35,937 nucleotides of DNA from a virus. Where the stretch lies: positions 1-35,937 of IMG/VR virus record IMGVR_UViG_3300027779_000080; one strand, given 5' to 3'. Positions 1 to 35,937 of this stretch are shown one piece after another. The notes under the pieces are model-generated. The model was given only the letters and a program-made list of their open reading frames with translations, made no database searches and was not told the DNA's origin. Within the stretch, counting starts at the first letter, position 1. Each line of letters starts with the position of its first letter. The position numbers were made by a program, and so were the translations under genes.

Positions 1-3000
1 GCGGCGGTAAAACAGTTTCTTGGGCGTATGGCGGTTACAATCGCTTTTCTATTGAAGGTCTAAACTCATGTTATTCACCAGCCGTACCTGCGCCAGATTA
101 CAATATTACCGAACCAACAATTGAAGGAGTAGTAAAAGCAGGCCAAAAATTAACTTATGCCGGTGCAGAACATACTTTAAAATTAGGTGACATTGAATAC
201 GGTTCAAGTGTGAGATTTGATCATACTATTACGAATATAAATTATGATAATGGTTATACCTCCACTTTAGGGATGACTAAAACAACGGATTTCACCTCAT
301 CCGAATTTACGACTCATGTTGTATCTTCAACGGGTACAAAGGATCAAGGGTTAAAGGCAGATAATGGATATTATTACGCTCGGCCATTTCGTTTAACTTC
401 AACCCTTAATACAAATACTGTTGAAGATATGATTATTACAAATGAAGAAATGGTTTTTGAAGATATTCTCGTTATTGATGAACAAGGCCAAACTTTAATT
501 TTAAACGGGGGTTCACCATTTGGAACAGTAATCAAAGATTTTGTCGTTAAAACAGAAAGAATACAAAAAGATTCAACGGATAAAACAACTCTCCCGTCTT
601 CCCCGAATGGATTGTTTGAACCTAATTTGGAGATACGATTGCCAAAAGATGAAGATATTCCCGGTGAAATATTTGTCCGAGCAGGCCATGATAGAGTCCA
701 AGCATGGTCTAATAAATCGTGGGGCATGGGTGGCCTATCAGCACCTAACCCTCGCCCAGCAGGTGTGGCGGAAGCAAGCAATCAAGCATCTCAATTTGAC
801 ACGCATGACCGAATGTTGATTTTTCATTGTAAAAGAATTAAAGATATGGCCTTTAATCAAACAGTGGATGGCCTTGATTATAGCGGCGATAACATATTTT
901 CCGCAACAACAAGCGGAACAACAAGAATTTTCACAGCACATCGGGCAAGCGACCATGCAGAAAGAGGTGCGGTTCTAAATCAAACTACTAATGGAACAAC
1001 CACCGTCACTAAATATCCGCATCATCGTATTCGTTTTGGCCGTCAAGGACATACCTTTGTGACTCCAATTGGGCATAGGGGTACGCCAATAGCATATCGC
1101 AGGCAATTACACCGTTCTTTTGGTTCATCTTATTCATTGATGTTTGAAGCAAAAACCGAACATAAACACTTTGGTTTTGGAAACGGTGAAGCCACTAATT
1201 CAACTACTCGTTTCAATTTAGATACTTTAGAAACAAAAGGAGTATCGGGCTACACTACTAATGCAGGTTCTTTTTCAGGAGATGGTTTGCCAACAAATGA
1301 ACATTTAGTCGGTTCTCGTCTGCACCATCACAAAGCACATTATTCTTCAATAGCCCCCCGCACAAATTTGGATTATTTAATCGCACCGGGGCAAACACAA
1401 ACAAGGGTTGAAGGAACACCTCAAAAAGTGTCACAGGGAACACTGGTTGAAACTACAATAAGCACTAAAAAATACCCAACCCACCTTACATTAACAGATG
1501 CCTTATCGCTTACAAATAGGGCAAATACCGCAAGTGAATTTATGGTAAATGGCTTTCTCTTAGGTGAGCCTACAATGATGGGTGGGCGACCTGAACCTGC
1601 CGTTGCTATTCATGCGTCTTCTTTAGTAAATACACAATGGTTTGTTAGAGGGTTAAGCGAAGGGGCAATAGTGCCTCGCGCCGCAACAGAATTAGCAACA
1701 GTGCCTCCTTTGATTTTACATGACCCCGATCTATTGAATATGGCGGCTGTTCCTATATGGGTGAGTGGTACAACCTATACGGTTGCAGACAAACCTACTG
1801 ATATGGGATTAATGAAAGAAACTGATACTAAATCGGGGGCAACACCAGATGCTTTCTTATGTTCATGGCTTGCAGAATATAGCCACCCTGCGCTTTTAGG
1901 CACTTCAAGAGAACATTATTTGACTTTAAGGTATCGGGAGGCGGGGATGCCCCGTTCAACAAATTATCCAGCGACCAACGGATTGTTTTTACGAAATCAT
2001 TCCCCACAAACAACGGCTGGCTTGGCGGTTAATGCAGACCCCTTTGAAACTCTTTATGTCGCACAATGGAAACAAAATTATGGTTTTAATGGCTTGAATG
2101 CCGCAGGTCATGGCACAATAGAAGGCATCCGTTCCGCAGGTTCAGTTTTAATGGGGCATACTGGTTTAGCAGAACCGGAGGGAACTATGCAGATATTAGA
2201 TCCAATTGAAAATAGATTTGGGGTCGCTAATATGAGGAAAACAAGGGGAGAGGGGATTGGGGATGGACTTGACCCAAACCAAGACGGCGCACGATTAATT
2301 GTTGATACAGATACAGATGGCGTAGCCACAACAAAAATCAATTATTTGGTAAATCCCTTAACTGCAATTAATTATTCACGCCATTTGCCCGTTAGAGGGT
2401 GGGGGATTAGGGGTGGTTCTGATGCTCTCAATATGTTGGCTGGAACGCCAACTGAAACAACAGCAAGTATGGAGAGCATATTTGGGAATGGTCGTTTTGA
2501 TGGTGGAAAGGCGGATTGCATGAATCAAATCCCTGATGCAACAACGCATGGTTCACAATGGATGACCCCTACTGAAAAGGCTTTACACGCCCCTCAATCA
2601 ATGCCAATCGGTGTTATTATGTCGGGAGATACAGCAGAAGCGCATCGCTTTAGTAATGCTATTAGGAGAAGTAATTCACCGATTCTTTCATCCGATGAAC
2701 AGATGGGAATTGGCCGGAAATTAGGGCTACAATCATTTGGTTTGACAAATCCTACGGCCCTTGCTTCGGGGCATTGGGATTTGAAAGAGGATGAAGTGCG
2801 CCCTTCACAACTCACTGTTTCTAATTCAGTCCTTTGGTTAAAGGCGGATTCCTTAGATTTACAAGACGGAGAAGCCGTCACATCTTGGGCTGATGCTACG
2901 GGTAATGGCAGAACCTTTGTTCAAGGAACGGCTTCGGCACAACCTAAATTCATAGCGTCGGATGGAGATTTTAATGATCACCCTGTTGTTGATTGTGACG

Positions 3001-6000
3001 GCGGAGATAAATTAGCGATGGCTTCTTTTGATGCCGCATTGAATACAAACGAATTTACTTTATTTGTTGTTGCGGCATCTGATACAGATGGCGGTTCACA
3101 TCAAGGTATTATTGAATCACGATCCGCTTCACCAGTCACAAGATCCGGTTTCAACCTATATGCTAAATGGTCTGGAACGAACCAATGGTCTTATTGGTGG
3201 GGGGGAAATACCGGATGGGGGCAAATGAATTCCTCCACGACTCTAACTTTGAGCAAACCAGATATAGTGACGGCTACGATGAGTGGAGGGGATGGCGCGG
3301 GGGCTACCGCTACACAAACATTGAGAATTAATGGGGCGCAAGAAGCAACAGGAACAAGTGCTTTTTGGAAATCAACTGCTGACCCGACACAGGTTGGTAA
3401 TGTACCGACTTCTTATTTTTTGAATGGACAAATTGCTGAAATTATACAATATGATAGGGCTTTGACAACCGCCGAGGTTTCATCCGTTGAAGCCTATTTA
3501 TCTTTGAAATATGCAAAAACATTACATTCTTCGCATTCACATTCACAATCGGCATTAAATATGCTTCCGCAAAACAAAGGTTTAGACCCATTTATTGATT
3601 TGGTGCAATATACTGGTTCAGCATCATATCCACAGACCGAATCTAAAGCGGCTACTAATGTGGCAACGGAGGCTGTAATTGGGTCAATACAAAGATGGAC
3701 ACCCAGCGCAGATACAACTAATTTTTATACTCTAAAGGGTAATGCCTTGCATACAAATGCGGCTTCGGTTGCATCTAATACCACTGACACACACTATCCT
3801 ATAACTGGATGGGGGATTAAAAACGCATATGCCGCCGCACCTATTCCTTTATCTGAAATTACCGACCACCGGCAAATTCAATCAAGGGGTGAACCGAGAA
3901 TGGGATTGGTGATGGAGGTTGAATCTGAACGAAATGAATCAAAGCGTTCTGAATATCAAATTACAGGCACAAAGGCAATTTCTTTGCATAGTGATTTAGC
4001 GATAGGGCAACAATTCCCTGTATTGCCAGCATGGGGGAATAAAACAAGTCGCCGTTATGTTGGTATGACTTCAGGAACAAGAGCCGCACCAACAGGGGGT
4101 GCATTGTATTCAACGCCTACTGTTTCTATGAGCCATGAAAAGCCGTTTTGGTCGCCGGATTCAAATAAATTAAAAGGGGCTATTACCGTTTCAAATGATA
4201 CTGTACGCATTGATGCACAAACTCATGGCATGGATTATTGGTCTGTGCGAGGTTCTGCTGATTTACCTTCATGGGGGGGAGTATATATTCTTAGAAAAAC
4301 ATATATGAATCGGGATGAAGAATCGGGGAATAATGAAACCACAGTGGATGGTTCTTCTTTAGCACAATCGCATCAACCACAGCGCAAATATATTGATTAT
4401 GTAGTCCGATTAGTCCGGCCTTTGAAAATGTATGGTTGGGCATCAAACCTACAAAGTGATGGCTGGGTATTGGGTGCTAATGCTTCAACTACTAATTCCG
4501 GCGGTTTAGGGTTTCAACCATTTACGCGTGATAAACGATATGGTGTTTTTGAGATCAATGATAGTAAAGCATTAGGGTCTATTGAAGTCTTATCTTCTGC
4601 AAATGGCGCATTAGAAATTGAATGGCCCGATGCCAATGAACAATCAGCAGTATTTCACTTAATTCCTTCTGCTAATATGCTTCAACATTTTAAATCCGAC
4701 GCACATAGAAAATTAGAAGGAACATGGAATGCGGAGATTGAAGCAAGGTATTCTCAATCAACGCATTCAGGTGGCAAAGAAACGCTTTATCAATCCGAAT
4801 CTGATTATGAAATAGATGGCACAGGAAATGCTGGTGATTATGCAAAACGAAACAGTGAATATAAATTAGAACAGCAAGATACAATGCTTAGAGATTATCC
4901 ATCAGTTATAGCGAAACAAACTTTTAATGGCGGCGGGGCTACTACTCGCACATATTTATTAGACCAAGCAGTTAGTTTGCCATCATCTGGTAGTTTAAGT
5001 GTAATGGGTAAAACCAATAAATTGACCTATACAAGCGTATCAGGTCGCATGATTAAAGGGGTCAATAATCTAATTGTTGATTATGTTCATGGCGACATAT
5101 TATATCTAAACGATGGTTCAACTGGTCTTCAAACTTATGCAAATAAAATATCAATGACCCCCGCTTTACCTACTGCACCTTCATTCGTGGATAATGCCAT
5201 TGTTTTGAATAAAGTGACTGAAACAGTATGGAGGCGATATAATTCAACTTTAGATAAAATCTCAAAAACGAGTTTAACTTATAGAGGATTACTTGAATAT
5301 AGCCCAGCCGATTTCATAATGGCATCTCAAAGACCTTTGTTATTAACTGATGGACATAACGGGGGAGTAGTTAGTGAACCCAGCAGGTCATCTATTCAAA
5401 TTGATGGACAAGATACAGACGGTGCATTTTTCCCGCCTTATATTTTTGATTCTGGAGGAAAGATGTGGCGGGTAGCGGGGATCGATAAATCAAGCAAGGT
5501 GATAACACTTCGTAATATGGGTGATGAATTAATTTCTAAGGTGGTTTCTATCGGAGAGGTTCTAACAGGGCAACATGGCTATATTGGAATTAGGACAAGC
5601 GATGCGGCCTTGAATTTGTTAAATGATGCCGCAGGTAATGTTCAAGGATTTTTGCCTGCGCCATCTGCTTCACTTTTGGGTGCATCAATGAAGACTTCAA
5701 ATACTCTCGGCGCAAATCCGGCACTTCGTTTAATGAAAAATCATAGCGGGGAATATGTCTCTCGTCAAATTAAAGGGCTAAATATACTTGATGTGATCAA
5801 ATCCCTCACTGAAATGGATGGTCGGCAATTGGTTCTTGAAAACAATGGAATGATGATATATTCAAGCAAAGTGTTCAATGAATCAAATATCAAAATCGGA
5901 CTTGATAGTGGGGCGCAAGATATTCAAGTGAGCAAAATGTTTGATTCGCCAAATCAAGTAATTGTAGTCGGAGATGTGGTGGCAGACAATGAGCAGGTTC

Positions 6001-6605
6001 AAGTGACGGTAAAAGACCTTGAGAAAATGAAAAATGCAAGTGGGGGCGGTTCTAATAATTTAGTTAGGACTCTTCGGAAAGAGATACCGGGATTAAAAAC
6101 AAATAAAGAAGCATTAAGGGTTGCTAAAGCATTGTTAAGTCGTGCTGAAAATGGTGCGCCATTAATTACAATCAATGGTTTGCTAAAGGCTTCATCTATC
6201 ACACCGGGAGATATTATTAATATTAATTTACCAACGCATGGGGTAAGGGGGAGTTTTGGTGTTTTTGAGGCCACAAATATTCAAAGCACAGGCCAAACTA
6301 ATTTGATTGTTGCTCAATATGAAAAGGGTATTGAAGGGCTATTATCTGATATTCAAACGGCCACTGGCAATTCCTCATCAACGCAAAACCAAGCAAACAA
6401 AAAGAATGAATTGACAGAAATTGCTTTGACGGGTTCTGTTAAAATAATTGCAGTAGCCAAAGTCTATATGCGTATCAACAATAAGCAGAAATTCATAATA
6501 GGGGCTAAATATGATGGCGGTTTGGGTAAAATCGGTGTTAGGGATAGTAATAAACGAGCGAAGCCTCTCGGTCAATCTAAGAGCCGGTTCTTTGAGGTGA
6601 AATAA
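1..6605 (+). CDS. Giant tail/baseplate structural protein, 5' end outside window
   Basis: The frame is open from base 3 to the stop at 6603-6605, so at least 2200 residues are present and the true start lies upstream; a GTG at 210 is in frame but is only an internal codon. A concanavalin/LamG-like domain is encoded at about 2815-3525: it opens with VLWLKADSLDLQDG, continues with GNGRTFVQ, and ends with GQIAEIIQYDRALTTAEVSS followed by YLSLKYAKTL, the classic closing strand and helix of such domains. The last 280 residues (about 5750-6600), with LNILDVIKSLTEMDGRQL and SSITPGDIININL, look like the hub-type folds of phage tail tip or baseplate proteins (inference). There is no signal peptide or membrane segment in what is visible. 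It overlaps the next gene by one base (TAATG). The likely role is a virion tail component binding glycans or the host surface. The structural assignment is fairly sure; the exact tail position is not. Confidence 0.75.
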   Translation, partial: GGKTVSWAYGGYNRFSIEGLNSCYSPAVPAPDYNITEPTIEGVVKAGQKLTYAGAEHTLKLGDIEYGSSVRFDHTITNINYDNGYTSTLGMTKTTDFTSSEFTTHVVSSTGTKDQGLKADNGYYYARPFRLTSTLNTNTVEDMIITNEEMVFEDILVIDEQGQTLILNGGSPFGTVIKDFVVKTERIQKDSTDKTTLPSSPNGLFEPNLEIRLPKDEDIPGEIFVRAGHDRVQAWSNKSWGMGGLSAPNPRPAGVAEASNQASQFDTHDRMLIFHCKRIKDMAFNQTVDGLDYSGDNIFSATTSGTTRIFTAHRASDHAERGAVLNQTTNGTTTVTKYPHHRIRFGRQGHTFVTPIGHRGTPIAYRRQLHRSFGSSYSLMFEAKTEHKHFGFGNGEATNSTTRFNLDTLETKGVSGYTTNAGSFSGDGLPTNEHLVGSRLHHHKAHYSSIAPRTNLDYLIAPGQTQTRVEGTPQKVSQGTLVETTISTKKYPTHLTLTDALSLTNRANTASEFMVNGFLLGEPTMMGGRPEPAVAIHASSLVNTQWFVRGLSEGAIVPRAATELATVPPLILHDPDLLNMAAVPIWVSGTTYTVADKPTDMGLMKETDTKSGATPDAFLCSWLAEYSHPALLGTSREHYLTLRYREAGMPRSTNYPATNGLFLRNHSPQTTAGLAVNADPFETLYVAQWKQNYGFNGLNAAGHGTIEGIRSAGSVLMGHTGLAEPEGTMQILDPIENRFGVANMRKTRGEGIGDGLDPNQDGARLIVDTDTDGVATTKINYLVNPLTAINYSRHLPVRGWGIRGGSDALNMLAGTPTETTASMESIFGNGRFDGGKADCMNQIPDATTHGSQWMTPTEKALHAPQSMPIGVIMSGDTAEAHRFSNAIRRSNSPILSSDEQMGIGRKLGLQSFGLTNPTALASGHWDLKEDEVRPSQLTVSNSVLWLKADSLDLQDGEAVTSWADATGNGRTFVQGTASAQPKFIASDGDFNDHPVVDCDGGDKLAMASFDAALNTNEFTLFVVAASDTDGGSHQGIIESRSASPVTRSGFNLYAKWSGTNQWSYWWGGNTGWGQMNSSTTLTLSKPDIVTATMSGGDGAGATATQTLRINGAQEATGTSAFWKSTADPTQVGNVPTSYFLNGQIAEIIQYDRALTTAEVSSVEAYLSLKYAKTLHSSHSHSQSALNMLPQNKGLDPFIDLVQYTGSASYPQTESKAATNVATEAVIGSIQRWTPSADTTNFYTLKGNALHTNAASVASNTTDTHYPITGWGIKNAYAAAPIPLSEITDHRQIQSRGEPRMGLVMEVESERNESKRSEYQITGTKAISLHSDLAIGQQFPVLPAWGNKTSRRYVGMTSGTRAAPTGGALYSTPTVSMSHEKPFWSPDSNKLKGAITVSNDTVRIDAQTHGMDYWSVRGSADLPSWGGVYILRKTYMNRDEESGNNETTVDGSSLAQSHQPQRKYIDYVVRLVRPLKMYGWASNLQSDGWVLGANASTTNSGGLGFQPFTRDKRYGVFEINDSKALGSIEVLSSANGALEIEWPDANEQSAVFHLIPSANMLQHFKSDAHRKLEGTWNAEIEARYSQSTHSGGKETLYQSESDYEIDGTGNAGDYAKRNSEYKLEQQDTMLRDYPSVIAKQTFNGGGATTRTYLLDQAVSLPSSGSLSVMGKTNKLTYTSVSGRMIKGVNNLIVDYVHGDILYLNDGSTGLQTYANKISMTPALPTAPSFVDNAIVLNKVTETVWRRYNSTLDKISKTSLTYRGLLEYSPADFIMASQRPLLLTDGHNGGVVSEPSRSSIQIDGQDTDGAFFPPYIFDSGGKMWRVAGIDKSSKVITLRNMGDELISKVVSIGEVLTGQHGYIGIRTSDAALNLLNDAAGNVQGFLPAPSASLLGASMKTSNTLGANPALRLMKNHSGEYVSRQIKGLNILDVIKSLTEMDGRQLVLENNGMMIYSSKVFNESNIKIGLDSGAQDIQVSKMFDSPNQVIVVGDVVADNEQVQVTVKDLEKMKNASGGGSNNLVRTLRKEIPGLKTNKEALRVAKALLSRAENGAPLITINGLLKASSITPGDIININLPTHGVRGSFGVFEATNIQSTGQTNLIVAQYEKGIEGLLSDIQTATGNSSSTQNQANKKNELTEIALTGSVKIIAVAKVYMRINNKQKFIIGAKYDGGLGKIGVRDSNKRAKPLGQSKSRFFEVK

Positions 6606-6946
6606 TGCCAGTTTTAGATTCAATAAAGGCCGCATTAACGGATCATTTACAAACGCTGATTACAAAAATTAGTCTTGGTTCATCTGGTGGCGATGCTTCT
6701 TCAAGGGATTCAGGGGTTGGCAATAGTCAATTAACGGTGACTCCAGAAATCAGTCGGGTTGATGATAGGACTATTGCGATAACTGCTATTTTTGATACCC
6801 AGCAATTGGCTGTGAATGAAATCATGGAGTTAGCACTACATGGTGATACTTCTTTAGATACACCCGCCTTTCGCTCAACCTTTTTACCTATTACAAAGGA
6901 CTCAAATACCGAAGTGAGAATTGATGTATTAATGGAGGTGCGATAA
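6605..6946 (+). CDS. Small tail-associated structural protein
   Basis: A 113-residue protein starting at ATG 6605, which overlaps the preceding stop as TAATG; GAGGTG at 6595-6600 sits 5 bases upstream and fixes the start. The N-terminus is helical (PVLDSIKAALTDHLQTLI). The rest alternates short beta strands and ends with FLPITKDSNTEVRIDVLMEV, a pattern that resembles the small beta-rich tail/baseplate proteins of phages with a strand pair around 'F.P..K....E.R'. It lies between the giant tail protein and a fibre-like protein, overlapping both by one base, so co-translation and shared function in the tail are likely. No enzymatic motif is visible. The product name rests mainly on context. Confidence 0.6.
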   Translation: MPVLDSIKAALTDHLQTLITKISLGSSGGDASSRDSGVGNSQLTVTPEISRVDDRTIAITAIFDTQQLAVNEIMELALHGDTSLDTPAFRSTFLPITKDSNTEVRIDVLMEVR

Positions 6947-8103
6947 TGGGTGCAACGAATCTCGCAGAAGGACATTTGAAGACGGCCACTGGTATATCTT
7001 ATCAAGCAGATGGATTACGAGACAGCGATGTTTTATCAAGTCCGACCTTAACTAATTTTGTTGAAAGGGGGCTAAACAATGGAGTTTTGCCAATTACTAT
7101 GAATAATTACCATGATACGGCGCGTAATGACCCTACAACGGGGAATTGTATAGTCCGTTTAAATGGCTCATTAGGGAGTGCGACACAGGTTATTGTTGAT
7201 GCTGGAACAGTCTTATTAGATGGTATGTATTATTCAATTGCCCAAACAACCTATACTGTATCAACAAACACAGCAAACCTTCATTCAACACATTCAGCCA
7301 CAGCAATAGCAAATCCATCTGGTACAAACGATGAAGCGATTATGCTTGTTGTTGTTGATCCTCGCAAGCCGAACAATGTCTCTTTGATTTTTGGCTCTTT
7401 TGTTGATACTGCATCTGGGCTATATCCCTCATCCCCTTCTGCTCATTTAGACCGTCAATCAGTAGTTTTGGCATCTTTACGCGTTGGCAAGGGTTCAAGT
7501 GCAGTAGTAATTGTAGGCGTTGAAGATAAGCGCACATTCTATCGGGCTGGGCCATATCCCTTAGCAAAAACAATTGTAGCGGGTGGTAGTGGTTCACCCG
7601 CACACCTCCGTAATGACTTCGTTTCTGGATTCAATGCGGCTAATCTCCCTCTTGCTGGATTAGGAAACATATATGCTCGCGATCCAGCCGGTTTTCATGG
7701 AGGGGTTGAACATGGGTCTGGACAAACACATTTATTCTATCAAGGCGATATAGGAAGTGGCACTTTAGCCGGTGGTGGTGGTTCTTATCAAATCACGCCC
7801 GTTCATCGTGTTTCCCGATGGCATGGCACTTATGCCGCTTTAACGGCGGGGAGGATTACATTTGGTACGGAGATTTTGTTTGCCCCTCTCCGAAGTGAAG
7901 AAGCAGGGCAACCGGGATATTTGGTTGAAATTCAAATGTATGCAAACGCCACTGGCGGTTTATCCCGCACATTAATTCAAGGCGTGGATTATACCATTGA
8001 TGCAAATTTAATTACTATTTCAAATCCTTCCGGCTGGGCAACCGCCGCAGGTTCATTGACTCATATTCATTTAACATATGTTCATTCTTGCCATCACGCA
8101 TGA
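6946..8103 (+). CDS. Tail fibre / receptor-binding-like structural protein
   Basis: A 385-residue protein starting at ATG 6946; GGAGGTG at 6934-6940 lies 5 bases upstream and the ATG overlaps the previous stop. The N-terminal 150 residues include a run rich in Thr, Asn and small residues with predicted beta strands (VIVDAGTVLLDGMYYSIAQT), a pattern seen in phage fibre or baseplate-attached proteins that carry a 'value plus unit' beta repeat. The C-terminal part has Gly-rich turns (GTLAGGGGSYQI) and finishes with a beta domain ending in LTHIHLTYVHSCHHA, whose Cys-His cluster could bind metal. No signal peptide is present. It is the third of three tightly coupled rightward genes and is probably the distal tail protein. 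No database family can be named from reading alone. Confidence 0.6.
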   Translation: MGATNLAEGHLKTATGISYQADGLRDSDVLSSPTLTNFVERGLNNGVLPITMNNYHDTARNDPTTGNCIVRLNGSLGSATQVIVDAGTVLLDGMYYSIAQTTYTVSTNTANLHSTHSATAIANPSGTNDEAIMLVVVDPRKPNNVSLIFGSFVDTASGLYPSSPSAHLDRQSVVLASLRVGKGSSAVVIVGVEDKRTFYRAGPYPLAKTIVAGGSGSPAHLRNDFVSGFNAANLPLAGLGNIYARDPAGFHGGVEHGSGQTHLFYQGDIGSGTLAGGGGSYQITPVHRVSRWHGTYAALTAGRITFGTEILFAPLRSEEAGQPGYLVEIQMYANATGGLSRTLIQGVDYTIDANLITISNPSGWATAAGSLTHIHLTYVHSCHHA

Positions 8104-8113
8104 GGTGTCTTAA

Positions 8114-8296
8114 TTGGAGAAGAAATACCGCAATAAAATATCACAGGTTTGCCCTCAATGTGATAAAAGTGTTTTAGCAATACGCATTAACGGTTTTTAT
8201 TCAGGTGATCGGGATAGAGTCTTCTTATGGGAATGCCCTCTTTGTGCTAATGTATGGCGGGGCGCAAGACCCGAATTAAAGAACACTTTGATTTAA
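8114..8296 (+). CDS. Small zinc-ribbon protein
   Basis: A 60-residue protein with a TTG start at 8114; GAGGTG at 8102-8107 lies 6 bases upstream, which supports the unusual start. It has two zinc-knuckle pairs, CPQC (residues 13-16) and CPLC (41-44), spaced 24 residues apart as in a single zinc ribbon, with the second one followed by NVWRG. It is the last gene of the rightward unit and ends only 3 bases before the stop of the convergent leftward unit. Function is unknown; small zinc ribbons of this kind can bind nucleic acid or partner proteins. Confidence 0.7.
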   Translation: MEKKYRNKISQVCPQCDKSVLAIRINGFYSGDRDRVFLWECPLCANVWRGARPELKNTLI

Positions 8297-8299
8297 GTT

Positions 8300-9988
8300 T
8301 CACCTATTTGAAGACGCTCTTGTACCACCAGCACCCAATTGCCTTCGCATGGCTGGTCTAAAGTTTCCTCTCGCTTGATTTCGCTTGTATCTTTTTTGGG
8401 TACGCTCTCTCTTTACTTTGCGCCCTATGCCCCATGCTTTTGCTTTACCCTGCCTGTATGGTCGGTCACTGATATTGCTTCGTGAATAGCCTTTGAATTT
8501 GCCCTTTTTTGTAATAGAATCCCAAGCGGTCTTAAACGGGTCTGCTGATGCGGCTATGTCATGCCAGTCGGCATTACTATTGCTGGTGCAGGCATCCCAT
8601 TCTGCTAAAATGCGTTTATCTCTTTCAGCCACCCTTCGGTGATTATCCATATTTGTATGTGTTCCTGTACCCATTGGCGTTTCTAACATTAGTCTAAAAT
8701 TATCACAAGGCAACTTCGCCAAACTATCTCTCAAAGTTTGAGCATTTCCGGGAGATAAATTACCAGATTCAGTCCACGCTTGAGCCACTTTTTCTTTTGC
8801 CTCCGTACAACAAGGGTCGTCTTTTTCATCCATTTGGACTTCGGGCAATTCTTCTTCGCGTTCCATGTGATCAAGTGCGCTTGTTTGTGAAAATGCAATT
8901 GCATTTGCTTGTTCTGGACTTATTTCATCCATCCAACCTTTGACAAGTAAATCCCATGTGGATTCAAAGGGGTTTTCACTTTTTTTTGGAAACCATTCAA
9001 AATCATCTATGTTGTGCATAACGGCTTCTGGCTTTACATTTTTACCTTGATTATAATTATTATATCTGTCTGGCCGATTTATGATTTCAGTTTTAAAACC
9101 ATGTTTCTCATACATTGGGGTGACGGATGGATGATTAAAAGCAACAATTGGCATTCCTTCTGCCGCCTGTTCGCCTACTAATTCGGCCAATAATTTTTGT
9201 TGTTCTTCACTCATATTATGGTCGTAATTAGCCCCCTCCCCGCCAGCATAAGGTGAATCAATCACCCCAAAATCATCATCCGGATCCATAGGTAATTTGA
9301 AAAAATCTTCAAAGGACATACCGCCTCTTATGTCATAATTTTCATAAACTGGCGCAAACTCCCCCAAATCTCTTTGTTTAGGTTCTTTAAATTCCGGTGC
9401 ATTTGATGTTTGATTTGCATATCCTTGAGAATTCATACGGGGGTCGCCTCTCCATGCTAACCTTTGAAATTGCGCCCATTTTTCAATCATCTTTCTATGC
9501 TCGTCTGGTGTCAAGCCACCTGCTAACTTCTCTCTTCTGATAAAATCATTTAAAGAATCAGGCTGTAAGTTTTTCCAAGAAGTATCAAATTTTCCTTGTT
9601 TCCTCCCCCTCGGCGTTCCGCCTCGTATTTGTTCGTAATAGGTTTTATTGTCAATCACTCCATCTTCATTAAGAAAGGGTTCGTTGTCCACGACCATATC
9701 ATTATCCTTTATGCGGTTAAAATAATCGCCGACAAATCGGTTATAATCTGCAACCAAAGCCCTGCCACCGGGATTTATATTTGAAGAAACATTTAACCCC
9801 CCCATAAAAGGTTCAAGGGTTCTTCTCAAACCGCCTGTTTTTTTAGAAGGAGTCTGTGAAAACATACGGCGTAATGGGCCATTATAACGGCGATGGTTTT
9901 TGCTACCAGTGTATTTAGTCGGCCCATCAAACCTTTTCCCAGAAAAATCATTCCGAATTGATTCAAATTGTTTCGGGTCTATCGGCAT
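8300..9988 (-). CDS. D12-class (Dam-like) DNA adenine methyltransferase with two tag motifs and a basic tail
   Basis: Starts at ATG 9988 (562 residues) behind GAGGGG at 9993-9998; a GTG at 10000 gives four more residues but lacks such a site. The N-terminal domain has the S-adenosylmethionine motif LEPFMGGLNV (EPFMGG at residues 59-64) followed by ALVADYNRFVGDYFNRIK, and the catalytic motif DSPY (244-247, normally DPPY), then MYEKHGF. This is the D12/Dam N6-adenine methyltransferase layout. After the enzyme come about 230 residues not found in ordinary Dam proteins: two copies of the motif shared with the next five genes, NPFESTWDLLVK (339-350) and DPFKTAWDSITKK (483-495), separated by a helical Cys-containing stretch, and a C-terminal tail very rich in Arg and Lys (from about 495). 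The tail suggests nucleic-acid binding. Co-packaging or docking of the enzyme through the tags is inference. Confidence 0.75.
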   Translation of the reverse strand: MPIDPKQFESIRNDFSGKRFDGPTKYTGSKNHRRYNGPLRRMFSQTPSKKTGGLRRTLEPFMGGLNVSSNINPGGRALVADYNRFVGDYFNRIKDNDMVVDNEPFLNEDGVIDNKTYYEQIRGGTPRGRKQGKFDTSWKNLQPDSLNDFIRREKLAGGLTPDEHRKMIEKWAQFQRLAWRGDPRMNSQGYANQTSNAPEFKEPKQRDLGEFAPVYENYDIRGGMSFEDFFKLPMDPDDDFGVIDSPYAGGEGANYDHNMSEEQQKLLAELVGEQAAEGMPIVAFNHPSVTPMYEKHGFKTEIINRPDRYNNYNQGKNVKPEAVMHNIDDFEWFPKKSENPFESTWDLLVKGWMDEISPEQANAIAFSQTSALDHMEREEELPEVQMDEKDDPCCTEAKEKVAQAWTESGNLSPGNAQTLRDSLAKLPCDNFRLMLETPMGTGTHTNMDNHRRVAERDKRILAEWDACTSNSNADWHDIAASADPFKTAWDSITKKGKFKGYSRSNISDRPYRQGKAKAWGIGRKVKRERTQKRYKRNQARGNFRPAMRRQLGAGGTRASSNR

Positions 9989-9996
9989 AAAACCCC

Positions 9997-10329
9997 TCAC
10001 TTGATTTTACTTTTATCTTTCTTAGGAGTCGGCAGTTTCGGTGCTGGCTTTTGTCCTCTATCAGATTTATAGCCCCACTTCATTTTCTTTTTTTCAATGT
10101 CGGAACGGAGAATTTGATAATTTTTATTATTGCGCTGTGAAGGTTTTGTCTGTCTTTGTTTCCCGGTTGGAGTCTTCATATAACCGCATGATTTACAAGG
10201 AAGTGCGCCTCCTTGGTTATCGCATTCGCGGCATTTTTGGCTACCTGCCTTTGCATCTGGTGAAGGAGATTTTACCCTGTTTATTTGGGTTTTAACTATC
10301 TCCCAGCCGGTATCAAATGCTTCACTCAT
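9997..10329 (-). CDS. Small zinc-binding protein with N-terminal AFxTGWxxxK tag
   Basis: I place the start at ATG 10329, which overlaps the previous stop as TAATG, giving 110 residues; a TTG at 10350 in the same frame is less likely. The tag AFDTGWEIVK occupies residues 4-13, right at the N-terminus. It is followed by two CxxC pairs (CREC and CKSC, 9 residues between them) that form a zinc knuckle, and then by a very Lys/Arg/Pro-rich tail ending KKDKSKIK. The basic tail, like that of the downstream methyltransferase, suggests binding to DNA or RNA. Belongs to the six-gene tag cluster. The family is not recognised. Confidence 0.7.
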   Translation of the reverse strand: MSEAFDTGWEIVKTQINRVKSPSPDAKAGSQKCRECDNQGGALPCKSCGYMKTPTGKQRQTKPSQRNNKNYQILRSDIEKKKMKWGYKSDRGQKPAPKLPTPKKDKSKIK

Positions 10330-10853
10330 TATACATTTTCCCCTTGCCAAGTTTTCACATCTTCATCATGTTCATCCACACATTCATAGTGCGCCCAATT
10401 ACCTGTCAAATGATCATACACACCCAATGGATTACCACAAAGGCTACAATCACACCTTCTCGCCGATTTCACAACCGCCCAGCCAGTGTTTAATGCCATT
10501 GGCTCGCTTGCTTCTATATTGCTTCTCCATCTATCATCATCTTCATCATCAGACCGTTCAGGGTTCATAGGAAACGGAGTATGAAACTCTTCCACATTGA
10601 CATCATCGTGTGAACCTGTGTAGGTTTTGCCCATGCGGTTCATTGTATCTTCAACAGACCAACCACTATTCAACATCAAATCCACCGCTTTTCGTTCCCC
10701 CGTTTCAGATCGGCCTGCGGCATCTATCGCTTGGATAAGGCGCACAAGCGGTAATCTATCACCGGCCTCTTTAGCACGACCAGCCGCCCAAATGTGACCC
10801 CATGAAGGCATCTCTTTTATTACAGTCCAGCCGGTTTCAAATGCTTTTGTCAT
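10329..10853 (-). CDS. Protein with two AFxTGWxxxK tags and a C-terminal zinc site
   Basis: Starts at ATG 10853 (174 residues), 2 bases after the previous stop and behind GGAG; a TTG at 10859 is the alternative. One tag, KAFETGWTVIK, is at residues 3-13 and a second, ALNTGWAVVK, is at 120-129. Between them is a helical domain containing LPLVRLIQAIDAAGR and LNSGWSVEDTMNRMGKTY, then an acidic linker (RSDDEDDD). The second tag is followed at once by CDCSLCG and a later HYEC, probably one zinc site. The two tags at opposite ends of a folded domain argue that the motif is a portable linear element rather than part of a fold. Function is unknown. Confidence 0.7.
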   Translation of the reverse strand: MTKAFETGWTVIKEMPSWGHIWAAGRAKEAGDRLPLVRLIQAIDAAGRSETGERKAVDLMLNSGWSVEDTMNRMGKTYTGSHDDVNVEEFHTPFPMNPERSDDEDDDRWRSNIEASEPMALNTGWAVVKSARRCDCSLCGNPLGVYDHLTGNWAHYECVDEHDEDVKTWQGENV

Positions 10854-10855
10854 CT

Positions 10856-11404
10856 TCAATCACTCCCGTTTCCTAACTTGTCTTTTAATCTGCGCCGCCA
10901 ATTCTCTTCATTTTCTCTTCGCAATTTTTCTTGGTGCGTTCTCATTTCTCGCTGTGCTAACCACTCTCTTGTTGTTGCAGGTTCGGGTTTTTCGGGCGTT
11001 CCGCCCCATGTGTAAGGAGGCGGTCTTTCACCGGACATATCTTGATCATGCCTGTATGCAATATCTATATCAGGATAACGATTTTTGTGTTTTTGATAAC
11101 CATCAGGAGAAGATAGATGCCTACGCTCATTACCTTCTTCATCAAGATACCCTAACAATTCATCCATAACAACATTATCCCATTTGCGCTGTCCGTAGCG
11201 CACTTGGCGGCCTTCAACCATGCGTTTTCCTTCTTCAACCTTCTCTCTCGGCCCTTGCCATTCTTTCACCACAAGCCAACCGGTGCTGAACGCTCGGTCA
11301 CTGGATTTTTTAACTTTGTTTTGGTCGCATCCATCACAAACGCCAAAATTGAATTTCAATTCATCTTCGTGGGTATCATTTCCACAACGATTACATTCGC
11401 TCAT
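10856..11404 (-). CDS. Zinc-ribbon protein with AFSTGWLVVK tag and charged helical tail
   Basis: A 182-residue protein starting at ATG 11404 with GAGGTG ending 5 bases upstream. The N-terminal zinc ribbon uses CNRCGND (residues 4-10) and CDGCD (23-27). The tag DRAFSTGWLVVK follows at 36-47. The remaining 130 residues are strongly charged, with a Pro-rich stretch (ERPPPYTWGGTPEKPEP) and a C-terminal helix rich in Glu and Arg that could be a coiled coil (REWLAQREMRTHQEKLRREN). The DNA encoding the tag is close to that of the gene at 11693-12157 (30 of 35 bases), pointing to a recent duplication. Function is unknown. Confidence 0.7.
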   Translation of the reverse strand: MSECNRCGNDTHEDELKFNFGVCDGCDQNKVKKSSDRAFSTGWLVVKEWQGPREKVEEGKRMVEGRQVRYGQRKWDNVVMDELLGYLDEEGNERRHLSSPDGYQKHKNRYPDIDIAYRHDQDMSGERPPPYTWGGTPEKPEPATTREWLAQREMRTHQEKLRRENEENWRRRLKDKLGNGSD

Positions 11405-11408
11405 CTAT

Positions 11409-11690
11409 TCACCTCATTGACGGATGCACCGTATTTCTCGTACCGCATTCACAAGTCTTCTGTTCCCATTCTGCATCGGTCATCTTTTTCCCACAGTTTC
11501 GGCATTGTAATGGATTTTTAGTCCAGCCTTCATCATCGCTAAGTCCATCCCATGATTTCTTTGAAATTAGATCCCAACCGGCACTGAACGCTTTGTCCAA
11601 TGTTGAGGGGTCTTTTGTATCGGATTCACGCTTTCCTCCGCAAGCAACACATGGCTCTTTGCCGACTCTCCTATGAGTGCATTTGCTCAT
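11409..11690 (-). CDS. Small double zinc-site protein with AFSAGWDLISKK tag
   Basis: I prefer ATG 11690 (93 residues) to the GTG at 11696 because GAGGTG lies 7 bases before it. A first Cys/His cluster (CTHRR, then CVACGG) is followed by the tag LDKAFSAGWDLISKK (residues 31-45). Then comes a zinc ribbon with CRNCGKKM and CECG. The tag sits between two zinc sites. The previous gene's stop (11693) lies just upstream, so the genes are translationally coupled. No family is recognised; it resembles nothing but its tag-bearing neighbours. Confidence 0.7.
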   Translation of the reverse strand: MSKCTHRRVGKEPCVACGGKRESDTKDPSTLDKAFSAGWDLISKKSWDGLSDDEGWTKNPLQCRNCGKKMTDAEWEQKTCECGTRNTVHPSMR

Positions 11691-11692
11691 CT

Positions 11693-12157
11693 TCACTCAC
11701 CTCTATACTTTCCAAAAGGAGTATTATATGGGCAGGTATAGCCCGATTCTTTCGCTTCACAAGGAGTATCTGCGTCACACCAAGGGCATTGACCGCCTCT
11801 AACCACTTCTTCTGGTTCATACTCGCAATCGCATTGATTAGGATCGCTTGAGTCATCTGCACCCCAACCGGCGCAGTTAGAGCAAACTGGCCCTTTCATT
11901 ATAGACCAACCCGCGCTGAATGCTCGGTCATTGGATTTCTTCTTATCCCAAAGACCCATAGATGAATGAGGACTCATTCTTTGTCCATCGGAGTCATATT
12001 CTTTTTCTTCTGATAGGTTTGGGCCATGCTTATCGCAATAGGTGTGTCCATCTTCATCGCTTCTCATTTCACCGGGATCGCAATCAATACAAAATTGGCC
12101 ATCGCATTCCCAACATTCATGCACTTCGTCTTCTGTTCCACACGATTCGCACTTCAT
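11693..12157 (-). CDS. Multi-zinc-finger protein with AFSAGWSIMK tag
   Basis: A 154-residue protein with an ATG start at 12157. The N-terminus holds a treble-clef or B-box-like cluster: CESCG (residues 3-7), CWEC (15-18), CIDC (23-26) and C-x-x-H (41-44). The tag NDRAFSAGWSIMK is at 76-88. It is followed directly by further cysteines (CSNC, CDC, CPWC, and a final C-E-A...C-P), probably one or two more zinc sites. This is the first-transcribed member of the six-gene tag cluster. The eukaryote-like zinc cluster suggests protein-protein interaction, but that is inference. Confidence 0.7.
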   Translation of the reverse strand: MKCESCGTEDEVHECWECDGQFCIDCDPGEMRSDEDGHTYCDKHGPNLSEEKEYDSDGQRMSPHSSMGLWDKKKSNDRAFSAGWSIMKGPVCSNCAGWGADDSSDPNQCDCEYEPEEVVRGGQCPWCDADTPCEAKESGYTCPYNTPFGKYRGE

Positions 12158-12197
12158 ATATAGCCCGCCCTACTCTCCATCAGCCAATACATCATAT

Positions 12198-12842
12198 CTA
12201 AAACTTATGCGGAATGGAGATAGATTTGCCAGTTTCCTTATCAGGAAAAGTGATTTGATTTTTTTGATATATGGACTGTGCAGTTTCCGTAATCAAAAAC
12301 ACATCAAACTTCACGCTTCTTAGAACAGACCTTGTGCCACCTCGCCTCCAATCCCTTATGCGGGAATACAATGTAGTGAGGTATTGTGGTCTAAAATTAA
12401 TATGTTTTCGCCATCCTTTATTCGCCTTGTATAATGTTTCAAGCGGTATTCTTTCAGTCTTTGAAACATAGTGTTTTTCCGTAGCCTCTATACAGTCTGA
12501 TAGAAGGTCTTTTGTTAGAGTATCTATTTTCACTTCTAAGAAGTGTTCTATCAGTGGCAAATCAAATTTGGCTACATCGTAACCAATGATCAATTCCGCC
12601 GCCTCTAACGCTTCTATGAAGTCTGTTTTACTCGTTCCTCCCTCAATCCCTATGCTATCTAAAGGCAAACTCATAGTTTCATTAGCAATAAAAATCTTTA
12701 TTCCTCCCCCGTCATCGTAAATTACAAAATCTAAATCTCCTTCTTCAATGATGCCGCGCCAGCCTCCCGACATATCGGCATTAACACTATCTGAAAAAGC
12801 CTTCAATACAAGATATTTATTTTCCTCTAACCAATTATTCAT
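12198..12842 (-). CDS. RNase H-fold / DEDD 3'-5' exonuclease-like protein
   Basis: A 214-residue protein starting at ATG 12842 and overlapping the previous gene by 8 bases. The segment LIIGYDVAKFDLPLIEHF (residues 84-101) matches the second conserved block of DnaQ/RNase H-like exonucleases, where the wording is usually 'GyNv.kFDlP.l'. LSDCIEATEKHYVSKTE and IPLETLYKANKGW then match the 'dL...l....~L~~la' segment, and a late FDVFLITETAQSIYQ resembles the third block containing the last Asp. The first acidic block, normally FDxET, is only seen as DFVIYDDGG, so catalysis may be altered. Its place beside helicase, primase and nuclease genes fits proofreading or end processing. The fold call is moderate; activity is uncertain. 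Confidence 0.5.
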   Translation of the reverse strand: MNNWLEENKYLVLKAFSDSVNADMSGGWRGIIEEGDLDFVIYDDGGGIKIFIANETMSLPLDSIGIEGGTSKTDFIEALEAAELIIGYDVAKFDLPLIEHFLEVKIDTLTKDLLSDCIEATEKHYVSKTERIPLETLYKANKGWRKHINFRPQYLTTLYSRIRDWRRGGTRSVLRSVKFDVFLITETAQSIYQKNQITFPDKETGKSISIPHKF

Positions 12843-13503
12843 TTTTCCACCCTATGTTTATTTTTGTTTGTTTTGCTTCTTCAATTTTCTTTTGTTCATC
12901 TTGCCGATCAACATTCATTCTGCTTGCCGTATAATTTTTGTTTGAATTATTATGTTCTAAATGGGCAAACATTATGTCTTTTTCAAGTAGTCTATGGCAA
13001 AAAAATGAATTGTTAAACGAAGCGGTATTGCCGTCAAATGATACCTTTTTATCAACAATTAACAATTGAAGTGAACGCCCAGCGTTTTGATGCTCAATGA
13101 AAAACGAACCTACTACTTGATAATTTATAATTGGCAATCCCATAACCATAGCAAAAGGTTTGCCTAATTCAAATAAACGCTTAAAGACTTCTAATTTTTT
13201 AGTGAATGGTGGATTTGAAACGATGCAATCATAATGCTCATCAGGTTCATATTCAAAGAAATCTTGTCCACTCCAAATGTGACTATAAATCACCTTAAAT
13301 CCCGCATCTCTCAAACATAAAACAAATTCACTGTTTTCAGTATCAAAAGGACACCAAATAGTAATGTCTTTGGAGGGAATATCAAGTGTTCTTGGATTAC
13401 ATTTCAAAAAAGGAATAATGGCATTGACTAAAATGGGCGGAGTATAATACTCGTCTTTTTCATTCCATGACGATTTACGCAACCAAGTGTGGTCTTCAAC
13501 CAT
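12835..13503 (-). CDS. Phage-type DNA N6-adenine methyltransferase (NPPF)
   Basis: A 222-residue protein with ATG 13503 behind GGAGG. The N-terminus EKDEYYTPP is the usual opening of phage 'N-6-adenine methyltransferase' proteins. WCPFDTENSEF (residues 50-60) and VIYSHIWSGQDFFEY (71-85) form the cofactor-binding part, and DCIVSNPPF (92-100) is the catalytic motif IV. The NPPF is followed by KRLFELGKPFAMVMGLP, typical for the family. The C-terminus is a Lys/Glu-rich helix. It sits in the replication block. It probably modifies viral DNA, either against host restriction or for timing of replication; its target site cannot be read from sequence. No partner endonuclease is adjacent. Confidence 0.75.
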   Translation of the reverse strand: MVEDHTWLRKSSWNEKDEYYTPPILVNAIIPFLKCNPRTLDIPSKDITIWCPFDTENSEFVLCLRDAGFKVIYSHIWSGQDFFEYEPDEHYDCIVSNPPFTKKLEVFKRLFELGKPFAMVMGLPIINYQVVGSFFIEHQNAGRSLQLLIVDKKVSFDGNTASFNNSFFCHRLLEKDIMFAHLEHNNSNKNYTASRMNVDRQDEQKKIEEAKQTKINIGWKNE

Positions 13504-13505
13504 AC

Positions 13506-15011
13506 CTATTCCTCCATCCCTATGAACAACCTTCTGCCTGATTTTATTTTCACCATTAATTTACCGGCAATCATCTTGTCAAGCCTTCTTTCAGCCGTTC
13601 TTTCAGCAACGCCCTCCAATTGCGAATACTGTTTGCATAACTCGGTCTTTGAAACAACCTCTCGCCCGCTTCTCTTATCCACTACTTTTTTACATCTATT
13701 GTATGTCTTTTTCCATGAATGTGTTGCCGCTTCACGCTTCTTTGATTCCTTGAAGTCTTGTTTAGCCTCAAGCCAAATCGTCAAATTGTGTAAATTGTCA
13801 TAAATAATTTCAGTCGCCATCATTATATGATCTGCGGTAATGACCGTTTTGCTCATGGTGGCCGCTATGATATTTGCAAAAATGATAGTATAATTCTCAA
13901 CATTAGGAATAAAAGTCATCGCAGTTTCTCGTATGTTTTCATTTTGAATCCCCTTTACCAATTCATAATAGTCATCAACCGCATTCAATAAAGCGGCGTG
14001 ATAATTCGGGCCAACAGTGAAGAGAAGACCTGCATTATTTATTGAGCAATCCTCCTTTTCAGAATCGCTGTAATCATTCCAATCTTCTTGGGTGATATTT
14101 GCAACATCAAACAACCGTTCTTTTATTTCGGTTTGAATGTTTAATAAGAATCCTCCTAAGTCTTCATAAGACCATAAACGGTCAGGAACGGGAACATAGA
14201 CCCCCGACATACGATGTTCGCTTGTTGTTTGTCTTTGCTCAACCCCTACATCATTTTGGTACAGAAATACCCGTTGAAAGAAACCCTTCTCAAGAACATG
14301 GTGCATAATGTCCTTTGGAGGGTATGTTGTCATCCATAAAGATACACCCGATGGAGTCCGAACCGAACCCCCTACTAAGTGCTTAACAAGAACATTCGTC
14401 GCAGAACCAATCGGGGCCATCGCTTGTTGAAGGTATAGGATTTTGTCACTGAAATATGATTTTGCATCATTCAATAGAACACTGGCCTCATCAAAAAGAA
14501 GAGTTTTGTAACCGTTTAAAAGACCGGGAACAGTTTCAAACTCCTTTTCCCCTGTTGGTTTCCCCTCATCATCATAAATCATTTTTTCAACAACAGTTCC
14601 GATTAATTTAGCATCTGAACCTGCACTGAATTGCTCTCCTTCAATGTTACAGGCTTTCAATAGTTTTTCTGTAAATTCGTATGCAATTGATTTTCCTGTG
14701 CGAGATTGTTGAATCCAATATACATGAACCCTGCAATCAATATGTGCGCCATGAATCGGGATCCTCATATAAGGTGCGAGGACTTGCCCACATACAAAGA
14801 AATATGATAACAAACCGGCGTATTCATTGAAGAATGACACAGTATTAAATCGTTCAATATAAGAGCGCAAGAATTTACTACCCTCCCAAGGAGATGTTAC
14901 TAAAGAATAGTCATCCCACTTTCTGCCGCCTGCATCCGTTGTCGGTTTTAACATCATATCATTCACTCCATTCCGAGCCACAGGGGGTTGCATACATAAA
15001 GCCTCATTCAA
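13506..15011 (-). CDS. AAA+ replicative helicase-like ATPase (MCM/DUF3987-like) with winged helix
   Basis: A 501-residue P-loop protein. The start is a TTG at 15011 that overlaps the previous stop; the ATG at 14993 is a good alternative. Walker A is QQSRTGKS (residues 101-108), with Gln where the first Gly usually is. Walker B is LLFDEAS (171-177). A sensor-1-like WMTTYPP (226-232) follows, and GFFQRVFLY (243-251) puts an Arg where the arginine finger of hexameric AAA+ helicases sits. The C-terminal 60 residues (SKTELCKQYSQLEGVAERTA onward) look like a winged helix. The order resembles MCM-type helicases and the DUF3987 phage/plasmid helicases. Next to the primase and nuclease genes, the best call is the viral replicative helicase. 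Confidence 0.6.
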   Translation of the reverse strand: MNEALCMQPPVARNGVNDMMLKPTTDAGGRKWDDYSLVTSPWEGSKFLRSYIERFNTVSFFNEYAGLLSYFFVCGQVLAPYMRIPIHGAHIDCRVHVYWIQQSRTGKSIAYEFTEKLLKACNIEGEQFSAGSDAKLIGTVVEKMIYDDEGKPTGEKEFETVPGLLNGYKTLLFDEASVLLNDAKSYFSDKILYLQQAMAPIGSATNVLVKHLVGGSVRTPSGVSLWMTTYPPKDIMHHVLEKGFFQRVFLYQNDVGVEQRQTTSEHRMSGVYVPVPDRLWSYEDLGGFLLNIQTEIKERLFDVANITQEDWNDYSDSEKEDCSINNAGLLFTVGPNYHAALLNAVDDYYELVKGIQNENIRETAMTFIPNVENYTIIFANIIAATMSKTVITADHIMMATEIIYDNLHNLTIWLEAKQDFKESKKREAATHSWKKTYNRCKKVVDKRSGREVVSKTELCKQYSQLEGVAERTAERRLDKMIAGKLMVKIKSGRRLFIGMEE

Positions 15012-15721
15012 GCCCTACTCATTTTGACCTTTTCTTGAACAATCGCTTCTTCGCTGTTCAATGCTTTCATTATCCTTTCAGCCCGCACTTTGCCTACGCC
15101 TTCACTTTGCATTAGGGTCTTTGCGTCAAGTCCTACTATCTCGGCAACCGAACCATGTTCTTTTAACAACCGTTTAGCAATCGCATCACTACACCCAGCC
15201 GCCCTTAATATGTCCACTCTCATATCTTCGGTTGCTGTTCTTCGCATTACCCTATATGTTGCCGTTGATCTCAAAGTGCCATGTTTTTCAAACCTCTTGC
15301 ATATGAATCTCGCCGCCGTTGATTTGTTTGAAAATGTGATTATTTGAATATCAAAATCATTAGAGAATCTGGCTAATGAACCAGTGTATGATGCAAAAGC
15401 GCGGGCATAAGGTATTTTCCGCCCACCTTTCATGGCCTTTGCTATGTATTGGTCTAATGTACCCCATACTAACAAAATCGGTTGAGCATAGTTATCATCT
15501 AAGTTTTGTAATTGCCGTTCTAAATGACCTGAATAAAGGCTACCTAAATAATCTTCAATAGATTTTGCTTCAATGCCCACCGATGCAAATGTATAATCTG
15601 TTAAGTGTGTTTGACGCACTTCGTATTTCAATTTGTTTTTGTCACAGTATTTTATGACTAACTGTTCCAGACCTGAACGCTCTCGGTTATCAATAAAGAG
15701 TATTTTATCATTTTTTGTCAT
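15008..15721 (-). CDS. ERCC4-type nuclease (XPF/Mus81/Hef family) with helix-hairpin-helix
   Basis: I choose ATG 15721 (237 residues); a TTG at 15751 would add ten residues before the domain. The catalytic site is complete: FIDNRER (residues 9-15) and GIEAKSIEDYL (49-59) give the ERCC4 pattern V/I-D-x-R-E ... E-x-K-x3-D. The following YSGHLERQLQNL and YAQPILLVWG strands are typical. The C-terminal half has tandem helix-hairpin-helix motifs (AGCSDAIAKRLLKEHGSVAE and SEGVGKVRAERIMKAL), which bind branched or single-stranded DNA. Archaeal XPF/Hef proteins cut forks, flaps and nicked junctions. Here it likely processes replication or recombination intermediates for the virus. No helicase domain is fused. 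Confidence 0.88.
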   Translation of the reverse strand: MTKNDKILFIDNRERSGLEQLVIKYCDKNKLKYEVRQTHLTDYTFASVGIEAKSIEDYLGSLYSGHLERQLQNLDDNYAQPILLVWGTLDQYIAKAMKGGRKIPYARAFASYTGSLARFSNDFDIQIITFSNKSTAARFICKRFEKHGTLRSTATYRVMRRTATEDMRVDILRAAGCSDAIAKRLLKEHGSVAEIVGLDAKTLMQSEGVGKVRAERIMKALNSEEAIVQEKVKMSRA

Positions 15722-15974
15722 TTGCTTCAACAACCTGTTGCGCCAGTCCAACGCTATTCAATAAATCGCAAATCAGATTAGCCCAATTAGCATCCTGTGT
15801 AATCGCCACCAATCGTTCTCCCTTTTGAACAATTTCGTGAAACCCACTTTCTAAATTGAATCTAAAAGACCAATCTAAAACTTCGGGTGCTAATTCTTTT
15901 CTGTGGTGCTGTTGTAGCATTTCTTCTGCTTTCTTTCTTTTAATCTCTTCAATTTCGTTATCTTCGTCTGTCAT
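15708..15974 (-). CDS. Small protein of unknown function between primase and ERCC4 nuclease
   Basis: An 88-residue protein starting at ATG 15974, immediately after the primase stop. The first 25 residues are a charged helix (EIEEIKRKKAEEMLQQHH) that superficially recalls the N-terminus of archaeal PDCD5-like DNA-binding proteins, but the rest does not match. A second part, LDWSFRFNLESGFHEIV and ITQDANWANLICDLLNS, seems to be a small alpha/beta domain. Its stop overlaps the start of the ERCC4 nuclease gene by 14 bases, so the two are probably translated together. It could be an accessory subunit of primase or nuclease, but nothing in the sequence proves it. Confidence 0.6.
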   Translation of the reverse strand: MTDEDNEIEEIKRKKAEEMLQQHHRKELAPEVLDWSFRFNLESGFHEIVQKGERLVAITQDANWANLICDLLNSVGLAQQVVEANDKK

Positions 15975-17069
15975 TCAAATCCCTTTCCCGTCATAATATG
16001 GACACCGACCCACGCATAGTCCTTCTCGGTATAGTGAAGGGCAGGTTGGCGACTGGTAGTATCTATTTGCGCCATGCTCAAGCATACGCTGGGTAATCGT
16101 TGGGTTGTAATCGGCCCATTCCAATGAAGCGATGAAAGCGTGAGTCTTTTTTATGACCTCATCGTTTTTCATTGTAGCCTCATGTGGTGGCCTTGAGAAG
16201 TTTCTAAAGAAGTCCATTAGATACATCATAAGGTATGTGCGTGGGTGATGGGGAGGGTTTGACCCCTTCTCACAGGTGGAGGCTTCTAAACAGGGTAAAA
16301 TCGGTATGTTCTGCACCCGACCCATCTCCACTTTGATTTCTTCGGCATCAAATTTACCCACCCCAGCACCAGACCGATGAAAAGGATTACCGGGATCTCG
16401 TTTTACAATCTCAATCTCCATGCCCTTTTCACCCACCATGTAAAATCCCGGTTTAGGTTTTTGGGCTAACGCTTCAAAAAACGACCATTCTTCGCCCAGC
16501 GTACCGGGTAATAACGGAATGCCCCATAACTTTCTCTTGAAGTTATATGAATTCGGAATGCGAATGTGCCGATCAGGTCTAAAAGATACCACAGGGTCAA
16601 GCGTTATCAAATCCATATCGTGAACCCATTTGTTAATCATAGCGCGACCAGAAAAAAGAAAATCATTTAATTCGGATGGAGGGAGGGCATAACTTTTATC
16701 CAGCATAACCCATACATGAAATCCTCCACCAGTGAACCATGTTGCGTGTTTTATCTTGTTTGAAAGTAAATAACCGCATAACTTCCAAGCCTCCTGTGAA
16801 CAGCGATTGCCTGCTTCTTCAGGACTCATGCCTAATTTATCTTCGGCTCTATTCCTATCCATGTCAATAACAAAATGAGGGATTATTGCTGTGTTATATT
16901 CTCCCCGCGTACCGTTTGGTTTTAATTCCCTAAAGCCATATACCGTAGTAGTAATGTTGTCTTTGCCATTCATTGAATTAATAAATCGCTGTAATTCTTT
17001 TCGGCTATGGACAACCTTTCGGGTTCTCATATCCACCTCGCGAGGGAAGTCATCAAACAAATTCGCCAT
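15975..17069 (-). CDS. Archaeo-eukaryotic primase with PriL-like Fe-S C-terminus
   Basis: A 364-residue protein with ATG 17069 behind a strong GGAGGAGG. HFVIDMDRN (residues 65-73) is the catalytic D-x-D of archaeo-eukaryotic primases. TGGGFHVWVML (113-123) is the sGxGxHv motif, and DPVVSFRPDRHIRIPNS (158-174) is the third motif with its basic residues. The C-terminal part has C260, C343, C352 and C356 in a spacing that resembles the 4Fe-4S domain of the large primase subunit (PTCPSLYREGLCVGRCPYY). So this single chain probably unites PriS and PriL functions, as in some viral and plasmid primases. It makes primers for replication together with the helicase two genes downstream. Confidence 0.85.
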   Translation of the reverse strand: MANLFDDFPREVDMRTRKVVHSRKELQRFINSMNGKDNITTTVYGFRELKPNGTRGEYNTAIIPHFVIDMDRNRAEDKLGMSPEEAGNRCSQEAWKLCGYLLSNKIKHATWFTGGGFHVWVMLDKSYALPPSELNDFLFSGRAMINKWVHDMDLITLDPVVSFRPDRHIRIPNSYNFKRKLWGIPLLPGTLGEEWSFFEALAQKPKPGFYMVGEKGMEIEIVKRDPGNPFHRSGAGVGKFDAEEIKVEMGRVQNIPILPCLEASTCEKGSNPPHHPRTYLMMYLMDFFRNFSRPPHEATMKNDEVIKKTHAFIASLEWADYNPTITQRMLEHGANRYYQSPTCPSLYREGLCVGRCPYYDGKGI

Positions 17070-17193
17070 TTTTCCTCCTCCTTGCCTCTTTCTTCAAACG
17101 GGTGCATTTTCCACATATCTTATGATTTCGCCCATCGGTTCTTGAAATCAAAGTGCGACAATGGTTATTTTCGCATTCTCGCTGACTATTCAC
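17053..17193 (-). CDS. 46-residue zinc-knuckle protein between Cas4-like nuclease and primase
   Basis: Read directly from the sequence: GTG 17193 overlaps the end of the Cas4-like gene, with GGTGG just upstream, and the frame runs 46 codons to TGA at 17053-17055, overlapping the primase start by 17 bases. The protein has C-x4-C (residues 7-12) and CGKC (27-30) with a His between, a likely zinc knuckle. It ends in a Lys/Arg helix (RLKKEARRRKNGEFV). Part of that basic helix is dictated by the primase ribosome-binding site (AGGAGGAGG), which lies inside it. The size, coupling and zinc pattern support a real gene. It may bind nucleic acid; function is unknown. Confidence 0.7.
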   Translation of the reverse strand: MNSQRECENNHCRTLISRTDGRNHKICGKCTRLKKEARRRKNGEFV

Positions 17194-18136
17194 TTGCCCC
17201 ACCAATCCCTTGCTTCATATCATAGGGCATTAATGCTCTCTCATATTTCGGACAGAATCCTTTCACCCGACACCAAGGCTCACATATGAATCGTTCCGCC
17301 CCTTTGCCAAGCAAATTAAATGAATCACCGTCAAAACCTCCATTGTATGCCATATGTGCTGAAACAAGATTTTTTAAATCTTTTAACATATCTCTAATAC
17401 CTGATACTTGCACTGGTTCAATAAAACGATAGATGCGGTCTTCGCCTGAATCTTTAATCCCTGCTGTATGATCCCATCCCCAATGAGCAGTTTCAACGCC
17501 ATCAGCCTTTTGAATCATATAAACATAAAAAGCCATTTCCTTCCTCATGCTTTCTAATTTCATTTTGTTATTCAATTTCCATGCGCCAGTCTTCAATTCA
17601 TGGATATGTAATTCGCCCTTCTCGTCTTGAAAAACTCTATCTATAATCCCGGTCAAATGAACCAGAACAGATACCCCGTTTAAATCCACAGAAACGATTA
17701 CATCTTTTCCAATCTCATTACCAACGGGAAGAAAGTTATCTGGGTCGCTGTTGTTAAACCTCACAGCCTCCGCCTTCATAAAACGGTCTAAATGTATCTC
17801 TTCATCCAATTCAAATGTTTTAGCCGGAGTTATTTCACCACCCCATTCCTTGTCTTTAGATGATGAAGGGATATAGGTTCTAAACTCGTCATAGATCTCT
17901 TGTGTAGTCTTTAATCCCGAAGCCGCTTCAATATCAACCGCATTATAAAAATCCTCAACCGCATCATGCACATTTGTTCCTCTTGTCATAGCATCTGTTG
18001 AAGGTTCTTTTACACCTAAAATGTATTTGATGAAATACTGTTGCTCGCAAAACTGAAACGCACCCAATGATGATTTAGATACTCTAAGCATCGCTTTTCC
18101 TCGCATAGAAGGATTCCATGCGTATGTTGATAGCAA
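17186..18136 (-). CDS. Cas4/RecB-like PD-(D/E)XK nuclease with Fe-S cluster cysteines
   Basis: The 316-residue frame is shown from TTG 18136; the true start may be an ATT at 18190 (see findings). The motifs are those of the RecB/AddB/Cas4 superfamily: SSLGAFQFCEQQY with C30, GTNVHDAVEDFY with H57, GIIDRVF with D166, HELKTG with E180 and K182, and EMAFYVYMI where Gln/Tyr usually lie. C285, C289 and C295 (CEPWCRVKGFC) plus C30 give the four ligands of a 4Fe-4S cluster. Cas4-like enzymes cut single strands 5' to 3', and viral ones join recombination or end resection. It lies between the RecA-like ATPase and the primase, which supports that role. No cas1 or CRISPR array is nearby. Confidence 0.85.
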   Translation of the reverse strand: MLSTYAWNPSMRGKAMLRVSKSSLGAFQFCEQQYFIKYILGVKEPSTDAMTRGTNVHDAVEDFYNAVDIEAASGLKTTQEIYDEFRTYIPSSSKDKEWGGEITPAKTFELDEEIHLDRFMKAEAVRFNNSDPDNFLPVGNEIGKDVIVSVDLNGVSVLVHLTGIIDRVFQDEKGELHIHELKTGAWKLNNKMKLESMRKEMAFYVYMIQKADGVETAHWGWDHTAGIKDSGEDRIYRFIEPVQVSGIRDMLKDLKNLVSAHMAYNGGFDGDSFNLLGKGAERFICEPWCRVKGFCPKYERALMPYDMKQGIGGASE

Positions 18137-18199
18137 CCCATCTGTATTAGGAATAGGGTATGCCTTTGGCGGTTTGATGGGGAATGAAATATCCTCACC

Positions 18200-19366
18200 T
18201 CATTCAATTACATCATGCGATTCTTTGTCATCGGGATGATCAAAAGAACCATCTCGTAGTCCTTTCCAGCCATACCAAACTCCGCCATCCTTGTTTCTTT
18301 CAAATATCAAAACCTTTCCCGGAGTCTTCAAAGAAGTGCGGTTTTCAGTGAGAATCGCATAAGCCCGAACAACGCCGGTTAATTCTCCCATGTCGTTTCT
18401 TTCATGCACGATTTCAGAAACGGCTCTTTGTTGTAGCCACTTTTCCGTTCCCTTTAGCCAGTTAGGCACTTCTGCGCCTGCTAATTCGTTTCCGTTTGAG
18501 TCATAGGTGTCTTTTAGGTGCGTAATCAAATAACAATGAATCCCGCTACGGCATAATTCAGTTAATGAAGTCATAGCGGCATTGTATCGGTTTTTACGAA
18601 TGTTCCAATTAAACCGGCCAATCTGGACAGTGGCCTTTTTACCAGCAACCGCAATTCCATCAGCACCCAAATTCAAATCTTCGCACTTCATTGTAGTTTC
18701 ACAAATGTTTAACCAATGGTCTGCACCATCAAAGACAACAGTTTTTAGATAAGGATTAGGCATTTTACCATGTGCTTCAAAATACGCTTCTTGAATATCC
18801 GATTGTTCCTGTGCCGCTAATAATAAATCCATTACCCGTTGATAGGTTTTAGGGAAATCATAAGGTACGCGACTCGGATTCTTATTCAAGACCCAAGGAT
18901 TGATTGTCAAGATATTCTTTTTGCCGTAATGATGTGCGGCTCTTGTTGATTCGCCGCCCATATCAAAATCATAATGATGTATTTCAGCACCATTTTCTAT
19001 TTCTTCTGGAGTTAGGCTATCAAGTGGCGCACCCGTTTTACCGGCTTTCGGCGGTGCGGCCCATCCTAAGAACACATACTGTCGCTGGCGAGGCTTAGAA
19101 GCCCTACGACGCGCAGATTGTATTGAATCCCATGCTGGATTGTTAGATTTAGGCGTTTCTGCAATCGTTTTAACGGGTGAAACAACTACTGTGGCATTTG
19201 CTTGCATTGGTGTTGGTTCTTCGCTAAGATCGCCCTTCGGCCATTCATCAGTGACTATTACTTCAGGAACAGTTTCAACGACTTGTTCCGGTTCATTAAC
19301 CGGCGTAGTAATTGGGTTATTGGTATCAACCGGCGACCATGAATCAAAAAATCCTGTGCCAGCCAT
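18200..19366 (-). CDS. RecA/Sak4-like P-loop ATPase (recombination)
   Basis: A 388-residue protein with ATG 19366 overlapping the previous stop as TAATG. A disordered, acidic and Pro-rich N-terminus of about 95 residues comes first, with a segment NPAWDSIQSARRR (76-89) that weakly resembles the tag motif of the genes at 8.3-12.2 kb. The ATPase core has Walker A PPKAGKTG (105-112), an HYDFDMGGE strand where RecA-like proteins keep their catalytic Glu, Walker B VVFDGADHW (210-218), and a later HCYLITHLKDT strand. This matches the short AAA_24/Sak4 family that promotes strand annealing together with SSB. Its neighbour two genes upstream is an OB-fold candidate SSB, which strengthens the call. 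A RadA-like role is also possible. Confidence 0.65.
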   Translation of the reverse strand: MAGTGFFDSWSPVDTNNPITTPVNEPEQVVETVPEVIVTDEWPKGDLSEEPTPMQANATVVVSPVKTIAETPKSNNPAWDSIQSARRRASKPRQRQYVFLGWAAPPKAGKTGAPLDSLTPEEIENGAEIHHYDFDMGGESTRAAHHYGKKNILTINPWVLNKNPSRVPYDFPKTYQRVMDLLLAAQEQSDIQEAYFEAHGKMPNPYLKTVVFDGADHWLNICETTMKCEDLNLGADGIAVAGKKATVQIGRFNWNIRKNRYNAAMTSLTELCRSGIHCYLITHLKDTYDSNGNELAGAEVPNWLKGTEKWLQQRAVSEIVHERNDMGELTGVVRAYAILTENRTSLKTPGKVLIFERNKDGGVWYGWKGLRDGSFDHPDDKESHDVIE

Positions 19367-19773
19367 TATACCTCATCCTCCATGTTCCTCTTAAGGTCAA
19401 ACAAAACATCTAACAATTCTTGTATGGTGACAGTTTTTGTGTCCATTTGGCACTCATCAATAACCCCACATACCCATTGTAGTGCGGTTTCCATTGGCGC
19501 GTTTGCCTGTTCCTCTCTCGTATCAATCAATGTTGAAACATCAATCTCATTCGGAGTCAATTCACCAGTGCGCTCGGAATAATCCGCCGTAGCGAAGATC
19601 AATCCCCTGCGAACATCTTCATCGGTTGCAGGTCTGCCGCATACGACTTCAAATTCAGCCCTGATTTCAATAATGGCCGCATCTATAATGTCTGCGAATC
19701 CATCGCCCCAGATGAAAGGAGATTCGCCTTTTTTAGCAATCCCTCCTGTCTCGGCACTACTCCAAAAACCCAT
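19366..19773 (-). CDS. Unknown protein between OB-fold and RecA-like genes
   Basis: A 135-residue protein starting at ATG 19773 next to the previous stop, behind GGAGGG. It is mostly helical: FADIIDAAIIEIRAEFEVV, ATDEDVRRGLIFATADYSER, and a C-terminal VTIQELLDVLFDLKRNMEDE. It has two cysteines but no CxxC pair, no P-loop and no membrane segment. Its stop overlaps the RecA-like gene as TAATG, so it is co-expressed with recombination genes and could be a mediator or subunit. I do not recognise the family. Confidence 0.6.
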   Translation of the reverse strand: MGFWSSAETGGIAKKGESPFIWGDGFADIIDAAIIEIRAEFEVVCGRPATDEDVRRGLIFATADYSERTGELTPNEIDVSTLIDTREEQANAPMETALQWVCGVIDECQMDTKTVTIQELLDVLFDLKRNMEDEV

Positions 19774-21084
19774 TCAATATCCCTCCGGGTGATCAAGGTT
19801 GCCCAAGTCGCTAACGCTGTCATCAACCTTTGGCGCAACAATAGAACGGAGAGGCATAGCCCAAACGCCCTTTGCATCCATGTTCAAATTAACATCACCT
19901 GTTGTTGATTCCCATGTTCTTGTACGGACAACAGCCCAAACGCGTGAACCCTTTGCATAATCATGCCATCCATCGGCCTTCTTAACCTTAAATGCACTGT
20001 GATTTGAAACCAAAGTGCGTGAAACATCAATCCACATTTGAGCATTAGGGTCTTCGCGACGCAACGATTGACTGGTTAAAGTCAATGAATGCTTGAAGCC
20101 TCCATCGCTGTATTCGTTTTCTTTGCCATCATGGTCTATGTAATCAACAACACCAGATATTACAAATATAGGCCCGAAGTCTTTACCAGACTTTAGGATT
20201 TTACGATTTGTCATGTGATATTCAAACGCCTCATTCAAATCAACCACTGGGGTTGTTTGAGCGAGATATTGGTCTGGTGCAAACATCTTAGTCGCTACTG
20301 CCAATTGTTCTTCTGGGATCCAATCTAACCCGTATGCTGGGTCAATGTCAAGTGCCTTTAGAATATGCCCATCGCCAGTCCATGCTTCCTCTAATTGAGC
20401 CTTGAAAGTAATAGGAGTCCATAGTTTTAATTCAACATCAGCCGCACCGAATGAACATTCAAGAGGCAATATGTTAAACATCGGCCCATCTTTGAAGAAG
20501 TCGCTTTGCTTGTTTCCAACAAAGAACCATGTTCGCTTAGGCATATATGCCATTTTAGGAGACTTCTTATCATCCTTGAGTAAAGAAATGTGTGCGCCAC
20601 TGAATAGCGGTATTGCCCAGCGAGGTTTTGAATCCTCTTTGCCCTTTTCGGAAAAAATGGTTTGGTCGTCTGCATTCGCAATTTTCCAACTACCTTCTGA
20701 ATAAAATACCCTGCCGATGCCGATTTGTCTATCGTTCATCTTGATTCCGTATCGCAACGCTTGACTAAGATTGCCTTCTGCCGCTTGAACCGCAGTTTCA
20801 CGCTGTCTTTGCATAGTATCTCGCTCACCGTCATAGCCGATTAGCATTCCAACCCATACATCGCCTTTGCCACCGCTACCGCCTTTTCTGCGGCTTGTAG
20901 TAATCTCCCAAGATGAAGAAAAGAAATCGTAATCTTCGGGGTCTAAATTGGCAAGATTTTGTTGTGCCGCCGCCCATACTTCAGGAAACTTTTCTTTTAC
21001 AAAGCCTGCAAACGCCTCCGCCGTTTCTTGTTCATTCCAACTATTCTTTTCCATTATTCTTTTCAATGTTTCATTCAAGGTCAT
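19774..21084 (-). CDS. OB-fold single-stranded DNA-binding protein candidate (RPA-like)
   Basis: I choose ATG 21084 (436 residues), 6 bases after GGTG; the GTG at 21093 overlaps that site. The N-terminal half is alpha/beta and includes ALRYGIKMNDRQIGIGRVF. A region from about residue 300, FGPIFVISGVVDYIDHDGK then SLTLTSQSLRREDP, MWIDVSRTLVS and SRVWAVVRTRTWES, reads like an OB-fold of RPA/SSB proteins, with alternating strands and aromatic residues. The acidic tail (DDSVSDLGNLDHPEGY) resembles SSB C-terminal tails that recruit partners. The gene precedes a RecA-like ATPase by one small gene, a usual SSB position. An earlier OB-fold may exist as well. The call is an inference from pattern and context. 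Confidence 0.5.
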   Translation of the reverse strand: MTLNETLKRIMEKNSWNEQETAEAFAGFVKEKFPEVWAAAQQNLANLDPEDYDFFSSSWEITTSRRKGGSGGKGDVWVGMLIGYDGERDTMQRQRETAVQAAEGNLSQALRYGIKMNDRQIGIGRVFYSEGSWKIANADDQTIFSEKGKEDSKPRWAIPLFSGAHISLLKDDKKSPKMAYMPKRTWFFVGNKQSDFFKDGPMFNILPLECSFGAADVELKLWTPITFKAQLEEAWTGDGHILKALDIDPAYGLDWIPEEQLAVATKMFAPDQYLAQTTPVVDLNEAFEYHMTNRKILKSGKDFGPIFVISGVVDYIDHDGKENEYSDGGFKHSLTLTSQSLRREDPNAQMWIDVSRTLVSNHSAFKVKKADGWHDYAKGSRVWAVVRTRTWESTTGDVNLNMDAKGVWAMPLRSIVAPKVDDSVSDLGNLDHPEGY

Positions 21085-21135
21085 ATCTCTCACCGTCTTC
21101 GCTTTCCAGCACTACAAGCCAAAGGGGTTTCACTC

Positions 21136-21636
21136 TTAAAGGCTCTCTATGCTATTCTCAATTAAATCCAACGCCTCAATTACTTCTCTATGGTTTTTAG
21201 GCTGGCGCAGTATGCCATTTAATGCCTTCACCAAATCAAAACCCAAAGGTTTTGCTAACAAACTTTCCAAGCCCCTCATTGAGTAAATTATTTTCGTAAT
21301 GTCACCTGCGACAGTGTATCTCTTCTGTGGCCTTAACCCTAATGAAATCAAACGGTCATGTACGGGTTTTGTGAGTTTCAAGAACCAGATTTCCGGCCTA
21401 ATCAAATATCCGCATGGCCGGTCAATACTTTGCTGGCATACAATATCGGCACGAATGTTTGTAGCAAATGAAATTGTTTCTAAAACGAGGGGAGTTATGC
21501 TGTGAGCATTTGATAAAATTTCATTAGGGGATATATTATCGCCAGCCCCATTAATAGAATTAGTATCAGAATCAACAAAGGAGGGATTATTATTGCCGCT
21601 TTTAGAATCTCCCATAACCTTTCCCCCATGCTTCAT
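21136..21636 (-). CDS. Unknown helical protein next to ligase homologue
   Basis: A 166-residue protein whose ATG 21636 overlaps the ligase-like gene's stop as ATGA; a second ATG at 21615 behind GGGGGAAAGG is possible. The first 40 residues are Ser/Asn-rich and probably disordered. The remainder is folded, with ITPLVLETISFATNIRADIV, EIWFLKLTKPVHDRLISLG and a helical end LVKALNGILRQPKNHREVIE. A basic region PQKRYTVAGDITKII might contact nucleic acid. No motif allows a function. Coupling suggests it works with the ligase-like or the OB-fold protein. Confidence 0.6.
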   Translation of the reverse strand: MKHGGKVMGDSKSGNNNPSFVDSDTNSINGAGDNISPNEILSNAHSITPLVLETISFATNIRADIVCQQSIDRPCGYLIRPEIWFLKLTKPVHDRLISLGLRPQKRYTVAGDITKIIYSMRGLESLLAKPLGFDLVKALNGILRQPKNHREVIEALDLIENSIESL

Positions 21637-23063
21637 TCCTCTTCACTTAAAAAATCTAATTGTTCAACTCGCACCACATCTCGCTTGCCTGCTGAATGGG
21701 CTACGCTGGTAATCTGTCCTTGAACATATCCGCCCAAAACACCAAAACCTGAAGCAACAACTTCAACATTAACAAATACAGGAGATGATATTGCTACATT
21801 TTCCCCTTCGTATGCACTTGATTCTTCACAATACTTATTCAGTTTCTTGCTTAGATCCACTGATGCTTCAACAACGCCTACTGGCAAGTAATCGTCACCA
21901 TCAACCGCCCCGATTCTCCATTTGGCTAAACGCACCCCTCCATTCTCAATTACTTCGCCCCATATCCCATTCAAGATACGGAATACACATTGATTTGGAT
22001 TTGGATTAACCAACACTACTTCGTCTTGAGTATTTTCATAAGTCAATAGAGATGATGTATTCCACAACATTAAAGCATTCTTTTGCGTTTGATTCGCCCC
22101 TTTAGGGAATGGCACTTGTTCCATCTCTTTCAATACGATTTTAGGGATTGTCTGCCTTCTTTCAAGATAGGATAGATCAGGAGAGAGAGTATAGCAATCT
22201 AAAATCAAGATTTCCATTTCGCGCCCATCTGCATACTCCCCTAAATAGACTCCATTTGGTAATATCGTAAGGGGAACAGACCACACAGCCATAGTATCGG
22301 ATATGACACTCTCTTCAATAAGATGCCCTGCTGAATCAAAAAGAGTAATCATTTCATCTGCCTTATGTATTGTGATAAATTCTCCTTGTGGCGAATCAAC
22401 AAAACATTTTGAAAATCTAACATCTTCAATTCTTTTAGAAATAGGCGAGGGGATGATAATGCCATTGTTGATTCGTGGTTGTTGTGCTTCAATGATTGCA
22501 TCATAATCTCTTATTGAACATAAGTGCGATACTTGTTTTAATCCTGTAATCAAACAAGCCCTTTTCATTATACTCAAAGACATTTTATTCGCTATTGCAA
22601 GCCCTGATATTACCCATGACCGTTTAGCGATTGTTGGTTGTAATGAAAGTCTGCGAATCACGCTTCGCATATCTATTTCATTAATTCTTGAGAATAGTGG
22701 CCGGAGGATCAAAGCCCGTTCTTCATTTGAGCGCGTATCGCTCAAAACATTTGATATGATTTGTGATACCCGCCCGACTGTTGTTGTAGTTTTATCTGTC
22801 TGTGATAAACTGGATAAGGAATATATTAAATCAGGGTTCTCTTCTATCTCGCTGGGGTACGCATCGGTTAAATGAAAAAAGACTTCTCTCAAATCCTCAT
22901 CACTTAAACGAATAGATGATGAAGGCGAATAGAAAAAATGTATAATTGGCCACTGGTCGGACATTGTGCCAGCCAAGCAACCTGCAATTGTATGCTGTGG
23001 TCTTTTCATTCTATGAATGACTCGCGCTGTTTCAGCAACACTTCTAAAATCATAAAACGACAT
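21633..23063 (-). CDS. ATP-dependent DNA ligase homologue, apparently without the catalytic lysine
   Basis: A 476-residue protein with three ligase-like parts. Residues 100-185 resemble the helical DNA-binding domain of archaeal ligases (LRPLFSRINEIDMRSVIRRL, then LAIANKMSLSIMKRACLITG). Residues 205-312 resemble the nucleotidyltransferase core: PSPISKRIEDV, a strand ending ITIHKADEMITLFDSAGHL, YLGEYADGREMEILILDCY and YLERRQTIPKIV, the last being a familiar ligase segment. Residues 380-476 look like the OB domain (KWRIGAVDGDDYLPVGVVEA, SSPVFVNVEVVASG). Where ligases have K-x-D-G-x-R, I read SPQGEF (224-229), so the adenylated lysine is Ser and the Arg is Phe. Motif IV is also not evident. It is perhaps a structural DNA-binding factor rather than a working ligase. 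Confidence 0.6.
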   Translation of the reverse strand: MSFYDFRSVAETARVIHRMKRPQHTIAGCLAGTMSDQWPIIHFFYSPSSSIRLSDEDLREVFFHLTDAYPSEIEENPDLIYSLSSLSQTDKTTTTVGRVSQIISNVLSDTRSNEERALILRPLFSRINEIDMRSVIRRLSLQPTIAKRSWVISGLAIANKMSLSIMKRACLITGLKQVSHLCSIRDYDAIIEAQQPRINNGIIIPSPISKRIEDVRFSKCFVDSPQGEFITIHKADEMITLFDSAGHLIEESVISDTMAVWSVPLTILPNGVYLGEYADGREMEILILDCYTLSPDLSYLERRQTIPKIVLKEMEQVPFPKGANQTQKNALMLWNTSSLLTYENTQDEVVLVNPNPNQCVFRILNGIWGEVIENGGVRLAKWRIGAVDGDDYLPVGVVEASVDLSKKLNKYCEESSAYEGENVAISSPVFVNVEVVASGFGVLGGYVQGQITSVAHSAGKRDVVRVEQLDFLSEEE

Positions 23064-23079
23064 ACTCCATACAACCCAA

Positions 23080-23469
23080 CTACCATTCTTTTACCAAATC
23101 TTCATAGGCATCATCATCAGGTATATGTGATAAAATAATCTTCTTTGCTTTGTCGCCAACCGGCCATTTTTGTTTTGTTGTTTTAGAACGGGGAATGACT
23201 CTAAGTGGCCTACCAAATATCATTTTTGTGTATGCTTTCATCCTCACTACTGATACCCGATTACCAGTCATTTTACAAACAATGTAAAACGCATCTGCTA
23301 ATAATGAATCTGGTGCGCGTGGTGGTTGTTTCATCAAATCCGACCACAACTGCCATGTTAAATCGCCAATCGGTTCTGCCACCGCATCATCGCCAAACAC
23401 AGCCCTTGATAGATTGTGAGAAAGCACTTTGCCTCTCTCTAAGAGTTTTTGCCAACGGTCATCAGTCAT
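23080..23469 (-). CDS. Unknown basic protein
   Basis: I use ATG 23469 (129 residues), which overlaps the previous stop by 8 bases; an ATG at 23490 would add seven residues. The N-terminal third is helical (DDRWQKLLERGKVLSHNLSR), the middle has SLLADAFYIVCKMTGNRVSV, and the end is basic then acidic (RSKTTKQKWPVGDKAKKIIL, DDDAYEDLVKEW). The middle recalls a cyclin-like or helix-turn-helix arrangement of transcription factors, but I cannot prove it. It lies between the PC4-like and ligase-like genes, so a nucleic-acid role is possible. No family is recognised. Confidence 0.55.
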   Translation of the reverse strand: MTDDRWQKLLERGKVLSHNLSRAVFGDDAVAEPIGDLTWQLWSDLMKQPPRAPDSLLADAFYIVCKMTGNRVSVVRMKAYTKMIFGRPLRVIPRSKTTKQKWPVGDKAKKIILSHIPDDDAYEDLVKEW

Positions 23470-23767
23470 CAAGTGGCTCAACTCCTTCATCGTTTTCTAT
23501 CCATGCAACATCATCAGCAACTAAATCCATTAATTTATTTGCTAACTCCCTTGTCTCATCTCTTGTTAGCATAAATCCTTGTTTGGTATAGCCTACATAA
23601 CCTGACATTGAAGGCACAACTCGGTGCAATCTTAAGTTTAAAACCCATTCACCGTATGCTTCGGTAGTCATAATGTGGAGGCTTTGACCCGGAATAAATC
23701 GGGGGGCTATTTCACCCACCAATCTATTTTCAAATTTTGTTCCAACGCCTCTCGCCATGTTACTCAT
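23462..23767 (-). CDS. PC4-like single-stranded nucleic-acid-binding protein
   Basis: A 101-residue protein with ATG 23767 overlapping the upstream stop as ATGA. The core GEWVLNLRLHRVVPSMSG, then GYVGYTKQGFMLTRDETREL, follows the PC4/p15 pattern: a beta sheet with basic residues, a 'T-K-x-G-h-x-L' turn and a C-terminal helix (ANKLMDLVADDVAW). PC4-like domains dimerise and bind single-stranded DNA, and viral members act in replication or late transcription. The N-terminus is short and basic, and the C-terminus acidic (ENDEGVEPLDD). The assignment rests on pattern only. Confidence 0.5.
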   Translation of the reverse strand: MSNMARGVGTKFENRLVGEIAPRFIPGQSLHIMTTEAYGEWVLNLRLHRVVPSMSGYVGYTKQGFMLTRDETRELANKLMDLVADDVAWIENDEGVEPLDD

Positions 23768-24300
23768 TCCTCTTCTTCAATTATTTTCTTTAACTGCAAA
23801 CGGGATTCCTTTAACAACCAGCCTGCATCATCAACAACAACATGAATACCTTTTAATTCGTCTTCAACACTTCCTTCTTTGCCACAACATGGGCAAGTGG
23901 CCAATTCATCAATAAGTGAATACTTAGTGCCAGCCGCTAAAGGTTCAACTCTAAACATAGCACCGCACTTTGATTTACATATTGAAACATCACCAATTAA
24001 CTCATCTGGTATATTTATTAATAATTCATGGTCGTATGCTCGCTTTACTTTTTCTTCTATTTTCCAATTAATCATATCGGCCAAAACCATGATCCAATGA
24101 TGTTGATCAAACGGGCTTGTAATTGTATTTGGCAACGGTTTTGAAAAATGAATCTCAATTAAAGTTAATTCTCGTTCACCTGTACGCTCATAGACTCCTA
24201 CATTTGGTAAAGTCCAAAGACCGCCAATAGTCATTGAATTCCAAAGCAAATAAGACCATTCAACATCTTCATTCGTTGGCTGGGGTATGTCCTCTTGCAA
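23764..24300 (-). CDS. Zinc-ribbon protein of unknown function, TTG start
   Basis: A 178-residue protein. The TTG at 24300 is supported by GGGGGTGG directly upstream (GGTG to start, 5 bases); the next ATG, at 24234, would remove 22 residues. The first 90 residues form an alpha/beta domain with WTLPNVGVYERTGERELTLI and HHWIMVLADMINWKIEEKVK. A zinc ribbon follows with CKSKCG and CPCCGKEG. The C-terminus is a Lys/Glu helix ending IIEEEE. The final Glu codons (GAAGAAGAGGAA) double as ribosome-binding sequence for the next gene. The family is not recognised; the zinc ribbon suggests a nucleic-acid or protein contact. Confidence 0.6.
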   Translation of the reverse strand: MQEDIPQPTNEDVEWSYLLWNSMTIGGLWTLPNVGVYERTGERELTLIEIHFSKPLPNTITSPFDQHHWIMVLADMINWKIEEKVKRAYDHELLINIPDELIGDVSICKSKCGAMFRVEPLAAGTKYSLIDELATCPCCGKEGSVEDELKGIHVVVDDAGWLLKESRLQLKKIIEEEE

Positions 24301-24769
24301 ATTTCCACCCCCTGCACTGTGGGCAACGGAATACGCTTCGTTGCTTTTTTGTCAAAACATCAAATTTGTTACCTTCGCTGTTCATTGAAGGGTTGCCGCA
24401 ATCGGGGCATTTAGTTTTAACAGCAAAGTCCGTTCCCGGAGAGTCGCTGTGTCGTAAAAAGGTTGAATAATTGAAACTCTTATCCAATTCCGAAGAAATG
24501 TCATTCCATTTGAAAGGTCTTTTGTTATTGTTTTTCTTAAATTTCATTTCGGTTAAAAGGGATTCCGCTTCTAAAAATAACTCATCTATGTGGCCTTTAT
24601 CCTCCCACTTCTTTCTTTTAGCAACCAGTGTAACTTCAGACCATCCTGTTTTTGATGGCGGAAATATAGTACCCTTTGCATTTTTACTTTCGTCTTCACA
24701 TTCAATGACAAACCCAATGGGTTTTCCTTCCTGTAATGCGTGTTTAATCATTTTTGGTAATCTATTCAT
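24269..24769 (-). CDS. Zinc-ribbon protein of unknown function
   Basis: A 166-residue protein with ATG 24769 behind GGAGG, overlapping the previous gene by 8 bases. The N-terminal part is an alpha/beta domain (LPKMIKHALQEGKPIGFVIE, TGWSEVTLVAKRKKWEDKGH); its TGWSEV stretch is unrelated to the tag motif, since the Phe and the spaced Lys are missing. A linker rich in Lys and Asn (KKNNNKRPFKW) precedes the C-terminal zinc ribbon with CPDCGNP and CPQCRG. It overlaps the next gene by 32 bases, a large overlap that constrains both C- and N-termini. Function is unknown. Confidence 0.6.
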   Translation of the reverse strand: MNRLPKMIKHALQEGKPIGFVIECEDESKNAKGTIFPPSKTGWSEVTLVAKRKKWEDKGHIDELFLEAESLLTEMKFKKNNNKRPFKWNDISSELDKSFNYSTFLRHSDSPGTDFAVKTKCPDCGNPSMNSEGNKFDVLTKKQRSVFRCPQCRGWKFARGHTPANE

Positions 24770-25085
24770 TTAATGTTCCTCCTTTGATCCTCAATCTTTT
24801 CAAAGTCATGTTGTGGGTTTTTTCATAGATTTCTATAAACTCTCTTGCATCTATTATTTTATCATCTATTTTTGATAGTGCTTCGCATTTTTCAACACCA
24901 TTCAATTCATCATATTGTGCGCTACCCAGCAACATTCCTCTATCGGCTCTCAACTCCTGAATAATTATGTTCCAAGGTTCTATTGCTAATTTTAAAACAT
25001 CTAATGATTTCAGGGCTTCGTTGTGGCGTTTCGCTCTTGTCATGGTTAGGGGATAATGATTATACACATAAAGCCTCATACCCAT
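24762..25085 (-). CDS. Small helical protein of unknown function
   Basis: A 107-residue protein, ATG 25085, overlapping the previous gene by 10 bases. It is almost wholly helical and charged: LTMTRAKRHNEALKSLDVLK, EPWNIIIQELRADRGMLLG and SKIDDKIIDAREFIEIYEKT. A coiled-coil or helical-bundle dimer is plausible. There is one cysteine and no metal site, P-loop or membrane segment. Its C-terminal codons contain GGAGG, used for the next start. The family is not recognised. Confidence 0.6.
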   Translation of the reverse strand: MGMRLYVYNHYPLTMTRAKRHNEALKSLDVLKLAIEPWNIIIQELRADRGMLLGSAQYDELNGVEKCEALSKIDDKIIDAREFIEIYEKTHNMTLKRLRIKGGTLNE

Positions 25086-25585
25086 TCATCGTTTTTAAAG
25101 TCAAAGCCCTTCGCATCTATATTCATTTCAATCATCACAACCAGCATTGTTTCACAAACTTCGCATTCCTCTCTCTCTCCTTCATTTGGATGGCCGCAAT
25201 ACATACAAGTCACCCAATCATTCAAGTCTTTGAAAAGTGATTCCGATACGGGGTCATGTGACCCATCATCGGTTCTGTTTGTAAAATGCTTTTTAAAATC
25301 AACATCAGCCCATTTTATGTAAATTGGATCCCAGTGATTTCTCCTTAATGCCATGTCTAAAGGCGCATGACTACCACATGAAATTGTATCTTTTTCAATC
25401 AGGTTTTTACTTATTGTTCCTCTTGAGCCATTGGCTAATATGAATGCAAACTTTTGTTCGTTTTTTGCATTGTTTGGAATATCAATGTATGGTAATATGC
25501 CATGTACCTCTCCTGTATCTATCATGCGCCGTAAAACCACATAAATTTGAGTTAAGGGGGCGAATGGCATTGTTAATGCGCTCAT
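25076..25585 (-). CDS. Unknown protein with C-terminal zinc ribbon
   Basis: A 169-residue protein with ATG 25585 overlapping the previous stop as ATGA. The first 100 residues form a mixed domain (PLTQIYVVLRRMIDTGEVHG, then KFAFILANGSRGTISKNLIE). The C-terminal part holds a zinc ribbon CMYCGHP with CEVCE, followed by a strand MLVVMIEMNIDAKGFDF. The organisation, a domain plus a terminal zinc ribbon, recurs in its three neighbours, but their sequences differ. No function can be assigned. Confidence 0.6.
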   Translation of the reverse strand: MSALTMPFAPLTQIYVVLRRMIDTGEVHGILPYIDIPNNAKNEQKFAFILANGSRGTISKNLIEKDTISCGSHAPLDMALRRNHWDPIYIKWADVDFKKHFTNRTDDGSHDPVSESLFKDLNDWVTCMYCGHPNEGEREECEVCETMLVVMIEMNIDAKGFDFKNDEWV

Positions 25586-25875
25586 GCTTTCACCTCATAC
25601 CCTTCTATCTCATTAATAACAGTCTTTGCTGGCCCATTGACAACAAGCACATTAGACTCATCTTTGGGATGCCCTATCTCCCATCTGGTCGTCTTTGTAA
25701 GTATCTTCTCGCCCGAATCTAATGTAATATAGCGGCAGGCAGGCACTATACGCATAAAAGATGGTGGGCAACCAAACAAACCATAGGCGGCGACCCACAC
25801 TTTACCCGCCACTGAACGGCCCGTTGGCTTTTTTTCATACCTCACTATGTTTGGCCCACGATTATTCTTAGCCAT
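25582..25875 (-). CDS. Small basic protein of unknown function
   Basis: A 97-residue protein with ATG 25875, overlapping the 48-residue gene's stop as TAATG. The N-terminus is basic (AKNNRGPNIVRYEKKPTGRS) and the rest is beta-rich: GKVWVAAYGLFGCPPSFMRI, YITLDSGEKILTKTTRWEIG and VLVVNGPAKTVINEIEGYEV. It could be a small beta-barrel that binds nucleic acid, but no family pattern is clear. It sits in a run of regulator-like genes. Confidence 0.55.
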   Translation of the reverse strand: MAKNNRGPNIVRYEKKPTGRSVAGKVWVAAYGLFGCPPSFMRIVPACRYITLDSGEKILTKTTRWEIGHPKDESNVLVVNGPAKTVINEIEGYEVKA

Positions 25876-26021
25876 TATTCATCCCCCACTAATAATTTTT
25901 CATACCGACTTTGAAGTGTTCTTGCTAATGTTCTAATATCTGCATTTGATTGTTGGCGGGATAAGTGGAAAAGAATTGTTATAGCATCATTGGCTATTGC
26001 CTGATAACTTTCATTCCTCAT
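25875..26021 (-). CDS. 48-residue helical protein
   Basis: Found by direct reading: ATG 26021 lies inside the end of the upstream gene with GGAGGG 8 bases before it, and the stop TAA at 25875-25877 overlaps the next ATG as TAATG. The protein begins MRNESYQAIANDAITILFHL and continues as one or two amphipathic helices (IRTLARTLQSRYEKLLVGDE). The precise overlaps at both ends and the ribosome-binding site support a real gene. It may be a partner of the winged-helix-like protein encoded just before it. Function is unknown. Confidence 0.7.
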   Translation of the reverse strand: MRNESYQAIANDAITILFHLSRQQSNADIRTLARTLQSRYEKLLVGDE

Positions 26022-26286
26022 TATTATATCCCTCCATCAAAGCCCATGTAGTAGTGCGCCTCGGATAACTGGGTTGTGCGACTTTCCTAAACCATTTTGA
26101 ATATCGCGTTAATAACTGCGTTAATTCATTCATTGAAATACCATTACGATATGTTGAATTAAATGTGTCTCTAATCATATTTGATGAAGAGGGTTCGCCA
26201 AGTGTTTTCATTATTTTGATCACCAGTGAAACCTTTCCTCGCGCCGCCTTAGAATCCATTCCGATACGATGCCTTGCTCTTGCCAT
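26011..26286 (-). CDS. Winged-helix-like DNA-binding protein (paralogue of 28099-28377)
   Basis: A 91-residue basic protein, ATG 26286, just after GGAGGAG. The middle reads NGISMNELTQLLTRYSKWFR, which aligns with HGTTTNQLSNVLAKSSAFKK in the gene at 28099-28377, both preceded by a helix and followed by a strand with Thr and Trp. This is the layout of small winged-helix proteins, with the shared segment as the recognition helix. It probably binds DNA as a virus regulator. The two paralogues flank the 510-residue gene, whose central part may carry a third such domain. Confidence 0.55.
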   Translation of the reverse strand: MARARHRIGMDSKAARGKVSLVIKIMKTLGEPSSSNMIRDTFNSTYRNGISMNELTQLLTRYSKWFRKVAQPSYPRRTTTWALMEGYNNEE

Positions 26287-26288
26287 AA

Positions 26289-27821
26289 TTACTCCTCCTT
26301 CTTTGTTGGATTGTTTAACTGTGAACCTGACATAACTCTTGCCACATCATCGCTACTTGCTACTGAAACTGTTAGAGTCTTAGTGACACCCAATGCTTCG
26401 CTCATAGAGGTTGGCTGTGGTGCTGGTGCTGGCTCATCAAGGACAAGTGCATGGCTACCAACCTTCGGTTGCCCCAGCCCATAATAGCCTTCTTCATACA
26501 CTGGCAATCCAACATATTCCGCATAATGTTTTTCGGTGCAAAACCAACGCTCGCCATTTGGCAAATCCTCAACCTTAAATTGTCCTTCTAAGTCGCACAT
26601 AGCGCATCCTTCATTCCAAGGTGGTGCAGGGCGAGATGGTGAAGTATCGGTCAATAGCATAACTGGCACATCAACCGTTTCACCGGCTTCATTACTCATT
26701 GGTAATGTTCCTTCTATGAATTCGGCCATCGCCTGTTCATCATCATACTCATCAATAACATCATCATTTTCAAGTGTCGGCAATCCTTTTGCATTGTCTA
26801 TCAAATCGGCATCCTGATTAATCCATTGGTAGCGGCTACTTCTCCTAATTCCCGTCTTTACAACCCTTTCTTCATCGCATAGAGTATTCATTATCTTTGT
26901 GAGAACCTTTGAATCCTTATTCTTTAATTCGGGTACAAGTTTTTTGATTTGCCCCATTGTTAGCCCTGTCATATTTGGGCCTACCATACCCGCAAAAAAC
27001 TCTTTTTCTAATGCCTCCAAGATCAAATCAGTGTAAATATCCGAGTCATCCGAGGTGTTGTAAGAAGATTCCTGATGGACTTCATCGGCGGGTTCTGTGT
27101 AAGTGTGTGATATATCGCCGCCTCCATACTTGTCTTCAATAGGGGCTAATTCAACACCGGCAACGACAGGGGAGGCAAGAGCCGCTACTCGCTTTGCTAT
27201 CTCCTTTGCATCCATTACCGGCACTGGTGATGGCTTGGGTTCTTCAATGTCTTCAATGGTAAAGGATAGATTAACCGATGGTGAACCTGCCGATTGCGTT
27301 TTGAAATTGCGCTTCAATCTGTCAAGTGCTTCTGCAACTGCAACAGCATGACGAACCGGCGGTAGTAAATCCTGTTGGATTTTGAGCCTGCCTGTTTCTT
27401 CATTGATAATGGCCGCACTGTCTATTGCTTCGCACATTCTATCAACAAGGATATTCAATACATACGGGTCGCCTTCAAACACTTCAACCAATGCCGCCGC
27501 AAACTGTCCTTCTGTCCAATCGCGAGGGATTGTAGCGGTTGATACCTTATCTGACATACCAACCGGGATTGTAATAACTGCCTTGCCTTGTGTTGCAGGC
27601 TGAAAGCGAATCACTTTACCCTTTATTCTAATTTCAAGGTCGGTATCAATTACTTCGGCAATTGGGGAATGCCCTTTTCTTTCATCCTTATCCAGATAAA
27701 CACCATTAGTATTCATCCACGCATCTTGTATTACGCTACCAAACATCTTCAATGCTGGCCCGATTTCGGCTGGTATATGTGGTATCGCTTCGGCTAATTC
27801 TTTCATCTCTTTTCTGCTCAT
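26289..27821 (-). CDS. Large multi-domain protein, possible replication/transcription regulator
   Basis: I use ATG 27821 (510 residues), since it follows the leader GTGAGAGATATGA that also precedes the OB-fold gene at 21084; an ATG at 27839 is possible. The N-terminal 190 residues are an alpha/beta domain (IRIKGKVIRFQPATQGKAVI, then EGQFAAALVEVFEGDPYVLN). A Pro-rich linker leads to a central helical region (about residues 265-340) with LTMGQIKKLVPELKNKDSKV and SSRYQWI that looks like a winged helix. Acidic linkers follow, then a possible zinc site (CAMCDLEG with FCTEKHY), and a disordered Ala/Pro-rich tail. I do not recognise it. The composition suits a scaffold or regulator that contacts DNA. 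Confidence 0.55.
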   Translation of the reverse strand: MSRKEMKELAEAIPHIPAEIGPALKMFGSVIQDAWMNTNGVYLDKDERKGHSPIAEVIDTDLEIRIKGKVIRFQPATQGKAVITIPVGMSDKVSTATIPRDWTEGQFAAALVEVFEGDPYVLNILVDRMCEAIDSAAIINEETGRLKIQQDLLPPVRHAVAVAEALDRLKRNFKTQSAGSPSVNLSFTIEDIEEPKPSPVPVMDAKEIAKRVAALASPVVAGVELAPIEDKYGGGDISHTYTEPADEVHQESSYNTSDDSDIYTDLILEALEKEFFAGMVGPNMTGLTMGQIKKLVPELKNKDSKVLTKIMNTLCDEERVVKTGIRRSSRYQWINQDADLIDNAKGLPTLENDDVIDEYDDEQAMAEFIEGTLPMSNEAGETVDVPVMLLTDTSPSRPAPPWNEGCAMCDLEGQFKVEDLPNGERWFCTEKHYAEYVGLPVYEEGYYGLGQPKVGSHALVLDEPAPAPQPTSMSEALGVTKTLTVSVASSDDVARVMSGSQLNNPTKKEE

Positions 27822-27872
27822 ATCTCTCACTTCACCCATGCAGGGTAGTTAGTCGGAGGGAGGATGACTATA

Positions 27873-28094
27873 TCAATCTGCTGTGTCCTTAGAGTGAATG
27901 GCACATTTATTTGATTTGTAAGTTTTAAAGTGACCGCAACGGGTTTTCTTAGAATTATTAGCGACACATCGGTATTCATCGGGTGCTGGACTCTCTCGGC
28001 ACACGCGACAGATGAAATCATAATCATTTGGGTATTTATTTTGCCTTGGACTACTTGATCCCACTACATCGCAAAGAACACATACTCTTCGCAT
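27873..28094 (-). CDS. Small multi-cysteine zinc-finger protein
   Basis: A 73-residue protein with ATG 28094 behind GAGGG. The cysteines fall in pairs: CVLCD (residues 5-9), CRVCRE, then C-V-A-N and a C-G-H-F and C-A-I-H pair. That is enough for two zinc sites, the second with Cys and His ligands (CGHFKTYKSNKCAIHSK). The rest is basic. An overlapping frame on the same strand at 27827-28027 lacks this structure and is taken to be a shadow. It could bind nucleic acid. Its neighbour is a winged-helix-like gene. Confidence 0.65.
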   Translation of the reverse strand: MRRVCVLCDVVGSSSPRQNKYPNDYDFICRVCRESPAPDEYRCVANNSKKTRCGHFKTYKSNKCAIHSKDTAD

Positions 28095-28098
28095 GGAT

Positions 28099-28377
28099 TC
28101 AGCCCTCTATCAAGTGGCGAGTGTATGTGCTATCTAATTGACCTGTTGCCGCCCATAGTGCAATCTCATAGCCGTCATTTAGAATTGAAGTGGTTCGTAC
28201 CATATCTATTTTCTTAAATGCCGATGATTTGGCAAGAACATTTGACAATTGGTTTGTAGTAGTACCATGTCTTGTATGCGTATTAATCAATTCTTTTATT
28301 TGGTGAGTATTCAAACAACCATCTTCGGATTCGTTGATGACCTTCAAAGCCCATTCAGCGATTCTTCTTGTCCTCAT
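28099..28377 (-). CDS. Winged-helix-like DNA-binding protein
   Basis: A 92-residue protein starting at ATG 28377, 4 bases from the thermosome gene. It shows helix (RIAEWALKVINESEDG), helix (NTHQIKELINTHTRH), the helix segment GTTTNQLSNVLAKSSAFKKI and a strand-turn-strand with TSILNDGYEIALW. It is similar to the gene at 26011-26286 in the second and third helices. This is a typical small winged-helix of archaeal viruses. It probably regulates viral transcription; the target is unknown. It is the first regulator gene downstream of the chaperonin. Confidence 0.55.
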   Translation of the reverse strand: MRTRRIAEWALKVINESEDGCLNTHQIKELINTHTRHGTTTNQLSNVLAKSSAFKKIDMVRTTSILNDGYEIALWAATGQLDSTYTRHLIEG

Positions 28378-28381
28378 TGTA

Positions 28382-29995
28382 TCAACCCATTTGAAGACCT
28401 TGATTATTTGGGCCTTCGCTTCGCATCATTATCACATCATCAATACGGAGAATCATTATTGCCGCTTCTGTTGCACTTTTCAGTGCTTGCTTTAAAACCG
28501 ATGCAGGCTCAATAATTAACTTCTCTATGCCATCGCAAACCAAAGCATTTCCAGATTCATCTTCGGTTTCTATTAGTAAAGCGGATTTCCAATTATTTTC
28601 TCTATGTTCTGAACCCATAATCAAAGCAACATCAACGGGATCTAATCCAGCATTCTCGCCAATCGTTTGAGGTATAATCATCATTGATTTACCAAACGCC
28701 TCAACAGCCATCCGTTCTCTTCCTTTTGAAATCTCATGGCTAACCTTTGCGATTTGTGTTGCGATATGTGCATGAGGCGCACCGCCCCCGACAATAATCT
28801 GTGAATCCTTTTGGTATGCTAACCAGCAAACGCCCAGCGCATCATCCAATGCTCTTTCAATTTCAGCCGCTACATGAGGGGTTGAACCGAAGGCAATAAT
28901 TGAAACTGGACTTGGCGTGGCTGTGGAGGCCACCCTGATGAATGGCATATCATAGTCATTAACAACTTGAATTGAAGACTCTCCTAAATCGTCATCGCCC
29001 AAATCAAAAATATCCGATACCATTGTTGCGCCTGTTGCTTTGCATATCGCATCAAGATCAGAACGAACAACCTTCTCAATAACTAATGTTTCGCTTCTGC
29101 GAAGGTAATGAATCGCAAGGTCATCAACGCCCTTCTGTGCGAATACCGCCGCTACTCCCATTGATTCAATGTGCAATACCATTTCTTTGATAGCATTTTC
29201 TTCTTCGGCAAGAAACGCCGCTACTTGAGTCGGGTCTGAAATTTGAACCTGCGCCTCTATTTTGCTTTGCTTTGCTTCTATTGCACAAGACAATACAGCA
29301 ATTTTTCCAATCGCTTCATTCACCATACGAGGGTGTGCCTTATCCTTTTCAAGAGCGACTCCATGAAACAGTGTTGTATCGCCTACGCTACCGCCTGTAA
29401 CTGTCAAAGTTCTAATGTCTTCAAGTGAAGAAACTTCTTGGATAGCAGATACGCAAATTTCGCCCAGCAACTCTTTTGAGGATTCCGCCGATTTCCCGGT
29501 CAATGCTGTCATGGCGATACTCTTCAATGGTATTCCTTCTTCAAACTCAAGGGCTGTTTTTTCTGCGAGATGATTGACTATGGCTAAACTGGCTTCCAAT
29601 CCCTTTCGGTAGCCTGTGGTAATCGTAGTCGGGTGTATTCCCTTCTCAAGCAATTCTTCTGCATTCTTAAGTAATTCAGATGCGAGGACAACGGCTGATG
29701 TTGTGCCATCGTAGCATTGACTCTCTTGAGTCTTTGCGACTTCAACAACCATCTTTGCGGCTGGATGCTCTATCCCGACTTCCCGGAGTATAGTAGCACC
29801 GTCATTAGTGATTATCACTTGACCTGTATTATCAACCAACATTTTATCCATTCCCTTTGGCCCTAATGTTGATCGTACTGCTTCACCAACGGCTCTTGCC
29901 GCACTGATGTTATTTCCTTGAGCATTACGCCCGCGCTTTTGTTGTGTGCCTTCTTGCATAATGAAGATAGGTTGTTGCTGGCCAGATGGTTGCAT
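28382..29995 (-). CDS. Group II chaperonin (thermosome) subunit
   Basis: Start at ATG 29995 (537 residues): GGTG lies 5 bases upstream, and the N-terminus MQPSGQQQPIFIMQEGTQQK matches archaeal thermosomes; upstream codons in frame, including a TTG at 30025, are not expected. Signature segments are LGPKGMDKMLVD (44-55), ITNDGATIL (62-70), IEHPAAKMVVEVAKTQ (75-90) and DGTTSAVVLASELL (96-109), plus IGENAGLDPVDVALIM near the C-terminus. The DGTT aspartate needed for ATP hydrolysis is kept, but the usual Gly before it is Tyr (CYDGTTS). The GGGAxE motif has His in place of Glu (GGGAPH, about residue 404). The C-terminal Gly-Met repeat is short (GLQMG). It probably folds virion or replication proteins in host cells, perhaps mixed with host subunits. 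Confidence 0.95.
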   Translation of the reverse strand: MQPSGQQQPIFIMQEGTQQKRGRNAQGNNISAARAVGEAVRSTLGPKGMDKMLVDNTGQVIITNDGATILREVGIEHPAAKMVVEVAKTQESQCYDGTTSAVVLASELLKNAEELLEKGIHPTTITTGYRKGLEASLAIVNHLAEKTALEFEEGIPLKSIAMTALTGKSAESSKELLGEICVSAIQEVSSLEDIRTLTVTGGSVGDTTLFHGVALEKDKAHPRMVNEAIGKIAVLSCAIEAKQSKIEAQVQISDPTQVAAFLAEEENAIKEMVLHIESMGVAAVFAQKGVDDLAIHYLRRSETLVIEKVVRSDLDAICKATGATMVSDIFDLGDDDLGESSIQVVNDYDMPFIRVASTATPSPVSIIAFGSTPHVAAEIERALDDALGVCWLAYQKDSQIIVGGGAPHAHIATQIAKVSHEISKGRERMAVEAFGKSMMIIPQTIGENAGLDPVDVALIMGSEHRENNWKSALLIETEDESGNALVCDGIEKLIIEPASVLKQALKSATEAAIMILRIDDVIMMRSEGPNNQGLQMG

Positions 29996-30021
29996 ATCCT
30001 CACCCATTGGGCTATTACTTA

Positions 30022-30345
30022 TCAAGGCTCACTTATTCTAATCATTACAGGCCGACACACTATGAATCCTGTGCCTTCGTCTTTATTGCGATGACCTTTT
30101 CGCCAGCCCAATGCTTTCAATTTTTTCTTAGTGACTAAAACTGCAATTCTATAATTCGTGGTGTGGTATGATTGGCGACTAATCATGTTATGACCTGAAC
30201 GCCGACGATACTCTTCTGCAATCAATGGGTAAATATCAGTCATCCAATACACATCGCCAGTTCTTGAATTGATAATATCGGGAATGACTTCACGCATGAT
30301 TTTCATATTGAAGGTCTTGATTCCCCCTCGCCCCATAATTACCAT
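30022..30345 (-). CDS. Small DNA-binding-like basic protein
   Basis: A protein of 107 residues from ATG 30345 (overlap of 7 bases) or 104 from ATG 30336, which has GGATGG 5 bases upstream. The sequence is basic and helical with DVYWMTDIYPLIAEEYRRRS, then SYHTTNYRIAVLVTKKKLKA and a strand end GFIVCRPVMIRISE. The order helix-helix-basic helix-strand resembles a winged helix, so it may be a third regulator of that kind, located just before the thermosome gene. No strict similarity to the other two is visible. The call is tentative. Confidence 0.45.
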   Translation of the reverse strand: MVIMGRGGIKTFNMKIMREVIPDIINSRTGDVYWMTDIYPLIAEEYRRRSGHNMISRQSYHTTNYRIAVLVTKKKLKALGWRKGHRNKDEGTGFIVCRPVMIRISEP

Positions 30346-30647
30346 CCCCGTTCTTCTGGTGTTCCCAAAACTTTGTTCACGACCCTTTCACTGTAATTGT
30401 TTTGAAAGCAACAAGGACACCAAAAACGCTTTGATTTTTTAGGATATTCAATGAGCATATTCCCATTGAAAACCTCAAAAGTATCGCGGTTGCAATCTTT
30501 TGTATCGCACATTTCGCAAACAGGATGCTCATAATACTCTTCTCTTTCAAAGACGACTTTACCTAAGATTCTGAATGCAGGGGTGATTCTTTTGAAGACT
30601 GGATTTAGATTCAATCTCCTCGCTTGGGTATCATTCAAAAATTTCAC
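30339..30647 (-). CDS. Small protein with cysteine-rich zinc site
   Basis: I start it at GTG 30647 (102 residues): GGAGGTG lies 5 bases upstream and GTGA overlaps the previous stop, although the frame stays open to a codon at 30701. The sequence reads VKFLNDTQARRLNLNPVFKR, then a beta segment AFRILGKVVFEREEYY. Next is a zinc site CEMCDTKDC with a second WCPCCFQNN. The C-terminus is YSERVVNKVLGTPEERGW. The domain could be a nucleic-acid-binding zinc ribbon. The family is unknown. Confidence 0.6.
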   Translation of the reverse strand: MKFLNDTQARRLNLNPVFKRITPAFRILGKVVFEREEYYEHPVCEMCDTKDCNRDTFEVFNGNMLIEYPKKSKRFWCPCCFQNNYSERVVNKVLGTPEERGW

Positions 30648-31159
30648 GCCATCACCTCCACGCCTTGCCACCATGACGGGGCAGGTGTTCCCTTCTCCCA
30701 CTTGGCAAACTGCTTACTGTGGTAGTATGCTCGGTATGCCTTGACTACATCATCATCCCTATACTCATCAGGCATAGCCTGTGCGAATGGTGTTAATCCA
30801 GTGAAATTGAATATAGGTGTCAGTGGTATTAGCATAGCCATTTGATTAATTGGTGCTTCACAAGCATGAACCTTGTTGAACCTGTTGGCGTATTCACTAC
30901 ACAACGCCTTAGCGTGGTCGGCAAGCCACAATAAATTATTTGCACTATCTCCCGCCCATACTGTGCAGGGATGATGAGCATAGCCTCCCTTGTATGGTGT
31001 TCCCGATTTAGTCAGTGGCATTTGCTCATCAGTAGCACCATGTCGGCGCAGGGCTGATGCCATCATCTGTGCCGCTTCAACACACATCTTTGGTGTGTGC
31101 TTATCACAGTGCATACGAGCCGCTTTAATCGGGTCAAGATCTAATACGAATATGTTCAT
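30644..31159 (-). CDS. Conserved phage protein (MNIFVLD... family), function unknown
   Basis: A 171-residue protein, ATG 31159, overlapping the stop of a 20-codon microgene as ATGA. It begins MNIFVLDLDPIKAARMHCDK, and later has HHPCTVWAGDSANNLLWLAD, EYANRFNKVHACE and TPFAQAMPDEYRDDDVVKAY ending in a Trp pair (PAPSWW). I know these segments as a widespread phage/cyanophage family usually listed as hypothetical; the conserved His, Cys, Trp and Lys residues suggest an enzyme, but I cannot name a reaction. Length fits the family. No neighbour gives a clear functional clue. Confidence 0.65.
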   Translation of the reverse strand: MNIFVLDLDPIKAARMHCDKHTPKMCVEAAQMMASALRRHGATDEQMPLTKSGTPYKGGYAHHPCTVWAGDSANNLLWLADHAKALCSEYANRFNKVHACEAPINQMAMLIPLTPIFNFTGLTPFAQAMPDEYRDDDVVKAYRAYYHSKQFAKWEKGTPAPSWWQGVEVMA

Positions 31160-31218
31160 TCCTCTTCATCTCCATTCAATCTCTCAAAGTGTTTCAACAG
31201 CATATCGTAAAGACTCAT
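31156..31218 (-). CDS. 20-residue microprotein with ATGA overlaps at both ends
   Basis: ATG 31218 overlaps the stop of the gene at 31215-31502 as ATGA, and its own stop TGA (31156-31158) overlaps the ATG of the gene at 30644-31159 as ATGA. The peptide is MSLYDMLLKHFERLNGDEEE, an amphipathic helix with an acidic end. The last codons (GGA GAT GAA GAG GAA) double as purine-rich ribosome-binding sequence for the next gene. The double overlap makes chance unlikely, but no homology is known to me. It may be a coupling or regulatory peptide. Confidence 0.5.
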   Translation of the reverse strand: MSLYDMLLKHFERLNGDEEE

Positions 31219-31502
31219 TGAGAATCCTCCCATTTGTAAATCTCGGTTGTTGAGAGACTACTACATGAACGACAATGTGTTCCGCCGCAATTAAGACAGT
31301 TAATACACTTGCAACCAACATAAGCACCGACTAACACACCCTTGCTAAAGATAATATTTGAACCGATACTGGCGGCATGACCTGAATACTCCTCGGCATA
31401 TTTTGTTGGTTTTCTGAGGCACTTTCGGCATTTACGATTGCTCGCCATCCACATACCCGCTAACTCTTTGCGTTCTATCATTAATTTTGTTTTTTCGTGC
31501 AT
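31215..31502 (-). CDS. Cysteine-rich zinc-binding protein
   Basis: A 95-residue protein with ATG 31502 behind GGAG (8 bases). CRKC (residues 25-28) starts a basic segment, and CKCINCLNCGG with CRSCSS close to the C-terminus makes a dense second cluster of at least six cysteines; a Gly-Ala stretch (VLVGAYVGCKC) lies between. Such a cluster could hold two zinc ions or an Fe-S cluster. The leader region 31503-31593 contains a small GC hairpin. Function is unknown. Confidence 0.6.
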   Translation of the reverse strand: MHEKTKLMIERKELAGMWMASNRKCRKCLRKPTKYAEEYSGHAASIGSNIIFSKGVLVGAYVGCKCINCLNCGGTHCRSCSSLSTTEIYKWEDSQ

Positions 31503-31593
31503 TTTTTCATCTCCGTTTTTGGCGGGGGTCTTTGCCCCCTCAAACTATACTAAGCGGTGCGACTACATATACCTGCCTGCGGCAAAACGGCCA
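31503..31593. promoter_or_regulatory. Longest gene-free stretch: leader with GC hairpin
   Basis: This 91-base gap between the C5 methyltransferase stop and the ATG at 31502 is the longest on the leftward strand. It contains the hairpin described at 31524-31539 and, on the minus strand, TAGTATAGTTTG about 60 bases before the ATG, which is AT-rich but not a convincing archaeal TATA box. A weak promoter or a regulated leader for the genes downstream is possible; no transcription data support it. Confidence 0.3.
31524..31539 (-). terminator. Small GC hairpin (possible terminator or leader structure)
   Basis: GGGGG at 31524-31528 and CCCCC at 31535-31539 can pair around a 6-base loop. On the minus strand the hairpin lies downstream of the C5 methyltransferase gene and upstream of the cysteine-rich gene. 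No T-run follows it on that strand, so an intrinsic terminator is not clear; a leader stem that modulates translation is equally possible. Confidence 0.3.
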
Positions 31594-32562
31594 CTAAGAG
31601 CCTGTTTTAAAATTAAACAGTGAAGTTTGCCTTGGAGGGGTGATGACGGGTTCAGTGCCAACTGCTTGTTTTAACAAATGCGTTATCACATCAATAGTCC
31701 ACCCATTACCCAGCATTGATTTTCTTTTTGAATCGCTTAGATTGCCCACCTGCGTATAATCATCAGGAAGCGTTTGCAATCGTTCCATTTCATTGACTGT
31801 TAGGTATCGCCAATCAATATCCTTCTTAAGCACAGTAAAGGCATCTAAATGCCTCCCTGATGAGCGATTCGTTAGCACACTATCTTTTTCAACAGTGGTG
31901 ATGCAACACATCTTTGAATAGTCTTTATTCACTTCAAGCGTTTGAATTCGCGGGAGTTTGATATTATCATCTTCTCTTTTACCAGTATTCCTATTGATTT
32001 TACGCCCTGCTATGAATGCTGGATTTGTCATTCCGTCATCCTTTTCCAGTATTTCGGAAAGGTGATTGTGTGTTGCAATTGGTTGAGAGGTCGGCCAATT
32101 CGCCCAATACACGCGCTGTCTTCTTTGTGCCGATACAAGAGATGAGCATATGTGAATCGGCTCAACTCCCATGTGTTCTGTAATGATATTCTCCCATTCT
32201 TTACGCATTCTAACATTTTCTAATAAGAAGTATTTAGGCTTGAAATGTTTGATAATATCAATCATTGTGAAAAATAATATGCTTCGTGGATCATCAAAAT
32301 TATATTGCTGGCCTTGTGCCGCAAACCCTTGACATGGCGACCCTCCCATGATTAAATCAATGTGTTCTAAATCCCATGACTCCCATTCCTCAACATCTCC
32401 TAATTGTATTGTATCTGGGTAGTTTTTTTGGGCTACTAATACCGACTTTTTATCAATCTCACTTGAATAATAATTTTCAAAGTTAATGTTTGCTTTTTCT
32501 AAAGCATGGCGACCCGATGAAATGCCATCAAACAGCGAGAGGGCATTCCTAATTTCAGTCAT
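31594..32562 (-). CDS. C5-cytosine DNA methyltransferase
   Basis: I use ATG 32562 (322 residues), inside the end of the upstream gene and just before motif I; an upstream codon at 32622 would add 20 residues lacking sequence support. The motifs are complete: LSLFDGISSG (motif I, 8-17), GGSPCQGFAAQG (motif IV with catalytic C77), FLLENVRM (VI, 112-119), SAQRRQRVYWANW (VIII), LTVNEMERLQTLPDDYT (IX) and MLGNGWTIDVI (X). The target-recognition region is short and lies between VIII and IX. The unusual SLFDGISSGRHAL resembles the short, DNMT3-like viral enzymes. It probably modifies cytosines of viral DNA. No companion restriction endonuclease is visible. Confidence 0.93.
   Translation of the reverse strand: MTEIRNALSLFDGISSGRHALEKANINFENYYSSEIDKKSVLVAQKNYPDTIQLGDVEEWESWDLEHIDLIMGGSPCQGFAAQGQQYNFDDPRSILFFTMIDIIKHFKPKYFLLENVRMRKEWENIITEHMGVEPIHICSSLVSAQRRQRVYWANWPTSQPIATHNHLSEILEKDDGMTNPAFIAGRKINRNTGKREDDNIKLPRIQTLEVNKDYSKMCCITTVEKDSVLTNRSSGRHLDAFTVLKKDIDWRYLTVNEMERLQTLPDDYTQVGNLSDSKRKSMLGNGWTIDVITHLLKQAVGTEPVITPPRQTSLFNFKTGS
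31602..31620. repeat. 19-base inverted repeat at end of methyltransferase gene
   Basis: CTGTTT (31602-31607) and AAACAG (31615-31620) form an inverted repeat around TAAAATT, within the last codons of the methyltransferase. As an AT-rich palindrome close to the leader of the next gene, it could be an operator or promoter element, but coding of the last residues (FNFKTGS) may explain it. Confidence 0.35.
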
Positions 32563-32941
32563 TAATCTCAACCTCAAGTAATAATGTACCCGATATTGTT
32601 TGGTGTGCAATTCCTGTCGCAATACAATTTATTTCCTTGTCCTTTAGAAGACCTTCTTCATCAACATAAGCAGTTTTAATGTGTGCATTTGCAATTCCCA
32701 ATTCCGCGCTAATATCTATTCCTTCAATGTTTCTAACTGGCTCAATCATTCCTCCTACTTGTCGTTGTAGCCATCGCAAATCAGTCTTCTCAACATCTTC
32801 CATGCTGATGTATGAATCTGGTGAAAAGGGTACTTTAATTGCAAAAAACATTATTTCGTCTGTCACAGACATATTAGCCCAATTGTTTTTACACATTTCA
32901 TCAATTGTATATGCTGGAAACTTTAACCATACGATAGACAT
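32555..32941 (-). CDS. DUF3846-like protein
   Basis: A 128-residue protein, ATG 32941. The C-terminal half has TDLRWLQRQVGGMIEPV, then AYVDEEGLLKDKEINCIATG and ISGTLLLEVE. This order, a helix with 'LQ..VGG.IE', a 'v.deEG...~~~N..A' segment and an 'i.G..ll' strand, is the hallmark of the DUF3846 family found in phages and plasmids. The N-terminus (IVWLKFPAYTIDEMCKNNWA) is outside the family. Biochemical function of DUF3846 is unknown. It overlaps the C5 methyltransferase gene by 8 bases. Confidence 0.6.
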   Translation of the reverse strand: MSIVWLKFPAYTIDEMCKNNWANMSVTDEIMFFAIKVPFSPDSYISMEDVEKTDLRWLQRQVGGMIEPVRNIEGIDISAELGIANAHIKTAYVDEEGLLKDKEINCIATGIAHQTISGTLLLEVEIND

Positions 32942-32942
32942 T

Positions 32943-33362
32943 TTAATTCCTCCTCATTTGTTGAAACGCCACATATTTATCAATACAAGAACGGCATTTA
33001 TTCTCCTTTTCAGATTTAAATGACAAAGGCCAATTTCTATCACAAAGCAAACACATGAAACTTTCATCATTACATTCTTCTAATTCACCCGAACACAGTC
33101 CGTTTTCAGGTTCATGGGTGAATCCTCCTTTGGGCTTAATAGCACCGCCACAGGCGAAGCATGATTCGTATTCCCCAGCAGGTTTGACGCATTTATGGTC
33201 GTATTCAATATCGTGATCCGCTTGACTCCAATTTTTACAAACCGAACAATCCTCTCTCAAGTCATGGTCGGCCAACATTTTGTGATATTCTTCAGGAGAC
33301 ACATTTGCTCGTTCCTCCTTTGTCAAATACGCAAGTATCAGTGTATCGCTTGGTTTCGTCAT
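32943..33362 (-). CDS. Multi-zinc-site protein
   Basis: A 139-residue protein with ATG 33362 overlapping the previous stop as ATGA. It contains CSVC (residues 39-42), CFACGG, CLLC and CRSC, plus further single cysteines and histidines (DHKC, C-S-G-E), enough for at least two zinc sites. The N-terminus (PSDTLILAYLTKEERANVSP) is a short helix. The C-terminus is basic (YVAFQQMRRN). The spacing of the CxxC pairs suggests zinc ribbons in tandem. Unknown function; nucleic-acid or protein binding is possible. Confidence 0.6.
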   Translation of the reverse strand: MTKPSDTLILAYLTKEERANVSPEEYHKMLADHDLREDCSVCKNWSQADHDIEYDHKCVKPAGEYESCFACGGAIKPKGGFTHEPENGLCSGELEECNDESFMCLLCDRNWPLSFKSEKENKCRSCIDKYVAFQQMRRN

Positions 33363-33901
33363 GCAATCATCTCCTGTTGCCTCAATCCTTCCTTAATGCT
33401 GTGTGAATTGCGGCAGTTCTTAGTTTCATAACCTGCGCCATTGTAGCCATCACAGCCCATAAAAGAGTCTATCGTGGGCTGGCCGTTATTTTGTTTTCTT
33501 GACAAAAGGGTTCGCATTGTTCCCGTACACTTCGGACAATCAAACGATGGGCAATAAGAAATAGCCTCGCTATCCATAGCATCTAAGATCTGATTGTAGC
33601 GAGCCATTAGATTCTTTCGCCAATTCTTGACTCTATGAATACGAGTAAATTTAGCACCTCTAATGATTGAATCATCTGGGGCAATTAGAATCAAACGCAT
33701 GGCATCCGAACCTTTTCCTCGCCCAGCATCGCTTCTAACATCAATGGTTGAAAATAAGCGGATTCTAAGGCCGTTTTCGTGCATTAGGTCATACTGAACC
33801 TCAAAACCATTTAGAGGGTTATGAGCCACCTTTACGAAGCCTTCTGATTGCATAAACTCATCCATCTCCTCTAAGGATATTTCAGTATATTGTGCGCTCA
33901 T
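33359..33901 (-). CDS. Conserved phage-type protein with topoisomerase-like zinc ribbon
   Basis: A 180-residue protein, ATG 33901, overlapping the previous stop as ATGA. The N-terminal domain reads GFEVQYDLMHENGLRIRLFS, then RGKGSDAMRLILIA, and a basic segment RIHRVKNWRKNLMARYNQIL. This resembles a phage/plasmid family with a conserved 'vYd......i.vyts....R..G.DaiRv' core. The C-terminus is a zinc ribbon with CPKCTGTM and MGCDGYNGAGYETKNC, like the small zinc domains at the ends of type IA topoisomerases. The assembly may bind single-stranded DNA. Function is not established. Confidence 0.6.
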   Translation of the reverse strand: MSAQYTEISLEEMDEFMQSEGFVKVAHNPLNGFEVQYDLMHENGLRIRLFSTIDVRSDAGRGKGSDAMRLILIAPDDSIIRGAKFTRIHRVKNWRKNLMARYNQILDAMDSEAISYCPSFDCPKCTGTMRTLLSRKQNNGQPTIDSFMGCDGYNGAGYETKNCRNSHSIKEGLRQQEMIA

Positions 33902-34179
33902 TCTGAATCCTCCTCCACATCTTTTGTCAATTCATCAATCCTCTCATTCGCACATTTAATCCTCATGTGATTTATTGTATGCGTTTCTGAAATGAGATCC
34001 CGGATTAGATATTGAATAGTGTGTAATTCTAATGCCGCATCTAAGTCTGTCATCACTTGTTCCGCTTTGGAAATAACTCGCCAGCATTCGTTTAGAGTCC
34101 AGTCCTCGCTTGATTTTCTAATCCGCTTGAGCCGTTCTTGTTGCCGGTAGAATTCATTGATCGATAAATCTAAACTCAT
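33898..34179 (-). CDS. Small helical protein, coiled-coil-like
   Basis: A 93-residue protein, ATG 34179, with GGAGG just upstream inside the end of the previous gene (AAGGAGGCTTCACAATG). It is nearly all helix and highly charged: LSINEFYRQQERLKRIRKSS, ECWRVISKAEQVMTDLDAAL, HMRIKCANERIDELTKDVEE. A coiled coil is likely. There is no metal site or enzymatic motif. The ribosome-binding site matches that of the next upstream gene almost exactly, suggesting repeated use of the same coupling sequence. Confidence 0.55.
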   Translation of the reverse strand: MSLDLSINEFYRQQERLKRIRKSSEDWTLNECWRVISKAEQVMTDLDAALELHTIQYLIRDLISETHTINHMRIKCANERIDELTKDVEEDSE

Positions 34180-34460
34180 TGTGAAGCCTCCTTCTCGTCT
34201 TTTGCCAATTCAATTCTCTTGATGGCTTCTTCCATCCGTAAGTCCATCTCGCGGGCTGTTTCTTTGCCCCGATAAAAGTCAATATCTTCGCAGGCTGGGC
34301 AGTAGCGTTTTGGCCCTGACCATGACATTAACTTGTTTAGTATCGCGTGTTCCCTTAACTCGCAAGATTCAGCAACAAACGCATCGGCTGGAACAGCAAA
34401 CACATGACCGCCACATTTGCCCGTACTGCCACATTGAATGTGAATCATTCCGACTATCAT
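34176..34460 (-). CDS. Small cysteine-containing protein
   Basis: A 94-residue protein with ATG 34460, overlapping the previous stop and preceded by AAGGAGGCTTTACAATG. CGSTGKCGGHV near the N-terminus and YCPACEDID in the middle could form one zinc site. The C-terminus is a charged helix (TAREMDLRMEEAIKRIELAK) ending EASQ. The last codons of the gene encode the ribosome-binding site of the next gene. The first residues (IVGMIHIQCGSTGKCG) form a strand into the metal site. No family is recognised. Confidence 0.55.
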   Translation of the reverse strand: MIVGMIHIQCGSTGKCGGHVFAVPADAFVAESCELREHAILNKLMSWSGPKRYCPACEDIDFYRGKETAREMDLRMEEAIKRIELAKDEKEASQ

Positions 34461-35023
34461 TGTAAAGCCTCCTTCTTGTCTTCAGGAAATCTGCAAGGAT
34501 AGTGCATTTTGCCCTCGTTATCTCTCCAATAGTGGCCTAACTGTGAGTCATCCCAAAGCAAGGTCATTTCATGCCGTTGGCTGTCTTTTTGGTCTGCATG
34601 AAGCATACGATTGCATTCATGGCAGAAGCCGTTGTAATCAACCTTAATTGAAACCCAGCCGGTTTCGGTTGATACTGAATAACTAACAGGCTCATTGACT
34701 GTGACTTCTTGCTTTCTGCAAGTCCGAACCCAATAATCATCAGCCTTGTTGATAGAGCCAGATTTAAACGCCATGCCGACTCCTTTACATTGTCTAACTC
34801 GTTCAACGGATGACTTGTAATTGCCTGTGATTTCAGCATAACAATAATCCGCATTACCGCTATTAAGCCTATGTTCGTCATCCTGATAGCATTCGCCGTT
34901 TTCCTTGACAAAATCAATCGCCTCCTTGCTGGATGAAGCACCTCGTACCTCCACAGCATATGTCGTTAATTCATTGTATTTCACAGTATAGATCTTCTTT
35001 GTTTTTGTATCTTTTTCAATCAT
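34457..35023 (-). CDS. Unknown protein with Cys/His cluster
   Basis: A 188-residue protein with ATG 35023, just after a 26-codon microgene and behind GGAGG. The N-terminus is a small alpha/beta domain (YAVEVRGASSSKEAIDFVKE). A middle region has AFKSGSINKADDYWVRTCRK. A later STETGWVSIKVDY contains a TGWxxxK string that only superficially resembles the tag motif, as Phe is absent. The C-terminus has CHECNRMLHAD and a basic/aromatic segment (HYPCRF) that could bind zinc. The gene has a large overlap with the next one through its final codons. Unknown function. Confidence 0.5.
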   Translation of the reverse strand: MIEKDTKTKKIYTVKYNELTTYAVEVRGASSSKEAIDFVKENGECYQDDEHRLNSGNADYCYAEITGNYKSSVERVRQCKGVGMAFKSGSINKADDYWVRTCRKQEVTVNEPVSYSVSTETGWVSIKVDYNGFCHECNRMLHADQKDSQRHEMTLLWDDSQLGHYWRDNEGKMHYPCRFPEDKKEALQ

Positions 35024-35026
35024 TTT

Positions 35027-35107
35027 TCATTCCTCCTTTTCCTTTCTTAAATCACAGTCGCACTTTGTTTCAAAGTTTCTGTGTTCTCCGCATTCTTCGC
35101 ATAACAT
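35027..35107 (-). CDS. 26-residue cysteine-rich microprotein
   Basis: ATG 35107 is 4 bases from the previous stop, with GGAGG 8 bases before it, and the frame ends with TGA at 35027-35029 in a GGAGGAATGA string that serves the next gene. The peptide is MLCEECGEHRNFETKCDCDL plus RKEKEE, with CEEC, CDC and a His: a minimal zinc knuckle. It was missed by length filters. The ribosome-binding site and position between coupled genes support expression. Confidence 0.6.
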   Translation of the reverse strand: MLCEECGEHRNFETKCDCDLRKEKEE

Positions 35108-35110
35108 AAT

Positions 35111-35332
35111 TCATTCCTCCTTGGATAATGGGGCAAACTTTCGTTTTAGTGTGGTAACATTATCGGTTAAATAGTGAATCCCTTTATCATAATAGACTTC
35201 ATAAATTGTTTCCATGCCCATGTATATTCCCGCATACATAACTTTGCGTTCAGTAACCTTCATCACCCCTTTATTTTGGGTTTTCCTATGGATAACTCTT
35301 TGCCCATCTCCATACTTTGTTTCAGATAACAT
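35111..35332 (-). CDS. Small SH3/Tudor-like beta protein
   Basis: A 73-residue protein, ATG 35332, with GAGGTG 6 bases upstream. It starts MLSETKYGDGQRVIHRKTQN, followed by strands VMKVTERKVMYAGIYM, then TIYEVYYDKGIHYLTDNVTT. The 'y..Gd.Vihr' and 'Y.V.yd.g' spacing is like small SH3- or Tudor-like barrels. A role is unknown. Its C-terminus ends in KEE, the codons of which contain GGAGGAATG, the ribosome-binding site of the microgene that follows. Confidence 0.55.
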   Translation of the reverse strand: MLSETKYGDGQRVIHRKTQNKGVMKVTERKVMYAGIYMGMETIYEVYYDKGIHYLTDNVTTLKRKFAPLSKEE

Positions 35333-35335
35333 AAT

Positions 35336-35674
35336 TCACACCTCGTATAGCGCAAAATTCCACGCCTCGCCCATTTCAAAGTAATATCCGTATTCATCAA
35401 GCATATCATTCAGATCTTCTCTCAATGGATTCATCCCGTAAGAATCATTATTGAGGGCTGAATACACCGCACCTTCGTATGTGCAGGTGATTGTAGCATC
35501 ATTGGCATACTGGCTGTATTCCGAGCCTCGTATGTCCGTTAGAACCTTCTTATTGCCGCTTGAATCATAATCCCAGCACTTGTTTCCGAAGTATATTCTG
35601 GTATCGGTTATTTCACCTTGACCTGCGATCTTGAATAGTGATTCAATCTTTCTTGCTATCTCGGTTTTCTTCAT
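35336..35674 (-). CDS. Unknown small protein
   Basis: A 112-residue protein, ATG 35674, overlapping the previous stop as ATGA. The N-terminal helix is basic (KKTEIARKIESLFKIAGQ). The rest is mixed with aromatic residues (TDTRIYFGNKCWDYDSSGNK, LDEYGYYFEMGEAWNFALYE). A beta-rich body is likely, with TITCTYEGAVYSALNN. No metal site or motif is present. The stop is followed after 3 bases by the SH3-like gene. I do not recognise the family. Confidence 0.5.
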   Translation of the reverse strand: MKKTEIARKIESLFKIAGQGEITDTRIYFGNKCWDYDSSGNKKVLTDIRGSEYSQYANDATITCTYEGAVYSALNNDSYGMNPLREDLNDMLDEYGYYFEMGEAWNFALYEV

Positions 35675-35862
35675 GCTGAATCCTCCATCGTTGCTTTTAA
35701 TTCTGCTTTGTCTTCATCACTCAGGATTCCTGTTTCTGCTATGCTGAAATATCCACACGACCAACACTCTAAGTTATGATACGGTGGTCTTGTGCTGACA
35801 TTGTTTAGGCAAGTGTTCTCACCACATTCGGGGCAATCACCCACGAAGGAGTTACCACTCAT
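35671..35862 (-). CDS. Small zinc-ribbon protein
   Basis: A 63-residue protein with ATG 35862 overlapping the previous stop as ATGA. CPECGENTC (residues 10-18) and CWSCGYF (33-39) form a zinc ribbon. A short acidic helix ends it (ILSDEDKAELKATMEDS). Likely a nucleic-acid or protein-binding ribbon; function is unknown. It is one of many such small zinc proteins in this window. Confidence 0.65.
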   Translation of the reverse strand: MSGNSFVGDCPECGENTCLNNVSTRPPYHNLECWSCGYFSIAETGILSDEDKAELKATMEDSA

Positions 35863-35937
35863 TCTTCATCACCGTACCCTTCTATCAGACTCGCACAAGT
35901 GTAACCCATATCAACAAGCAACCTTGCCGTTATGGTT
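35859..35937 (-). CDS. C-terminal fragment of a gene entering from the right edge
   Basis: The frame ending at TGA 35859-35861, which overlaps the next ATG as ATGA, is open to the right edge of the window. It encodes the last 25 residues, from TITARLLVDMGYTCASLIEG on, ending in YGDEE. Too short to assign, but the ATGA coupling and the acidic end match the neighbouring genes. Confidence 0.55.
   Translation of the reverse strand, partial: TITARLLVDMGYTCASLIEGYGDEE

Follow-up and report, generated by a model that had tools for sequence, protein, structure and literature searches.

A portable peptide tag shared by unrelated proteins of Magrovirales and its proposed role in procapsid loading

A peptide tag of ~10 residues, with the consensus (M-[TS])-A-F-[DE]-[TAS]-[AG]-W-x-[LVI]-[LVIM]-K, is spread across the viral order Magrovirales, where it is carried by 218 genes belonging to 113 unrelated protein clusters in 20 contigs (thermosome false positives excluded). 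The tag itself is real and it is portable. On balance, analogy with known systems favours its use as an amphipathic-helix address by which a varying set of proteins that act early would be loaded into the procapsid. Motif-string searches of papers found no description of the tag.

The window, the whole 35.9 kb stretch of DNA that was analysed, is, to judge from the gene content and organisation by which the order name Magrovirales was assigned, a fragment of a magrovirus, one of the tailed viruses of Poseidoniales archaea. It has in common with contigs of up to 107 kb a thermosome, ERCC4, a giant fibre and the replication-module clusters c26-c28, c30 and c31. The related contigs encode TerL, portal, MCP and S78 prohead protease families, and their replication and morphogenesis modules are transcribed in opposite directions, the organisation described for Magrovirales (PMC10768690, PMC12999244). 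The opposed modules, archaeal replication genes, HK97-type head genes and chaperonin of the order are all found in these relatives, from which the head genes were judged, the window itself holding replication, thermosome and fibre parts only.

Six consecutive minus-strand genes of the window contain eight copies of the tag (Table 1), each where the original prediction had placed it in six successive leftward genes. All eight match [AP]-[FL]-x-[TAS]-[GAT]-W-x-h-h-K (h, hydrophobic), and a six-frame regular-expression search of the 35.9 kb gave no further occurrence of the strict motif. A regular expression near the consensus first proposed finds 8 matches in the window proteins, compared with a mean of 0.0015 and a maximum of 1 in 2000 residue shuffles of the same proteins, which answers the concern that random proteins of this composition might carry the motif at the same rate. 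Since that consensus was derived from the same sequences, the independent test consists of recurrence in other viruses and of a matrix built from the tags of other viruses only, which selects exactly these eight copies at a threshold of at least 8 bits (shuffle mean 0.054). The placement of the copies within their proteins, described as N-terminal, middle or toward the C-terminus, stands as to the sites and needs correction for two tags, which the likely ATG starts (MSEAFDTGW from 10329 and MTKAFETGW from 10853) put at residue 4. The C-terminal part of the small Cys-rich protein beginning with MSEAFDTGW resembles cluster c23 proteins, which are encoded near the portal gene. Homolog searches of IMG/VR and INPHARED found no homologs of the tagged proteins of the window.

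Table 1. Tagged genes of the window and the tag copies within them
Feature	Position	Strand	Remarks
566-aa fusion: D12 DNA adenine methyltransferase + tag + Cys domain + tag + basic C-terminal domain	8300..10000	-	Pfam MethyltransfD12 E 1.1e-7; three families in relatives
Tag PFKTAWDSITK(K)	8507..8539	-	8.3 bits
Tag PFESTWDLLVK	8939..8971	-	10.7 bits
Small Cys-rich tagged protein (MSEAFDTGW...)	9997..10329	-	ATG start chosen; longer TTG form from 10350
Tag AFDTGWEIVK, N-terminal	10291..10320	-	31.3 bits
Two-copy tagged protein with C-terminal Cys cluster	10329..10853	-	ATG start chosen; longer TTG form from 10859
Tag ALNTGWAVVK	10467..10496	-	18.8 bits
Tag AFETGWTVIK, N-terminal	10815..10844	-	26.6 bits
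Tagged protein with N-terminal four-Cys zinc site	10856..11404	-	61% identity over 145 aa to G023 84973-85401, likewise tagged
Tag AFSTGWLVVK	11264..11293	-	27.7 bits
Small zinc-ribbon-like tagged protein	11409..11690	-	65% over 55 aa to G003 41312-42181, likewise tagged
Tag AFSAGWDLISK(K)	11559..11591	-	17.4 bits
Cys-rich tagged protein	11693..12157	-	Tag region like tagged zinc proteins of other magroviruses
Tag AFSAGWSIMK	11894..11923	-	26.8 bits

A search for the pattern across virus proteins, proposed together with the motif, shows that it recurs throughout the order. Pattern scans of IMG/VR return numerous contigs in which 13 kb contain 2 to 12 copies, and a 10-column matrix applied to 20 contigs gives 229 matches of at least 8 bits, versus 1-3 in shuffled proteins. 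Chance or composition as the origin of the tag is ruled out by the shuffled-protein counts of the window and of the 20 contigs. Two thermosomes also match (AFDDxxGVVK); these matches were considered false positives and left out of the tag counts. The 227 copies counted are N-terminal in 158 cases, internal in 58 and C-terminal in 11. At the N-terminus the tag most often reads M-[TS]-AFDTAWxLLK, and TAFDTAWDLLKM is an example of the tag peptide. About 4 to 18 genes are tagged per contig, with no fixed set of partners; gene calling relied on a simple heuristic for ORFs and the presence of the motif was the reason for choosing the 19 comparison contigs, so that such fractions apply to tagged viruses and do not amount to a census. 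Among 12 contigs fetched via the untagged neighbour gene c28, independently of the motif, nine have a tag scoring 8 bits or more no further than 9 kb from the homologous junction. Single matches in long tape-measure-like proteins of L004, L006, L007, L008, L012 and L043 were dismissed as chance; c0, a core gene of magroviruses, is missing from these contigs, which belong to other viruses. In 84,980 cellular genomes (GTDB), one strict form of the pattern, AFD[TASP]AWxhhK, has only 20 scattered single matches, a chance-like number which speaks against a host-encoded signal, and none of them is in a record titled Poseidoniales.

The tag had been predicted to be a portable element and not part of one fold, and this reading is strongly supported by the 113 clusters, by the occurrence of N-terminal, internal and C-terminal copies and by the model of the 566-aa fusion. 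Residues 1-352 of the fusion correspond to the methyltransferases of relatives, residues 382-499 to a separate Cys-domain protein and residues 484/499-566 to a separate basic protein (up to 71%). Among the relatives, the methyltransferase ends in a tag, the Cys domain is followed by one and the basic protein begins with one, and the tag sites in the fusion and in its separate relatives together indicate that the tag marks module borders. In the closest relatives, L210 and L211, a single tag, ASEDPFEQAWGLITK, connects the methyltransferase part to the basic part, and the N-terminus bears an additional tag-like sequence. The AlphaFold model of the fusion, calculated from an alignment of methyltransferase and basic-domain relatives only, has a mostly confident methyltransferase core (about 70-94), while tag 1 (residues 344-354) lies in a stretch at confidence 30-40 and tag 2 (residues 488-498) is near 45-50, low values which are not proof of disorder. 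Each of the two tags forms a lone helix in a linker outside the folded domains, which argues against the notion that every copy is an internal part of its own fold.

The tagged proteins have a median length of 196 aa, and most are of single-domain length; several domains in one polypeptide are seen for the fusion of the window. D12 methyltransferases carry a C-terminal tag in several viruses and an internal one in others. One N-tagged family may belong to the ART superfamily according to a weak profile match (Tpt1/KptA, E 0.0013), and a fold search with a model of moderate confidence (pLDDT 62) places it in the same superfamily. Other tagged proteins show weak GNAT, ASCH and DarT matches, so that the GNAT assignments are likewise tentative. 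The HExxH motif is enriched, with 20 occurrences in the 218 tagged genes versus 18 in 1316 untagged ones; for [YF]H[GA]T the numbers are 18 of 218 versus 8 of 1316. Cys-rich proteins of 60-90 aa are also part of the tagged set. ParB-like and kinase-like readings of some tagged proteins were made by eye only and are not claimed. A single paralogous family or fold is ruled out as the source of the tag by the 113 clusters, which include ART, GNAT-like, methyltransferase and other proteins, and by the differing tag positions.

All synonymous codons occur at the tag positions, from which it follows that selection acts on the peptide; a DNA-level element beneath the coding sequence is ruled out by the same variation. 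The tagged genes lie on the strand of the structural genes, opposite to the replication genes, in 207 of 220 cases, a count that includes the two thermosome false positives. The exceptions are the six genes of the window, the two thermosomes, one gene in G013 and four in another contig, which has no structural reference gene and whose replication genes run in the direction opposite to the four. Tagged neighbours overlap or abut within 10 nt in 100 of 111 pairs (median -4 nt), and the longest runs comprise 13 consecutive tagged genes. Isolated weak matrix matches aside, tags are missing from the core clusters for MCP, portal, TerL, protease, tail and replication. The window cassette converges with tail/fibre genes of the opposite strand; it is on the replication strand because it is inverted relative to the closest relatives. 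No long inverted repeats were found flanking it, and misassembly is possible.

The enzymes among the cargo look host-directed, and the absence of the strict motif from cellular genomes would suit a ligand used only by the virus, as if the tag docked effectors after expression onto one host factor, such as a polymerase, a protease or a ribosome component, with no relation to the virion. This is rather unlikely, since the late-strand operons suggest use at assembly and the tag is also present on basic and Cys-domain proteins for which no host target is obvious. The F-x-x-[AG] spacing of the tag resembles the BRC/RadA polymerisation motif, and a family conserved in the order was read by eye as RadA-like (18203-19366 in the window), so that the tag might be an FxxA-type motif binding a viral RadA-like recombinase. 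The invariant W and the K lie outside FxxA, however, the recombination clusters are untagged together with those of replication, and the tagged proteins are not recognisable recombination factors, all of which makes this reading very improbable.

Of the possibilities first listed for a common receptor, loading into the virion or procapsid fits best with the gene strand, the enzyme repertoire and the T4 and P1 precedents. We favour a procapsid-loading tag because hypervariable enzymes encoded on the late strand and sharing only a peptide match what is known of T4, P1 and polyvalent proteins. Positions F2, A/G5, W6 and L/V9 come to lie on the same helical face, as in a docking helix. The proposed mechanism is that F, A/G, W and the following hydrophobic residues form one face of an amphipathic helix, which would dock into a groove of a single structural protein of the virus. 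The tag would in this way recruit fast-changing, unrelated proteins (ART-fold, GNAT-like and HExxH proteins, DNA methyltransferases, Cys-rich and basic proteins) into the procapsid during its assembly; the cargo would ride in the virion, enter the host cell with the DNA and, once released, shield the genome and alter the host ahead of viral gene expression. Docking, receptor, packaging and injection are all inferred. Amphipathic helices can also associate with each other, and many tagged genes per genome in tight operons might suggest that the tagged proteins assemble into a multi-enzyme body with no separate receptor; the number of tagged genes varies between contigs, with no constant partners, and this reading is improbable.

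The receptor of a loading tag should occur in both virus clades, which points to MCP, protease, portal, c0-c5, c7, c9 or the thermosome, and the likeliest docking site would be the capsid interior or the C-terminal extension of the prohead protease. Neither c10 nor c11 could be detected in one of the tagged clades, and c11 (557 aa, with an internal tag in 7 of 15) was rejected as a universal receptor because G009, G012, G019 and G025 are tagged without detectable c10/c11. The thermosome, an archaeal chaperonin encoded by the virus, could alternatively receive tagged proteins as clients for folding. Magrovirus contigs tested for it, many of which are fragments, contained it in 18 of 30 and in 15 of 27 cases; in one clade it stands immediately beside the tag cassette, and the N-terminus of T4 gp23 targets fusion proteins to the chaperonin (PMC3012670). 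Adjacency to the thermosome is nevertheless not conserved (G010, G020 and the window), and large structural proteins, the usual clients, are untagged, whereas the Cys-rich proteins of 60-90 aa are tagged, which leaves a role in folding unlikely. G013 has no thermosome, but this contig probably misses an end, and the absence does not count against the chaperonin reading.

The loading model has its closest precedent in the internal proteins of T4, a diverse defence set which have only the conserved CTS in common, by which they are taken into the scaffold core (PMC3012670, PMC5694885). Like the CTS of the internal proteins and Alt, the tag is a short sequence on otherwise unrelated proteins, here in 113 clusters; in both cases the set is fast-changing, with putative defence or host-modifying roles in the tagged one, and includes an ART or, for the tag, a probable ART (PMC3012670, PMC5694885). 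Unlike the CTS, which is N-terminal, 10-20 residues long and cleaved by the prohead protease, it has a different consensus, marks up to 18 genes, and is internal in 58 and C-terminal in 11 of its 227 copies; no conserved residues that could form a prohead-protease cleavage site follow it in the tagged set. Because the tag is neither confined to N-termini nor followed by a cleavage site, it falls outside the T4 CTS family. The lack of such a site speaks against loading, as do the location of the window cassette, inverted though it is, on the replication strand, the choice of the main-set contigs by motif and the weak profile matches and single moderate model behind the ART and GNAT assignments.

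The anti-restriction protein DarB of phage P1 is also packaged, and an N-terminal signal of <30 residues suffices to target it to the capsid (PMC9024508). The tag resembles this signal in being a short targeting sequence, and it differs from the P1 Dar proteins, which have no common consensus, in that one consensus is found on all cargo. Short cargo-loading peptides are described as loading enzymes into the HK97-fold shells of encapsulins (PMC8346489, PMC10960027). Those shells are cellular compartments with one or few cargos and the tag sequence differs from that of the peptides; docking to the shell is a proposal in the present case. The polyvalent proteins of phages and conjugative elements, which are presumed to be packaged and injected, repeatedly contain ART, GNAT and metallopeptidase domains (PMC5512222). 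The tagged set has a similar domain repertoire, and the methyltransferase-Cys-basic fusion of the window represents a small multi-domain case, but the tagged domains are mostly separate proteins unified by the tag, not domains fused in one chain.

A wider version of the loading model, in which one universal, position-independent address operates across the order, loading a modular, fast-evolving payload into the particle, and new cargo is acquired by gaining the tag, has about an even chance of being correct. If true, the payload would amount to up to about 18 genes, some 15% of genes, and would be the archaeal counterpart of the T4 internal proteins and phage polyvalent proteins. Magroviruses infect Poseidoniales, which are among the most abundant surface-ocean archaea; none has been cultured and their genes are mostly unannotated. 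This one tag brings more than 100 unknown clusters of proteins together as one class of candidates for virion payload or effectors, and predicts which proteins to seek in virion proteomes. Confirmation of its role would mean that archaeal viruses, too, use capsid-targeting tags, in a form not tied to one position.

Relative to its closest relatives, the virus contigs L210 and L211, the window carries the tagged cassette (8300-12157) in inverted orientation, while the flanks keep their orientation opposite to it. The cassette ends have no long inverted repeats, and the inverted cassette may be a product of misassembly. The small zinc-ribbon-like protein bordering it (8114-8296) shares ~60% identity with those encoded at the same junction in relatives, e.g. 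L216-L218, L220, L222 and L227.

In magroviruses, protein cluster c4, with homologs in 18 of the 20 contigs compared, occupies a conserved position with the terminase genes on one side and the tag cassette on the other. It is small-GTPase-like in its sequence motifs and has a weak profile match to a GTP-binding protein.

In four other virus contigs the tag occurs in long low-complexity proteins of 450-660 aa, several of which end in repeated SLLPxG motifs and some of which are directly followed downstream by TerL, the terminase large subunit.

Most of the larger magrovirus contigs have a thermosome subunit gene, and most magrovirus contigs carry an HMGL-like gene, previously reported in the family Aoguangviridae.

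Coordinates of the features in the window and in comparison virus contigs
Feature	Contig	Position	Strand	Evidence
Low-complexity tagged protein	G001	69308-71209
Low-complexity tagged protein	G002	13647-15146
Low-complexity tagged protein	G003	34976-36964
Low-complexity tagged protein	G008	11839-13188
Zinc-ribbon-like protein, 60 aa, four cysteines	window	8114-8296	+	
Second DNA methyltransferase, upstream of cassette	window	12835-13503		phrog_799, E 3.5e-30
Archaeal-type thermosome subunit, virus-encoded	window	28385-30025
Small-GTPase-like protein (c4)	L161	8177-8902		motifs YGPSMVGKTT, DIGGQ, NKMD
HMGL-like (HMG-CoA lyase family) gene	L161	10338-11159		Pfam 6.4e-20
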